In this document: in pieces, positions 1-64,000 of the stretch
How positions within the stretch are numbered: the first letter of the stretch is position 1
Layout: the number at the start of each line of letters is the position of its first letter
Assembly (NCBI RefSeq): GCF_014251755.1
Contig: NZ_CP059200.1
Location: 446,746-510,745 of the forward strand
DNA: 64,000 nucleotides
Source of the DNA: Blattabacterium cuenoti
Lineage (GTDB): Bacteria; Bacteroidota; Bacteroidia; Flavobacteriales; Blattabacteriaceae
Reading direction: 5' to 3'
Notes under the pieces: model-generated
Told to the model about the DNA's origin: nothing
Databases searched by the model: none
What the model saw: only the letters and a program-made list of their open reading frames with translations
Translations under genes and position numbers: made by a program

Positions 1-617
1 ATAAAAATTTGAAAGAGTTAGGTGTTATTATTTGGTTAAATTCTTTAGTAAAAGATTATAACGGAGAAATAGTTTTTATGGAAAACAATCAAAAAATAGA
101 ATCTTCTAACGTGATATGGGCCGCAGGAGTAAAAGGTGCTATTATTAAGGGTTTTTTAAAAGAAGACATAAAAGGAAATAGAATTTTAGTTGACAATAAT
201 CTTAGGACCATAAGATATAAAAATATTTTTGCTATTGGAGATATTGCTTTTATAAATACAAATCGACATTATCCTAATGGTCATCCTATGACAGCTCAAC
301 CTGCTATACAACAAGGAAATTGTTTAGCTAGAAATTTGAATTGTTTTTTAGATAATATTGAAATGAAACCTTTTATTTACAAAAACTTAGGTTCAATGGC
401 GACTATTGGAAGAAATAAGGCCGTATGTGATTTTTCCTATATAAAACTAAAAGGCTTTTTAGCATGGATTGTTTGGATGTTTGTTCATTTAGTCAGTTTA
501 GTAGGTTTTAGAAATAGAGTCATAGCTCTAACAAATTGGATTATTCAATATTTCCATTATAATAAAAGTGTACGTCTAATTATAAGACCATTTCATAGAA
601 AAAAAAAAATTATTTAA
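1..617 (+). CDS. ndh: Type II NADH:quinone oxidoreductase, C-terminal part (5' end outside window)
   Basis: Single-subunit, non-proton-pumping NADH dehydrogenase that passes electrons from NADH through FAD to the quinone pool at the inner membrane. The frame is open from base 3, so the gene starts upstream; the TTG at 9 is not the real start. Visible are the WAAGVKG stretch (about 114-134), the AIGDIA FAD-binding motif near 231-248 and the HPMTAQPAIQQG segment near 283-318. The last third is rich in aromatic and hydrophobic residues, as expected for the membrane-associating C-terminus. It converges with the isochorismate synthase gene and the two overlap by 8 bp. With menaquinone genes next door, the electron acceptor is probably menaquinone (inference). 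Confidence 0.88.
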   Translation, partial: KNLKELGVIIWLNSLVKDYNGEIVFMENNQKIESSNVIWAAGVKGAIIKGFLKEDIKGNRILVDNNLRTIRYKNIFAIGDIAFINTNRHYPNGHPMTAQPAIQQGNCLARNLNCFLDNIEMKPFIYKNLGSMATIGRNKAVCDFSYIKLKGFLAWIVWMFVHLVSLVGFRNRVIALTNWIIQYFHYNKSVRLIIRPFHRKKKII

Positions 618-1659
618 AAACAAGTTGAGAAAGAATATTTTTTATTTTATTTTCTGTTTCCACATATTCTTGATGGATATTGCTATCCACAGTAATTCCG
701 CTACCAGCATATAAAATCATTTCTTTTTTATCTTTTTTTATTTTTACACATCTTAAATTCAAATATAATTCCATGTTAGTTTTATGAACTATTCCAAGAA
801 ATCCTGTATAAAATTGTCTTTCGTATCCTTCATTTTTATGAATAAAATCTAATGACTTTTTTTTAGGGTATCCACATATAGAAGGAGTAGGATGTAACCC
901 ATTTAATATTTCATAATAATTAGGTTTTTCATAAAATGAAAAAAGAATTGGAGTTTCTAAATGTTTTAAATGACCTATTTTTATAATTTTTGTATTTTTT
1001 ATATGAATAGAACCTTTATAAGATTTTAATAAATGAAGAATATATCTTATTACAATTTTATGTTCTTCTGTTTCTTTTTTTGTCCATTTTTTAGATCCCC
1101 AAATAGTTCCTGCTAAAGCTGATATGTTTAATTTTTTATTATGACATTCCATTAACAATTCAGGAGAACATCCCATCCAAAATCCATAATGAAAATTATA
1201 CCAAAGACTAACCAAAGCATTGGGATAAGCATGAATTAATTTTATAAATGTATTTTTGAAATAAAAATTTCGAAAAGAAATTTTTATAAATCTGGATAAA
1301 ACAACTTTTTTTAGAAATCCTTTTTTTATATTTTCAATAGCATTTTTTATTAATTTTTTATATTTGTAAGAATCTGTTAAAAAAGAAGAGTTTTTTTCCC
1401 AAAAAGAAGGAAATATATTTGTCTTGTTATAAAAATTTTGTATATCTACACAATAGATATTTTTTGGATATATTTTTATGGTCTGATCGTGTTTAAAATT
1501 TTGAATTAAAAAAAAATTTACGCCAAAAGAATAATCATAGTGGGAATAAAAAAATATTTTTTTATCATAGGGTTTTCTAAAAACAACAAAACTATTATGG
1601 TTATAATAATTTTTTAGAATTTTTTTATATAAAGAAAAAACACTAATTTCTATTGACAT
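610..1659 (-). CDS. menF: Isochorismate synthase (menaquinone pathway)
   Basis: Converts chorismate to isochorismate, the first committed step of menaquinone synthesis. The 349-residue protein has the chorismate-utilising-enzyme core in its C-terminal two thirds: KKVVLSR (about 117-123, with the expected general-base Lys), SALAGTIWG (180-188), HPTPSICGYP (256-265) and the closing AGSGITVDSN...EYVETENK block (318-338). The N-terminal 100 residues are poorly conserved. It lies 3 bp after the thioesterase gene on the same strand, so the two are probably one operon. A salicylate or anthranilate synthase is the alternative, but the absence of a glutaminase partner and the neighbours favour MenF. 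Confidence 0.88.
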   Translation of the reverse strand: MSIEISVFSLYKKILKNYYNHNSFVVFRKPYDKKIFFYSHYDYSFGVNFFLIQNFKHDQTIKIYPKNIYCVDIQNFYNKTNIFPSFWEKNSSFLTDSYKYKKLIKNAIENIKKGFLKKVVLSRFIKISFRNFYFKNTFIKLIHAYPNALVSLWYNFHYGFWMGCSPELLMECHNKKLNISALAGTIWGSKKWTKKETEEHKIVIRYILHLLKSYKGSIHIKNTKIIKIGHLKHLETPILFSFYEKPNYYEILNGLHPTPSICGYPKKKSLDFIHKNEGYERQFYTGFLGIVHKTNMELYLNLRCVKIKKDKKEMILYAGSGITVDSNIHQEYVETENKIKNILSQLVFK

Positions 1660-1662
1660 ACT

Positions 1663-2106
1663 TTATTTTTTCGGAATTATAATATTAGTTAATTTACAAA
1701 AACTAATAATATTTTTTTCTTCATCAGAAACATGAACTTGAATAAAATGTAAAATATTTCCTTTATGAAAAATTTTTGCTTTGGCAAACAGAATTCCTTT
1801 TTTTATTTTTATGGATCGAATATGATTTGTAGAAATTTCAATACTAAAAACTTTAAAATTGTTTTTTTTTTCATTTATAATATTGATAAAAGAAATAGAA
1901 CTTCCAACACTTTCAGCTAAAATTATAGTTGCTCCTCCATGTAAAAAACCAAAAGGTTGAAATATTTTAGAATTTATAGGCATTTTTGCTATCAGTGTAT
2001 CTAAATGATTTGATAAAAAAATAAATTGAATTTGCATTATGTTTATCAATGTATTTTTTTTCAAATCATTTAACTTATTTAATAATTCTTGAGTTCTTTC
2101 TCTCAT
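1663..2106 (-). CDS. Hotdog-fold thioesterase (PaaI/MenI-like)
   Basis: A 147-residue acyl-CoA thioesterase of the single hotdog fold. The HGGATIILAE block (about residues 56-65) carries the conserved HGG turn and the acidic residue that acts in catalysis in this family. The open frame extends to 2169, but the first 21 residues of that version look like read-through of AT-rich spacer, and the ATG at 2106 gives a normal N-terminus (MRERTQELLNKL). It sits directly upstream of isochorismate synthase, so a role as 1,4-dihydroxy-2-naphthoyl-CoA hydrolase in menaquinone synthesis is a reasonable inference. PaaI-family enzymes also act on phenylacetate-type thioesters, so substrate is not proven. 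Confidence 0.8.
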   Translation of the reverse strand: MRERTQELLNKLNDLKKNTLINIMQIQFIFLSNHLDTLIAKMPINSKIFQPFGFLHGGATIILAESVGSSISFINIINEKKNNFKVFSIEISTNHIRSIKIKKGILFAKAKIFHKGNILHFIQVHVSDEEKNIISFCKLTNIIIPKK

Positions 2107-2201
2107 ACATACAACATAAAAAAAAACAATCTTAAAACAAGATTGATTATTCTTGTTTATATAAACCAATTTACATTATTATATAAAATCAAAAAAAATT
2201 A

Positions 2202-2768
2202 GTGAATATGAAAAAAAAACAAGATTCTGAAGATCTTATTCCTTTAATAGGAATGGATAATCAAATTATAGGATTTGAAAAAAAAGAAAAAATTCATATA
2301 AAAGGATTACGACATAGTGCTGTTTCTGTTTTCATTTTTAATCTAGAAAACGATTTAATGTTGCAAAAAAGATCTTCAAAAAAATATCATTCTTCTTCAC
2401 TTTGGACGAATACTTGTTGCAGTCATCCTAAAAAAAACGAATCTGTTTTAACAGCAGCACATCGTTGTTTGATAGAAGAAATGGGGTTCGATTGTTTTTT
2501 AGAACAAAAATTTAGCTTTACTTATCATGAATTTTTTAGTAATGGATTAATAGAAAATGAACTAGATCATGTTTTTGTCGGTTTGTATGAACAATATCCA
2601 ATTCTAAATTTTAAAGAAGTGGATAATTGGAGATGGATTTCATTAAATGAATTAATTGAAAATATTCATACTTATCCAGATTCTTATACCATTTGGTTAA
2701 AAATTATTATTAAAAATCATTTAAATCAATTAAAATATATAAAAAAATATGATAGCTACTATAAATAG
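2202..2768 (+). CDS. idi: Isopentenyl-diphosphate delta-isomerase, type 1
   Basis: Nudix-fold enzyme that interconverts IPP and DMAPP, the building blocks for the menaquinone side chain, undecaprenyl phosphate and the MiaA tRNA modification. In the 188-residue frame, TNTCCSHP (70-76) aligns with the E. coli TNSVCGHP segment, placing the catalytic cysteine at Cys73. The ENE motif (118-120) supplies the metal/acid glutamates, and the Nudix-like AAHRCLIEEMG lies at 85-95. The start is GTG at 2202 or ATG at 2208; the ATG looks more natural. The 3' end overlaps the next gene by 20 bp, which suggests coupled translation. Confidence 0.92.
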   Translation: MNMKKKQDSEDLIPLIGMDNQIIGFEKKEKIHIKGLRHSAVSVFIFNLENDLMLQKRSSKKYHSSSLWTNTCCSHPKKNESVLTAAHRCLIEEMGFDCFLEQKFSFTYHEFFSNGLIENELDHVFVGLYEQYPILNFKEVDNWRWISLNELIENIHTYPDSYTIWLKIIIKNHLNQLKYIKKYDSYYK

Positions 2769-3159
2769 AAAAGGATATTTTAGCGCAGCGCATAGGCTCT
2801 ATAATAATCATTGGGATTATAAAAAAAATATTGAAATGTTTGGAAAATGTGCACATCTCAACTATCATGGACATAATTACAAATATATTGTAAGCATTAC
2901 AGGAGAGATAAATCCTGAAACGGGATTTGTTTTCAATTTACAGAAATTGAAATGCATTCTTTCTGATGAAATAGAAAAACTTTTTGATCATAAAAATATT
3001 AATTTGGATATTATAGAATTTTCATCTATAAATCCCACTATAGAAAATATGGTTATTTTCATATGGAATCGAATAAAGAAAAAAATATATTCTAATTTTA
3101 AATTAGGGATAACTTTGTACGAAACAGAAAATAATTTTGTTGAATATGACGGAAAATAA
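2749..3159 (+). CDS. 6-pyruvoyl-tetrahydropterin synthase / QueD family protein
   Basis: A 136-residue pterin enzyme of the T-fold. The zinc ligands are His15 (SAAHR) and the two His of HGHNYK (40-42); the catalytic Cys is Cys34 in FGKCAHLNYHGH; the DHKN catalytic His segment is at 80-83 and the ETENN substrate-binding Glu near 126. The Cys-x5-HGH spacing and the segments around it look more like animal PTPS than the Cys-x3-HGH of classical QueD (comparison from memory). No queuosine gene is visible in the window. It may act in folate/pterin supply rather than queuosine synthesis (inference). It overlaps idi upstream and gcvT downstream. Confidence 0.85.
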   Translation: MIATINRKGYFSAAHRLYNNHWDYKKNIEMFGKCAHLNYHGHNYKYIVSITGEINPETGFVFNLQKLKCILSDEIEKLFDHKNINLDIIEFSSINPTIENMVIFIWNRIKKKIYSNFKLGITLYETENNFVEYDGK

Positions 3160-4267
3160 AAAAAATATTATCAAAAAGACAATCTTGTATGATAATCACA
3201 TCCGTTTAGGAGCTAAAATGGTTAACTATTCCGGGTTTTATATGCCACTTCAATATACTTCTTCTTTAACGGAACATATGCATGTAAGAAATGATGCTGG
3301 AATTTTTGATGTCAGTCATATGGGAAAATTTATCTTAGAAGGAAAAGATTCTGAAGATCTCATTCAATATTTAACCACGAATGATATCTCTAAAATAAGA
3401 ATTGGACAAGCTCAATACACTTGTTTAATTAATGATAAAGGAGGAATTATAGACGATTTAGTCATTTATAAAATTTCAGAACAAAAATTTTTACTTATAG
3501 TGAATGCTGTTAATATTGAAAAAAATAAAAAATGGATCAATGATTATATAAAAAAATATGAATATAGCAATATAGTATTGATAGATACTTCTTTAGAATA
3601 TTCTCTTTTAGCTATTCAAGGTCCATTATCTTTATTTTATACTCAAAAATTAACAAATATTTCATTAAATAAAATTTCTTTTTATCATTTTGAAATAGGA
3701 GAATTTTTAGGAATAAAAAATGTATTAATTTCTAGGACAGGATATACAGGATCTAAAGGAATAGAAGTTTATGTTTCCAATGAAAATGCAAAAAAAATAT
3801 GGAATGAAATTTTAAAAATAGAAAAAAACAAAATAATTCCTTGTGGAATAGCAAGCAGAAATTCATTGAGATTAGAAATGGGATATCGATTATATGGACA
3901 AGATCTTTCTGAAAAAATAACTCCTATAGAAGCCAATTTATCTTGGATAATTAAATTTGAAAAAAAATTTATAGCCAAAAAAATATTACAAAGACAAAAA
4001 AAAGAAGGAACATATAAAATGTTTATATCTTTTCTTGTTAAAGAAGAAAAAACAATTCCAAGACAAGGGCAATTATTAATAAATGAAAATGAAAATCCTA
4101 TTGGTTATGTAACTTCTGGTGTTTATTCTCCAGTTCTAAAAAAAGGTATTGGAATAGGATATCTAACAACAAATCAAAAAAAAGAAAACTCTGTATTTGT
4201 TCTTATGAGAAAAAAAAAAATACCCGTTAAAATGGTTAAATTACCTTTTATAAAAATTCAAAGTTGA
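3146..4267 (+). CDS. gcvT: Glycine cleavage system T protein (aminomethyltransferase)
   Basis: Moves the aminomethyl carbon from the lipoylated H protein to tetrahydrofolate, giving 5,10-methylene-THF and ammonia. The protein (373 residues) shows the T-protein signatures YSGFYMPLQY, NDAGIFDVSHMGKF and, later, GIASRNSLRLEMGYRLYGQDL, then the C-terminal barrel with the GYVTSGVYSP motif. Two TTG codons precede the ATG at 3146 in frame; the ATG is chosen. Its first 14 bases overlap the end of the pterin synthase gene. Other GCV genes are not in the window apart from lpd at 47866, which could supply the L protein. Confidence 0.93.
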   Translation: MTENKKNIIKKTILYDNHIRLGAKMVNYSGFYMPLQYTSSLTEHMHVRNDAGIFDVSHMGKFILEGKDSEDLIQYLTTNDISKIRIGQAQYTCLINDKGGIIDDLVIYKISEQKFLLIVNAVNIEKNKKWINDYIKKYEYSNIVLIDTSLEYSLLAIQGPLSLFYTQKLTNISLNKISFYHFEIGEFLGIKNVLISRTGYTGSKGIEVYVSNENAKKIWNEILKIEKNKIIPCGIASRNSLRLEMGYRLYGQDLSEKITPIEANLSWIIKFEKKFIAKKILQRQKKEGTYKMFISFLVKEEKTIPRQGQLLINENENPIGYVTSGVYSPVLKKGIGIGYLTTNQKKENSVFVLMRKKKIPVKMVKLPFIKIQS

Positions 4268-4271
4268 ATAG

Positions 4272-5660
4272 TTGATTTTATCAAATTATAAAAAAATCAT
4301 AGTTTTATTAAGAAAAAAAAACAGAATCATATATATAAAACATATTCAAAAAAATTTTTTGTTAGCTATTCCTGTATTTTTTACCCAGTTAGGTATAATA
4401 TGTATAGGTTTATCTGACAATATAATGGTTGGTTTTTTAGGAAAAAAAGCTTTAGCTTCAGTTTCATTATCTAATGCTGTTTTTTTTATTATGATCATTT
4501 TTGGTCTTGGAATATCTACAGCTATTTCTGCTATAATTGCATCTATAGATGCAAAACAAGAGTATAGAAAGGGAGCTATCATTTTTTATCATGGATTAGT
4601 TTTAAATTTTTTTTTATCTGTATTAATGTATGGATTAATACAAATTTTTTGCTATATTTTTCCTTATTTAGGACAACCTAAAGAAATATTGAATGAAACT
4701 ATTTCTTTTTTGAAAGTAGTATCCATTTCTTTCATACCTTGGATGATATTTGAAGTTTTTAGAAAATTTTCAGAAGGATTATCTTTGGTATTTCCTGGTT
4801 TAATTGTTACTTGGATTTCCGCTTTTATTAATATTATATTAAATTATATATTTATTCACGGAAGCTATGGTTTTCCGAAATTGGGTATTGTTGGCGTTGC
4901 TTATGCTACTCTAATATCTAGAACAACGATGTTGATCGGAATTTTGATTTTATTGTATCAACACAAAAAAATACATAATTATTATAAACAATTCCAATAT
5001 TTTTTTTTAAAAAAAAAATATTTAAAAAAAATATTAAAAATCGGAATTCCTTCTGGATTACATATGTTCTTTGAAATGAGTGCTTTTTCCATTTCTTCCT
5101 TTATATCAGGAAGATGTGGAATCAAAGTATTAGCCGCTCATCAAATAGTTATGAGTTTAGTTTCTTCCACTTTTCTTCTTAGTACAGGTCTATCTGTGGC
5201 TGCTACAATAAGAATAGGAAATCAACTAGCTCTAAAAAATTATTTAGAATTAAAAAGAATAGGAATCTCTATTTTTTTTATGGGAATTATTTTTATGTTG
5301 ATCTGTAGTTTTTTATTTTTTTTCTTTCGAAGTTTCATTCCTTCTATTTATATCAAAAATGATGAAGAAGTGATTAAAATTGCAAAAAAAATGATAGTTA
5401 TTGCTAGTATTTTTCAATTATCTGATGGATTACAAGGAATTATTCTTGGAGCATTAAGAGGTTTACAAGATGTTCATATTCCCATGTGGATTAGTTTTTT
5501 TTCTTATTGGATTATTGCTATACCTACAGCATGGTTTTTGTCTATTAAAATGGGAGGAATAGGAGTATGGATTGGATTGGGTTTTGGTTTAACAATATCA
5601 TCTATGTTACTTTTTATAAGATATAAAACTATACTTAAAAAAATAATACAGATGAAATAA
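4272..5660 (+). CDS. MATE family multidrug/Na+ efflux transporter
   Basis: An inner-membrane exporter of about 462 residues with twelve hydrophobic segments in two homologous halves. The first half opens with FFTQLGIICIGLSDNIMVGFLG, the second with IPSGLHMFFEMSAFSISSFISG, both typical of the NorM/DinF type. The start codon must be TTG (4272): an in-frame TAG lies immediately upstream (4269) and the next in-frame Met is inside the first membrane segment. It follows gcvT by 4 bp. The substrate cannot be read from sequence. Confidence 0.88.
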   Translation: MILSNYKKIIVLLRKKNRIIYIKHIQKNFLLAIPVFFTQLGIICIGLSDNIMVGFLGKKALASVSLSNAVFFIMIIFGLGISTAISAIIASIDAKQEYRKGAIIFYHGLVLNFFLSVLMYGLIQIFCYIFPYLGQPKEILNETISFLKVVSISFIPWMIFEVFRKFSEGLSLVFPGLIVTWISAFINIILNYIFIHGSYGFPKLGIVGVAYATLISRTTMLIGILILLYQHKKIHNYYKQFQYFFLKKKYLKKILKIGIPSGLHMFFEMSAFSISSFISGRCGIKVLAAHQIVMSLVSSTFLLSTGLSVAATIRIGNQLALKNYLELKRIGISIFFMGIIFMLICSFLFFFFRSFIPSIYIKNDEEVIKIAKKMIVIASIFQLSDGLQGIILGALRGLQDVHIPMWISFFSYWIIAIPTAWFLSIKMGGIGVWIGLGFGLTISSMLLFIRYKTILKKIIQMK

Positions 5661-5669
5661 ACATTTCAT
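5652..5669 (+). terminator. Weak hairpin across the MATE stop codon
   Basis: Two perfect 7-bp arms (5652-5658 and 5663-5669) with a 4-base loop enclose the TAA stop of the MATE gene. The stem is mostly A-T and no T-run follows, so terminator function is uncertain. Confidence 0.25.
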
Positions 5670-5730
5670 ATTCAAACAAATAATTCATCATAATAATATT
5701 ATAGTTCGTGTTAAATATATATATTTGTTG

Positions 5731-5746
5731 TTATACATATGTATAA
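5731..5746. promoter_or_regulatory. 16-bp perfect palindrome upstream of the DEAD-box helicase gene
   Basis: Bases 5731-5746 read TTATACATATGTATAA, identical on both strands, 35 bp before the helicase ATG. A 12-base word, ATATTTGTTGTT (5721-5732), runs into it; its TTTG could be a Bacteroidota -33 element. It could be an operator or simply part of an AT-rich promoter. Confidence 0.3.
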
Positions 5747-5781
5747 AATTAAAATTTTAATAGCATTTTTATCATTTTTTC

Positions 5782-7389
5782 ATGAAAACATTTCAAGAAT
5801 ACGATTTTTTTGACGATAATATCATTCAAGCCATAGAAGATATTGGATTTAAATATCCAACACCAATACAAGAAAAAGTGATTCCTTTTTTATTGTCTTC
5901 AGAAAAAGATATTATAGCATTAGCCCAAACGGGTACAGGAAAAACAGCTGCTTTTGGACTTCCAATTATTCAAAAAATGAATTTGAAATACACTTTTCCT
6001 AAAGCTTTAATTTTATGCCCTACAAGAGAATTATGTATACAAATAACACGTGATCTTTGCCGGTTTTCGAAATTTTCATCATTTATAAAAATTGTTTCTT
6101 TATATGGAGGAGCAAACATTAATTCACAAATCCAATCTTTGAAAAAAAAAACTCATATTATAGTAGGAACTCCAGGAAGAATTATTGATTTAATAAAAAG
6201 AAAAAAATTATACTTTAATGAAATTCAATATTTAGTACTTGATGAAGCGGATGAAATGCTAAATATGGGATTTAAAGAAGAATTAGATTCTATAATAGAA
6301 AAATTACCAAAAAAAAGACAAAGTTTATTGTTTTCGGCAACAATGTCTAGATATATGAATGTTATAGCTCACAAATATTTAATAGATCCTGTAGAAATTG
6401 TAACGGGGAAAAAAAATATAGGTTCCGATGATGTAAAACACGTCTATTATATAATAGAAAAATTGAATAAAAAATATTTAGCTTTGAAAAGAATTTTGGA
6501 TATAAATCCTGATATTTATAGTATTATATTTTGTGGAACTAAAAAAGAAACTAAAGAAATAGCCGAATTTTTAATCAAAGATGGTTATAATGCTGATGCT
6601 TTATATGGAGATCTTTCACAAGCACAACGTGAATCCGTTATGAACAGATTCAGAAATAAAAATTTACAATTTCTTGTAGCGACAGATGTCGCCGCTCGTG
6701 GATTAGATGTAAATAATATAACTCATGTTATTAATTACAATCTTCCAAAAGAAAGTGAAAGTTATGTCCATAGAAGTGGACGTACGGGAAGAGCTGGAAA
6801 TACGGGTATTTCTGCTTGTATTATTCAAACCAAAGAAATTAGAAATTTAAAGGATTTTGAAAAAAAAATTGGAAAAAATTTTTACCGTGTTATGGTTCCT
6901 ACTGGAGAAGAAATATGTGAAAAACAACTATTCTATTTTATAGAAAAAATAAAAAAAGTAGTCGTAAATGATAAATTGATGAAAAAATTTCTTCCTGAAA
7001 TACAAAAAAATTTAGAATTCTTTGACAAAGAAGAATTAATAAAACGTTTTTCATGGATTGGATTTAATCACTTCATAAATTATTATAAAAATTCTAAAGA
7101 TCTAAATCCTGTTTTTTATAAACAAAATTATAGTTCCTCGTACAAAAAAAAAAAAACTTTTTCAAAACTATTTTTAAATATAGGATATAAAGATAATCTA
7201 ACAAAATTAGGATTAATAAACTTAATCAACCAATCAGTTGATAATTTAAATATTTATATTGGTCATATAAAAATTTTATCAAATTTTTCATTGTTTGAAG
7301 TAGAAAAACGTTATAGGAACAAAATATTAATAGGAATGAGCAGGATTAATCATTTAGGAAGACCTATTTCGATCGAAATAAAAAACTAG
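5782..7389 (+). CDS. deaD: DEAD-box ATP-dependent RNA helicase with DbpA-type RNA-binding tail
   Basis: An RNA-unwinding ATPase, 535 residues. Motifs in order: Q-motif region (YPTPIQ, 25-30), Walker A AQTGTGKT (about 48-55), PTRELC, GTPGR, DEAD (154-157), SAT, then the second RecA domain with [11 protein letters not shown] and [10 protein letters not shown] (about 330-339). The last 75 residues ([12 protein letters not shown]...LGRPISIEI) resemble the DbpA RNA-binding domain, which in E. coli DbpA binds 23S rRNA. A role in ribosome assembly or cold-type RNA remodelling is therefore likely. aroC begins 7 bp after its stop. Confidence 0.93.
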
Positions 7390-7396
7390 TTTCGTA

Positions 7397-8485
7397 ATGG
7401 CAGGAAATATTTTTGGAAATTTGTTCAGAGTTAGTACTTTTGGAGAAAGTCATGGAATCGCATTAGGTGGAATTATTGATGGATGTCCAGCAGGAATAGA
7501 ATTAAATTTTAAAGAAATTCAATATGAATTAAATAGAAGAAAACCTGGACAATCATCTATAGTAACTCAAAGAAATGAACCCGATAAAGTAATTTTTTTA
7601 TCTGGAATTTTTGATAATAAAACGACAGGAACACCCATTGGATTTGTCATTTATAACAAAGATCATAAATCATATGATTACCATCATATTCGAGAAGTTT
7701 ATCGTCCGTCACATTCAGATTTTACATATGAAAAAAAATATGGAATCAGAGATTACAGAGGAGGAGGACGTTCTTCTGCAAGAGAAACAACATGCCGAGT
7801 TGTAGCTGGTGCTATTGCTAAACAATTAATCAAAGATATTACAATTGCATCTTATGTTTCTTCTGTAGGTGATATATCTATAAATAAATCTTATAAAGAA
7901 TTAGATTTGTCCAGAAAATCAATAGAAAAAAATCCTATAAGATGTCCCGATACGGATACTGCGGAAAAAATGATATCCAAAATTCAAGAAATAAAAAATA
8001 AAGGAGACACTATAGGAGGTATTATTACTTGTGTGATTAAAAACATTCCAATAGGAATTGGAGAACCTGTTTTTGAAAAATTACATGCTGAAATAGGAAA
8101 AGCTATGCTATCAATTAATGCTGTAAAAGGGTTTGAATATGGAAGTGGATTTGATGGAACTAAGATAACTGGTTCTCAACATAATGATTTATTTAAACAA
8201 GATGGAACAACCAAAACAAATTTATCAGGAGGTATACAAGGAGGAATTTCAAATGGAATGGATATTTATTTTAGAATAGCATTTAAACCTATAGCTACGA
8301 TAATGCAAAAACAAAAAACTATAGATAAACATGGGAATGTTGTCCTTATGAAAGGAAAAGGAAGACATGATCCTTGTGTTTTACCTCGTGCTATTCCTAT
8401 TGTTGAATCTATGACCGCTTTAGTTTTAGCAGATTATTGGATGTATACTAAATTATCTAAATATTCTTCAATAAAAAAAAATTGA
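7397..8485 (+). CDS. aroC: Chorismate synthase
   Basis: Last step of the shikimate pathway: EPSP to chorismate, using reduced FMN. The 362-residue protein carries all family signatures: [18 protein letters not shown] near the N-terminus, [17 protein letters not shown], then [10 protein letters not shown] and [13 protein letters not shown], and near the C-terminus the [18 protein letters not shown] stretch. It supplies the aromatic amino acids, folate and the chorismate used by menF in this window; aroE is also here (52443-53201). The stop TGA overlaps the TTG start of miaA. Confidence 0.96.
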
Positions 8486-9420
8486 ATCAAAAACTTATCA
8501 TTTTTATTGTAGGCCCTACTTGTGTAGGAAAAACTTCTCTTTCCTTATTTTTAGCTGAAAAATTTCATACTGAAATTTTATCTTGTGATTCTAGACAATT
8601 TTATAAGGAATTAAAAATAGGAACATCTATGCCTACTATAGAAGAACTATCTCGTATTCCTCATCATTTTATTGGACATTTAAGTATTCATCAGACATAC
8701 AATGCAAAATTATTTGAAATAGATTCCTTAAAAAAAATTTCAAAATTATTCACTAAACATTCTGTATTAATTATGGTAGGAGGATCTAGTTTGTATGAAA
8801 AAGCAGTAACAGAAGGGTTATCAGAATTTCCTAAAATCAATTTTAATATTAGAAATAATTTGATTTATCATTTTAAAAAAAAAGGAATTTCCTTTTTGCA
8901 GGAAACATTTTTTAAATTCAAAAAACCAGGCGAATCAATAGATATTGATAACCCTATACGTTTAATTCGATATTTAGAAATAGTTCAGTCTACAGGAAAA
9001 AATCCTTCTTTTTTTTACAATACAAAAAAAAAAAGAAATTTTATAATTTTGAAGATAGGATTAACAATGCCAAGATATAAGATTTATTCTAGAATCAATA
9101 ATAGAGTAGATCATATGATGAAAATAGGTCTATTAGATGAAGCTAGACTCTATTATAATTATAAAAATTTAAATAGTTTACAAACTATTGGTTATCAAGA
9201 AATTTTTGAATTTTTTTCAGGAAAAAAAAATGATTTGAATAAAAGTATAGAAAAAATAAAAAGAAACACTAGAAGATATGCCAAAAGACAATTGACCTGG
9301 TATAGAAAAGACTCATCAGTTGTATGGTTTGATTCGAAGGAAGAAAATAAAATCTTAGATTTTATTCTAAAAAAAACAGTGGGCAATACTGGATTCGAAC
9401 CAGTGACCCCCTGCTTGTAA
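8482..9420 (+). CDS. miaA: tRNA dimethylallyltransferase
   Basis: Adds a dimethylallyl group from DMAPP to A37 of tRNAs reading U-starting codons. The 312-residue protein has the P-loop GPTCVGKTS (11-19), the [19 protein letters not shown] segment and the [13 protein letters not shown]-terminal signature (about 264-275). The start is TTG, overlapping the aroC stop as TTGA. The natural protein should end around IKLDFILKK; instead the frame runs 41 bases into the antisense strand of the tRNA-Val gene, adding a [12 protein letters not shown] tail, and stops on the complement of the anticodon loop. This looks like loss of the original stop codon. Confidence 0.93.
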
Positions 9421-9455
9421 AACAGATGCTCTAAACCAAACTGAGCTAATTGCCC
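9380..9455 (-). tRNA. tRNA-Val (anticodon UAC)
   Basis: Full cloverleaf on the minus strand: acceptor GGGCAAT/ATTGCCC with discriminator A, D-arm AGCTCAG, anticodon loop TTTACAA giving UAC, T-loop GGTTCGAATCC. The anticodon stem includes two G-U pairs. CCA is not encoded. The gene is overlapped at both ends: folC (same strand) ends inside it and miaA (opposite strand) ends inside it. Confidence 0.95.
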
Positions 9456-10729
9456 TGTTTACTCAAATGTAAGAAAAAATTTTTATAATATAACAAGATT
9501 TCGGATACAACAAACGTACTTCCACTTATTAAAATCAAATCATTTTTATTAGCTTTACTTTTAGCAAATAAAAAAGCCTTCTTTACAGAAGAAAAAAATT
9601 TTATTTTTTCATGATTTTTAAATATATTACTGACTAATATTGACAAATCATGTACAGAATATTTTCTATCTATAGAAGGTTGACAAAAATAATAAAAAGA
9701 TTCAATAGGAAAATATTTTAACAATTGATCTACTTTTTTTTCTTTTACAAAACCCAAAACTAAATGTAATTTTTCATATGATTCTTTTTTTAATTGATTA
9801 CTAATCATATATATACCTTCTTCATTATGAGCTATATCACAAATAATTTTTGGATTTTTTTCTTGTAAAATATGCCATCTACCTTTGAAATTAGTATTTT
9901 TTATTACATTTTCCAATCCTTTTTTTATTGATTGATTAGATACTATGATATTTTTTCTGTAATGTAAAATACTTATAGTTTTTAATACAAGACTTCGATT
10001 AAAATTTTGATAATCAGCTTTAAAAGGCATTTTATATTGAAAATCTTTTTTAGTTTTTACGGAAAAATAAATGGGGGAATTTTTTTTTAGGGCTTCTTGA
10101 AGAAAAAGAAATCTAACTTTTTTCGATATTTTTCTTCCTATTATTACTGATACGTTTTTTTTTATAATTCCAGCTTTTTCCAAAGCAATTTTAAATTGAT
10201 TATTTCCAAGTGTTTCTGTGTGATCTAGACTAATATTTGTAATTATAGATATTTTTGGAATTATCAAATTAGTAGAATCCAATCTTCCCCCCATCCCTAC
10301 TTCAATAATTGCTATATCTACTTTTTTTTCTTTAAAATATTGAAAAGCTAAAGCTGTGTTCATTTCAAAAAATGAAACTTTTTCTTTTTCTAGAAATTTT
10401 TTATTTTCATTTACAAAATTTACAATAAAACCTTTTTCTATCAAAACACCGTTATAGGTTATTCTTTCTCTAAAATCTATTAAATGAGGAGAAGTAAATA
10501 TTCCTATTTTATATTTTTCTTCTTGTAAAATAGAAGACAACATATGTACTGTAGATCCTTTTCCATTTGTTCCTCCCACATGTATACTTGGAAAATAATT
10601 TTGGGGATTTCCTAAATGAGAACAAAAATTTTGTATTCTATTTAAACCAGGTTTATATGATTTCAATCCTGTTTTCTGATAGATTGGAAGACGTTTAAAA
10701 ATCCATTGAACTGTTTCTGTATAATTCAA
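9446..10729 (-). CDS. folC: Folylpolyglutamate synthase / dihydrofolate synthase
   Basis: Mur-ligase-fold ATPase that adds glutamate to dihydropteroate and to folates. The 427-residue protein shows the P-loop GGTNGKGST (about 52-60), TSPHLIDFRERI, the EVGMGGRLDSTN motif and the NISLDHTETLG motif. TTG at 10729 is the only plausible start, because a TAA lies two codons upstream. At the 3' end the last two codons and TAG stop are bases 1-10 of the downstream tRNA-Val, so 5' processing of that tRNA would remove the stop codon from the message. Other folate genes in the window are the pterin synthase homologue, gcvT and the cyclo-ligase. Confidence 0.92.
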   Translation of the reverse strand: MNYTETVQWIFKRLPIYQKTGLKSYKPGLNRIQNFCSHLGNPQNYFPSIHVGGTNGKGSTVHMLSSILQEEKYKIGIFTSPHLIDFRERITYNGVLIEKGFIVNFVNENKKFLEKEKVSFFEMNTALAFQYFKEKKVDIAIIEVGMGGRLDSTNLIIPKISIITNISLDHTETLGNNQFKIALEKAGIIKKNVSVIIGRKISKKVRFLFLQEALKKNSPIYFSVKTKKDFQYKMPFKADYQNFNRSLVLKTISILHYRKNIIVSNQSIKKGLENVIKNTNFKGRWHILQEKNPKIICDIAHNEEGIYMISNQLKKESYEKLHLVLGFVKEKKVDQLLKYFPIESFYYFCQPSIDRKYSVHDLSILVSNIFKNHEKIKFFSSVKKAFLFAKSKANKNDLILISGSTFVVSEILLYYKNFFLHLSKQGN

Positions 10730-10841
10730 ATATTAACCCTATTAAAATAACATAGTACAAAAATATATTTCTTTTCAAGAAAAAAATTGATTATAATTGA
10801 TTATATTCGTTCTATAATTAGTTTATAATTCTTTTTTTAAA

Positions 10842-12509
10842 ATAAAGTCACATCTACATTTTATTGAAAAAATTATAGAGGAAGATATAAAAAACGGATT
10901 TCCTATAAAAAAAATAAAATTTCGTTTTCCTCCTGAGCCTAATGGTTTTCTTCATATTGGACATATAAAAGCTATATGTTTGAATTTTGAGTTAAGTCAA
11001 AAATATAAATCTTCAATCAATTTAAGATTTGATGACACTAATCCTATAGGAGAAAATAAAAATTTTATAGATTCTATAAAAGAAGATATTCTTTTTTTAG
11101 GATTTCATTGGGACCATGAAAGTTATGCTTCAGATTATTTTCCTCAACTTTATAAATGGGCAATAAAATTAATTAAAGAAAACAAAGCTTATGTAGATGA
11201 TCAATCTCAAAATATAATCCAATTTCAAAGAAAAAATCCTTTTGAAATAGGGATTGACAGCAATTATAGAAATAGATCTATAGAAGAAAACCTGTTTCTT
11301 TTCGAAAAAATGAAAAACGGATTTTTTGAAGAAGGATCTTGTGTTTTAAGAGCTAAAATTAATATGAGTTCTTCAAATATGAATATGCGAGATCCAATTA
11401 TGTATAGAATTTTACGAAAAAAACATCATAGAACTAGATACCAATGGTGTATTTATCCTACTTATGATTGGACACATGGATTATGTGATTATATAGAACA
11501 AATATCTCATTCTTTATGTTCCTTGGAATTTGAAAATAGACGTCCATTATATAACTGGTATTTAGATCAAATTTATATTGATAATAAAGAAAAAATCAGA
11601 CCTAAACAAATAGAATTTTCAAGATTAAATTTAAGTCATACTATAACTAGTAAAAGAAAAATTCAATATTTAATTGAAAAAAAAGTTATTCAATCTTGGG
11701 ATGATCCACGTATCTTAACAATATCTGGATTAAGAAGAAAAGGATATACTTCTGTTGCTTTAAAAAATTTTATTCATCAAATAGGGATTACTAAAAGAAA
11801 TAATATCATAGATATATCTTTTCTTGAATTTTGGGGAAGAAAACATTTAAACAAAATAGCTTACAGAGTTATGGTAGTATTACATCCAATTCAATTAATT
11901 ATTGACAATTATGCAGAAGATACTACTGAATGGGTTGAAGTAGAAAATAATCCAGAAAATTCTAATTTTGGAAATAGAAAAATTCCTTTTTCCAAATTTC
12001 TATATATAGAAAAAGATGATTTTTTGGAAAAAGAAAAAAAAAATTTTTTTCGTCTTTGTATTGGAAAAGAAGTAAGACTTAAAAATGCTTATATCATAAA
12101 AGCAAATTCTGTAATAAAAAATAATAAAGGAAAAATAAAAAAAATACATTGTACTTATGATCCTAAAAGTCAATATGAAAAAAAAACTAAAATTGAAGAA
12201 AAAGGAAGAGTAAAAAGCACTTTACACTGGGTATCTATAAAACACTCTTTTCCTATAAATATAAATTTATATAACCCTCTTTTTTTAAAGAAAAATCCAG
12301 ATATAGATTTTTATAAAAATATTAATCCTAAATCAAAATATAAAATTATAGGTTATGCAGAACCTTCCTTAAAAAAAGCAAAAAAAGGAGAACATTTTCA
12401 ATTTCAAAGAATTGGATATTTTTATGTGGATAGTAAAATTAAAAATGATCAAATCATTTTCAATAAAACGGTATCTATAAAAAACAAATGGAAAAAAAAT
12501 GAAAAATAA
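10842..12509 (+). CDS. glnS: Glutaminyl-tRNA synthetase with a non-standard start
   Basis: Class I synthetase charging tRNA-Gln. The family N-terminus (FIEKIIEED..., then RFPPEPNGFLHIGH with the HIGH motif at 10953-10964) is clearly encoded upstream of the first TTG (10980), so that TTG is not the start. From the in-frame TAA at 10815 down to 10980 there is no ATG, GTG or TTG. The candidates are ATA at 10842 (555 residues, close to the 554 of E. coli) or ATT at 10863. The KMSKS-type motif is TSKRK near residue 270. The remaining protein looks intact, including the C-terminal anticodon-binding barrels. Presence in place of the GatCAB route cannot be judged from one window. Confidence 0.88.
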   Translation: MKSHLHFIEKIIEEDIKNGFPIKKIKFRFPPEPNGFLHIGHIKAICLNFELSQKYKSSINLRFDDTNPIGENKNFIDSIKEDILFLGFHWDHESYASDYFPQLYKWAIKLIKENKAYVDDQSQNIIQFQRKNPFEIGIDSNYRNRSIEENLFLFEKMKNGFFEEGSCVLRAKINMSSSNMNMRDPIMYRILRKKHHRTRYQWCIYPTYDWTHGLCDYIEQISHSLCSLEFENRRPLYNWYLDQIYIDNKEKIRPKQIEFSRLNLSHTITSKRKIQYLIEKKVIQSWDDPRILTISGLRRKGYTSVALKNFIHQIGITKRNNIIDISFLEFWGRKHLNKIAYRVMVVLHPIQLIIDNYAEDTTEWVEVENNPENSNFGNRKIPFSKFLYIEKDDFLEKEKKNFFRLCIGKEVRLKNAYIIKANSVIKNNKGKIKKIHCTYDPKSQYEKKTKIEEKGRVKSTLHWVSIKHSFPININLYNPLFLKKNPDIDFYKNINPKSKYKIIGYAEPSLKKAKKGEHFQFQRIGYFYVDSKIKNDQIIFNKTVSIKNKWKKNEK

Positions 12510-12515
12510 TTTTTC
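12501..12515. terminator. Possible bidirectional hairpin between glnS and rpoC
   Basis: Arms 12501-12507 and 12509-12515 are perfect complements around one central base (effective loop about five bases). The element includes the glnS stop and lies in the 12-bp gap between convergent genes. It is all A-T except one pair, so support is weak. Confidence 0.25.
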
Positions 12516-12521
12516 GTCTAT

Positions 12522-15500
12522 TTATTCCAAAATATCTGGAAATATGTTTTCGTATTCTCTTAATCCAGTTCCTGCAGGAATTTTGTGTCCTACGATTACA
12601 TTTTCCTTTAATCCATGTAAATAATCTATTTTACTACTTATAGCTGCTTCACTTAAAACCTTTGTTGTTTCCTGAAATGAAGCGGCAGATATAAAAGATT
12701 TAGTTTGTAATGCTGCTTTTGTTATTCCTTGTAATATAGGTCTTGCTGTAGCAGGAATTGCATTTCGGGTTTTTATTAATTTTTTCTTTTTATATTTCAA
12801 AACTGCATTTTCATTTCTTAAATCCCTATAACTAATAATCTCTCCATTTTTAATGATTTCAGAATCTCCGGAATCTTCAACTACTCTCATTTGAGAAATT
12901 CTATCATTTTCTTCTATAAAATCATCCTTATATTCTATATTTCCTTCCAAAAATTTTGTATCTCCTATCTCTATAACTTCTACCTTTCTCATCATTTGTA
13001 AAACAATAACTTCAAAATGTTTATCATTAATTTTCACACCTTGCAAACGATATACATCTTGTATTTCTTTTATTAAATATTCTTGTACAGCTCTAGTTCC
13101 TCTTATATTTAAAATATCATTAGGAGTAACAGCTCCATCTGATAAAGGCATTCCTGCTTTGACATAATCATTTTCCTGAACAAGAATTTGATTGGATAAT
13201 TTTACAAGATATTTTCTAATTTCTCCTGTTTTGGATTCCACTATAATTTCTCTACTTCCTCTTTTTATTTTTCCATGACTTACTATTCCATCCATTTCTG
13301 ATACTACAGCTGGATTAGATGGATTACGTGCTTCGAACAATTCAGATAAACGAGGTAATCCTCCTGTGATGTCTCCTGATTTAGCTGTTTTTCTTGGAAC
13401 TTTTACTAATATTTTTCCTATGTCTATTTGTTCTTCATTTTCTACCATTAAATGAGCACCTACCGGTAGATTATATATTTTTAACTCTTCATCTTTTTCA
13501 TTAAGAATTTTTAATGTTGGTATGAAATTCTTGTTTCTAACTTCCGTTATTACTTTTTCTTGAAATCCAGTTTGTTCATCAATTTCTACTTGAAAAGTCA
13601 CACCTTGTTCTAGATATTGATAAGATATTATACCAGAAAATTCTGCAACAATCACTGCATTATAAAGATCCCATTTGCAAATCATATCTCCAGATTTTAA
13701 TTTATCTCCATGTTTTACATATAAAGAAGCACCATAAGGGATATTATTAACCATTAAAATGGATGATTTTTCTAAATCGAAAAGTTTCATTTCTGTAGTT
13801 CTAGAAACTACAATTCCTATCCGATTAAAATCTTGTTTTGTTTTTACAAATTTTAAATCTTCAAACTCTACAATTCCATTATATTTTGCTTTTATTTGTG
13901 AAGATTCTGTAATATTTCCTGCTGTACCTCCAACATGAAAAGTACGTAAAGTTAACTGAGTTCCAGGTTCTCCAATGGATTGTGCCGCAATAACTCCGAC
14001 TGCTTCTCCTTTTTGAACAATCTTTCCTGTAGATAGATTACGACCATAACATTTAGAACAAATCCCCATTTTTGCTTCACAAGTCAAAGGAGATCTAACT
14101 TCTACGATTTCAATTCCAGATTTATCAATAATTTCTGCTATTTTTTCATCAATCATCTCTCCTGAATAAATTATCAATCTATCATTTTGATAAATATCAT
14201 TTAAAGAAATACGTCCTAAAATTCTGTCAAATAAAGTTTCTACAATTTCTTCATTTTTCTTTAATGCAGAAATTTCTAATCCTCGTAAAGTTTTGCAATC
14301 TTCTATTTTTATAATAACATCTTGAGATGCATCAACTAAACGTCTTGTAAGATATCCAGCATCTGCTGTTTTTAATGCCGTATCTGCTAATCCTTTTCTA
14401 GCTCCATGAGTTGATATAAAATATTCTAATATAGAAAGTCCTTCTCTAAAATTGGATAAAATTGGATTTTCAATGATTTCTCCTCCAGAAGATCCTGCTT
14501 TTTGAGGTTTAGCCATTAAACCACGCATTCCTGAAAGCTGACGTATTTGTTCTTTAGAACCTCTTGCTCCAGAATCTAGCATCATGTATACAGGATTAAA
14601 TCCTTTTCTATCTTCACGCATATATTTCATGACTTTTTCCGTAAGCATAGCATTGGTATTTGTCCATATATCAATTACTTGGTTATAACGTTCATTATTC
14701 GTGATCAATCCCATGTTATAATTCATTTTTACATTATCTACTTGTTTAATAGCATTATGTACCATTTTTTTCTTATTATCAGGAATGATAATATCACCCA
14801 ATCCAAAAGATAAACCACCTTTAAATGCGTTATAAAAACCTAATTCTTTAATATCATCTAGAAAATTAGCAGTAGTAGGGACATCTGTAATATGTAATAT
14901 TTTCCCTATAATTTCTCTCAAAGACTTTTTTGTAAGAGATTCATTAATAAATCCTACTTTTTTAGGTACTACTTGATTAAACAACACTCTACCTACAGTT
15001 GTTTCTATGATTTTATTCAAAAATTTTCCTTTTTCACGAAGAAAAACTTTAACTTTAATTAAAGCATGTAGATCTACTACACCTTGGTTATATGCTATTT
15101 CAACTTCTTCCGGAGAATAAAATACAAGTCCTTCTCCTTTTACTTTTTTTTCGATATCTGAAATTAAAGGTTTAGTCATATAATATAAACCCAATACCAT
15201 ATCTTGAGAAGGAACTGTAATAGGAGATCCATTAGCTGGGTTTAATATATTTTGAGAAGCTAACATCAAAAGTTGAGCTTCCAATATAGCTCCATGAGAT
15301 AAAGGTAAGTGTACCGCCATTTGATCTCCATCAAAATCCGCATTAAAGGCAGCACAAACTAAAGGATGCAATTGAATCGCTTTTCCTTCTATCAATTTAG
15401 GTTGAAAAGCTTGAATTCCTAATCTATGTAATGTAGGAGCCCGATTTAATAATACGGGATGGCCTTTTAAAACATTTTCTAAAATATCCCATATCATAGG

Positions 15501-16751
15501 ATTTCTTTTATCAATAATTCTTTTTGAAGATTTTACTGTTTTTACTATTCCTCTTTCAATTAATTTTCGTATAACAAAAGGTTTATAAAGTTCTGCCGCC
15601 ATATCTTTAGGTAAACCACATTCATGTAATTTCAAATGGGGCCCTACCACAATAACAGATCTTGCTGAATAATCTACTCTTTTTCCAAGAAGATTCTGTC
15701 TAAAACGACCTTGTTTTCCTTTTAATGCATCAGATAAAGATTTTAAAGGACGATTAGCTTCTGATTTTACAGCAGAAACTTTTCTTGAATTATCAAAAAG
15801 AGAATCCACTGCTTCTTGAAGCATTCTTTTTTCATTTCGTAAAATGACTTCAGGGGCTTTAATTTCTATAAGTCTTTTTAAACGATTATTTCTGATAAGG
15901 ACACGACGATATAAATCAGTCATATCAGAAGCAGCATAACGTCCTCCATCCAGAGGAACTAAAGGACGCAATTCGGGAGGAATAACAGCTAATACATGAA
16001 TGATCATCCAAGAAGGATTTCCTCCATTTTTATTTCCTTCTCTAAAAGATTCAACAACTTGTAAACGTTTTAATGCTTCAATTCGTCTTTGTTTAGAAGT
16101 TTCATTATGTACTTGATTTTTTAATTCCATAGACAAAATATTCAAATCTACTCGATTTAAAAGATCCTCTATACATTCCGCTCCCATTTTAGCAATAAAC
16201 TTATTTGGGTCAGAATCTTCTAATTGTTGATTTCCTTTTGGAAGGTTGTTTAAAACTTGTAAATATTCTTCTTCAGTCAGAAAATCTCCTTTTTGAAAAG
16301 AAAATCCATCTAAACGTACCCCAAAACCTCCTTGAATCACAACATATCGTTCATAATAAATAATCATTTCAAGTTTTTTAGAAGAAAAACCTAACAAATA
16401 TCCAATTTTATTAGGAGAAGATCTAAAACACCAAATATGAACAACAGGAACTACAAGACTTATATGTCCCATACGCTCTCTTCTTACTTTTTTTTCAGTG
16501 ACTTCAACTCCACATCTATCACAAACAATACTTTTATAACGAATTCTTTTATATTTTCCACAAGCACATTCATAATCTTTTACTGGACCAAAAATTCGTT
16601 CACAAAAAAGTCCATCTCTTTCTGGTTTATGAGTCCGATAATTAATGGTTTCTGGTTTTAATACTTCTCCATGAGATTCTTTCAATATAATTTCTGGAGA
16701 AGCTAATCGAATAGTGATTTTATTGAATCTATTTCTTTTTTTTCTATTCAT
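12522..16751 (-). CDS. rpoC: DNA-directed RNA polymerase subunit beta'
   Basis: Catalytic clamp subunit of RNA polymerase, 1409 residues, essentially full length. The N-terminal zinc ribbon (CACGKYKRI...VCDRCGV) is intact; the active-site Mg-binding NADFDGDQM lies at about 470-478; the second zinc site [13 protein letters not shown] is near residue 890-900; the bridge helix/trigger-loop region ([16 protein letters not shown]) follows. No frameshift is visible. It is transcribed 41 bp after rpoB. Confidence 0.98.
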
Positions 16752-16792
16752 TTTTGGATTTTATCATAATATAAAAATTTGGAACAAAAAAT

Positions 16793-19700
16793 TTATTCTT
16801 CTAAACGGATATCTAATCCTAACCCTTTCAATTCATAACAAAGAACATTAAAAGATTCTGGATTTTTAGGTTCAGGCATTGGTTCTCCTTTTACTATAGA
16901 TTCATAAGTTTTAGCTCTTCCAGAAACATCATCTGATTTAACAGTTAAAATTTCACGTAAGATATTGGAAGCACCAAAAGCTTCCAAAGCCCACACTTCC
17001 ATTTCTCCAAAACGTTGTCCTCCAAATTGAGCTTTCCCTCCTAAAGGTTGTTGAGTAATTAAAGAATAAGGTCCTATAGAACGAGCATGCATTTTATCAT
17101 CTACCATATGACCTAACTTTAACATATATATTATCCCTACAGTAGCAGGTTGATCAAACCTTTCTCCTGTACCTCCATCAAATAAATAAGTAGTTCCGAA
17201 ACGAGGAATTTTAGCTTTATCTGTATATTTACAAATTTCTTTGATAGTCGCTCCGTCAAATATAGGAGTTGAAAATTTCATGTTTAATTTCTGTCCTGCC
17301 CATCCTAATACAGTTTCATATATTTGTCCTATATTCATTCTAGAGGGAACTCCCAAAGGATTTAAAACAATATCTACAGGACTTCCATCTTCTAAAAAAG
17401 GCATATCTTCTTCTCTTAAAATTCTAGCCACTACCCCTTTATTTCCATGTCTTCCTGCCATTTTATCTCCTACCTTTAATTTTCTTTTTTTAGCAATATA
17501 TACTTTTGCCATTTTAATAATACCTGAAGGTAATTCATCTCCAACAGTAATAGAAAATTTTTTATGTTTAAAAATACCATTTAAATCATTTACCGATATT
17601 TTATAATTATGTAAAATTTCTGATATCAAATTATTGATTTGAACATCATCAGTCCAATTACTAGAATCGATTTCTATATAATTCTGTATATTATTCAATA
17701 TTTTTATAGTAAATTTTTTTCCTTTTTTTATTATTTCCTGTTTCTTTTCATTCAAAACAGAATTATGACATAATTTTTCATTTAAAATAGATTGCAATTT
17801 ATTAATCAATAAATTTCTGATAACTGAAAATTTTTTTTCATATTCTTTTTCTAAACGTGATATTTTAATTTTATCCTGAATTCTAGATGTTTTATCTTTT
17901 ATACTTCTAGTAAATAGTTTTGTATCTATAACTACTCCAAATAATGATGGTTCAGCTCTTAAAGAAGCGTCTTTAACATTTCCTGCTTTATCTCCAAAAA
18001 TAGCTCTTAATAATTTTTCTTCTGGTGTAGGATCAGATTCTCCTTTTGGAGTTATTTTTCCGATAAGAATATCACCAGGTTTTACTTCAGCTCCTACTCT
18101 TATAATTCCATTTTCATCTAAATCTTTAGTAGCCTCTTCACTGACGTTAGGAATATCGTTGGTAAATTCTTCCATGCCTAATTTTGTATCACGAACATCT
18201 AAAGAATATTCATCTATATGTATAGAAGTAAACCAATCTTCACTTACAACTTTTTCGGAAATTAAAACAGCATCTTCAAAATTATACCCGTTACATGGAA
18301 TAAAAGCTGCTTTTAAATTTTTTCCTAAAGCCAATTCTCCATTTTCTGTGGCATACCCTTCGCATAAAATTTGTCCTTGAGTCACCCTCATCCCTTTTCT
18401 TACAATAGGTTTCAAAGTTATACATGTATTTTGATTTGTTTTTCTAAATTTTATCAAATTATAAACCTGAACTTCAGAATCAAAACTCACTAAAATTTCT
18501 TTTTCTGTTTTATCAGAACGAATCACTATTTTTCTTGCATCAACATATTCTACAAATCCGTTTTTTTTGGCATTAATCAATATACGAGAATCTATCGCTA
18601 CTTGTTCCTCTAATCCAGTTCCTACAATAGGAGCGTCAGGCTTCAATAATGGAACCGCTTGACGCATCATGTTAGAACCCATCAAAGCTCTATTTGCATC
18701 ATCATGTTCTAAAAAAGGAATTAGAGAAGCGGATATAGAAGCTATTTGATTTGGAGCTACATCTATATAATCTACTTGATTTGATTTTACTATAGGAAAA
18801 TCTCCATCTTCACGAGCTATAATTCTATCAGATAAAAAATTACCATATTGATCAATCGCATTGGCTTGTGCTATAATTTTTCCTTCTTCTTCTTCTGCGC
18901 TTAAATATTTGACTTCATATTTTAAATTTACTTTTTGATTAGAAACAACTCTATAAGGAGTTTCAACGAATCCCATATGATTTATTTTTGCAAAAACAGA
19001 AAGAGAAGAAATTAATCCTATATTAGGACCTTCTGGAGTTTCTATTGGACATAATCTTCCATAATGAGAATAATTTACATCTCTAACTTCAAATCCTGCT
19101 CTTTCTCTAGACAATCCGCCAGGACCTAATGCGGAAAGCCTTCTTTTATGAGTGATTTCAGACAAAGGATTTGTTTGATCCATAAATTGAGATAATTGAT
19201 TTGTTCCAAAAAAAGTATTTATAACGGATGATAAAGTCTTAGCATTAATAAGATCTACAGGCATAAAAACTTCATTATCACGAACATTCATTCTTTCTCT
19301 TATAGTTCTAGCCATCCTAGCTAAACCAATACTGAATTGGGTATAAAGTTGTTCTCCTACTGTTCTTACTCGTCTATTAGATAAATGATCAATATCATCT
19401 ACTTCTCTTTTAGAGTTAAATAATGCATTCAAATGTTCTACTATTGCAATAATATCTTTTTTAGTTAAAACTAAATAATTAGAATCTATATTTAAACCAA
19501 GACGTTTATTTAAACGATATCTTCCTACAGGTCCTAAACTATATCTAGTATCAGAAAAAAAAAGTTTCTCTATAACTCCTCTAGCCGTTTCTTCATCTGG
19601 AGGTTCAGTATTTCTGAGTTGTCTGTAAATATATTCGACTGCTTCTTTTTCAGAATTAGTTGGATCCTTATGTAAAGTATTATAAATAATAGAATAATCT

Positions 19701-20602
19701 TTTTTTCTTTCTCCTTCTTTATGCAATAAAATCGTTTTTATTTCATGATGAATCATAAGATCAAGATGTTCTTCTTTCAAGAGTACATTTCTATCTATAA
19801 GAATCTCATTTTTTTCTACAGATAAAACTTCTCCTGTATCTTCATCAACAAAATCCTCATGCCAAATTTTCAATACTCTAGCTGCTAAAGTTCTATTTAA
19901 AATATTTTTTCCGTTTCCTTTGATTTCCATTTCTTCAGCTAAATCAAATATTTCCAATATATCTTTATCTCTTTCATATCCTATTGCACGTAATAAAGTT
20001 GTCATAGGTAATTTTTTCTTTCTATCAATATAGGCATACATTACATTGTTAATATCTGTAGCAAACTCAATCCATGATCCTTTAAATGGAATGATTCTAG
20101 CGGAATAAAGTTTAGTTCCATTAGCATGATGAGACTGACCAAAAAAAACACCAGGAGAACGATGTAATTGAGATACAATGACTCTTTCTGATCCATTAAA
20201 AATAAAAGAACCGGATGGAGTCATATAAGGATATGTTCCTAAATAAACATATTGATATACAGTTTCAAAATCTTCATGATCTGGATCAGTACAATATAAT
20301 TTTAATTTAGCTTTTAAAGGAACACTATAAGTCAGACCTCTTTCTATACACTCTTCTATTGAATATCTAGGAGAATCTATAGAATAACCTTTAAATTCTA
20401 AAACAAAAGAATTTCTGGCATCAGAAATAGGAAAATTTTCTGTAAAAGCTTTGAATAATCCTTCGTTTTTTCTATTTTCTGGTTTTGCATCTAATTGAAA
20501 AAATTCTTTAAATGATTTAATTTGAATATCCAAAAAATCCGGATATTTTACTTGTTTTGCTACTGAGGCAAAAGTGATTCTTTTTTTTTCTGTATACACC
20601 AA
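16793..20602 (-). CDS. rpoB: DNA-directed RNA polymerase subunit beta
   Basis: Second-largest RNA polymerase subunit, 1269 residues, about 70 shorter than the E. coli protein, in line with Bacteroidota. The rifampicin pocket reads [41 protein letters not shown], with the usual sensitive residues at the Asp, His and Ser positions. The [26 protein letters not shown] and [14 protein letters not shown] blocks are intact, as is the C-terminal [24 protein letters not shown]. The minus-strand order rplL-rpoB-rpoC is the usual one. Confidence 0.98.
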
Positions 20603-20630
20603 TTTTGGACAATTTAAAAAATGAAAATTC

Positions 20631-21011
20631 TTATTTTAATTCCACTTCAGCACCTATTTTTTCAAACTTATTCTTCAAATCTTCTGCTTCTTTTTTATTT
20701 ACAGATTCTTTAAGAACACTGGGAATATTATCTACTATATCTTTAGATTCCTTAAGTCCTTTTCCAGTAATTTCTTTAACCAATTTTACGACAGATAATT
20801 TAGAATTTCCTGAGGATTTCAAAATGATGTTAAAAATACTTTTTTCCTTTTTTTCAGATGTTTTTTCTTTTTGAAGTGAAGTATTTTCCACATTTTCCAC
20901 TTTGACTGAAGTAGATGGTTTTATTCCATATTTTTTTTTTAAAAGAGTAGCTAATTCCGTAACTTGTTTTACGGTTAAATTAACTAATTGTTCGGCTAAC
21001 TTTTTTATCAT
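20631..21011 (-). CDS. rplL: 50S ribosomal protein L7/L12
   Basis: Stalk protein that recruits translation GTPases. 126 residues: N-terminal dimerisation helices, a lysine/glutamate-rich hinge in the middle (about 38-58, less alanine-rich than in most bacteria) and the C-terminal globular domain with [20 protein letters not shown]. It lies between rplJ and rpoB. The smaller plus-strand frame across it is a shadow. Confidence 0.96.
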
Positions 21012-21056
21012 TTTATTATTTATATTTTTTTTTAAAAAATAGGATATTGATATTTT

Positions 21057-21599
21057 TTATTTTTTAGATAGGGTTTCTAAAATTTTACCTATTTTATTAT
21101 ATGTTGAATTTAAAAGAGATAAAATAATCTCCTTTATAGAAAATTGAAGTATATTGAAAATTTCAATAATGAGATCTTCTTTAGATTTAAGATGGAGCAA
21201 AATATTTAAATCTTTGTTTCCACCACCAAAATAAAAAGATTCTTGAGCATAAGCCCCTTTTAAATAGGGTTTATTAGTCTTATATCGAACATGAAAACTT
21301 TTTATAATTTTTGAAGTAATATTTGTTACATTCAAATTTGAAAATAATACAGTTGTATTTCCATTTAAAATAGGAAAAAAAGAAATCCATTTTTGATTAT
21401 TTATTTTATTCATCGCTTTCTTCAACAAAGTATTTTTCACTACTTTCATTTTAATACTATGTTCATAAAAGCTTTTTCTAAGAATAGATATTTGATTAGA
21501 ATTTAAATCGGATATATCAACCAAATATATTGTGATATTATTAGATAATATAGAAACTAATTCCGATAGTTCTTTTTTTTTACTTTTTTTATTCTTCAT
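21057..21599 (-). CDS. rplJ: 50S ribosomal protein L10
   Basis: Anchors L7/L12 dimers to the ribosome. 180 residues; sequence is diverged but the N-terminal domain (YLVDISDLNSNQISILRKSFYEH, KVVKNTLLKKAM) and the NGNTTVLFS segment fit L10, and the C-terminal helix is the stalk-binding part. The ATG overlaps the rplA stop as ATGA, so translation is probably coupled. Many lysines replace other residues, as is common in AT-biased symbionts. Confidence 0.93.
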   Translation of the reverse strand: MKNKKSKKKELSELVSILSNNITIYLVDISDLNSNQISILRKSFYEHSIKMKVVKNTLLKKAMNKINNQKWISFFPILNGNTTVLFSNLNVTNITSKIIKSFHVRYKTNKPYLKGAYAQESFYFGGGNKDLNILLHLKSKEDLIIEIFNILQFSIKEIILSLLNSTYNKIGKILETLSKK

Positions 21600-22294
21600 T
21601 TATTCACAAAACTTTTTAAATCTAATGGTACACCATAACTCATGGTACTAGATAAATAAATACTCTTGATATAAGATCCTTTAGATGAAGAAGGTTTATT
21701 TCGAATAATTATTTTCATAAATTCTCCGATATTTTCTAATAAATATTGATTTGAAAATGAAACTTTTCCTATCGCAGCATGAACAATTCCATAACGATCT
21801 GCTTTAAAAGTGATTCTTCCAGATTTAATTTCTTTTATAGTTTCTTCTGGATTTACGGAAACAGTTCCCATTTTAGGATTAGGCATTAATCCTTTAGGAC
21901 CCAATATTTTACCTATATCACCCAATTGATTCATAACAGAAGGAGTAGCTACTATAATATCAAACTCTGTCCAACCAGATTGAATTTTTTCAATATAATT
22001 TAATCCCACATAATTAGCACCTGCTTTTTTAGATTCTGTTTCTTTATCTTTAGAAACTAAAGCTAAAATACAAATATTTTTACCCGTACCATGTGGTAAC
22101 AAAACGGATCCTCTTACCATTTGATTAGGAATACGAACATCTATACCAAGATGGACTGAAATATCCATAGATGCATCAAATTTTACAAAATTAATTTCTT
22201 TCACAAGAACTATTGCTTCTTCTAAAAAATACTTTTTTTTAGTAGAAATTTTTTCTAAAATTTTCTTTTTATTTTTAGTTAATTTTTTTGACAT
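21596..22294 (-). CDS. rplA: 50S ribosomal protein L1
   Basis: Primary 23S rRNA-binding protein of the L1 stalk. The ATG at 22294 (MSKKLTKNKKKILEK) is preferred to the in-frame TTG at 22309. Diagnostic blocks: DASMDISVHLGID, VRGSVLLPHGTGK, GDIGKILGPKGLMPNPKMGTV and the closing KSIYLSSTMSYGVPLD. L1 often represses its own operon by binding mRNA; no site was identified here. Confidence 0.96.
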   Translation of the reverse strand: MSKKLTKNKKKILEKISTKKKYFLEEAIVLVKEINFVKFDASMDISVHLGIDVRIPNQMVRGSVLLPHGTGKNICILALVSKDKETESKKAGANYVGLNYIEKIQSGWTEFDIIVATPSVMNQLGDIGKILGPKGLMPNPKMGTVSVNPEETIKEIKSGRITFKADRYGIVHAAIGKVSFSNQYLLENIGEFMKIIIRNKPSSSKGSYIKSIYLSSTMSYGVPLDLKSFVNK

Positions 22295-22321
22295 ATTGTG
22301 GTGAAACAAATGAAATTTTTA

Positions 22322-22759
22322 TTATTTATCAATTTCTATTCCCATAGATCTAGCAGTACCGGAAATCATAGATATAGCAGATTCAATCGAAAAACAATTT
22401 AAATCTTCCATTTTATTCTTTGCAATGGTTTTCATTTCATTAAAACTTATTTTTCCTATTTTAGAACGATTAGATTCTTTAGACCCTTTATCTTTTTTTA
22501 CTACATTTAACAACTGAATAGAAACCGGAGTTTTCTTGATCAAAAAAGAAAATGATTTATCTTCATATACAGTTATTACGACTGGACATATTTCTCCTAT
22601 TTTATTTTGAGTAACAAAATTATATTGTTTACAAAATTCCATAATATTAACTCCAGCACTTCCCAAAATAGGACCAATGGGAGGAGCTGGACTTGCTTTT
22701 CCTCCATATATTTTCTGTATTTTAATTTTTTTTACTGATTTTTTTCTGATTTCAACCAT
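22322..22759 (-). CDS. rplK: 50S ribosomal protein L11
   Basis: Binds the GTPase-associated centre of 23S rRNA. 145 residues with the KIYGGKASPAPPIGPILGSAGVNIMEFCKQYN N-domain, including the proline-rich PAPPIGP, and the C-terminal domain ending in ISMISGTARSMGIEI. It stands between nusG and rplA with 3- and 27-bp gaps. Confidence 0.96.
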   Translation of the reverse strand: MVEIRKKSVKKIKIQKIYGGKASPAPPIGPILGSAGVNIMEFCKQYNFVTQNKIGEICPVVITVYEDKSFSFLIKKTPVSIQLLNVVKKDKGSKESNRSKIGKISFNEMKTIAKNKMEDLNCFSIESAISMISGTARSMGIEIDK

Positions 22760-22762
22760 GAT

Positions 22763-23317
22763 TTAAATCTTTTCTATCTGTGTAAAGTTCAATTCTAACG
22801 GAGTTTTTCTTCCAAAAATTAAAACGGCTAATTCTAATTTTCTTTTTTCTTCATTGATTTTTTCAATTGTTCCATTAAATCCTGTAAAAGGTCCATCTAT
22901 AACTTTGATTGTTTCTCCTACTACAAAAGGAATATTAATACTTTCATAATTTTCAGAGAGTTGATCTATTTTTCCTAACATCTTATTTACTTCTTCTTTT
23001 CTCATAGGAATAGGAATAGCGGAAGCTCCTTTTCCTTCACTTAAAAAATTGATAACACCCGGAACATGTTTTATCGCATGAACAGCTTCTCCTTCTAAAT
23101 TTGCTTCTATCATGACATATCCAGGATAATGAACTTTGTCTCTATGAATTTTTTTTCCTTTTCTCATTTGTATAACTTTTTCAACAGGAACTAATACTTT
23201 TCCTATATATTCTTGAAACCCATTATCTCTAACTTCATTTTCAATATATGATTTTACCTTGTTCTCTTGTCCACTCATGGTTTTTATTACATACCATTTT
23301 CTTTCCAAATCACTCAT
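22763..23317 (-). CDS. nusG: Transcription elongation/antitermination factor NusG
   Basis: Couples RNA polymerase to the ribosome and to Rho. 184 residues: NGN domain with KWYVIKTMSGQENKVKSYIE at the start and VHYPGYVMIEANL, then a C-terminal KOW domain (about 128-160) with VVGETIKVIDGPFTGFNGTIEKI. It follows secE by 12 bp. Confidence 0.96.
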   Translation of the reverse strand: MSDLERKWYVIKTMSGQENKVKSYIENEVRDNGFQEYIGKVLVPVEKVIQMRKGKKIHRDKVHYPGYVMIEANLEGEAVHAIKHVPGVINFLSEGKGASAIPIPMRKEEVNKMLGKIDQLSENYESINIPFVVGETIKVIDGPFTGFNGTIEKINEEKRKLELAVLIFGRKTPLELNFTQIEKI

Positions 23318-23329
23318 TAATATATAATT

Positions 23330-23515
23330 TTATAAAGAAAATAATCTTTTAATTAAACAAATAAAAAAACCATCTATTCCATATAAAAATATGGATAGAA
23401 ATATGGAAAAAAAAAACACAATCATCGTTTGATATTGTAAATCATTCCATTTAGGCCATGTAATACAATGAAAAAATTCGTGATAAATTTCTAAAAAAAA
23501 ATGATTTTTTTTCAT
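23330..23515 (-). CDS. secE: Preprotein translocase subunit SecE
   Basis: Small essential subunit of the SecYEG channel. 61 residues with one clear membrane segment (about 30-55) after the conserved ITWPKWNDL motif, which matches the amphipathic SecE signature (VTWPTRxE in others). Position between tRNA-Trp and nusG is standard for Bacteroidota. Confidence 0.93.
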   Translation of the reverse strand: MKKNHFFLEIYHEFFHCITWPKWNDLQYQTMIVFFFSIFLSIFLYGIDGFFICLIKRLFSL

Positions 23516-23533
23516 GTATATACGAAATTAATG

Positions 23534-23606
23534 CACGGATGGTAAGAATCGAACTTACGACCTTCGGTTTTGGAGACCGATGCTCTCCCAACTAAGCTAC
23601 ATCCGT
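23534..23606 (-). tRNA. tRNA-Trp (anticodon CCA)
   Basis: Acceptor ACGGATG/CATCCGT with discriminator G, anticodon stem CGGTC... with loop CTCCAAA, T-loop GTTCGATTC. CCA is not encoded. It sits between tuf and secE. Confidence 0.96.
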
Positions 23607-23620
23607 TTTTGAATTTTTAT

Positions 23621-24808
23621 TCAATCCATTATATGTATTACTTGTCCCGCCCCTACTGTTTTTCCTCCTTCACGAATAGCAAAACGTAAATTTTCACTTA
23701 ATGCTATAGGTTGATGTAATTCAACCTCCATAGAAACATTATCTCCAGGCATAACCATTTCTGTTCCATCCGGAAGATGAATTTCCCCTGTAACATCCGT
23801 CGTTCTTAAATAAAACTGAGGACGATATTTATTATGAAAAGGAGTGTGTCTTCCCCCTTCTTCTTTTGTAAGAATATACACTTCCGCCTTAAATTTTTTA
23901 TGAGGTTGTACAGATCCTGGTTTCCCAACTACCATTCCTCTTTTAATATCTTTTTTTTCTATTCCACGTAACAATAACCCTACATTATCTCCTGCTTGAC
24001 CTTTATCCAATATTTTTCTAAACATCTCAACTCCTGTTACGGTAGATGATAATTTATTTTCTCCCATTCCAATGATATCTACTAAATCTCCTGTATTAAT
24101 AATTCCACTTTCAATACGACCTGTGGCTACTGTCCCTCTTCCTGTTATAGTAAAAACATCTTCTATAGGCATCAAAAATGGTTTTTCCATTTCACGAATT
24201 GGTTCAGGAATATAATCATCCAATACTTTCATCAAATCTTTTATTCTTTCTATCCATATTTTTTCTCCATTTAAAGCGCCTAAAGCGGATCCTTGTATAA
24301 TAGGAATATTTTCTCCATCATATTCATACTTAGAAAGTAACTCTCTAATTTCCATTTCTACTAACTCTAATAATTCTGGATCATCTACTTGATCTACTTT
24401 ATTCATAAATACCACAATTTTGGGAACTCCTACTTGACGAGATAATAGTATATGTTCTCTAGTTTGAGGCATGGGTCCATCTGTAGCAGCTACAACTAAA
24501 ATTGCCCCATCCATTTGAGCCGCTCCTGTTATCATATTTTTTACATAATCTGCATGTCCAGGACAATCAACATGAGCGTAATGTCTATTTTTTGTTTCAT
24601 ATTCTACATGAGATGTATTAATAGTAATTCCTCTTTCCTTTTCTTCAGGAGCATTATCTATTGCATCAAAACTTTTTTCTTCTGCCAATCCAAATTCTGA
24701 TAAAACTTTTGTAATTGCAGCAGTTAGAGTCGTTTTTCCATGGTCTACATGACCTGTGGTTCCTATATTTACATGTGGTTTGTCTCTTTTAAATTTTTCT
24801 TTTGCCAT
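23621..24808 (-). CDS. tuf: Elongation factor Tu
   Basis: GTPase that brings aminoacyl-tRNA to the ribosome. 395 residues starting [17 protein letters not shown] at the ATG 24808; the frame is open further up only because it runs through the tRNA-Thr gene. G1 GHVDHGKT, G3 DCPGHADY, G4 NKVD and domain 2/3 motifs ([32 protein letters not shown]) are intact. It is the only tuf copy in this window. Confidence 0.98.
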
Positions 24809-24843
24809 GATAAAATTATTAAAAAATACTGATTCAAAAAAAA

Positions 24844-24915
<72 letters not shown>

Positions 24916-24949
24916 CATATCATATTATTCTATTCTCATTTCTTAATAG

Positions 24950-25022
24950 AGCGGAAGACGGGATTCGAACCCGCGACATTCAACTTGGAAGGCTGATGCT
25001 CTACCAACTGAGCTACTTCCGC
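24950..25022 (-). tRNA. tRNA-Gly (anticodon UCC)
   Basis: Acceptor GCGGAAG/CTTCCGC, anticodon loop CTTCCAA, T-loop GTTCGAATC. CCA not encoded. Confidence 0.95.
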
Positions 25023-25046
25023 TATTATTATGATACTATTATTATA

Positions 25047-25130
25047 TGGGGAGAGCAGGATTCGAACCTGCGAAGGCATAGCCAACAGATTTACAGTCTG
25101 TCCTCGTTAACCAGACTTGAGTACCTCCCC
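25047..25130 (-). tRNA. tRNA-Tyr (anticodon GUA)
   Basis: Class II tRNA with a long variable arm. Acceptor GGGGAGG/TCTCCCC, anticodon stem CAGAC... with loop containing GTA, T-loop GTTCGAATC. CCA not encoded. Confidence 0.95.
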
Positions 25131-25138
25131 TAAAAAAA

Positions 25139-25212
25139 AGCCGATGGAGGGATTCGAACCCACGACCCCGAGATTACAAATCACGTGCTCTGACCAACTG
25201 AGCTACACCGGC
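25139..25212 (-). tRNA. tRNA-Thr (anticodon UGU)
   Basis: Acceptor GCCGGTG/CATCGGC, anticodon loop TTTGTAA, T-loop GTTCGAATC. The anticodon stem CGTGA/TCTCG has a T-T mismatch at its third pair. First gene of the tRNA-tuf run. Confidence 0.93.
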
Positions 25213-25299
25213 AATTTCAATTATTTTATTCGTAATAATGAAAATCAGTTCAATACAAATCTATAGAGATTTTTATAATTCTCAAAAAAATAATAAATG

Positions 25300-25956
25300 T
25301 TATAAAATTTTTACATTTTTAATTTTACGATGAAATACGAATAATGAAAATACACCAATGAATATTACTACATCAGATAAATTAAAAACGGGTTTAAAAA
25401 ATTGAAAATGAAAACCTCCAAAAAATGGAATCCAATGAGGAAAATAAGTATTCATTATAGGAAAATAAAACATATCTACAACACACCCTTCCATAAAAGA
25501 AGCATATCCTATGAAATGATTTTTTTGAAAAAAATCGAAATTTATTTTCGATATTCCAAAATAAGGAATCCATTTTTTGGATTCTATACTATAAATTGTT
25601 CCTGTATTAAATAACAATCCATATAGAGCACTATCCAAAAAATTACCCATAGCTCCCGAAAAAATTAAACTGATAGGAATAGTCAAATATTTAGAAGCTC
25701 CTTTTTTTATATTTATGCAAAAAAAAATAAAAATGAAACAAACCAAAATAAACCGGAAAATACTTAGCAGGATTTTTCCATGATATCCAAATCCAAAATT
25801 AACACCATAAGCCATTCCTGGATTTTCTACAAAACAAATTCGAAAAAAATGAAATATGGAAAAACCACCTCCTAATTCAAAATGGGTTTTAATATAAATT
25901 TTTAAAATTTGATCTATTGATACAAGAAAAAAAATGATCAGAAAAAATTTTTTCAA
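25300..25956 (-). CDS. lspA: Lipoprotein signal peptidase (signal peptidase II)
   Basis: Inner-membrane aspartyl protease that cuts the signal peptide of prolipoproteins at the lipobox Cys. 218 residues, longer than the usual 160-170, with four membrane segments. Signatures: NPGMAYG (46-51), GAMGNFLDSALYG (101-113), VVD with catalytic Asp161 and FNLSD with catalytic Asp195. About 40 extra residues sit between GNFLD and VVD, in the periplasmic loop region. It closes the operon ileS, dksA-like, lspA. A substrate may be the lipoprotein at 34324. Confidence 0.93.
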   Translation of the reverse strand: MKKFFLIIFFLVSIDQILKIYIKTHFELGGGFSIFHFFRICFVENPGMAYGVNFGFGYHGKILLSIFRFILVCFIFIFFCINIKKGASKYLTIPISLIFSGAMGNFLDSALYGLLFNTGTIYSIESKKWIPYFGISKINFDFFQKNHFIGYASFMEGCVVDMFYFPIMNTYFPHWIPFFGGFHFQFFKPVFNLSDVVIFIGVFSLFVFHRKIKNVKIL

Positions 25957-25962
25957 AAAAAT

Positions 25963-26358
25963 TTATTTTTTGATTTTTTCTATCAATTTTTTTCCTTCAA
26001 TACTCAAAGTCGTGTGAGGTACTGCCATAAGACGTTCTTTCGGAATTAATTTTTTAGTTATACGACAAATTCCATAATCTTTATTTTCTACCCTAATTAA
26101 AGCAGAATTTAAACTTTTTATAAATTTCTGTAATTGTTCTACAATTTGAGCATTTTGTTCTTTACTCAAAGTTTCTGATCCTTCCTCAAAAGCTTTAAAA
26201 GTAGGATAAGTGTCATCTGTTCCATTATTTTGATCATTATAAAAATAATCCTTAAAAATAGATAAATCTTTTTTTGTTTTTTTCAATTTTTCAAGTATAA
26301 GTCTACGAAACTCTTTTCTCTCTTCCATAGAATATCTCTTTTTTACTTCTCCTTTCAT
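25963..26358 (-). CDS. DksA/TraR-family protein without the zinc cluster
   Basis: 131 residues. The N-terminal two thirds are charged coiled-coil, as in DksA; the C-terminal part has the DksA/TraR block YGICRITKKLIPKERLMAVPHTTLSI. Canonical DksA has four zinc Cys; here only the first (Cys in YGIC) remains. The Bacteroidota relatives I recall also lack the set, so this is a family trait rather than decay. A role in modulating RNA polymerase is inferred from homology only. Its ATG overlaps the ileS stop (ATGA), which suggests coupled translation. Confidence 0.82.
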   Translation of the reverse strand: MKGEVKKRYSMEERKEFRRLILEKLKKTKKDLSIFKDYFYNDQNNGTDDTYPTFKAFEEGSETLSKEQNAQIVEQLQKFIKSLNSALIRVENKDYGICRITKKLIPKERLMAVPHTTLSIEGKKLIEKIKK

Positions 26359-29300
26359 GTTTTTATATTTTCTACTTTTTGAATCTGCATATATAATATG
26401 AATTTTTCTTCAAAATAGATTTTTTCTACCTTTTCTTCATCTCCCGTTATATTTTCTTGTAATAAAACATCTAAAGAAAGAGTTTCTTTACAAATAAGAT
26501 CTTTTTTTTTCTGTAAAATAATTTGTACTTTATTTTTGAAATCGTAATTTCCTTTGAAACTTACATATACAAGTATTCTTTCGGTTACATCATATTTACG
26601 ATTTTTTCTGAATTTTTGTATATGTCTAATTAATTCTCTGATAAACCCTTCTTCCCAAAGAAGATCTGTGATTCGTAAATCTAATGCAATCGTGAATTTT
26701 GTATCAAACAAAACAGACCATCCTTTAATATATTCAGTACTAATTTTAACATCTTCTAAAGAAAGAAGAACTTTTTCTTCTTCCATAAAAAAAACACATG
26801 TTTTGTTTTTTTCTATTTCTTTAATTTTTTCTTGACTAAATTTTTTTATAGAATCAGAAATGCTCTGAATTTTATTTCCAAATTTAGGTCCTAAAGATTT
26901 ATAATTAGGTTTGATATGTTTAATAAATTCAAGGTTTTTATAAGAGGAAGGAAATTCTATTTCCTTAACATTAGCTTCTTGAAATAGAATTTCAGATGAT
27001 TGTTCCAATTGAAAACGCATATTTTTATTAGAAACAAGAATAAGTAATTTTTGCAAAGGTTGACGAATTTTAATTCTATTTTTCTTTCTTATAGAAAAAA
27101 CCATTGTAATGATTTTCTGAATCCAAAGCATCCTATTTTCTAATGTTTTATTAATGAAATTAGAATCATAACTAGGAAAACTTGTCAAATGAATACTTTT
27201 GGTTTCTTCTTTTTCAGTAACAGAATTTAAATCCACATATAATTTTTCAGAAAAAAATGGAGTAATAGGAGAAATTAACTTGGCTACAACAATTAAACAT
27301 TTATAAAGAATTTGATATGCAGATATTTTGTTTTTTGTATATTTTTCTTTCCAAAATCTTCTTCTACATAATCTGATATACCAATTGCTTAATTTATCTA
27401 TAACAAAAGAAGAAATCAAACGCGCCGCTTTAGTTGGATTATAATTAGAATAATAATCATCTGTTTTTTGAACAAGAGAATTTAATTCAGAAAGAATCCA
27501 AAAGTCTAATCCTGTATAATAATCAAAATTTTCTTTTTCTTTATAAGAAAATCCATCAATATTCGCATATAAAACAAAAAAAGAATAAATATTATATAAT
27601 GTTCCAAAAAATTTTTTCATCACAGTATAAACCTCATTGATATTAAATTTTAAATTGTCCCAAGGTTCAGAATTGAATATAATATACCAACGAATAGCAT
27701 CAGGTCCATAATTATTGATTAAATCAAAAGGATTAATAGTATTTCCTTTACTTTTCGACATTTTACGACCATTTTGATCCAAAACCAATCCTGTTGATAC
27801 AACGTTTTTATATGCTATTGAATTAAATAACAAACTACTAATAGTATGCAAAGTAAAAAACCATCCTCTTGTTTGATCTATTCCTTCCGAAATAAAATCA
27901 GCGGGAAATAATAAATTTTGATCTATATATTCTTTATTTTCAAATGGATAATGAAATTGAGCATATGGCATTGCTCCAGAATCAAACCATACATCAATTA
28001 AATCAGATTCTCTTTTCATAGGATATCCTTTCGAAGAAACCAATATGATTTTATCCAAAATATGTTTATGCAAATCTATTTTATTATAATTATTATCACT
28101 CATATCATCTAATATAAAATCTTTAAATACATTTTTGGACATAAAACCATATCTTATAGATTTTTGAATTTCCAAAAACAATTCTTTCATTGATCCTACC
28201 ACAATTTCCTCATCTCCTGTTTTCGTTCTCCAAATAGGAAGAGGACTCCCCCAATATCTAGAACGTGAAAAATTCCAATCTTTTGTATTTTTTAACCAAG
28301 AATCAAAACGTTTCTTACCTGTAAAATCAGGATACCATTGAATTTTTTGATTCAAACGAATCATTGTTTCCTTCATCTCTGTAGTTTTTATAAACCATGA
28401 ATTTAATAGATAATAAAGTATTGGTTTTTCTGTTCTCCAACAATGTGGATAAAAATGAATATGCTTTTCCGTTCTAAATATTTTTTGTTCTTTTTCTAAA
28501 AAAAGAATGATCTCTTGATCTACTGAAAAAAATTTTTCTTGATTAGTATTAAATTCATCTTTCACATATTTTCCAGAAAATCCGTGAGGAAAATTCTCTA
28601 AAAATTTTCCTTGAAAATCAACTAAAGGAACAGGTCTATTTTCTTTATTTAAAACTAACATTGGAGGAATATTATATTTCTTAGCTATTATAAAATCATC
28701 CATTCCAAATGTAGGAGAAATATGAACAATTCCTGTTCCTTCATTCACATTAACAAATTCTCCTTCTATAATTTGAAATGCATTTTTTTCGTTATAATAA
28801 GGTTTAAACCAAGGTAATAATTGTTCATATTTACTGAATATTAATTCTTTTCCTTTAAATTTTTCTATTATTACATAAGGAATTTTATGATTTTTTTTAT
28901 CATAAATATCAAACTCAATAGAACTTGAAACAGGATAAAACTGATGGGATAATAATACTTTATGAATTGATTTTTCAGAAAAAACAATATTTTCCTTTAA
29001 AAAAGTATGCGGATTATAAGTTTTAACTAAAATATAATCTATATTTTTACCAAAAGCTAATGCAGTATTTGAAGGAATAGTCCAAGGAGCAGTTGTCCAT
29101 GATATAAAATATACATCACCTAAAATATTTTTAAATTTTTCAGGTAAAGTACTTTTAATGGCTTTAAATTTTAAAAATGGAGATAATTGTTTTACTTCTT
29201 TATAAGTACCCGGCATATTCAATTCATGATAACTTAATCCTGTTCCTGCAGCAGGAGAATAAGGTTGAATTGTAAAACCTTTATAAATTAAATTCTGATC

Positions 29301-29813
29301 ATATAATTTTTTGATTAACCACCAAACACTTTCTATATACTTTGCATTATAGGTAATAAATGAATTATCTAAATCTATGAAATATCCTATTTTTTCTGTA
29401 AATAATTTCCATTTTTTCAATGATTTATTGACAAAATTTTTACAAAAATGATTATATTTTTCTATACTAATTTTTTTTCCTATATCATTTTTAGTAATTC
29501 CCATTTCTTTTTCAACATTTAATTCTACTGGAAGTCCATGAGCATCCCAACCAGCCTTTATAAATACTTTTTTTCCTTTAAGAGCATGATATCTACAAAA
29601 AATATCCTTTATAGTTCTAGTTAAAATATGATGAATACCAGGATTTCCATTTAAAGATGGAGGACCTTCGTATAAAATATATGAAATTTCTTTTTTCTCC
29701 TTAGAAAAAGAAGATCTATTTTGAAAAATCTTATGTGTTTTCCAATATTGAGATATTTCCATAGTTATCTGATTAAGATTCAATTTTTTATATTCTCTAA
29801 ATATTCTTGACAT
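26355..29813 (-). CDS. ileS: Isoleucyl-tRNA synthetase (long, type 2-like)
   Basis: Class I synthetase, 1152 residues, far longer than the about 930 of the common bacterial type. The catalytic site begins GPPSLNGNPGIHHILTR, so the HIGH motif is changed to GIHH; KMSKS is intact in DQNGRKMSKSKGN. AGWDAHGLPVEL and the editing-domain stretch (SWTTAPWTIPSNTALAF) are present. There is no C-terminal zinc finger, and the C-terminal 300 residues form the helical anticodon-binding region. These traits match the eukaryote-like type 2 IleRS common in Bacteroidota. First gene of the ileS-dksA-lspA operon. Confidence 0.96.
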   Translation of the reverse strand: MSRIFREYKKLNLNQITMEISQYWKTHKIFQNRSSFSKEKKEISYILYEGPPSLNGNPGIHHILTRTIKDIFCRYHALKGKKVFIKAGWDAHGLPVELNVEKEMGITKNDIGKKISIEKYNHFCKNFVNKSLKKWKLFTEKIGYFIDLDNSFITYNAKYIESVWWLIKKLYDQNLIYKGFTIQPYSPAAGTGLSYHELNMPGTYKEVKQLSPFLKFKAIKSTLPEKFKNILGDVYFISWTTAPWTIPSNTALAFGKNIDYILVKTYNPHTFLKENIVFSEKSIHKVLLSHQFYPVSSSIEFDIYDKKNHKIPYVIIEKFKGKELIFSKYEQLLPWFKPYYNEKNAFQIIEGEFVNVNEGTGIVHISPTFGMDDFIIAKKYNIPPMLVLNKENRPVPLVDFQGKFLENFPHGFSGKYVKDEFNTNQEKFFSVDQEIILFLEKEQKIFRTEKHIHFYPHCWRTEKPILYYLLNSWFIKTTEMKETMIRLNQKIQWYPDFTGKKRFDSWLKNTKDWNFSRSRYWGSPLPIWRTKTGDEEIVVGSMKELFLEIQKSIRYGFMSKNVFKDFILDDMSDNNYNKIDLHKHILDKIILVSSKGYPMKRESDLIDVWFDSGAMPYAQFHYPFENKEYIDQNLLFPADFISEGIDQTRGWFFTLHTISSLLFNSIAYKNVVSTGLVLDQNGRKMSKSKGNTINPFDLINNYGPDAIRWYIIFNSEPWDNLKFNINEVYTVMKKFFGTLYNIYSFFVLYANIDGFSYKEKENFDYYTGLDFWILSELNSLVQKTDDYYSNYNPTKAARLISSFVIDKLSNWYIRLCRRRFWKEKYTKNKISAYQILYKCLIVVAKLISPITPFFSEKLYVDLNSVTEKEETKSIHLTSFPSYDSNFINKTLENRMLWIQKIITMVFSIRKKNRIKIRQPLQKLLILVSNKNMRFQLEQSSEILFQEANVKEIEFPSSYKNLEFIKHIKPNYKSLGPKFGNKIQSISDSIKKFSQEKIKEIEKNKTCVFFMEEEKVLLSLEDVKISTEYIKGWSVLFDTKFTIALDLRITDLLWEEGFIRELIRHIQKFRKNRKYDVTERILVYVSFKGNYDFKNKVQIILQKKKDLICKETLSLDVLLQENITGDEEKVEKIYFEEKFILYMQIQKVENIKT

Positions 29814-29865
29814 AATAAGGCTATAATAAATTAATAATCTTCTATTTTAATAATTATATTTTGAT

Positions 29866-32433
29866 ATGAATAAAAATAAAACCTTTGATTGCAAAAAAAA
29901 AGAAGAAACTCCACTAATTAAGCAATATAATGATATAAAAATTAAATATCCAGATACAATTTTATTATTTCAAGTTGGAGATTTTTACGAAACTTTTGGA
30001 GAAGATGCCATTAAATGTTCTCAAACATTAAATATAGTCTTAACCAAACGATCTCATATACATTTAGCAGGTTTTCCTTACCATTCTTTGAATACATATT
30101 TACCAAAATTGATACGTTCAGGATTTCGTGTCGCAATTTGTAATCAATTAGAAGAACCAAAAAAAGGAAAAAGTATAGTCAAAAGAGGAGTCACAGAACT
30201 TGTAACTCCAGGAATATCCATAGATGAAAATATCATCAAACCAAAATCAAATAATTTTTTAGCTTCTATTCATATAGGAAAAAATCAAAATTTTGGATTG
30301 AGTTTTTTAGATATTTCTACTGGTGAATTTTTTGTTACAGAAGAAACAAAAGATAATGCTTTACAATATATAAAATATTTTCATCCTAGCGAAATTCTTT
30401 TTCAAAAAAAGGAAAAAAAATTTTTTGATCAATTGTTAAAAGGAAAATATTATACTTTTTTGATGGAAGATTGGATGTTTGATTATTCATTTGCATATGA
30501 AAAATTAACATCTCACTTTAAAATTAATTCTTTAAAAGGATTTGGGATTAATGATTTAAAATTAGGAATTATTTCTTGTGGGGTTATTTTATCTTATTTA
30601 CACAATACATTACATTTTAATATAAAACATATTTCTAATATACAAAGAATCAAAAAGGAAGAATCTATGTGGATAGACGATTTTACTTTTCGTAATTTAG
30701 AAATATTTCATCCTTTGAATAAAGAAGGAGTTTCTTTAATAAAGATACTAGATTATACCATGACGCCCATGGGGGGAAGGTTATTAAAAAATTGGATTCT
30801 TTTTCCTTTGAAAAATTTATTTTATATAAAAACACGTCATCAAATAGTACAAGAATTATGCGATCATAATGTAATACGTACTTTTATAAAAACAAAACTA
30901 AAAAATGTTTATGATATAGAAAGAATAATATCTAAAATAGCCATTGGAAAGATAACTCCACGTGAAATGTATACGTTATATAGGTCATTAATTTCCATAG
31001 AAAATATACAAAAAAAATTTTTATCTCAAGAATCTAAAATTTTTATAAATATTGGAAACTCTTTTCAAGATTGTAATTTTATATGTAAAAAAATCGCTAG
31101 TACAATACAAAAAGATCCTCCACATCAAATTGAAAAAGGAAAAGGAAATGTTATAATTAAAGGTTTTTCTAAAACATTAGATGAAATTCGTGTAATGTAT
31201 TTTTCTCAAAAAGAATATTTAGAAAAACTCTGTTCCATAGAACAGGTAAAAACAGGAATTAATAATTTAAAAATTGGGCATAATAATATTTTTGGATATT
31301 TTTTTGAAGTTAAAATTTCTAAAAAAAATAAGGTCCCATCTCATTGGATACAAAAACAAACATTGAAAAATTCTATTCGATATATTACTGAAGAGTTAAA
31401 AAATTATGAATTAAAAATTTTTAATGCAGAACAAAAAATATTTTTTCTGGAAAAAGAGATATTTAGTAATCTTATCAATCAAATATTAGAAAAAATAAAA
31501 CCCTTACAAAAAAATTCAAAAATAATTGCAAAACTAGATGTTTTATGCTCTTTTTCTAATTTAGCATTAGAAAATAATTATGTAAAACCGAAAGTAAATG
31601 ATTCCTTAAAAATATCAATAATAAAAGGAAGACATCCAGTTATTGAAAGACAATTCATTGATAAAACTTCATACATCCCTAATGATATTATTTTAAATAA
31701 ATTAAATCAACAAATATTAATCATAACAGGTCCCAATATGTCAGGAAAATCTGCCATTTTGCGTCAAACGGCTATTATTATATTGATGTCTCATATTGGA
31801 AGTTTCGTTCCTGCTAAATATGCAGAAATAGGATTAATAGACAAAATATTTAGTAGAGTTGGAGCATCCGATAACATTTCTTTAGGAGAATCTACTTTTA
31901 TGGTAGAAATGAACGAAACAGCAAATATACTAAATAATCTTTCCAAAAGAAGTTTTCTCATTTTAGACGAAATAGGAAGAGGAACAAGTACTTATGATGG
32001 AATTTCAATAGCAAAATCCATCATAGAATTTTTACATGAAAAAAACTTACGTCCTCTAACCTTATTTGCCACACATTATCATGAATTAAATGAAATGAGT
32101 TTCTTTTTTCAAAGAATAAAAAACTATCATGTATCTGTAAAAAAAACAAATGATAATATTATTTTTATGCGGAAACTAATATCTGGAGGAAGTAAACATA
32201 GTTTTGGAATTTATGTAGCTAAAATATCAGGAATGCCCATAGAAATCATTGAAAAAGCAAAAAAAATATTAAACACATTAAAATCAAAAAAAAATCAAAC
32301 AAAAATTAATAAAAAAAAAGTTTTTTATTTATTAAAAAAAATAATTTATTCTTTAAAAACAATTAACAATGTTGATTCTTTGAAAGATGTATTTCTCAAA
32401 ATTCACGAGATTAAAAATTTATTAGATTATTAA
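29866..32433 (+). CDS. mutS: DNA mismatch repair protein MutS
   Basis: Recognises base mismatches. 855 residues, full length. The Phe-x-Glu mismatch probe is in GDFYETFGEDA near residue 42; connector, lever and clamp domains follow; the ATPase has Walker A GPNMSGKSA, the DNxxxGEST-type signature (SDNISLGESTF), Walker B LDEIGRGTSTYDG and the ATHYHEL switch His. It is divergent from ileS with a 52-bp gap and followed by two tRNA genes. Whether mutL exists is not visible here. Confidence 0.97.
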   Translation: MNKNKTFDCKKKEETPLIKQYNDIKIKYPDTILLFQVGDFYETFGEDAIKCSQTLNIVLTKRSHIHLAGFPYHSLNTYLPKLIRSGFRVAICNQLEEPKKGKSIVKRGVTELVTPGISIDENIIKPKSNNFLASIHIGKNQNFGLSFLDISTGEFFVTEETKDNALQYIKYFHPSEILFQKKEKKFFDQLLKGKYYTFLMEDWMFDYSFAYEKLTSHFKINSLKGFGINDLKLGIISCGVILSYLHNTLHFNIKHISNIQRIKKEESMWIDDFTFRNLEIFHPLNKEGVSLIKILDYTMTPMGGRLLKNWILFPLKNLFYIKTRHQIVQELCDHNVIRTFIKTKLKNVYDIERIISKIAIGKITPREMYTLYRSLISIENIQKKFLSQESKIFINIGNSFQDCNFICKKIASTIQKDPPHQIEKGKGNVIIKGFSKTLDEIRVMYFSQKEYLEKLCSIEQVKTGINNLKIGHNNIFGYFFEVKISKKNKVPSHWIQKQTLKNSIRYITEELKNYELKIFNAEQKIFFLEKEIFSNLINQILEKIKPLQKNSKIIAKLDVLCSFSNLALENNYVKPKVNDSLKISIIKGRHPVIERQFIDKTSYIPNDIILNKLNQQILIITGPNMSGKSAILRQTAIIILMSHIGSFVPAKYAEIGLIDKIFSRVGASDNISLGESTFMVEMNETANILNNLSKRSFLILDEIGRGTSTYDGISIAKSIIEFLHEKNLRPLTLFATHYHELNEMSFFFQRIKNYHVSVKKTNDNIIFMRKLISGGSKHSFGIYVAKISGMPIEIIEKAKKILNTLKSKKNQTKINKKKVFYLLKKIIYSLKTINNVDSLKDVFLKIHEIKNLLDY

Positions 32434-32483
32434 AATTTGCTATATATATAAAAGTGTATTTAAATTGGTCATTCAAAATCAAC

Positions 32484-32556
<73 letters not shown>

Positions 32557-32572
32557 TTTCATTAAAAAAAAA

Positions 32573-32657
32573 GCCCGGGTGGTGGAATTGGTAGACACAC
32601 AGGACTTAAAATCCTGTGATCATTGTGATCGTACGGGTTCAAATCCCGTTCCGGGTA
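32573..32657 (+). tRNA. tRNA-Leu (anticodon UAA)
   Basis: Class II tRNA: anticodon stem AGGA.../TCCT with loop CTTAAAA, long variable arm (TGATCATTGTGATCG), T-loop GTTCAAATC. The first acceptor pair is G-U. Ends 4 bp before the guaB stop (convergent). Confidence 0.95.
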
Positions 32658-32661
32658 TTTT

Positions 32662-34128
32662 TTATTGACTATAATTAAAATAATTAGGGGACTCTTTAGT
32701 AATATTTACACTGTGTGGATGGTTTTCTTTTAATCCTGAGTTAGTAATTCTTACAAATTTACCTGTTTCCATAAGCTCTGTAATAGAGGAAACACCACAA
32801 TATCCCATTCCGGAACGCAATCCTCCACAAATTTGATAAATTACATCTTTCATTTTTCCTTTGTAGGGGACTATAGCTTCTATTCCTTCCGGAACAGATT
32901 TTTCATTAAATTGAAAATAGCGATCTTTACTTCCTCTTTTCATAGCTATTAATGATCCCATTCCTACATAAGTTTTAAACTTTCTTCCTTGAAAAATTAC
33001 TTCTTCTCCTGGAGCTTCATCTGTTCCAGCAAATAAACTTCCAATCATAACAGAACTAGCTCCAGAAGCAATCGCTTTAACCACATCTCCTGAATATCTA
33101 ATTCCTCCATCAGAAATAACGCTAACATTTCTTTTTTTAGCATATTCATATACATCATTAATGGCTGTGATTTGTGGCATCCCTACTCCAGCTATGACTC
33201 TTGTTGTACAGATAGATCCAGACCCAATTCCTACTTTTAAAACGGAAGCCCCAGCATTTATCAAATCTTTAGCTCCTTCCATTGTCACTACATTTCCTGT
33301 TAATAATGTTATTTTTGGAAAAGAATTTCTGATTAATTTTATGGTTTTTAATACTTTAGATGAATGACCATGTGCCGAATCTATAGCTATAATATCTACT
33401 CCTATTTTTACCAATGATTCTACTCTTTCTATGGTTTTTTTATCTGTTCCAACAGCTGCACCTACACGTAAACGACCTCTAGAATCTTTACAAGCATTAG
33501 GATATTCAATCAAATTATCAATATCTCTAATTGTGATTAATCCTACTAACTTATGAAAATCATCTACAATAGGCAATTTTTCTATTCTTTCTTTCAATAA
33601 AATATCTTTAGCTTTTTCTAAAGTTATATTTTTTTTGGATGTAATTAACTTTTCTTTTGTCATTACTTCTTCAACTAAAGAATCTAAATCTGTACGATAT
33701 TTTATATCTCTCCTGGTGATAATTCCTACTAATGAATAATCTTTTTCTATAACAGGTAATCCAGAAATTTTAAATTTTTTCATAAGATATTGTGCATATC
33801 TTAATGTTGAATTTCTAGAAAGAGTAATAGGATCATCTATCATTCCACTTTCACTTCTTTTGACTCTGTAAACCTCTTCTGATTGATTTTCTATATTCAT
33901 ATTTTTATGAATAATTCCGATTCCTCCTTCTCTAGCTATAGAGATAGCTAAAGAAGATTCTGTTACTGTATCCATAGCCGCACTTAATATAGGAATGTTC
34001 ATAGTAATATCAAGTGTCAGAGATGTTTTAAGAGAAACTTCCGATGGAAGAATTGAAGAATAAGAAGGAACAAGCAAAACATCATCAAAAGTAAGAGCCT
34101 CTTTTAAAATCTTTTTATTTAAAGACAT
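32662..34128 (-). CDS. guaB: Inosine-5'-monophosphate dehydrogenase
   Basis: Oxidises IMP to XMP with NAD, the committed step to GTP. 488 residues: N-terminal barrel segment ([20 protein letters not shown]), two CBS domains in the middle (about 95-210), then the catalytic loop [20 protein letters not shown] with the active-site Cys, the [20 protein letters not shown] phosphate-binding block and the flap. No truncation is seen. It points away from the lipoprotein gene across a 195-bp divergent spacer. Confidence 0.97.
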
Positions 34129-34177
34129 AATTTTATTTTAATAATATATAATTTTATTTGTTATATCTTAACGGATA

Positions 34178-34205
34178 CATAATATTCTTATTTTCAAACT
34201 ACAAA
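34178..34205 (-). promoter_or_regulatory. Possible guaB promoter (Bacteroidota type)
   Basis: On the minus strand TTTG (34202-34205) is followed 17 bases later by TATTATG (34178-34184), about 50 bp before the guaB ATG. The arrangement resembles the Bacteroidota -33 TTTG and -7 TA-rich elements, but AT-rich DNA gives many chance matches. Confidence 0.25.
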
Positions 34206-34323
34206 AAAAGAAAATCTAGTTATATTTTATTTAAAAAAAAAATACAGATAATGATCTATTTTTTCATTCCAATTTTTTATATAAATTTGTCCAGAATATG
34301 TAATAACTGAAATACTATCGATT

Positions 34324-34599
34324 ATGATGAAAAAATTAAGAATTACAGTCACCACAATCTTGTTAGCAATATTTTTGTTTACTATTAGTTGCAACAACAA
34401 AAATAAAAATGAAAGCAATTCCCCTACAACAGAAGAGGAAAAAACAGCTAATAATAATGAAAATCAAACAGATAACACTAACAACACCAATACCCCTCCT
34501 ACAACGAGTGAGGATTCCTCAAAAAACACTAATGAGGAAAATAATAACAATACATCTGAAAAAGAAAAAGGAACACCTGAGGAAAACGATAAAAAATAA
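34324..34599 (+). CDS. Small low-complexity lipoprotein of unknown function
   Basis: A 91-residue product. Residues 1-23 are a lipoprotein signal peptide: Met-Met-Lys-Lys-Leu-Arg, a hydrophobic core and TISC as the lipobox, with Cys23 as the lipidation site. The remaining 68 residues consist almost only of Asn, Thr, Glu, Lys, Ser, Asp and Pro, with no hydrophobic residue of note, so the mature part should be an unstructured polar tail fixed to the membrane. No family is recognised. The frame is supported by the intact signal and by a following strong hairpin. The coding bases are visibly less AT-rich than the neighbours (AAC and ACC codons). The start could be the first or second ATG. Confidence 0.72.
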   Translation: MMKKLRITVTTILLAIFLFTISCNNKNKNESNSPTTEEEKTANNNENQTDNTNNTNTPPTTSEDSSKNTNEENNNNTSEKEKGTPEENDKK

Positions 34600-34608
34600 T
34601 AAAAAAGT

Positions 34609-34646
34609 AGAAGTAAAAAAAGTGTAAACACACTTTTTTTACTTCT
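34609..34646. terminator. Perfect 17-bp hairpin between convergent lipoprotein and rplS genes
   Basis: Arms 34609-34625 and 34630-34646 are perfectly complementary with an AAAC loop. Each arm holds a run of seven A or T flanked by mixed bases. It starts 9 bp after the lipoprotein stop and its last base is the first base of the rplS stop on the other strand. It is well placed to end both transcripts. Confidence 0.75.
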
Positions 34647-34990
34647 CAGCTTTTGACTCTTGCCTTTTTACCTTTTAGAGTCCTAAAATAATAAATCTTT
34701 GATCTTCTCACTTTACCTTTTTTATTCACCTCTATTTTCCGTATATTAGGTTGATGGAAAATAAATATACGTTCTATTCCTATTCCTGCACTTATTTTAC
34801 GAAGAGTGAATGATTTTGTTAATCCTTTACCTTGTTTTTTGATTACCACTCCTTTAAAAGATTGAATTCTGTTTTTTTCTCCTTCTTTAATTTCGAAAAA
34901 AACAGTGATTGTATCTCCTGAATGAAACAATGGAAAATGATTTTTAGATAAAAATTGATTTTCCGTATATTTTATAATATTTTGAAACAT
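34646..34990 (-). CDS. rplS: 50S ribosomal protein L19
   Basis: Protein at the 30S-50S interface. 114 residues with FHSGDTITVFFEIKEGEKNRIQSFKGVVIKKQG and the FTLRKISAGIGIERIFIFHQPNIRKIEV block typical of L19. The C-terminus is lysine-rich and ends beside the terminator hairpin. Confidence 0.96.
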   Translation of the reverse strand: MFQNIIKYTENQFLSKNHFPLFHSGDTITVFFEIKEGEKNRIQSFKGVVIKKQGKGLTKSFTLRKISAGIGIERIFIFHQPNIRKIEVNKKGKVRRSKIYYFRTLKGKKARVKS

Positions 34991-35004
34991 GATTTGATTA
35001 TTTA

Positions 35005-36408
35005 TTATAATTCTTTTATTTCATATCTAATTTTTTTAGATAGAAAATCAGCTCTTTTTTTTGAAGGACTTTCTGTATGTATTCTAATAATATTTTCAGT
35101 ATTTGATTTCCTGATATGTATCCATTCATTAGATTTGAAATAAATTTTAATTCCATCACTAAAATCCATTTTTTTTCCTTTATATCTTTTTTTTATTGTT
35201 TTTAATAATATTTCCATCCGTTTATATCGTTCATGAGAATGAAAGAAAAATCGAATTTTTTTTTTAGACATAAAATAATTGGAATATCTTTTTTTTAATT
35301 TAGATAATGGAATATTATCTAGTTTAGATACTTGAGTTAAAAATAATGCAATTCCAATCAATGCATCTCTTCCATAACGGAATTTAGGATAAATAATTCC
35401 TCCATTTCCTTCTCCTCCAATAACAGCATGAACTTCTTTCATTTTTTTTACAACATGGATTTCTCCGACAGGAGTTGAATAATAAGGAACACCTTTTTTG
35501 ATAGAAAGATCTTTCAATGCATGAGAAGATGATAAAGTAGAAACGATAGGTCCTAATTGATTTTCCAATATATAATCTGCTATGGATACTAAAGTATATT
35601 CTTCTCCAAAAAAATCTCCGTTTTCGCAAATAAACACAACACGGTCTACATCAGGATCTACGGATATTCCTAAATTTGCTTTTAAATCCGGTACTTTTTT
35701 ACAGATTTCTCTTAAGTTTTTTTCAATAGGCTCAGGATTATGAACAAAATCTCCATGAGGATCACAATACATTTTAACAACATGAACCCCTAAAGATTTT
35801 AACAAAATAGGAACGGCTATTCCTCCTGTAGAATTAATTCCATCTATCACAATTTTTAATTGAGCTTTTTGAATAATTTTTTTATCTATAATAGATAATG
35901 AAAGAATCTTTTCTATATGTTTATGAATATAATTTTCTTTATAAAAAAGATGACCTAATTTTTTATATGAAGAAAAATTAAAATATTTTTTTTCTGCTAT
36001 ATATAACATTTTTTCAAAATCTTTTTCAGATAAAAATTCTCCATAAGAATTAAACATTTTTAATCCATTCCAATTTTTAGGATTATGACTTGCCGTTAAC
36101 ATGACTCCTCCATCAGCTTTTTCATTCATCACAGCAATACCAACAGTAGGAGTTGTAGATAACCCTATGTTTATTACATCTACTCCAAGACTTTGAAAAG
36201 TAATTATTAAAAATTTTTGAAATAAAATAGAAGAAACTCTTCCATCCCTACCCAATATTAAAACAAATTTTTTTTTATTTTTATGTTTTTTTTTCATCCA
36301 AAAAACATATCCTGCAGCAAATTGAATGAGATCTATGGGAGAAAAACCTTTTCCAACTTTTCCTCCCAATGTTCCTCTTATTCCAGATGAAGATTTTACA
36401 AGTGTCAA
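35005..36408 (-). CDS. glmM: Phosphoglucosamine mutase / phosphohexomutase
   Basis: Alpha-D-phosphohexomutase of 467 residues. In cell wall synthesis GlmM turns glucosamine-6-P into glucosamine-1-P. The phosphoserine loop is TASHNPKNWNG, the metal loop SVDPDVDRVVF and the sugar loop GGEGNGGII; the C-terminal phosphate-binding domain is present. The Bacteroidota GlmM/ManB families are close, so the precise substrate is inferred. murA later in the window uses the same pathway's product. Confidence 0.86.
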   Translation of the reverse strand: MTLVKSSSGIRGTLGGKVGKGFSPIDLIQFAAGYVFWMKKKHKNKKKFVLILGRDGRVSSILFQKFLIITFQSLGVDVINIGLSTTPTVGIAVMNEKADGGVMLTASHNPKNWNGLKMFNSYGEFLSEKDFEKMLYIAEKKYFNFSSYKKLGHLFYKENYIHKHIEKILSLSIIDKKIIQKAQLKIVIDGINSTGGIAVPILLKSLGVHVVKMYCDPHGDFVHNPEPIEKNLREICKKVPDLKANLGISVDPDVDRVVFICENGDFFGEEYTLVSIADYILENQLGPIVSTLSSSHALKDLSIKKGVPYYSTPVGEIHVVKKMKEVHAVIGGEGNGGIIYPKFRYGRDALIGIALFLTQVSKLDNIPLSKLKKRYSNYFMSKKKIRFFFHSHERYKRMEILLKTIKKRYKGKKMDFSDGIKIYFKSNEWIHIRKSNTENIIRIHTESPSKKRADFLSKKIRYEIKEL

Positions 36409-36462
36409 AAATAATTGAATTTTTTTATTACAAACAAAAATACAAAAATTAAATTGTTTGAA

Positions 36463-37689
36463 TTATTCAAATTCTATCACTTTTATGGGATGGGTTTTTT
36501 TAATAAAAAATAAAGAAGGAAAAAATATTGTTATAAAACAAATAAAAACAATAGATAAATTGATAATGATCAAATGGAAAATATTAATGAAAATAGGAAC
36601 AAAATCAACAAAATATTGTGTTTTGTTTAATGAGATTAAATGAAATTTTTTTTGCAATACCAATAAAGTGATTCCAATGCTATTTCCTATAATTAATGAA
36701 GGGATCAATATTTGTACGATATAAAACAAAAATATTTTATGTATGACTTGATTTTTAGCTCCTAAAGTTTTTAAAATACCTATCGTTCTAATTCTTTCTA
36801 AAAGAAGAATCAGAATAAATACAATCATATTAATAGTCACAGATGTAAATATAATCAGACTAATAACAACAATATTTACATCAAAAATATTTATCCATTT
36901 GATGAGATCATGATTACTTTTAATATTTTGAACTAAAAATTCTTTAGGTTTTTTCTTAAAAATTTCTTTTTTTAGATTCTCATAAGAAACAAAAATTTCC
37001 AATTTTTCTACTAAATTTTTTTTCCATCCGTAAATTTTCTGAATAGATTTTATATTTCCAATAATATATACATCATCAAATTCTGGTATTCCAGTTTCAT
37101 ATAAACCAGAAATTATAAATGTTTTTTCAAAAAAAATAGGATTTCTTTTTTTATCAAAAGATAAAAAATCTATTTTAATATTTGATCCAACATTTAATCC
37201 TAATGATAAGGATACTTTTTTAGATACAAGAACATTTTGATTACATAAAAAATTTTTTGAAAAAACATTTTTTGTTATTAAAAAATTTTGAAAAAAAGCA
37301 GGATTATAATCTTCATATAATCCTTTAAATATATATCTGTCTATTTTTTTATTGGTAGAAATAATCACATTTTTTTCAGAAATTCCATGAATTTGTTTAA
37401 CTAAATCAGATTTGAAAAACTTTTTCAATAAACAATTTTTTTTTATTCTATAAAAAAAAGGAGAATTTGTTTTTGAATTTTCCTTATGAATAAGAATCTG
37501 TCCTCTAACATTTAATAGTTTATCTTTTATAATTTCTTTAAATCCAAATCCTATAGAAAAAGTTAAAAAAGATATAATCAAACCGAAAATTATTGTTGTT
37601 TGTGTTATGATAACTATTGTTCTAAGAGTTTGATTTTTTCTACAATCCTCCCAAACCGTCTTTTGGGAAAAAAACCATTCAAAATTCAA
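36463..37689 (-). CDS. FtsX/LolE-type ABC transporter permease
   Basis: Inner-membrane permease of 408 residues with the FtsX layout: one N-terminal membrane segment (about 24-50), a large periplasmic domain, then three membrane segments in the last 150 residues, the first of which is followed by LLERIRTIGILKTLGAKNQ, a conserved FtsX-family coupling motif. The likely role is lipoprotein release toward the outer membrane (LolC/E) or similar. No ATPase partner is adjacent. It lies between dnaB and glmM. Confidence 0.85.
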   Translation of the reverse strand: MNFEWFFSQKTVWEDCRKNQTLRTIVIITQTTIIFGLIISFLTFSIGFGFKEIIKDKLLNVRGQILIHKENSKTNSPFFYRIKKNCLLKKFFKSDLVKQIHGISEKNVIISTNKKIDRYIFKGLYEDYNPAFFQNFLITKNVFSKNFLCNQNVLVSKKVSLSLGLNVGSNIKIDFLSFDKKRNPIFFEKTFIISGLYETGIPEFDDVYIIGNIKSIQKIYGWKKNLVEKLEIFVSYENLKKEIFKKKPKEFLVQNIKSNHDLIKWINIFDVNIVVISLIIFTSVTINMIVFILILLLERIRTIGILKTLGAKNQVIHKIFLFYIVQILIPSLIIGNSIGITLLVLQKKFHLISLNKTQYFVDFVPIFINIFHLIIINLSIVFICFITIFFPSLFFIKKTHPIKVIEFE

Positions 37690-37704
37690 TTTTATTTTTT
37701 AATT

Positions 37705-39276
37705 CTAAATTTCTTTTTTCAAAGAATTTTCATCGTTAAAATCTATTTCATTATTAAAATTAGATTCTGATAACGTATGATCTTCAAAATCATCATAAGA
37801 AGAAGACATAAAAAAATCTTTTTGATCAATAACATTTTTTTTGTAATCTTCTTCCCAAACTAATGAAACATGTTTTTTTTCTTCTAAGTTTACAAATTGA
37901 GCTTGATCACTTATAAATTTTAAACGAAATTTATCTAATCCTCCATTTCTATGTTTAGCAATTATAATTTCTGCTTGACCTATACAGGAATCATTATTTT
38001 CATCCGAATCCCAAATTTTAAATCCATAATATTCAGGTCTGTAAATAAACAAAACTATATCTGCATCTTGTTCAATCGCTCCTGATTCCCGTAAATCAGA
38101 TAATACAGGACGTTTATTTCCTCCTCTTGTTTCTACTGCTCGAGAGAGTTGAGATAAAGCTATTATTGGAATGTCCAGTTCTTTCGCTATAGATTTCAGA
38201 CTTCTAGAAATAACCGATATTTCTTGCTCTCTATTTTGTAATTTAGAACCATGATCATGTATACCCATCAATTGCATATAATCTATGAAGATTAATTTAA
38301 TTCCATGTTGAGATATCAAACGACGACATTTTGCACGTAAACTAAATATAGATAAAGAAGGAGTATCATCTATAAATAAAGGAACATTTTTTAAATTTTT
38401 TGTCTTATGTAACAATCGTTTCCAATCTAATTGAGATAAATTTGCTTTTTTAATTTTTTCTGAAGAAATGCCAGTTTCTGAAGAGATCAACCTTGTAATT
38501 AATTGAATTGAAGACATTTCTAATGAAAAAATTATAATTGGAATTTTTTGGTTTACAACTATATTCTTAACCATAGATAACATAAAAGTGGTTTTACCCA
38601 TTCCAGGTCTGGAAGCTAATATGATTAAGTCAGAATTCTGCCATCCAGAAGTAATATAATCCAGTTTATGAAATCCAGAAGGAATTCCACTTAATCCTTC
38701 TTTTTCTGTTTTTTTAATTTTTTCAATAGCTTTTTGTATAAGACATTGAGTGGTTTCATATTTTTTTTCTATTAAATATTTTTGATGAATTTCAAAAAGT
38801 TTTGATTCTGCATGATCTAAAAGATCAAAAACATCTGTACTTTCCTCATAACATTTTTGTATAATATGAGAAGATATACTGATTAATTTTCTTAGAATAA
38901 ATTTTTGTACTACTATACGGCTATGATACTCTATATGTGCAGAAGAAATAACTTTTTGTGTTAATTCAATTAAATATAATTCTCCTCCTACTGATTCCAA
39001 TTTTCCGATTTTTCTAAGTTCATTTAAAACAGTGTATATATCTATAGGTTTAGAATTATGATATAATTTTTGTATTGCAAAAAATATTTCTTGATGTTCC
39101 TTCTTATAAAAAATTTCAGGAAAAAGTATATCAATAACTTCATCTAATCCTTTTTTATCAATCATAATAGCTCCTATTATGGCTTCTTCTAAATCTAATG
39201 CTTGAGGAGGAATTTTTCCACCTTTTAAGTTTTTGAAACGAAATTGATTGGTTTCTTCCTGTATAATATTACTCAT
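37705..39276 (-). CDS. dnaB: Replicative DNA helicase DnaB
   Basis: Hexameric helicase at the replication fork. 523 residues: N-terminal DnaG-interacting domain (PPQALDLEEAIIGAIMID), linker, then the RecA-like domain with Walker A SRPGMGKTTF, FSLEMSS, Walker B IFIDYMQLM and ISRSLKSIAKELDIPIIALSQLSR. The last 60 residues are an acidic, low-complexity tail. The stop is 15 bp before the permease start. Confidence 0.96.
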   Translation of the reverse strand: MSNIIQEETNQFRFKNLKGGKIPPQALDLEEAIIGAIMIDKKGLDEVIDILFPEIFYKKEHQEIFFAIQKLYHNSKPIDIYTVLNELRKIGKLESVGGELYLIELTQKVISSAHIEYHSRIVVQKFILRKLISISSHIIQKCYEESTDVFDLLDHAESKLFEIHQKYLIEKKYETTQCLIQKAIEKIKKTEKEGLSGIPSGFHKLDYITSGWQNSDLIILASRPGMGKTTFMLSMVKNIVVNQKIPIIIFSLEMSSIQLITRLISSETGISSEKIKKANLSQLDWKRLLHKTKNLKNVPLFIDDTPSLSIFSLRAKCRRLISQHGIKLIFIDYMQLMGIHDHGSKLQNREQEISVISRSLKSIAKELDIPIIALSQLSRAVETRGGNKRPVLSDLRESGAIEQDADIVLFIYRPEYYGFKIWDSDENNDSCIGQAEIIIAKHRNGGLDKFRLKFISDQAQFVNLEEKKHVSLVWEEDYKKNVIDQKDFFMSSSYDDFEDHTLSESNFNNEIDFNDENSLKKEI

Positions 39277-39363
39277 AAAATCATTTTAAAAAAATAAACA
39301 TAATAAGAATGAAGTTAATCTAAAATAGATGATCGGTATAAATAAATAATAAATCATAAAACG

Positions 39364-40320
39364 TTATTCATCGAAAAAACCAATAGAAATATACTTATTT
39401 TTTCTTTGCTTAAGAAGAAATTCTATATTAATTTTAGATAATTGCTTATAATGTTCAACAATTTGTTTTTTGACAAGTTTATAAGCTTTTTTAGGACAAA
39501 AATGAGCTCCACCTAAAGGTTCTTTTATGACATTATCTATAAGATTTAATTTATGCATATTTTCTGCTGTTAATTTCAATGCTTCTGCTGATTTTTCTTT
39601 ATGATCTCGACTTCCCCAAAGTATGGTAGAACAACTTTCCGGAGAAATTACAGAAAACCAAGAATTCTCCATCATGGAAACCTTATCTCCTATTCCAATA
39701 CCCAAAGCTCCTCCACTAGCACCCTCTCCTATAATTAAAACAATAATGGGAACTTTTAAACACATCATTTCATAAATATTTTTACCTATGGCTTCTCCTT
39801 GCCCCCTTTCTTCTGCTTCAACTCCAGGAAAAGCTCCTGGTGTATCAATAAAAGTAATAACAGGTTTTTCAAATTTTTCTGCTAATTTCATAAGACGCAA
39901 AGCTTTTCTATATCCTTCTGGATTAGGCATTCCAAATCTTCTATACTGTCTATCCTTAGTATTCTTTCCTTTTTGAGTTCCAATTAGCATAAAAGTATGA
40001 TCCTCTATTTTTCCAAATCCTCCTACTATAGCCTTATCATCACCAAAATGACGATCTCCATGTAATTCAATAAAAGAATCTTCTTTTGTTATGGAATGTA
40101 TATAATCTAAAGTATAAGGTCTATTTGGATGTCTAGATAATTGTACTCTTTGCCAAGGTGTAAGATTACTGTGTAATTTTTTAATAGTTTTTTCCAATTT
40201 TAATTGCAATTGATTGCAAATTTCTTTCATATTGATCCCACTTTTTTTTTCTATTAGTACACAATTCACATATTGATCCTGAATTTCTTGGATCGGTTTT
40301 TCAAAATCTAAATATTCCAT
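39364..40320 (-). CDS. accA: Acetyl-CoA carboxylase carboxyltransferase subunit alpha
   Basis: Transfers carboxyl from biotin to acetyl-CoA for fatty acid synthesis, with AccD. 318 residues from the ATG at 40320 ([14 protein letters not shown]); an upstream extension to 40365 is open but not homologous. Signatures: [64 protein letters not shown] and [12 protein letters not shown]. It is separated from sdhB by 16 bp. Confidence 0.96.
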
Positions 40321-40336
40321 ATTTAAACAAAAAAAA

Positions 40337-41089
40337 TTAAATAGTAAATGATTGAATATATTCACGATTTATAAAAGAAATATATTCTGTGGAGATCCCT
40401 TTTGGACATTCAACTTCACATCTTTTAGTGTTAGTACAACTTCCAAATCCTTCTTCATCCATTTTTTTTATCATATTCACAACTCTTTTTTTTCTCTCTA
40501 TTTTTCCTTGCGGTAATAAAGCAAATTGTGAAACTTTTGCTGAAACAAATAACATTGCCGATCTATTTTTACATACAGCTACACATGCACCACAACCAAT
40601 ACATGTAGCCGCATCAAAAGCTTTATCTGCTTGATCCTTTGAAATTGGAATCATATTTCCATCTATTGTTTTTCCAAATGTATTTACAGAAATATATCCA
40701 CCTGATATAATAATTCTATCAAAAGATGATCTATCTACAATAAGATCTTTAATTATAGGAAAAGGTTTAGCCCTCCAAGGCTCTACATATATAGTTTCTC
40801 CATCATGAAAATGACGCATATGAAGTTGACAAGTAGTAATTAAACTATCTGGACCATGTGCTCTCCCATTAATATATAGAGAACACATTCCACAAATTCC
40901 TTCACGACAATCATGATCAAATGATATAGGAGAAGAATCTTTTTTTTTACATAAGATGATCTGATTGTTTAGAATATCTAACATTTCTAAAAATGAACTA
41001 TTAGAAGATATATTATAGATTTGATAAGTTTTAAAAAACCCCTTTTCCTCACTATTTTTTTGTCTCCATATTTTTAACTTAAAATTCAT
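40337..41089 (-). CDS. sdhB: Succinate dehydrogenase/fumarate reductase iron-sulfur subunit
   Basis: Relays electrons from the flavin to quinone through three Fe-S clusters. 250 residues: [2Fe-2S] ligands in CREGICGMC and the following TTC, [4Fe-4S] [11 protein letters not shown], and a second cluster motif [14 protein letters not shown]. It is the third gene of sdhCAB. The B-type sequence is close to Bacteroidota fumarate reductases, so direction of reaction depends on conditions. Confidence 0.95.
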
Positions 41090-41116
41090 AAGTTTTTTTC
41101 TTTAATATGTTTTTTT

Positions 41117-43141
41117 TTATTTATAAGAACGTGACTGTACTTTTACAAAAGTAAAATTTAAATCTTCTTTATGCATAATTTCATCACTTATAGGATGATT
41201 ATCCCTGTATTCCCATATAGAAACATATTTATAATGAACATCATCACGAAGAGCTTCTCCTTCTTTTGTTTGATACTCTTCACGAAAATGACTTCCACAA
41301 GATTCTTTTCTATTTAAAGCATCCATAGCCATTAATTCTCCTAATTCTAAAAAATCCGCTACACGTCCAGCTTTTTCTAATTCAGAGTTTAATCCATCAT
41401 CAATATATCCGGGAACAAAAACATTTTTCCAAAATTCATATCGAAGTTCTTGTATATTTTTTATAGCTTTATATAACCCTACATGATTTCTACTCATTCC
41501 TACATATTTCCACATAATATTTCCAAGTTTTTTATGAAAGAAATCAGCAGGCATATTTCCATTATTTTGAATAAGTTTTTGAATTCTATTTTTTACATTT
41601 GTTTCTGATTTTTGAAAAGCTATATGTTTTGTAGATATTTTTTCTGTGATACATTTAGATAAGTAATCCGCTATAGTATATGGTAAAATAAAATAGCCAT
41701 CAGCTAATCCCTGCATTAATGCAGAAGCTCCTAGTCGATTTGCTCCATGATCAGAAAAATTAGCTTCTCCTATAACATAACATCCAGGAATAGAAGTCAT
41801 TAAATTATAATCAACCCATAAACCTCCCATTGTATAATGGACTGCTGGATAAATTTTCATAGGAGTTTTGTAAGGATCTTCATTGGTAATTTTTTCATAC
41901 ATATGAAATAAATTTCCATATTTAGATTCCATTATTTCTTTTCCTAATTTTTTTTTATCCAATGAATTGGATCGTTGAATTCCAAGTTCATTTGCTTTTT
42001 CTTTTCCATATTTTTCTATAGAAAAACTAAAATCTAAAAATACGCCTTCTTTGTTCTCATTATTTTCTATTCCAAATCCTTTATCACAACGTTCTTTCGC
42101 AGCTCTAGATGCAACATCTCTTGGAACAAGATTTCCAAACGAAGGATAGCGTCTTTCAAGATAATAATCTCTATTTTCTTCACTTATATCCTCAGGTTTT
42201 TTAGAACCATTTCGTAAGAATACAGCATCTTCTAATTTATTGGGAACCCATATTCTTCCATCATTTCTTAATGATTCAGACATTAATGTTAATTTAGATT
42301 GATAATTTCCATGTATAGGAATACAAGTGGGATGTATTTGAGTGTAACAAGGATTAGCAAAAAATCCTCCTTTTTTATGAACTTTCCATATAGCACTTGC
42401 ATTAGATCCCATTGCATTGGTAGATAAAAAAAATATATTTCCGTACCCTCCTGAAGCTATAACTATAGCATGTGCTGCATGTTTTTCTATTTCTCCGGAA
42501 ATTAGATTTCTTGCAATAATCCCTTTAGCAATCCCATCCACAGTTACTAAATCTAACATTTCATGACGATTATACATCTTTATTCTTCCTTTTCCGATTT
42601 GTCTAGCCATAGAAGAATAGCATGCTAATAAAAGCTGTTGTCCTGTTTGTCCCTTTGCATAAAAGGTTCTAGAAACTTTTGTTCCTCCAAAAGATCTGGT
42701 TTCCAAGTATCCTGCATAATCACGAGCAAATGGAACTCCTTGGGCTACACATTGATCTATGATGTTTGAAGAAATTTCTGCTAAACGATAAACATTTGCT
42801 TCCCTAGATCTATAATCTCCACCTTTAATTGTGTCATAAAATAATTGATAAATCGAATCGTTGTCTCCTTTATAATTTTTAGATGCATTAATTCCACCTT
42901 GTGCCGCTACAGAATGTGCTCTTCTTGGAGAATCTTGGTAACAAAAAGCTTTTACTCTATATCCTAATTCTGATAAAGAAGCGGCAGCTGCCCCTCCAGC
43001 AAGTCCTGTTCCAACAACAATAATTTCTATATTAGATCTGTTGTTAGGAGATACTAATTTTAAAGTAGATTTATAATCTATCCATTTATGAGTTAACGAA
43101 CTGACTGGAATTTTCGAATGAAATTTAAAGGAATCTTTCAT
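41117..43141 (-). CDS. sdhA: Succinate dehydrogenase/fumarate reductase flavoprotein subunit
   Basis: FAD-bearing catalytic subunit, 674 residues. FAD binding is shown by [15 protein letters not shown], the FAD-linking His by [14 protein letters not shown], substrate binding by [11 protein letters not shown] and [17 protein letters not shown]. As in other B-type enzymes the protein is about 90 residues longer than E. coli SdhA. It lies 11 bp after sdhC and 27 bp before sdhB. Confidence 0.97.
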
Positions 43142-43152
43142 TAAAAAAAATA

Positions 43153-43806
43153 TTAGTGATCATTAAAAAAAAACCAAATAGCAATAAGAGAAAAACCAGA
43201 ACAAATCAACCATAAATATAAAAATCCAAATTTTTGGATCCAAAACCATCTTTTTTCATTGGATAAACCCAAAGATTGAAAAGAAGATTGAAATCCATGA
43301 TTTAAATGAATGCCTAAAATAAAAAATGAAAATACATATATAAATGTATAAACAGGATTTTTGAATAAAGAAACAACTATATGATAATCAGAAATTGAAT
43401 GAAAATGATTTGAATATTTCATGGGGATCATGAAATTGATAAGATGTAAAATTAAAAAACATAAAATTAAAATTCCTGTATATACCATTGTACGACTACT
43501 AAATGAACTAGTAGAATAAGAATTCACAGCATAATCAATTTCCCCCTTTCTTTTTTTATTTTCTAAATGTAGTTTAATTCCTAATAAAATATGAATTACA
43601 AAACCTATGGCAAGAACATATTCCATTATTCGAATAAATATATTTTGTCTCATAAAAAAAACAGCTTCGTTAAAAGCTTTTTCTCCTGAAAAAAGAAATA
43701 AATTTACACTCAAATGCAATAACAAAAAAATCATTAAAAAAACTCCTGTAGTCGCCATGACCACTTTCTTTCCAATAGAAGATTGAAGAAAATTGGAATG
43801 ATTCAC
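43153..43806 (-). CDS. sdhC: Succinate dehydrogenase cytochrome b subunit
   Basis: Membrane anchor of the B-type complex, 217 residues with five hydrophobic segments. Several His ([46 protein letters not shown]) are candidates for the two haem ligands. No sdhD is needed in this type. The quinone partner should be menaquinone, whose synthesis is supported by menF at the start of the window. Confidence 0.93.
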
Positions 43807-43877
43807 TGTAATTCACAATGTTTATTTAAGTAAATATAAAGAAGATATATGAAATATTTTTTTATATAACATCACCA

Positions 43878-45032
43878 TTATTTTCTAATTTTTTTAAGAG
43901 TATTTACAAGTAAATCTATATCTTTTTTTTCATTAAAAATTCCAAAAGAAATTCTAATAGGCATTGTTTGTTTTAATAAATATTCATCTGTTATAGATTG
44001 AATTACATGAGATATTTTCTGATTCTTTCGATTGCAAGAACTTCCTTTAGAAACAGAAACTCCCATTAAATCTAAATGAAAATAAAACAAATGATCCGGT
44101 TTTATGGGATACAAAAAATTTAATATTGAGGGGATGCTTTTTTCAGGATGATATGATAATCCATTAAAAATGATATTGGGAATTATTTTTTTTAATTCTG
44201 AAATACAATAAGATTTTAAATCTTGTATTTTTTTTATATGACTTGTAAAATTACAAGAAGATAATCGTAAAGCTTCTGATAATCCAGCAATTCCATGTAT
44301 GTTTTCCGTACCTGAACGAATTCCATATTCCTGAACTCCACCAGTCATAAAAGGTTTCATTTTTTTTAAAATATGATGTCTTACAAAAGCAAACCCAATT
44401 CCTTTTGGTCCATAAAATTTGTGTGCACTTGCAGTAGCAAAATCACAGGATAATTTTTCCATATTAATAGGAAGATTTCCTATCCCTTGTATAGTATCCG
44501 AATGAAAATAAGCATTATATTTTTGACATAAAAAAACTACTTGATCTACCTCTAACAAATTTCCAATCTCATTATTAGCATACATTAAACTAACAAGTGT
44601 TTTTTTATATATATTTTTTTTCAAAAATTTTTCCATGTTATTGAAATCTAATATTCCTTTTTTATTAATTGAAATAAAATCTACAGATATTTTGTATCTA
44701 ATAGATAGATCTAAAATTGTTTGTAATACGGATAGATGTTCTAATTGTGAGGTTAGAATATGTTTGATACCTAAATCTAATACTGAAGATCTTAATACGA
44801 GATTATTGGCTTCAGTTCCTCCTGAAGTAAAAATAATCTCAGAAGGAGATGCTTTAATATTTTTTGCAATACAAATCCTAGATTCCTCTAAAATTGAACG
44901 AGTTTCTCTTCCATAACTGTGCTGTACAGAAGAAGGATTTCCTAATGAGGATTTTAATGTATTCATTATTACTTTCAAAACTTCATTTCTTATAGGAGTG
45001 GAAGCTGCGTTATCCAAATATGCTCGTTTCAT
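43878..45032 (-). CDS. Cysteine desulfurase (NifS/IscS-like)
   Basis: PLP enzyme taking sulfur from cysteine. 384 residues: the PLP Lys is Lys205 in SAHKFYGPKG, substrate His in SQLEHLSVL, and the persulfide Cys is near 333 in SVSKGSSCNRK. The RSGTENIHGIAGLSEAL signature is present. It is of the NifS/IscS class I type, so it may serve tRNA thiolation or Fe-S assembly separate from any SUF system. No scaffold gene is nearby. Confidence 0.88.
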   Translation of the reverse strand: MKRAYLDNAASTPIRNEVLKVIMNTLKSSLGNPSSVQHSYGRETRSILEESRICIAKNIKASPSEIIFTSGGTEANNLVLRSSVLDLGIKHILTSQLEHLSVLQTILDLSIRYKISVDFISINKKGILDFNNMEKFLKKNIYKKTLVSLMYANNEIGNLLEVDQVVFLCQKYNAYFHSDTIQGIGNLPINMEKLSCDFATASAHKFYGPKGIGFAFVRHHILKKMKPFMTGGVQEYGIRSGTENIHGIAGLSEALRLSSCNFTSHIKKIQDLKSYCISELKKIIPNIIFNGLSYHPEKSIPSILNFLYPIKPDHLFYFHLDLMGVSVSKGSSCNRKNQKISHVIQSITDEYLLKQTMPIRISFGIFNEKKDIDLLVNTLKKIRK

Positions 45033-45266
45033 TTACTATTAAAAATTTTTACATATACATACAAATATATAATGTATTCAATTTCCGTTTGTTAAAAATA
45101 TATTTTAATAAAAAATCTCATTTTTAATTTTGTATATTTATCATAATTATATTGGGGAATATATTTTAAAGTCTTCATAAAAAAAAACTTTATAGCTTTT
45201 GTTAAATAAATATTTGTTGTTTTAATAATGTGATTAAAATGTCTATTTTATTTTTATTTAAATTGA
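45033..45266. other. Divergent spacer between cysteine desulfurase and rny
   Basis: 234 bp, very AT-rich, with no credible reading frame or RNA gene. It must hold the promoters of both genes. The word ATATTTGTTGTT at 45210-45221 also occurs upstream of the DEAD-box gene (5721-5732). Confidence 0.5.
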
Positions 45267-45272
45267 GTGAAT

Positions 45273-46844
45273 ATGGAAATAAATGTTGGATTTTCGGTCC
45301 TAATGGGGTTTGTGATTGGAATTATTACATGTTATTTTTTTGGAAAAAAAACTATATTAAAAAAATATATCCAATTATTGAAAAAAGCTAATTTTCAATC
45401 AAAAAAAATCATAAACAATGCAGAAAAAGAAGGAGAATCCATAAAAAAAAAGAAAATGATTCAAGCAAAAGAGAAATTTATAGAACTTAAATCTAAACAT
45501 GAAAAAGACGTTTATTTGAGAGAAAAAAAAATAATTGATATAGAAAACAAAACAAAAGAAAAAGAAAATAGATTGTCTAAAGAAATAGAGATTTATTTTA
45601 AAAAAAATAATCGTTTAGAATCACAAATACATGATTACGAAAAAAAATATAAAATTCTTAAAAAAAAACAAGAAGAATTTAAAAATATGCATTTACAACA
45701 AGTAGAATTACTTGAAAAAATATCGAATTTTTCTTCTGAAGAAGCTAAAAATGAATTAATTGAAATTCTGAAAGAAGAGGCAAAAATAAAAGCACAAACT
45801 CACATACAAAACATTATAGAAGAATCACAATTAACTGCAAAAATGTCGGCAAAAAAAATTGTAATTCAAGCAATTCAAAGAATTGGAACCGAACAAGCCG
45901 TAGAAAATGCTGTATCCGTTTTTAACATAGAATCAGATGATGTTAAAGGTCGTATAATCGGAAGAGAAGGAAGAAATATAAGAGCTCTAGAAAAAGCAAC
46001 GGGAGTAGAAATTATTGTAGATGATACTCCAGAAGCCATTCTTTTATCTTGCTTTAACCCTATAAGAAGAGAAATAGCTAGATTATCTCTTCACAAATTA
46101 GTTATAGATGGACGTATACATCCAGCTAGAATCGAAGAAATAGTAGAAAAAACAGAAAGACAAATTGAAGAGGAGATTATAGAAGTAGGAAAAAAAAACA
46201 TTATAGATTTAGGAATTCATAGAATTCATCCAGAATTAATCAGAATGATAGGAAGAATGAAATATCGTTCTTCTTATGGACAAAATCTTTTACAACATTC
46301 TCGTGAAGTTTCTCATTTATCAGGAATATTGGCCTCTGAATTGGGATTAAATTCAAAATTGGCAAAACGTGCTGGATTATTACATGATATAGGAAAAGTA
46401 CCTGAAAACGAATCAGAACTACCTCATGCTATTTTAGGAATGCAGTGGGCAGAAAAATATGGAGAAAATATGGAAGTTTGTAATGCCATTGGTTCACATC
46501 ATGATGAAATAGAAATGAAAGTACTATTGTCTCCCATAATACAAGTTTCAGATTCTATTAGTGGAGCCCGTCCTGGAGTAAGAAGAAATTCTTTTGAATC
46601 TTATTCAAAAAGGCTAAAAAATTTGGAGGATATAGCGTTGAGTTTTGATGGAGTTAATAAAGCTTTTGCCATACAAGCAGGAAGAGAATTACGTGTATTA
46701 GTTGAAAGTGATAAAATCGATGATAAAAAAGCTTTTCAATTATCTTGTGATATAACAGAAAAAATAAAAAACGAAATGACTTATCCTGGTCAAATTAAAG
46801 TAACAGTGATAAGAGAAACTCGAGCTGTACAAATAGCTAGATAA
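45273..46844 (+). CDS. rny: Ribonuclease Y
   Basis: Membrane-anchored endoribonuclease that begins mRNA decay. 523 residues from ATG 45273 (GTG 45267 is an alternative). N-terminal membrane helix (about 4-24), a long lysine/glutamate coiled coil (about 30-180), KH domain ([30 protein letters not shown]), then HD domain with the metal-binding LLHDIGK and SHHDE. All are intact. The next gene starts within 16 bp, suggesting an operon with the DHS-like gene and lpd. Confidence 0.96.
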
Positions 46845-46859
46845 AAATTGATAAAAATT

Positions 46860-47834
46860 ATGAAAGACTCTCCTATAACTTCTTTTATTAAAAAATACTT
46901 CCTTCATTTTAATGCTTTAACTTTATCAGAAGCCGCTAAAGCGTATAAATATCATATTCAAAATAATGGAAAAATGATGGTAACACTAGCCGGTGCAATG
47001 AGTACTGCTGAATTAGGAAAGATATTATCTGAAATGATCCGAAAAGATCAAATTCATATTATTTCTTGTACAGGAGCAAATTTGGAAGAAGATCTATTGA
47101 ATTTGATAGCTCATTCTCATTATAAAAAGATACCTAACTATAGAGATTTAACTCCTGATGAGGAAAAAAATTTCTTAAAAAAAGGTTATTACAGAGTAAC
47201 TGATACTTGTATTCCAGAAGAACAAGCTTTTAAAAAATTACAAAAACATATATTAAAAATATGGACAAGAGCGAAAGAAAAATCAGAACGTTATTTTCCT
47301 CATGAATACATTTATCAATTATTATTAGAAAATATTTTAAAACCCTATTACGACATAGATTCAGAAAACAGTTGGGTATTAGCTGCAGCAAAAAAAAATA
47401 TTCCCTTAATAGTTCCAGGATGGGAAGATAGCACAATTGGAAATATTTTTGCCTCATATTGTATGAAAAAACTATTTCAACCTTTTCTTGTAAAGAACGG
47501 AATTGAATATATGATATTTTTAGCAAAATGGTATCAAAAAGAATCTATCAAACATAAAATAGGTTTTTTTCAAATTGGAGGAGGTATTTCAGGAGATTTT
47601 CCTATTTGTGTGGTTCCCATGTTATCTCAAGATATAGGATTTCATTCTACTCCGTTTTGGTCTTATTTTTGTCAAATTTCTGATTCAACAACCAGTTATG
47701 GATCTTATTCTGGAGCTATTCCCAACGAAAAAATAACTTGGGGAAAACTTGATAAAGATACTCCAAAATTTATCATTGAATCAGATGCTACTATAGTTGC
47801 TCCGCTTATTTTCGCATATATATTAAATATGTAA
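46860..47834 (+). CDS. Deoxyhypusine-synthase-like protein
   Basis: A 324-residue member of the deoxyhypusine synthase superfamily (NAD-dependent aminobutyl transfer from spermidine in eukaryotes). Family features: MVTLAGAMSTAELGKIL, ISCTGANLEEDLLNLIA, VPGWEDSTIGNIFASY, IGGGISGDFPICVVPM and GSYSGAIPNEKITWGKL. The eukaryotic GGGVxKHHI segment, which carries the catalytic Lys (Lys329 in the human enzyme), reads GGGISGDFPI here (240-249), with no Lys. Bacteria lack eIF5A, so the reaction may be polyamine synthesis (for example homospermidine-like) or something else. A TTG at 46848 is an alternative start. Confidence 0.85.
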   Translation: MKDSPITSFIKKYFLHFNALTLSEAAKAYKYHIQNNGKMMVTLAGAMSTAELGKILSEMIRKDQIHIISCTGANLEEDLLNLIAHSHYKKIPNYRDLTPDEEKNFLKKGYYRVTDTCIPEEQAFKKLQKHILKIWTRAKEKSERYFPHEYIYQLLLENILKPYYDIDSENSWVLAAAKKNIPLIVPGWEDSTIGNIFASYCMKKLFQPFLVKNGIEYMIFLAKWYQKESIKHKIGFFQIGGGISGDFPICVVPMLSQDIGFHSTPFWSYFCQISDSTTSYGSYSGAIPNEKITWGKLDKDTPKFIIESDATIVAPLIFAYILNM

Positions 47835-47865
47835 TTTATTGATTAATAAAAAAAATATAAAATTG

Positions 47866-49287
47866 ATGAAAAATTTATATGATCTTGTTGTTATTGGTTC
47901 TGGACCAGGAGGATATATTTCCGCTATCAGAGCAAGTCAATTGGGTCTTCGTACTGCTCTTATAGAGAAATATCAGGAACTAGGCGGAACATGTTTAAAT
48001 GTAGGTTGTATTCCTTCTAAATCTCTTTTAGATTCTTCTAAATATTTTTCATTAGCTAAAAATAATTATTCTTCACATGGAATTTTTTTTGAAAAATTAT
48101 TTTTTGATTTCCAAAAAATGATGGATAGAAAAAATGAGGTAGTAAAGAACATAAATAATGGAGTGAAATATTTAATGAAGAAAAACAAAATTGATTTGTA
48201 TCAAGGAATCGGTTCATTTAAAACCAAAAATATTCTGTTTTTAAAAGATAGAAAATCATTGAAAGAAAAAAAAGAAATACAATTTCAATATTGTATCATA
48301 TCTACAGGATCTAAACCTTTATGCTTATCTCATTTAAATTTTCATCTAGAAAATAGAATTCTTTCTTCTACAGAAGCTCTTCATTTAAAAGAAATTCCAA
48401 ATCAATTAATCATAATTGGAGGAGGAATCATTGGATTAGAATTAGGTTCTATTTTTAATAGATTAGGAAGTAAAATTATCATCATAGAACCTATGGACAA
48501 AATCATATCAAATATGGATGATTCTTTAAGTCAGGAAATGCGAAAAATATTAGAAAAATCTTCTATTCAAATAGAAACCTCTTTATCTGTTTCCAATATT
48601 TTTAAAGAAAATCATGAAAAAATATCTGTTTTTGCAAAATATCATAATGGAAAAGAAGTGAAGTTTATAGGAGATTATTGTCTTTTATCAATAGGAAGAA
48701 GACCATATACAAAAAATTTAGGTTTAGAACATATAAATATTCAAACAAATAAAAAAGGATTCATACTTGTAAATGATGATTTACAAACTTCTGTAAAGAA
48801 TATCTATGCAATAGGAGATGTTATAGGAGGAAAAATGTTAGCACATAAGGCTGAAGAAGAAGGATTATATGTAGTGGAACATATGGTGGGACAAAAACCA
48901 AATAAATTAAATTATGATTTAATCCCATCAATAATTTATACTTACCCTGAAGTAGCCAGTATTGGACGTTCAGAAAATGAAATTAAGAAAAATAAAATAG
49001 AATATAATATAGGAATTTTTCCTATGAAAATATTAGCTAGGGCTCGTACAAGTGGCTGTACAGATGGTTTTTTAAAAATGATTTCTCACAAAAAAACAGA
49101 TGAAATATTAGGAGTCCATATCATTGGAGATCATGCTTCAGATATGATTATGGAAGCATCTGTAGCTATGGAATTCCGATCCTCTTCAGAAGATATATAT
49201 AGAATATGTCACCCGCATCCTACTTTAAGTGAATCATTTAAAGAAGCCGCTTTATTAAATTTTGAAAATCGTTCTATACATATGTAA
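47866..49287 (+). CDS. lpd: Dihydrolipoyl dehydrogenase (E3)
   Basis: FAD enzyme that reoxidises the lipoyl groups of pyruvate/2-oxoglutarate dehydrogenases and the glycine cleavage H protein. 473 residues from ATG 47866; TTG at 47839 only adds nine unconserved residues. GSGPGGY (FAD), redox disulfide GGTCLNVGCIPSK, NAD site IIGGGIIGLELGSIF, AIGDVIGG and the catalytic His in HPHPTLSESFKEA are all present. It probably also serves GcvT's system. Confidence 0.96.
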   Translation: MKNLYDLVVIGSGPGGYISAIRASQLGLRTALIEKYQELGGTCLNVGCIPSKSLLDSSKYFSLAKNNYSSHGIFFEKLFFDFQKMMDRKNEVVKNINNGVKYLMKKNKIDLYQGIGSFKTKNILFLKDRKSLKEKKEIQFQYCIISTGSKPLCLSHLNFHLENRILSSTEALHLKEIPNQLIIIGGGIIGLELGSIFNRLGSKIIIIEPMDKIISNMDDSLSQEMRKILEKSSIQIETSLSVSNIFKENHEKISVFAKYHNGKEVKFIGDYCLLSIGRRPYTKNLGLEHINIQTNKKGFILVNDDLQTSVKNIYAIGDVIGGKMLAHKAEEEGLYVVEHMVGQKPNKLNYDLIPSIIYTYPEVASIGRSENEIKKNKIEYNIGIFPMKILARARTSGCTDGFLKMISHKKTDEILGVHIIGDHASDMIMEASVAMEFRSSSEDIYRICHPHPTLSESFKEAALLNFENRSIHM

Positions 49288-49293
49288 AGACTT

Positions 49294-49998
49294 TTAATGC
49301 CAAAAATTCCAAAATATAGTTTTCTTTCCTTTTTTTTTCAGAAAATTATTGGTTTTTTCAAAATGTTTAGATCCTAAAAAACCCATATGAGCAGAAAAAG
49401 GAGATGGATGTGAGGTTTTTAAAACGTAATGATCATGAAAAGAATTGATTAAAGGTATTTTTTTTTGAGCATACTTTCCCCATAAAAGAAAAACAATATT
49501 TTTTTTTCGATTGGAAATAGTTTGTATGATTTGATCTGTAAAAAGTTCCCATCCTATATTTCTATGAGACATAGGAAAACCTTTTCTGACTGTTAATATT
49601 GAATTTAATAATAACACTCCTTGCTTTGACCAATAAATTAAAGATCCACTCATAGGATAACAACTTGTTTTTTTTAAATTCAAACAATTATTCACTTCTG
49701 TAAAAATATTTTTTAATGAGGCAGGAATAGGTATTCCATTAGGAACAGAAAAACAAAGACCATCCGCTTGATTTTTTTCATGATAAGGATCTTGTCCTAG
49801 AATAACTACTTTTAATCTTTGAAAAGAACAATATTTTAAACAAAAAAATATATTTTTTTGTTTAGGAAAACAAATAAAACGATTATATTCAATTCTAAGA
49901 ATTTTCAATAATTTTATAAAATAAGGTTTATGAAATTCATCTTTTAATAAAGAAATCCAATCAAAATTGATCTCTGATTTTTCTCCTAGTATCATCAT
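49294..49998 (-). CDS. ung: Uracil-DNA glycosylase (family 1)
   Basis: Removes uracil from DNA at the start of base excision repair. 234 residues: catalytic GQDPYH with Asp70, the FSVPNGIPIPASLKNIF loop, LLLNSILTVRKG and HPSPFSAHMGFLGSKHF. It converges with lpd across 6 bp. In an AT-drifting symbiont, retention of this repair step is notable but not unusual for the group. Confidence 0.96.
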   Translation of the reverse strand: MMILGEKSEINFDWISLLKDEFHKPYFIKLLKILRIEYNRFICFPKQKNIFFCLKYCSFQRLKVVILGQDPYHEKNQADGLCFSVPNGIPIPASLKNIFTEVNNCLNLKKTSCYPMSGSLIYWSKQGVLLLNSILTVRKGFPMSHRNIGWELFTDQIIQTISNRKKNIVFLLWGKYAQKKIPLINSFHDHYVLKTSHPSPFSAHMGFLGSKHFEKTNNFLKKKGKKTIFWNFWH

Positions 49999-50007
49999 AA
50001 AAATAAA

Positions 50008-50349
50008 CTAAAGATTTCCATGCAAAAAATTCTTTTTTTGAATAAGCTCCCCTTTATTTTCATAATTTTTTGTATCTGGAATACAACATTGAACTGGACA
50101 AATTATAATACATTGAGGTCGATCATAAAAACCCACGCATTCTGTACATTTTTCCGGAACAATAAAATATATATCCTTTTTTTTGGGTTCTTGAAATATA
50201 GTTGGATCTAGATCTAATATTTTCTTCTTTTTCAAAGAAGTTCCATCTGACATTCTCCATTTTTTTCCTCCTTCATAAATTGCTTGATTAGGACACTCAG
50301 GTTCACAAGCTCCACAATTTATGCATTTTTCTGTAATTTTTATGGACAT
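50008..50349 (-). CDS. 4Fe-4S dicluster ferredoxin
   Basis: 113 residues with two cluster motifs: [12 protein letters not shown] (about 10-21) and [13 protein letters not shown]...CPVQCC (about 69-92). The insert between the first two pairs of Cys in the second motif resembles the 'long' Bacteroidota ferredoxins. It is divergent from the acyl-CoA reductase gene with a 24-bp spacer. The partner enzyme is unknown. Confidence 0.92.
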
Positions 50350-50373
50350 TGAACTTTAAAAAAAATTTAAATA

Positions 50374-51417
50374 ATGATTAAAACTTTTGATAAATTAGGA
50401 TCTTTTTTAAGGGAAGTTAAAAAATTTTATCCACATAACAAGTATTTATCCAAACATTATAAAAAGTTTTTTTTTTCTTTTCTAAAAATTATTAAAAAAA
50501 TAACTATTGAAAATCAATGGTTTAGAATAGAGGATTTATTAATAACTTTTGATCAATGGGGAAAAACTCTTAAAAAAGAAAAGTTAGAATCTTGGATGAG
50601 TAAATATTATTTTCCAAAAAAAAAATATAAAAAAATTCTTGTTATTATGCCTGGAAATGTTCCAATGGTTGGATTTCATGATTTTTTGTGTGTGATTTTA
50701 TCAGGACATAAAATCATAATTAAATTATCTGAAGAAGATAATTTATTACTTCCATTTTTATGTAAAATAATAATACATGAAAAACCCATGTTAAAAAATA
50801 AAATCAAATTTACAAATAACATTTTTTATGAAAAATTTGATTATGTAATAGCCACTGGAAATAATAATACATCTCGTTATTTTGAATATTATTTTAGAAA
50901 ATATCCTGTTTTACTTAGAAAAAGTAGAACTTCTGTAGCTGTGTTACAAGGAAGGGAAACAGAAGAGGAATTAATTCTTTTGAATAAAGACATGTTAACT
51001 TATTCGGGAAGGGGATGTAGAAATGTAGGAAAAATATTTATCCCTCATGATTATAATGTTCATTGGATTTTAAAAAAATCATTTATATCCGAATATATTA
51101 CAAAAAATTACAAGTATACAGACAATTATAAGTATTATCTCTCTATCTATACTATGAACAAAGTTAGCTTTCAAAAAAATCATTTCGTTCTTTTGAAAGA
51201 AGAAAAAAATTATCGTAGTCCAATATCTGTAGTTTATTATGAATTTTATAATAATTTAAATCAGTTAAAAAAAATAATTGTAGAAAACAGTAACGATATA
51301 CAATGTATCGTTTCTAAAAATTTTTTAGAAAAAGAAACACTTTTCGGAAAAACACAATATCCAAAATTAGAAAACTATGCAGATGAAATAGACACAATTC
51401 AATTTTTAAATGGGTGA
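50374..51417 (+). CDS. Acyl-CoA reductase (LuxC-like)
   Basis: 347 residues of the aldehyde-dehydrogenase superfamily, LuxC-like acyl-CoA reductase branch. MPGNVPMVGFHDFLCVILSGH (about 92-112) is the cofactor region, the catalytic Cys is Cys215 in SGRGCRNVGK, and KSRTSVAVLQG precedes it. The natural substrate in Bacteroidota is not known to me; the divergent ferredoxin is the usual companion (from memory). The 3' end overlaps ribD by 12 bp on the other strand. Confidence 0.8.
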   Translation: MIKTFDKLGSFLREVKKFYPHNKYLSKHYKKFFFSFLKIIKKITIENQWFRIEDLLITFDQWGKTLKKEKLESWMSKYYFPKKKYKKILVIMPGNVPMVGFHDFLCVILSGHKIIIKLSEEDNLLLPFLCKIIIHEKPMLKNKIKFTNNIFYEKFDYVIATGNNNTSRYFEYYFRKYPVLLRKSRTSVAVLQGRETEEELILLNKDMLTYSGRGCRNVGKIFIPHDYNVHWILKKSFISEYITKNYKYTDNYKYYLSIYTMNKVSFQKNHFVLLKEEKNYRSPISVVYYEFYNNLNQLKKIIVENSNDIQCIVSKNFLEKETLFGKTQYPKLENYADEIDTIQFLNG

Positions 51418-52437
51418 TTTAATAAAAAGCTGATCTTTGTTATCCAGATTCATTTTTGTAGATATCATTCCTCCTATTTTAGGCGCTTCTAATCCACTTT
51501 TTAATACAATTTTGCATATAAAAATACGGCATTCATCCCAAATATCTTCTTTTATAAAATTTTCTAAAGTTTTTTTTCCTCCTTCCACTATTAAAGATAA
51601 AATTTTCTTTTTATGCAAACAATCCAATATTTGATGGATAATTTTTTTCTTAAAAGAAATTTGAATATATTCTATATTTTTTTGATTTTCTTTATTTTTA
51701 TCTGTAAACACAATAGTATGTTGAGATCCATCCAAAATAAAATGAGAATTAGAAATACTTAATTTTTGATCAATAAAAATTCTAATCGGATTCTTACCAA
51801 ACCATTTTCTAACATTTAGCTTTGGATTGTCATTTAATACAGTTTTTTTTCCTACCAAAATTCCATCTTCTTCCGACCTCCATTTATGATTTAGTTGTTT
51901 AGCATATATTCCACTAATCCAATTGGATTTTTTTTTTTCTGAATATATAAAACCATCATTACTTTGTGCCCATTTTAATATAATATAAGGACGTTTTTTT
52001 TCATGAAAAGTAAAAAAACGCTTATTTAAAATTCTACATTGATCTATTAATACATTTTCTATAACTTCAACACCATATTTTTTTAATTTTTTTATTCCTA
52101 ACCCTTTCACTTTTTCACAAGGATCTTGTATTCCCACTATTACTCTTGGAATATTTTTTCTAATTATCAAATCGACACAAGGAGGAGTTTCTCCAAAATG
52201 AACACATGGTTCCAATGTAACATATAGAGTGCAATCAAAAAATAAGTATTTATTTTTTATATTATTAATAGCTATAAACTCGGCATGATACATTTCATTT
52301 TTATAATGATATCCTTCTGATAAAACAATTCCATTTCTTTCTATCACACATCCAACCATAGGATTTGGAGATGTAAATCCTAATCCGTTTTTAGCTAATT
52401 GTATAGCTCTTTTCATAAAAATTTCTTTATATTTCAT
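51406..52437 (-). CDS. ribD: Bifunctional riboflavin deaminase/reductase RibD
   Basis: Second and third steps of riboflavin synthesis: deamination then ribosyl reduction. N-terminal deaminase: TSPNPMVGCVIERNG, HAEFIAI and LEPCVHFGETPPCVDLI, zinc ligands His and two Cys. C-terminal reductase from about residue 145 (RPYILKWAQSNDG, RSEEDGILVGKKTVLNDNPKLN, VEGGKKTLENF). The frame is open to 52467, but the ATG at 52437 (343 residues) starts 5 bp after the aroE stop and is preferred. Confidence 0.94.
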   Translation of the reverse strand: MKYKEIFMKRAIQLAKNGLGFTSPNPMVGCVIERNGIVLSEGYHYKNEMYHAEFIAINNIKNKYLFFDCTLYVTLEPCVHFGETPPCVDLIIRKNIPRVIVGIQDPCEKVKGLGIKKLKKYGVEVIENVLIDQCRILNKRFFTFHEKKRPYIILKWAQSNDGFIYSEKKKSNWISGIYAKQLNHKWRSEEDGILVGKKTVLNDNPKLNVRKWFGKNPIRIFIDQKLSISNSHFILDGSQHTIVFTDKNKENQKNIEYIQISFKKKIIHQILDCLHKKKILSLIVEGGKKTLENFIKEDIWDECRIFICKIVLKSGLEAPKIGGMISTKMNLDNKDQLFIKSPI

Positions 52438-52442
52438 CAATT

Positions 52443-53201
52443 TTATATTTTTTTCCATATTTTCCAAGATTCCTCAGCTTGAAAATAAAACATTTCTAAC
52501 CCGTTTTGGATTAAAGCCCCCTTTTTTTCTGCCTTTTTTAGAAACAAAGATTTATTGGGATTATAAACTAGGTCATAAAAATAATGTTCGGAGGAAACAT
52601 ATTGATAAGGTAAAAATGGACATGAATTTATATTAGGATATGTTCCTATAGGAGTACAATTAATGATAATTTTGTATTCATTCAATAAATTTTGATTTAT
52701 ATCTTCATAAACTAGAAACCCACTATTTTTTTTCCTAGAAATATATTGATATGGAATTTTTAATTTTTCTAAAACAAATGAAATGGTTTTAGAAACCCCT
52801 CCAGTTCCTAAGATTAATGCTTTAAAATTTGTTTTATTTTTAAATTGTTTAAATTTTTTTTTAAAAGAACACTCAAAACCTAAAACATCTGTATTAAAAC
52901 CAATTCTACATTTATTCGTAATTTTTACTACATTCACAGATCCTATAGATTTTGCTTCAGGCATAATTTGAGTAAGGAAAGGAATAATACTTGTTTTATA
53001 AGGTATAGTCACATTACATCCTTTCAAATAAGGATTTTGAAAGATCAACGATACATCTTCTATTTTTGAAATATCGAAAATTTCGTAATCTGCATTGAAA
53101 ATAGATTCCTGTTTGAATTTTTCAAGAAAAAATTTTCTAGAAAAAGAATATTTAATATTTTTTCCTATCAGACCATAAATTCTTTTCTTTTCATGTTTCA
53201 T
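52443..53201 (-). CDS. aroE: Shikimate dehydrogenase
   Basis: Reduces 3-dehydroshikimate to shikimate with NADPH. 252 residues: YGLIGKNIKYSFSRKFF (shikimate-binding Ser residues), GCNVTIPYK with the catalytic Lys, GFNTDVLGFE with the catalytic Asp, LILGTGGVSKTI for the cofactor and NCTPIGTYP near the end. It feeds aroC (7397-8485). Order on the minus strand: rpsU, aroE, ribD. Confidence 0.95.
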   Translation of the reverse strand: MKHEKKRIYGLIGKNIKYSFSRKFFLEKFKQESIFNADYEIFDISKIEDVSLIFQNPYLKGCNVTIPYKTSIIPFLTQIMPEAKSIGSVNVVKITNKCRIGFNTDVLGFECSFKKKFKQFKNKTNFKALILGTGGVSKTISFVLEKLKIPYQYISRKKNSGFLVYEDINQNLLNEYKIIINCTPIGTYPNINSCPFLPYQYVSSEHYFYDLVYNPNKSLFLKKAEKKGALIQNGLEMFYFQAEESWKIWKKI

Positions 53202-53219
53202 AATAAAAAAATATGAAGT

Positions 53220-53417
53220 CTATTCTTCTCTTTTCGATTTCATATGTTCTCTATATTTCGCTTTCAATATTTCAATCCTTCTTCCTTCAGAAGGTTTTAT
53301 ATATTGTTGCCTTTCTCTAAACTCTTTTAAAAGACGAGTTTTATCAAATTTTTTTTTACATTTTTTTAAAGCTTTATCAATTGATTCTCCTTCTCTAACA
53401 GTAGTAATTAAGATCAT
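53220..53417 (-). CDS. rpsU: 30S ribosomal protein S21
   Basis: 65-residue basic protein of the 30S platform. GESIDKALKKCKKKFDKTRLLKEFRERQQYIKPSEGRR is the Bacteroidota S21 signature. It follows tRNA-Val(GAC) by 23 bp. In this phylum S21 has been linked to anti-Shine-Dalgarno sequestration together with S18 and S6 (established for related Bacteroidota), which fits the lack of clear Shine-Dalgarno sites here. Confidence 0.95.
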   Translation of the reverse strand: MILITTVREGESIDKALKKCKKKFDKTRLLKEFRERQQYIKPSEGRRIEILKAKYREHMKSKREE

Positions 53418-53440
53418 AAAAACTTAATAAATAATTCTTG

Positions 53441-53515
53441 TGGACACTATCGGATTTGAACCGATGACCTCTACTCTGTCAAAGTAGCGCTCTAAACCTA
53501 CTGAGCTAAATGTCC
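53441..53515 (-). tRNA. tRNA-Val (anticodon GAC)
   Basis: Acceptor GGACATT/AGTGTCC with discriminator A, anticodon stem CTACT/AGTAG with loop TTGACAG giving GAC, T-loop GTTCAAATC. CCA not encoded. Together with tRNA-Val(UAC) at 9380 it reads all valine codons. Confidence 0.94.
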
Positions 53516-53572
53516 TTTAAAATCAACAAAATTAAGTATTTTTTGATATATAATGGATTTATAATTTATATT

Positions 53573-55645
53573 ATGTCCTGCAATATTCTAAAAAAATCTA
53601 TAAAATATTTAAAAGGATTGAGTTTAAAGAAAGCTTCTTTATTCAATACTGAATTAAACCTTTATACATATGAGGATTTACTTTTTTTTTATCCTAAAGG
53701 ATATAGGCATTTATCCGCAATAAAAAACATATCAGAATTATCCAATCATGATAATGATTTTGTACAAATATTAGGTATAATCACTAAGATTGAAGAAAGA
53801 AACTATAAAAATAAAAAAGGAAAAATGTTAATAGCACATTTTGAAGACAAAACAGGTTATATAGAGTTAGTTTGGTTTCAAAAAAAAAATATTTTAAAAA
53901 ATATAATCAAAAATATTACAGTCATAGTTTTTGGAAAAGTTAAATATTTTCAAAATAAAATTCAAATTATTCATCCAAACATTAAAAAATTCCATTCTTC
54001 AGTAAAAAATTTTTCTATATTTCCTGTATATCCTATTCCTAAGAATTTAAAAGAAAAAGGAATAAATAATTTTTTTATGACTAATTTATTACAAAATCTT
54101 ATAGAAGAGTTAAAAGATGACATAAATGAATTTTTTTTTCAAGATTTGATGAATAATAAATTAATGTCAAGAAAAAAAGCTTTAATTCAAATTCATTTTC
54201 CAGAATCTTTAGATTCCTTATTACAAGCGCAATATTCTTTAAAATTTGAAGAGTTATTCCTATTAAAACTATTTTTTTTATCTAAAAAAGAATTAGCACA
54301 TAGTTGTCCTTTTACAAAATTAGGTAAGAATTTTCATAATTTTTACAAAAATTTTTTACCTTTTACTTTAACAGAAGAACAAAAAAAAGTATTTAAGGAA
54401 ATATGGAATGATTTGAAAAAACCCACTCAAATGAATCGATTATTACAAGGAGAAGTAGGATGTGGAAAAACCATCATAGCCATGTTATCAATGCTTGTCG
54501 CTTTAGATAACGGATTTCAATCTTGTTTGATGGCTCCTACTGAAGTTTTAGCCATACAACATTATTATTCTATAAAAAAAATGTTTTCTAAAATTGGAAT
54601 TAAAATAGCATTATTAACAAGTTCTATTCCTGATTCTATACGAAAATCTCTCTATCATGAAATCTTAACAGGAGAAATCTCTATTATAATAGGAACACAT
54701 TCTTTAATTCAGGATAAAGTTCAATTTCAAAATCTTGGATTGGCAATAATAGATGAAGAACAACGTTTTGGAGTAGAACAGAGAGAAAAAATTTGGAAAA
54801 AAAATGAAAAAATTCCTCATATTTTAATTATGACAGCGACTCCTATTCCTAGGACATTAGCAATGATTATTTATCATGATTTAAATATTTCTATCATCAA
54901 AAAATTGCCTTTAGGAAGAATACCTATTAAAACTATTCATTTTTGGAATAAAAATAGAAATCAAGCTTTTAAAATTGTGAAAAACCAAATCTCAATAGGA
55001 AGACAAATTTATATTATATACCCCACTATAAATACTTCTTTGAAATATAAAAATTTAATGAGAGGATACCAGGAAATTAGAGAAAAATTTAAAAATTTGA
55101 AAAATCAAATTGGAATTTTACATGGTGAAATGAATTTTCAAGAAAAAAATATACAAATGAATCGATTTTTACGTGGTAAAACAAAAATTCTAATAGCAAC
55201 TACGGTTATAGAAGTAGGAGTAGACGTTCCTAACGCTTCAGTGATTTTAATAGAAAATGCAGATCTTTTCGGTTTATCTCAATTACATCAATTAAGAGGA
55301 AGAGTAGGAAGAGGGATACACCAAAGTTATTGCATTCTTCTTACGGATAAGAAAATTAGTGTAGAAGGTGGTTTTAGAATCAAAAAAATGTGTGAAACAA
55401 ATAAAGGATTAGAAATAGCTAAAGAAGATCTGAAATTACGTGGTGGTGGAGACTTAATAGGAACTAAACAAAGTGGAAAAAATTATTTTCGTATAGTAAA
55501 TTTGATAAAAGATTATAAATTAATAAAAGAAGTTTTTCCAATTGCTAAAATGTTTTTTCAAAAAAATCCTAATTTTTTAAATGATACAAAAAATATTTTT
55601 TATGAATACTATAAAAAAATAAATGAAAAGATTGTAAATAAGTAA
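53573..55645 (+). CDS. recG: ATP-dependent DNA helicase RecG
   Basis: Branch-migration helicase for stalled forks. 690 residues from ATG 53573 (MSCNILKKSIKYL); the frame opens earlier only within the antisense of the tRNA-Val gene. N-terminal wedge (OB-fold) domain, then helicase motifs LLQGEVGCGKTIIA, APTEVLAIQH, DEEQRFGVEQREK, ATPIPRT, TVIEVGVDVPNA, QLRGRVGRG and the C-terminal RGGGDLIGTKQSG. All motifs intact. Confidence 0.96.
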   Translation: MSCNILKKSIKYLKGLSLKKASLFNTELNLYTYEDLLFFYPKGYRHLSAIKNISELSNHDNDFVQILGIITKIEERNYKNKKGKMLIAHFEDKTGYIELVWFQKKNILKNIIKNITVIVFGKVKYFQNKIQIIHPNIKKFHSSVKNFSIFPVYPIPKNLKEKGINNFFMTNLLQNLIEELKDDINEFFFQDLMNNKLMSRKKALIQIHFPESLDSLLQAQYSLKFEELFLLKLFFLSKKELAHSCPFTKLGKNFHNFYKNFLPFTLTEEQKKVFKEIWNDLKKPTQMNRLLQGEVGCGKTIIAMLSMLVALDNGFQSCLMAPTEVLAIQHYYSIKKMFSKIGIKIALLTSSIPDSIRKSLYHEILTGEISIIIGTHSLIQDKVQFQNLGLAIIDEEQRFGVEQREKIWKKNEKIPHILIMTATPIPRTLAMIIYHDLNISIIKKLPLGRIPIKTIHFWNKNRNQAFKIVKNQISIGRQIYIIYPTINTSLKYKNLMRGYQEIREKFKNLKNQIGILHGEMNFQEKNIQMNRFLRGKTKILIATTVIEVGVDVPNASVILIENADLFGLSQLHQLRGRVGRGIHQSYCILLTDKKISVEGGFRIKKMCETNKGLEIAKEDLKLRGGGDLIGTKQSGKNYFRIVNLIKDYKLIKEVFPIAKMFFQKNPNFLNDTKNIFYEYYKKINEKIVNK

Positions 55646-55649
55646 ATAC

Positions 55650-57812
55650 ATGAATTCTCTGAATAGCTCTCAACGAAAAATTATAGAAACGATTAATGGT
55701 CCCATATTAGTTCTTGCTGGAGCAGGATCAGGAAAAACTCGTGTGATTACACACCGCATTGTTCATATGATTCAAAATATAGGAATATATCCTTCTAATA
55801 TATTGGCTTTAACTTTTACCAAAAAAGCTGCTAAAGAAATGAAAAATCGTATTTATAACATGATGATGAATCAAACAGATTCTGATCAAATCACACTGGG
55901 AACTTTTCATTCTATATTTTCCAATATTCTAAGAAAAGAATCTCATTGGTTGGGATTTAAGTCTAATTATACTATTTATGATCATAAAGATTCAGAAAAT
56001 GTCATAAAACAAATATTCAAAGATCTAAATATAGATATATCTTTGAATTATAAAGAGATCAAAAGAAAAATATCTGAATACAAAAATAATTTATATGGTT
56101 TCTTCTATAAAAGAAAATTAATAAATCAAAAATTGGAAGAACCTATTACTAAAATTTATGAATCTTATACAAAACGTTGTTTTCAAGCAAACGCATTAGA
56201 TTTTGATGATATATTACTTTATACTAATTATTTATTTTTTTATTTTCCAAACGTGTTGAAAAAATATCAACAAAAATTTAAATACATATTAATTGATGAA
56301 TACCAAGATACCAATTTATCTCAAAATACTGTTATAAAAAATTTAGTTTCTCAACATAAAAATCTTTTTGTAGTAGGAGATGACGCTCAAAGCATTTATG
56401 GGTTTCGTGGAGCTCATCTTTCAAATATTTTAAATTTTCATCTTGATTATAAAAATGCTAAAATCTTTCGTCTTGAACAAAACTATCGTTCTACTAACTA
56501 TATCGTGCAAGCTTCTAACAATATTATTTCTTTTAATAAAAAGAAAATTTTCAAAAAAATATGGACAAATAATGAAGAAGGAGAAAAAATAAAAATATAT
56601 TGTGCTTCTTCTGAACGAGAAGAAGCACAATATATTGCTTGTTCTATTCTTTCAATAAAAAGAAAAAAAAATTTACAATTTGAAAACTTTGCTATTCTTT
56701 ACAGAGCAAAGATACAATCACATATTATAGAATATTCACTCAAAAAAAAAAATATACCATATCATATATATGGATCCATTTCGTTTGAAAAACGAAAAGA
56801 AATTCGAGATTTTTTAGCTTATCTTAGAGTGATTGTGAATCCAAATGATGAAGAATCTTTATTACGTATTATAAAAAAAAGAAATCAAAAGATAGTAAAA
56901 AACATATTGAGTTTATCTCAAAAAAAAGGAATTACAGTTTATAACATAATACAAAATATAGAAAATTATAAATCGTTATTAAAAATAAATAATAGAACAA
57001 AAAATAACTTTATAAATTTAATTTTTACAATCGAAAAGTTACGTGTTAATGTAGAAAAAGACAATGCATATGTCATAGCAAAAAATGTGATAAGTTTTTT
57101 GACAAAACAAAACTATTATAAAAATGAAGATTTTCAATCTATACTTGATAATATATTTCAATATGTTAAAGAACAAGAAGAATTAAAAAATCATGGAGAT
57201 ACAAGTTTATTTGGTTTTTTACGATGTTTTTATTTGGAAATACATGAAGATATTAATCATAAAGAAAATGAAAAAAATAAAGTTTCATTAATGACAATTC
57301 ATTTATCCAAAGGATTAGAATTTTCCATTGTTTTTATTGCAGGATTAGAAGAAAATTTGTTTCCATCAAAATCCAGTCTTTTAACCCCGTTAAAAATAGA
57401 AGAAGAACGTCGTTTATTTTATGTTGCTTTAACTCGAGCTCAAAAAAAAGCAGTACTCACTTATGCGAAACATAGATTTATATGGGGGGAAAAAAAAGAA
57501 AATAACCCTAGTCGTTTTATTCACGAAATGAATAAAAATTTCATTGATATAGAAAATCATCATAAACATATATTAGAAAAAAAAAAAATTCATTCTTTGA
57601 ATCATTTTCATCATGTGAATCATAATAAAAAAAATTATGAAAATTCTAAATATTTAAAAATGAAAAAAGGAGTCAAAGTTTTTCACAAGAATTTTGGATT
57701 AGGAATCATTGTAGAATTGCAAAATCACAATCAAATAGCTTTAATAAAATTTCAACAATCAGGAAAAAAAAGAATTTTTCTAAAATTGGATAAACTTGTT
57801 ATTTACTCATAA
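55650..57812 (+). CDS. UvrD/PcrA-type superfamily 1 DNA helicase
   Basis: 3'-5' helicase for repair and replication restart. 720 residues: Q-motif LNSSQRKIIE, Walker A LAGAGSGKTRVI, GTFHSIF, Walker B LIDEYQDTN, GDDAQSIYGFRGA, QNYRST, TIHLSKGLEF and VALTRAQKKA. The C-terminal tail ends with VKVFHKNFGLGIIVEL, a Tudor-like segment typical of PcrA/UvrD. It starts 4 bp after recG. Whether it is called uvrD or pcrA is a matter of naming. Confidence 0.92.
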   Translation: MNSLNSSQRKIIETINGPILVLAGAGSGKTRVITHRIVHMIQNIGIYPSNILALTFTKKAAKEMKNRIYNMMMNQTDSDQITLGTFHSIFSNILRKESHWLGFKSNYTIYDHKDSENVIKQIFKDLNIDISLNYKEIKRKISEYKNNLYGFFYKRKLINQKLEEPITKIYESYTKRCFQANALDFDDILLYTNYLFFYFPNVLKKYQQKFKYILIDEYQDTNLSQNTVIKNLVSQHKNLFVVGDDAQSIYGFRGAHLSNILNFHLDYKNAKIFRLEQNYRSTNYIVQASNNIISFNKKKIFKKIWTNNEEGEKIKIYCASSEREEAQYIACSILSIKRKKNLQFENFAILYRAKIQSHIIEYSLKKKNIPYHIYGSISFEKRKEIRDFLAYLRVIVNPNDEESLLRIIKKRNQKIVKNILSLSQKKGITVYNIIQNIENYKSLLKINNRTKNNFINLIFTIEKLRVNVEKDNAYVIAKNVISFLTKQNYYKNEDFQSILDNIFQYVKEQEELKNHGDTSLFGFLRCFYLEIHEDINHKENEKNKVSLMTIHLSKGLEFSIVFIAGLEENLFPSKSSLLTPLKIEEERRLFYVALTRAQKKAVLTYAKHRFIWGEKKENNPSRFIHEMNKNFIDIENHHKHILEKKKIHSLNHFHHVNHNKKNYENSKYLKMKKGVKVFHKNFGLGIIVELQNHNQIALIKFQQSGKKRIFLKLDKLVIYS

Positions 57813-57821
57813 CAACAATTT

Positions 57822-58826
57822 ATGAATGATTCAAAAAAAATTAAATTAAATTTCTATTTTCAGAAAATAATTTGTTTTGTAGCGATTATTTTATTTATCG
57901 TAAAATTAATTACTTGGCATATTACTTCTTCACTTTCTATATTTAGTGATGCTATGGAAAGTTTGATTAATATCATTAGTGGTTTTATCGGATTATGTAG
58001 CCTTTATATATCATCTTTGCCTAAAGATCAAAATCATCCATATGGACACGGTAAAATAGAATTTATATCAACAGCTATAGAAGGGTTTTTAATTTCTATA
58101 GTAGGAACTACTATTTTTATAAATACTTTTATACGTATTAAATATTATCATATGCATGGAGTCCTTTTATCAAGATTAGATTATGGTATTTTCTTAATGT
58201 CCTTTACTGGAATGATTAATTATTTTTTAGGATTATTAGCCTGCAAGATAGGGCATAAAAATGGAGCTTTAACATTAATAGCTAGTGGAAAACATCTTCA
58301 AATCGATACTTATTCTACTTTTGGTATAGTTGTAGGACTTATTTTATTGAATATCACTAAATGTATATGGATTGATCCTATTATTTCTATTATTTTTTCA
58401 TCCTTAATATTATATACAGGATTTAAATTATTAAGAAATGCTACAGCTGGAATTATGGATGAATCTGATAAAAAACTTTTAAGAAAATTATCTTTTTATC
58501 TCAATAAAAATAGAGATGATCATTGGATCGATCTTCATCATTTAAAAATTATTAAATATGGTAGTGCATTGCATATCGATTGTCATTTAACTGTTCCATG
58601 GTTTTTTAATATAAAAAAAGCGAATCAAGAAGTGAAAAAATTAACTCAACTAACTAAAAATAAATTTGGATTTAAAGTAGAATTATCGGTTCACGTTGAA
58701 GCTTGTTCTAATAATCATTGTATATTTTGTTTTAATCATTCTTGTAAAGAAAGAAAAAACCTTTTTCAAAAAAAAATTCTTTGGACTTTAGATAAAACAT
58801 CTTATTATAACAACAAACAATACTAA
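57822..58826 (+). CDS. Cation diffusion facilitator (CDF) transporter
   Basis: Exports divalent metal ions by proton antiport. 334 residues with about six membrane segments in the first 210, then a cytoplasmic ferredoxin-like domain ending in a Cys/His-rich tail (CSNNHCIFCFNHSC). TM2 has SDAMESLIN and TM5 has HLQID (HxxxD). In TM2 the second metal-binding Asp of YiiP-like proteins is Asn here, which may alter specificity. HPYGHGKIEF is the usual loop motif. The metal is not predictable. Confidence 0.88.
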   Translation: MNDSKKIKLNFYFQKIICFVAIILFIVKLITWHITSSLSIFSDAMESLINIISGFIGLCSLYISSLPKDQNHPYGHGKIEFISTAIEGFLISIVGTTIFINTFIRIKYYHMHGVLLSRLDYGIFLMSFTGMINYFLGLLACKIGHKNGALTLIASGKHLQIDTYSTFGIVVGLILLNITKCIWIDPIISIIFSSLILYTGFKLLRNATAGIMDESDKKLLRKLSFYLNKNRDDHWIDLHHLKIIKYGSALHIDCHLTVPWFFNIKKANQEVKKLTQLTKNKFGFKVELSVHVEACSNNHCIFCFNHSCKERKNLFQKKILWTLDKTSYYNNKQY

Positions 58827-58847
58827 ACTTTAAAATAGATAGATATT

Positions 58848-59444
58848 ATGATGGAATACAACACTAATCGTTTTAAATTGGTGATACCAGAATATGGTAG
58901 AAATATTCATAAAATGATAGAATACGCCATACAAATAAAAAACAGAAAAAAAAGAAATCGTTGTGCATGGGGTATTATTAAATTAATGACGGGATCCATT
59001 CATCCTAAATTTCAAAAGTCAATTCCTTATTTTCAACATAAATTATGGAATCAACTATTTATCATGTCTAAATATCAATTAGATATTGATACTCCTTTTC
59101 CTAAACCAAATACAAAAGAAACCTACAAAATGAGTTTTTGTAATAAAAAAGTAGTATACCCTAAATATTTAACTAATTTTAGATATTATGGTAAAATCAT
59201 AAGAAACATGATCCATGCAGCAATACGTTGTAGAGATACGCAAAAAAAAGAAGGATTATTTTATGCTATTGCTAATACAATGAAAAAAAACTATCTAAGA
59301 TGGAATAAAAGTATGGTGGAAGATGACGTCATATTTAAAGACTTAAAAGAACTTTCAAAAGGAAAAATATGTTTAATGAAAAATACAGATTCATTATTAC
59401 AATGTTCTCATATTTTGAAATATAAAAAAAAAGAAAAATACTAA
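58848..59444 (+). CDS. DUF4290 family protein
   Basis: 198 residues, conserved among Bacteroidota but of unknown function (DUF4290). The opening MEYNTNRFKLVIPEYGRNIHKMIEYA and GIIKLMTGSIHP are the family signatures. No membrane segment or signal peptide. It lies just before murA, a neighbourhood I recall from other Bacteroidota but have not checked. Confidence 0.85.
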   Translation: MMEYNTNRFKLVIPEYGRNIHKMIEYAIQIKNRKKRNRCAWGIIKLMTGSIHPKFQKSIPYFQHKLWNQLFIMSKYQLDIDTPFPKPNTKETYKMSFCNKKVVYPKYLTNFRYYGKIIRNMIHAAIRCRDTQKKEGLFYAIANTMKKNYLRWNKSMVEDDVIFKDLKELSKGKICLMKNTDSLLQCSHILKYKKKEKY

Positions 59445-59465
59445 ACAATAAAACATGATTTTGGA

Positions 59466-60779
59466 ATGAGTATTTTTCAAATAAAAGGAGGATTTCCTTT
59501 AAAAGGAGAAATTCACCCACAAGGTGCTAAAAATGAATCTTTGCAGGTATTATGTGCCGTGTTATTAACTTCAGAAAAATTGAGAATTAAAAATATTCCA
59601 GAAATAGGAGATGTTAAATGTTTAATGCAAATTCTTAAAAATTTAGGAGTTTTAGTAAAAAAAAATGGAATGGGAGATTATACTTTTCAAGCAAAAAATA
59701 TAAATACTGAATATTTAAATACAAAAAAATTCCGAGAGTATGGAAAATCTATCAGAGGATCAATTATGATTGCAGGTCCTTTACTTTCCAGATTTGGAAA
59801 AGTTTGTATTCCAATACCTGGAGGAGATAGGATAGGAAGACGACGTTTAGACGCTCATTTAACAGGATTAAAATTGTTAGGAAGTAGGATTTATTATCAT
59901 AATGAATATAAATATTTTGACTTACAGATTCATAAAAAGAGTTTGACTGGAGAATATATTTTAATGGAAGAAGCTTCTATTACAGGAACGGCTAATATCA
60001 TTATGGCTGCCACTTTAGCTAAAGGAAAAACTACAATTTTTAATGCGGCTTGTGAACCTTATATTCAACAATTATGCAAATTATTAAATAAAATGGGAGC
60101 CAAAATTAAAGGAATAGGATCTAATTTAATTAATATAATTGGAGTCAAAGAATTAGGAGGATGTGAACACACTATATTACCTGATATGGTAGAAATAGGT
60201 AGTTGGATCGGTTTGGCTGCTATTACTTGTTCTGAAATAAAAATTAAAAATGTAAGTTGGAAAAATTTAGGAATTGTTCCTAACACATTTCAGAAAATGG
60301 GGATAAAGTTAGAAAAGGTTCAAGATGACATTTATATTCCATCTCAAAAATCTTATCAAATTAAAAAATCATTAAATAATGCAATATTAACAATATCTGA
60401 TGCTCCATGGCCTGGATTAACTCCAGATCTATTAAGTATTTTAACTGTAGTAGCTACTCAAGCTAAAGGTAGTGTTTTGATTCATCAGAAAATGTTCGAA
60501 AGCAGACTATTTTTCGTAGACAAACTTATTGAAATGGGAGCTCAAATCATATTATGTGATCCTCATAGAGCTACTGTTATAGGACTAAATCATCAATCTC
60601 CTCTTAGAGGATCTATATTAAATTCTCCAGATATAAGAGCAGGAATCTCTCTTCTTATAGCAGCTCTTTCTGCTAAAGGAACCAGTATTATTAAAAATAT
60701 AGAACAAATAGATAGAGGATATGAAAATATAGACGAAAGATTACGTATTTTAGGGGCAAATATTATAAGAATAACATGA
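59466..60779 (+). CDS. murA: UDP-N-acetylglucosamine 1-carboxyvinyltransferase
   Basis: First committed step of peptidoglycan synthesis: adds enolpyruvate from PEP to UDP-GlcNAc. 437 residues: GAKNESLQVLCAVLL (Lys22 and Asn23 in the substrate site), RGSIMIAGPLLSRFG, the loop PIPGGDRIGRRRLDAHL and GITGTANIIMAA-type segment. The loop residue that is Cys115 in E. coli is Asp121 here. The 3' end folds into a hairpin that includes the stop codon. Confidence 0.96.
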   Translation: MSIFQIKGGFPLKGEIHPQGAKNESLQVLCAVLLTSEKLRIKNIPEIGDVKCLMQILKNLGVLVKKNGMGDYTFQAKNINTEYLNTKKFREYGKSIRGSIMIAGPLLSRFGKVCIPIPGGDRIGRRRLDAHLTGLKLLGSRIYYHNEYKYFDLQIHKKSLTGEYILMEEASITGTANIIMAATLAKGKTTIFNAACEPYIQQLCKLLNKMGAKIKGIGSNLINIIGVKELGGCEHTILPDMVEIGSWIGLAAITCSEIKIKNVSWKNLGIVPNTFQKMGIKLEKVQDDIYIPSQKSYQIKKSLNNAILTISDAPWPGLTPDLLSILTVVATQAKGSVLIHQKMFESRLFFVDKLIEMGAQIILCDPHRATVIGLNHQSPLRGSILNSPDIRAGISLLIAALSAKGTSIIKNIEQIDRGYENIDERLRILGANIIRIT

Positions 60780-60797
60780 CAAATTTTTAATTTGTCA
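60777..60797 (+). terminator. Hairpin across the murA stop codon
   Basis: Perfect 9-bp arms (60777-60785 and 60789-60797) around a TTT loop; the left arm begins with the murA TGA stop. No T-run follows, so it could be a terminator or an mRNA 3' stabiliser. Confidence 0.45.
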
Positions 60798-61079
60798 ATC
60801 CTAAAAAATAAGGATATACTATTTTTTCAAAAAAAAGTATATGCACAATTTTTACTTTCTTTTTTCACAAAAAATGTGAAAAAAACCTACCATACAAAAA
60901 TTTGTAATTTTAATTAAATCAAAATGTAATATCTTTTATTGAATATTTACAAACAAAAAATGAGATATTTTTTGTTATGTATGAAACATATGTTGTGTTT
61001 ATTTCAAAATCATATAACTTTATGATATCATCTAAATAGATAAATTGAATGAAAAAGATCAGAAAAAAATTGAAAAATT
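60780..61079. other. 300-bp spacer between murA and greA
   Basis: No credible gene or RNA found. It contains the murA hairpin, a second inverted repeat (arms about 60819-60830 and near 60836-60842, imperfect) and a third with perfect 10-bp arms at 60860-60869 and 60875-60884. Further down are short palindromes AACATATGTT (60985-60994) and ATGATATCAT (61022-61031), possibly part of the greA promoter region. Confidence 0.5.
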
Positions 61080-61562
61080 ATGGAAAAATTTGAATATATA
61101 ACTAAAGAAGGATTAGAAAAATTACAAAAAGAAATCGAAAGATTGGAAAATATAGAACGGCCGAAAATATCCATGCAAATAGCGGAAGCTAGAGATAAAG
61201 GAGATTTATCAGAAAATGCAGAATATGATGCAATAAAAGAAGCTCAAGGTTTTTTAGAAATGAATATAGCTAAGTTAAAAAAAAAACTATCCAACTCACG
61301 GATCATAGATGGATCAAAAATCAATAGAACTAGAGTTTCTATTCTTTCCACAGTAAGAGTCAAAAATTTAACCTACGGAGGAGAACAAATATATACCTTA
61401 GTTCCAGAGGGAGAAGCAGATTTAAAATCAGGAAAAATATCGATAAATACTCCTATATCAACAGGATTACTTGGAAAACAAGTGGGAGAAATAGCCCATA
61501 TTAAATTACCTAATAAAATGATACTTAATTATGAAATTTTAGAAATAGCATTTAATGAATAA
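61080..61562 (+). CDS. greA: Transcription elongation factor GreA
   Basis: Rescues backtracked RNA polymerase by stimulating transcript cleavage. 160 residues: N-terminal coiled coil with the acidic tip ARDKGDLSENAEYDAIKEAQ, then the C-terminal globular domain (GGEQIYTLVPEGEADLKSGKISINTPI, LLGKQVGE). Its end overlaps the HIT gene by 8 bp. Confidence 0.96.
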   Translation: MEKFEYITKEGLEKLQKEIERLENIERPKISMQIAEARDKGDLSENAEYDAIKEAQGFLEMNIAKLKKKLSNSRIIDGSKINRTRVSILSTVRVKNLTYGGEQIYTLVPEGEADLKSGKISINTPISTGLLGKQVGEIAHIKLPNKMILNYEILEIAFNE

Positions 61563-61965
61563 TAAGAATATATTTCAAAAAATAATTCATAATGAAATTT
61601 TAGCTTATAAAGTAGCAGAAAATTCTGATCATTTAGCTTTTTTAGATATTTATCCTATAAAAATAGGACATACTTTGGTAATACCAAAAAAAAGTAATAG
61701 AGATAAAATTTTTTCTTTATCGGAAAAAGAATTTATCTCTATTATGTTTTTTACAAGAAAAATAGCTATTGGTATAGAAAAAATCATTCCTTGCAATCGT
61801 GTAGGTATATTTGTTATGGGGTTTGAAATTCCTCATGTTCATATTCATTTAATTCCTATGGACAAAGAAAGTGATGGAAATTTTTCCAAAAAAAGAATGG
61901 TTTTATCTTCAAAAAATTTTGAAGTTTTATCAGAAAAAATAAAAAAATCTATTCAAAATATGTAA
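61555..61965 (+). CDS. HIT family hydrolase
   Basis: 136-residue histidine-triad nucleotide-binding protein, likely a purine-nucleoside phosphoramidase of the HINT type. The HIT motif is HVHIHLIP (about 94-101), and the N-terminal AFLDIYPIKIGHTLVIPKK is typical. Its ATG lies inside greA, so the two are probably translated together. A hairpin covers its stop codon. Confidence 0.92.
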   Translation: MNNKNIFQKIIHNEILAYKVAENSDHLAFLDIYPIKIGHTLVIPKKSNRDKIFSLSEKEFISIMFFTRKIAIGIEKIIPCNRVGIFVMGFEIPHVHIHLIPMDKESDGNFSKKRMVLSSKNFEVLSEKIKKSIQNM

Positions 61966-61979
61966 ACGAAGATTTACAT
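61960..61979. terminator. Hairpin across the HIT gene stop codon
   Basis: Perfect 7-bp arms (61960-61966 and 61973-61979) around CGAAGA; the left arm contains the HIT stop TAA (61963-61965). It lies in the 28-bp gap before the convergent coaX gene, so it could serve both strands. Confidence 0.35.
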
Positions 61980-61993
61980 TATTGATATTCAAT

Positions 61994-62770
61994 TTAATGA
62001 TTCCAATGAAATAAGATTTTTAATCCTTTCATAGTATGTAGTTTATCTGTTATATGAATTTGTTTTGTTAAAGGGGTATATATGTGAGAAAAACCTCCGG
62101 TAGCAATAACAAAACAATTTGTTTTCAATTCTTGATTAACCCGATTTATCAATCCTTCAACCATGCTTAAATATCCATATATGATTCCACTTTGAATACA
62201 TGTTTCTGTGTACTGTCCTAATATACTAGGAGGTTTTTTTAATTTTATGTTTTTTGATAATTGAGCTGTATTTCCAATCAATGCATTTAAAGAACTATTG
62301 ACTCCAGGAGCTATAATAACACCTTGAAGGTGTCCATATTTATCGATACAGGTAAAACTTAATGCAGTCCCAAAATCTACTACCAAATAAGTGGTATTTT
62401 GATTTTTGTATAATGTATATGCGGCTATAGCATTAGCATATAAATCGGTTCCTAATTGATGAGAATAATGTTTTATAGGAGAATAAGAGTTTCTATCTAC
62501 GATAATAGGTTTTATTTTATGTATTTCATATAAAGATTGTTTCACAATATTTGTAAGAGAAGGAACTACTGATCCAATGACAATATTTTGTATAAATTTG
62601 GAAAAAATACCATATTGGTGATATCTATTTCTAAATAGAAAAATATATTCATCTAGTGATCTATGTGGGATACTATTGATAATCCAAGAACAATTACATT
62701 TTAAATTATAATTATTATCAAATATTCCAAAACGAAGACTGGAATTTCCAATATTTATTATTAATAACAT
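61994..62770 (-). CDS. coaX: Type III pantothenate kinase
   Basis: Phosphorylates pantothenate, first step of coenzyme A synthesis; unlike CoaA it is not strongly feedback-inhibited. 258 residues: NIGNSSLRFGIFD phosphate-binding start, VVDFGTALSFTCID with the catalytic Asp, GVIIAPGVNSSLNALIGNTAQL and ATGGFSHIYTPL. It is divergent from the alpha/beta hydrolase gene across the tandem-repeat spacer. Confidence 0.94.
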   Translation of the reverse strand: MLLIINIGNSSLRFGIFDNNYNLKCNCSWIINSIPHRSLDEYIFLFRNRYHQYGIFSKFIQNIVIGSVVPSLTNIVKQSLYEIHKIKPIIVDRNSYSPIKHYSHQLGTDLYANAIAAYTLYKNQNTTYLVVDFGTALSFTCIDKYGHLQGVIIAPGVNSSLNALIGNTAQLSKNIKLKKPPSILGQYTETCIQSGIIYGYLSMVEGLINRVNQELKTNCFVIATGGFSHIYTPLTKQIHITDKLHTMKGLKILFHWNH

Positions 62771-62830
62771 GATTCACAATATTTTTCATTTTTTTAAAAA
62801 AAATAAAAACGTCTTTTGAATCAGACAATT

Positions 62831-62952
62831 ATTTTATTTCATAACATATTCATGACATGTATTTATATAATCTCATAAAAGTATATTTTATTTCATAACA
62901 TATTCATGACATGTATTTATATAATCTCATAAAAGTATATTTTATTTCATAA
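62831..62952. repeat. 54-bp tandem repeat (two exact copies plus 14 bases)
   Basis: Unit 62831-62884 is repeated without change at 62885-62938; 62939-62952 is a third partial copy. Each full copy holds TATAAT (62866-62871 and 62920-62925) and CATGACATG. The array lies between divergent coaX and the alpha/beta hydrolase, ending 4 bp before the hydrolase ATG. Confidence 0.9.
62920..62925 (+). promoter_or_regulatory. Candidate -10 hexamer for the alpha/beta hydrolase, duplicated
   Basis: TATAAT here, and its copy at 62866-62871, are perfect -10 consensus sequences on the plus strand, 31 and 85 bp before the ATG. No convincing -35 box is at the right distance, so only moderate support. Confidence 0.35.
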
Positions 62953-62955
62953 GTA

Positions 62956-63753
62956 ATGACTAATATTTTTAAAATAAATACAAAAGTAAAAGGAAAAGGA
63001 ATTCCTATAGTATTATTGCATGGATTTATGGAAAATTTAGAAATATGGAATTATATATACAGTAACATTTCTACTAAAAAATATAAAGTTATTTCAATTG
63101 ACTTTCCAGGTCATGGAAAAAGTGTTTTCACAGAAAAAAAAAATACAGTTTTTACGATGGAAAAAGCTGCAGAAATTGTAAAAAAAATTGTAAAAAAAGA
63201 AAATATACAAAAAGCGATTTTTGTAGGACATTCTATGGGTGGATATGTGGCTTTAGCCTTGGCAGAAAAATATCCAGAAATGTTTTTAGGATTGTGTTTA
63301 CTTCATTCTACAACAGAATCAGATACACTTGAAAAAAAGAAAAAACGCATTCAGTCTATTCAATTAGCAATCCATCATTATACATTATTTATAAACACAA
63401 GTATAAAAAAATTATTTCATTATGAAAAATTATGTTCTTTGCAAAACCAAATTGGTTTTGTAAATCAAATTGCTTCAAATACTCATATTCATAGTATTAT
63501 TTCTTTTTTAAAAGGAATGTCAATTCGAAAAAATAGAACATTTTTACTAAAAACAACTAAATTTCCAAAACTATATATAGCTGGTTTATACGATAGAATT
63601 CTTGATATAAAAAAAATTTATGAAGAAACTAAAAATGGAAATCAAATATATTTTTTTGCAATACCTACAGGTCATATGGGACACATAGAAAAACCTAAAA
63701 AAATAATAAAAATATTAGAAAATTTTATAGATTTTTCTATTTTTAAAACGTGA
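62956..63753 (+). CDS. Alpha/beta-fold hydrolase
   Basis: 265 residues, alpha/beta hydrolase superfamily. Oxyanion-hole segment LLHGFMENLEIWN (about 20-32), nucleophile elbow GHSMGG with the Ser at about 96, acid Asp near YDRILD (about 215-220) and the catalytic His near GHMGHIEKP (about 240-248). The fold alone does not name a substrate; BioH-, MenH- or peroxidase-like roles are possible. The following cyclo-ligase gene starts 5 bp later. Confidence 0.85.
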   Translation: MTNIFKINTKVKGKGIPIVLLHGFMENLEIWNYIYSNISTKKYKVISIDFPGHGKSVFTEKKNTVFTMEKAAEIVKKIVKKENIQKAIFVGHSMGGYVALALAEKYPEMFLGLCLLHSTTESDTLEKKKKRIQSIQLAIHHYTLFINTSIKKLFHYEKLCSLQNQIGFVNQIASNTHIHSIISFLKGMSIRKNRTFLLKTTKFPKLYIAGLYDRILDIKKIYEETKNGNQIYFFAIPTGHMGHIEKPKKIIKILENFIDFSIFKT

Positions 63754-63758
63754 GTTGA

Positions 63759-64000
63759 ATGAATAAAAAAAAATTACGTGAAAAATATTTACATATGAGA
63801 AAGTCTTTTTCTAGAAAAAAAATTAGAAAAATGAGTTCTGAAATTTTCTTTCAGTTAAGAAAGATATTTTTTTTATGGAAAAAAACTTATTATCACATTT
63901 TTTTACCCATACGGAAACATAAAGAAATAGATACATTTATCATTATCAATTTTTTACTAAAAATAGGAAAATATGTCACGGTACCCTGTTCTAATTTTCA
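63759..64000 (+). CDS. 5-formyltetrahydrofolate cyclo-ligase, N-terminal part (3' end outside window)
   Basis: ATG at 63759 opens a frame that runs off the end of the window (80 codons visible). It reads MNKKKLREKYLHMRKSFSRK then later YHIFLPIRKHKEIDT, which matches the ATP-binding N-terminus (RK...LR.. S) and FLPI-EID segment of 5-formyl-THF cyclo-ligase (YgfA/MTHFS family). This enzyme salvages 5-formyl-THF, made as a side product by SHMT and linked to the glycine cleavage system. Too short to be listed as a full frame; confidence rests on this N-terminal match. Confidence 0.78.
   Translation, partial: MNKKKLREKYLHMRKSFSRKKIRKMSSEIFFQLRKIFFLWKKTYYHIFLPIRKHKEIDTFIIINFLLKIGKYVTVPCSNF

Follow-up and report, generated by a model that had tools for sequence, protein, structure and literature searches.

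The 185 bases between the start codons of the divergent genes coaX and alpha/beta hydrolase (62771-62955) harbour a tandem array. Very probably an AT-rich intergenic unit of 54 bp was recently duplicated in tandem in this lineage alone, through slippage or unequal recombination, and the added copy would be near-neutral. Events of this kind are known, and this intergenic duplication is an ordinary one. The window is the whole stretch of DNA that was analysed, i.e. 64 kb (positions 446746-510745, GC content 26%) of the source genome G000, which comprises 625,920 bases in one contig and is 99% complete. Table 1 compiles the features discussed below.

Table 1. Features of the coaX-hydrolase region (positions within the window)
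Feature	Coordinates	Strand	Remark
coaX, type III pantothenate kinase	61994..62770	-	PF03309, E 9.4e-47
Best conserved non-coding spacer block	62804..62831	.	left of array, overlaps its first two bases; 8.8/13 vs 4.9/13
54-bp unit, copy 1	62830..62883	.	identical to copy 2
CATGACATG, copy 1	62851..62859	.	before hydrolase in G000 and G049 only, of 49 genomes
TATAAT, copy 1	62866..62871	+	90 nt 5' of hydrolase ATG; putative element only
54-bp unit, copy 2	62884..62937	.	identical to copy 1
CATGACATG, copy 2	62905..62913	.	
TATAAT, copy 2	62920..62925	+	36 nt 5' of hydrolase ATG; putative element only
Partial third copy, 15 bases, TATTTTATTTCATAA	62938..62952	.	G049 counterpart is the right-hand short-repeat arm bounding the single unit
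Alpha/beta hydrolase	62956..63753	+	PF00561, E 5.8e-27

The tandem array and its rarity

In the assembled sequence the period-54 match spans 62830-62952, i.e. 123 bases or 2.28 exact copies of the unit. Two full copies (62830-62883 and 62884-62937) follow each other head to tail with 100% identity, and a partial copy closes the array. The original prediction, which had been made from the sequence without database searches, described an exact tandem duplication beginning at 62831 and followed by the first 14 bases of a third copy. The identity of the copies and the start of a third one stood, the array begins at 62830 and the partial copy measures 15 bases. Also its placement between the divergent coaX and the hydrolase gene was correct, as was the occurrence of TATAAT (62866, 62920) and CATGACATG (62851, 62905) in each copy.

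At a shift of 54 there are 69 consecutive matching positions and, with a per-base match probability of 0.307, such a run is expected with a probability of 3.8e-36 at a given place. Since the array is the sole exact direct repeat of at least 18 bases at shifts of 15-149 within the 64-kb window, it is far beyond chance. With the cut-offs used in Tandem Repeats Finder (minimum period 20, minimum score 50) no other array of the window is matched at 100%, which bears out that exact tandem repeats are otherwise rare in it. Shorter exact repeats do occur, e.g. the 12-bp tandem repeat (AAATTGTAAAAA x 2.2, 63173-63198) in the hydrolase gene that encodes IVKKIVKK. As the same sequence is found in the relatives G049 and G005 this short repeat is old and was kept.

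In 224 kb of own sequence the arrays matched at 100% (period of at least 20) are the 54-bp array and a 23-bp array with 2.1 copies (L048, 3549-3596). The 160 kb of own sequence outside the window contain, besides weaker ones, one higher-scoring array of 81 bp x 3.4 with 96% match (L050, 13200-13475). One frame just downstream of this 81-bp repeat weakly matches OmpA (E 7.7e-06, just under the family cut-off), so the repeat may lie within an outer-membrane protein gene. Four congeners, sampled over about 60 kb each, and a 62.5-kb stretch of G049 contained no array with a period above 30.

Nowhere else in its own genome is the array matched in full; there are partial matches of 14-27 bases only, and its 23-base core occurs nowhere else there with up to three mismatches. 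Membership in a dispersed repeat or mobile element was thus rejected, as there are no further copies in the genome. An RNA element was rejected as well, because an Rfam covariance-model search of 62500-63300 gave no matches up to E = 1. Secondary structure was dismissed as basis of the array, since its folding (as DNA) is close to that of shuffled sequences (z-scores of -1.13 and 0.04 on the two strands, 0.60 for the single unit). An upstream coding extension of the hydrolase was ruled out by the in-frame TAA at 62950-62952 just before its ATG.

It is extremely unlikely that the array is an assembly artefact with a true copy number of one, or of more than two. A longer array would look alike if it had been collapsed. 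With its 123 bases the array is shorter than common short reads; moreover, the genome was assembled into one contig with 99% completeness. In addition, the predicted precursor, a single unit with arms spaced by 54 bases, is seen in G049, yet such arms could mislead an assembler too.

Single-unit relatives and age of the duplication

The array is present in one of the 49 genomes of the genus, namely G000. Before the hydrolase of the other 48, exact direct repeats (shifts of 15-149) reach a maximum length of 7-14 bases, depending on the genome. This comparison covers one genome per species and 330 bases of each, ending about 60 bases into the hydrolase with the coding parts included, and in at least G020 and G017 the left-hand gene is not coaX. 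In these two genomes (L022 and L025, around 1250-1540) no coaX frame lies beside the hydrolase, and the sequence upstream of the hydrolase resembles, by eye, a gene for a HIT-domain protein. In G055 the match to the hydrolase (C1, 509677-510455) consists of two overlapping rows with 1 and 15 internal stops, and this suggests that the gene is decaying there.

The closest relative is G049, with 95.06% identity to the window over 61.5 kb aligned and with the most similar hydrolase among the 48 congeners (92%). A probe representing the single-copy state matches G049 over its full length at 90%. The spacer of this relative contains a single, unduplicated unit flanked by the arms TTTTATTTCAGAA (left) and TTTTATTTCATAA (right), i.e. 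by short direct repeats that are one period (54 bases) apart and match at 12 of 13 bases, with a longest exact stretch of 10 bases. Because the array is found in G000 only and G049 has the single unit, the array arose in the G000 lineage after the split from G049. The second unit is likewise absent from G005, which makes a gain in the G000 lineage simpler than a loss in the others.

The unit of G000 differs from that of G049 at four positions (2, 13, 32 and 52). At position 32 both copies in G000 carry an A in place of the T that is present in G049 and G005, and it follows that the duplication came after this change or that the copies were homogenised. The recent age that had been proposed for the duplication is therefore supported by the single copy in G049 at 95% nucleotide identity and by the absence of the array from all 48 congeners.

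Conservation of the spacer

Conservation was counted in 14 of the 49 genomes: G049 served as reference, and it was compared with the 12 genomes ranking next by hydrolase score and with G055, G000 being left out because of its duplication. AT-rich spacers of this kind cannot be aligned with certainty, and the following means per column have to be read with caution. Within the spacer, conservation is lowest and gaps are most frequent in the unit with its tail, where 4.9 of the 13 congeners are identical to G049 and 5.1 gapped. The block TAAAAACGTCTTTTAAGTCAGACAATTG left of the array reaches 8.8 identical and 1.2 gapped of 13, and the 28 columns between coaX and this block have intermediate values (6.0 and 3.2). 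Among the congeners the unit is variable or missing. In G003 just 33 bases separate the two start codons, so that most of the spacer is gone and TATAAT is still there.

Judged by the higher conservation left of the array, control signals of coaX, of the hydrolase or of both, if shared at all, are likelier to reside in 62804-62831 than in the unit, and the effect of the duplication may be limited to a greater distance or a longer leader. On inspection by eye, part of the unit, TATATAA...TCATAAAAGTATATTTTATTT, can be made out in G049, G005, G019, G023 and partly in G057, and that part may have some local function within this subgroup.

Promoter-like elements in the unit

According to the original prediction the duplication copies a promoter-like element and the hydrolase could thus possess two promoters. 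It is improbable that each copy represents a working promoter and that the hydrolase is transcribed from two starts 54 bases apart. Both TATAAT elements lie upstream of the hydrolase ATG at distances (90 and 36 nt) that would suit this reading, and in the near relatives a stretch resembling TATATAA-TTTCATAAAAGTAT can be recognised (in several of the nearest ones also as a stretch like TATATAA-TTTCATAAAAGTATATTTTATTT). On the + strand TATAAT is found in 6 of the 17 homologous spacers examined, G000 included, but it is absent from the remaining 11. The wider stretch of 250 bases with coaX coding sequence included contains TATAAT in 42 of the 49 genomes, but this count is unspecific since the coaX coding sequence holds TTATAATTATT in many of them. 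Within the window TATAAT occurs at chance level (108 occurrences on one strand and 100 on the other vs about 97 expected per strand), and 5' of genes it is not enriched either (34 vs 30.9 +/- 5.4 in shuffled sequences; the opposite strand has 44). Finally, the unit to which the elements belong is poorly conserved among the congeners. In a Bacteroidetes genome with 26% GC a TATAAT alone should not be called a promoter.

The box TAnnTTTG is described as the -7 box of sigma-A in Flavobacterium psychrophilum (PMC9723704). Upstream of genes we counted it 37 times vs 17.1 +/- 2.9 in shuffles (24 times on the other strand), and for 28 of these 37 boxes the distance to the start codon downstream is 25 to 81 bases. 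These counts, as well as those of TATAAT 5' of genes, come from 105 upstream stretches in 224 kb of the 626 kb with 10 shuffles as control. Open reading frames were assigned by a mechanical rule (ATG start, minimum 90 aa), spacers had at least 40 bases of which at most 200 were used, and divergent spacers were counted once per direction so that the two strands are not independent. With its roughly twofold enrichment upstream of genes (window and L046-L053) TAnnTTTG offers a usable promoter handle in this endosymbiont.

The spacer 62771-62955 contains no exact copy of this enriched box on either strand, only boxes with one mismatch. Such one-mismatch boxes are found in 16 of 17 spacers in direction of the hydrolase and in 17 of 17 in direction of coaX, and a promoter assignment based on them was dropped as uninformative for either gene. 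Inspection by eye of the spacing to a -33 TTG box yielded nothing usable. A promoter scan of 61500-64000 reported 11 sigma-70-like sites vs 22.3 in shuffles. Two of them lie wholly inside the copies, both on the - strand, and two others, on opposite strands, overlap the array at its right end, but no + strand site makes use of the TATAAT elements of the array. Correspondingly, no TTGACA-like hexamer (E. coli consensus) was found at the scan threshold 16-18 nt before these elements on the + strand. With TATAAT at chance level, no TAnnTTTG and CATGACATG in 2 of 49 genomes, the idea of a copied promoter and of two promoters of the hydrolase finds weak support at best.

The element CATGACATG and the distance to coaX

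A further explanation is an effect of the duplication on coaX, or on coaX and the hydrolase together, either via CATGACATG as the site of a regulator or via the spacing, with the copy number as a tuning knob. The position of the array between divergent genes and the retention of CATGACATG in G049 are consistent with this, and a near-box in direction of coaX (TACTTTTA, one mismatch to TAnnTTTG) is present in both copies as well as in G005, G019, G023 and G018. The frequency of one-mismatch boxes given above (16/17 towards the hydrolase, 17/17 towards coaX) means, though, that the near-box says little. Within the 330 bases examined, CATGACATG or its complement occurs before the hydrolase in 2 of the 49 genomes (G000 and G049), and a 23-base probe holding CATGACATG was found, with up to three mismatches, in 2 of 49 as well. 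In the 160-kb sample of own sequence the element or its complement appears twice more (once each in two of eight samples), so chance is plausible, and the fold of the array is not unusual (z-scores of -1.13 and 0.04). An action via CATGACATG or spacing is thus very unlikely. We regard it as just as doubtful that, between coaX (coenzyme A synthesis) and the hydrolase, the array works as an expression switch of variable length, with a copy number that differs within or between hosts and thereby tunes one gene or both.

Origin of the duplication

Slipped-strand mispairing and unequal recombination usually act on short direct repeats that are spaced by one period. The arms in G049 are 54 bases apart and thus constitute the expected substrate for either process. 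As the comparison with this relative shows, the ancestral spacer contained one unit bounded by the short direct repeats (TA)TTTTATTTCATAA of about 13-15 bases, 54 bases apart. Slipped-strand mispairing during replication, or unequal recombination between these short repeats, would then have added one 54-bp period. Both routes remain open as recA and mutS are kept: a match to the RecA domain is present in the genome, which makes recombination possible, and a match to the MutS domain lies in an open frame of 859 aa, which means that mismatch repair is retained at least in part.

The added copy puts an extra 54 bp between the hydrolase start and the better conserved block, which lies on the coaX side. 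Should the hydrolase be transcribed from this block, the outcome would be a leader that is 54 nt longer and not a second promoter. Near-neutral indel churn is the most likely description of this locus, with the neutrality deduced from the poor conservation of the unit.

Comparison with known tandem repeats and meaning

In Wolbachia wMel the intergenic tandem repeats VNTR-141 and VNTR-105 with little divergence between copies were ascribed to slipped-strand mispairing (PMC3287509). The array described here resembles them by its intergenic tandem units with near-identical copies and by its possible use as PCR length marker. It differs from them by its size (2.28 x 54 bp), by its occurrence in a Blattabacterium-type genome and by the comparison of one genome per species. 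The cited work assumes that hairpins trigger slippage in the Wolbachia repeats, whereas the present array folds no better than shuffled sequences. Moreover, whether a low copy number is ancestral could not be said for Wolbachia (PMC3287509), whereas G049 and G005 point to a single copy as the ancestral state of the present array.

Portiera is, similarly, an AT-rich reduced insect endosymbiont with tandem repeats, and their presence in some of its lineages was correlated with the loss of dnaQ (PMC7821994). For Portiera of Bemisia tabaci that paper counts, by its own criteria, 111 tandem repeats, vs two arrays matched at 100% (period of at least 20) in 224 kb here. A search for Blattabacterium together with tandem repeats led to PMC4567559, the accessible text of which mentions tandem repeats once and in general terms. 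In this literature search, which comprised few subscription papers, no paper on tandem repeats in Blattabacterium spacers was found.

At the level of sequence nothing points to an altered gene control by the second copy. The array could perhaps serve as PCR length marker for strains. Its main value is that it provides, with the precursor preserved in a relative at 95% identity, a clean view of the states before and after a single intergenic duplication in a reduced endosymbiont genome.
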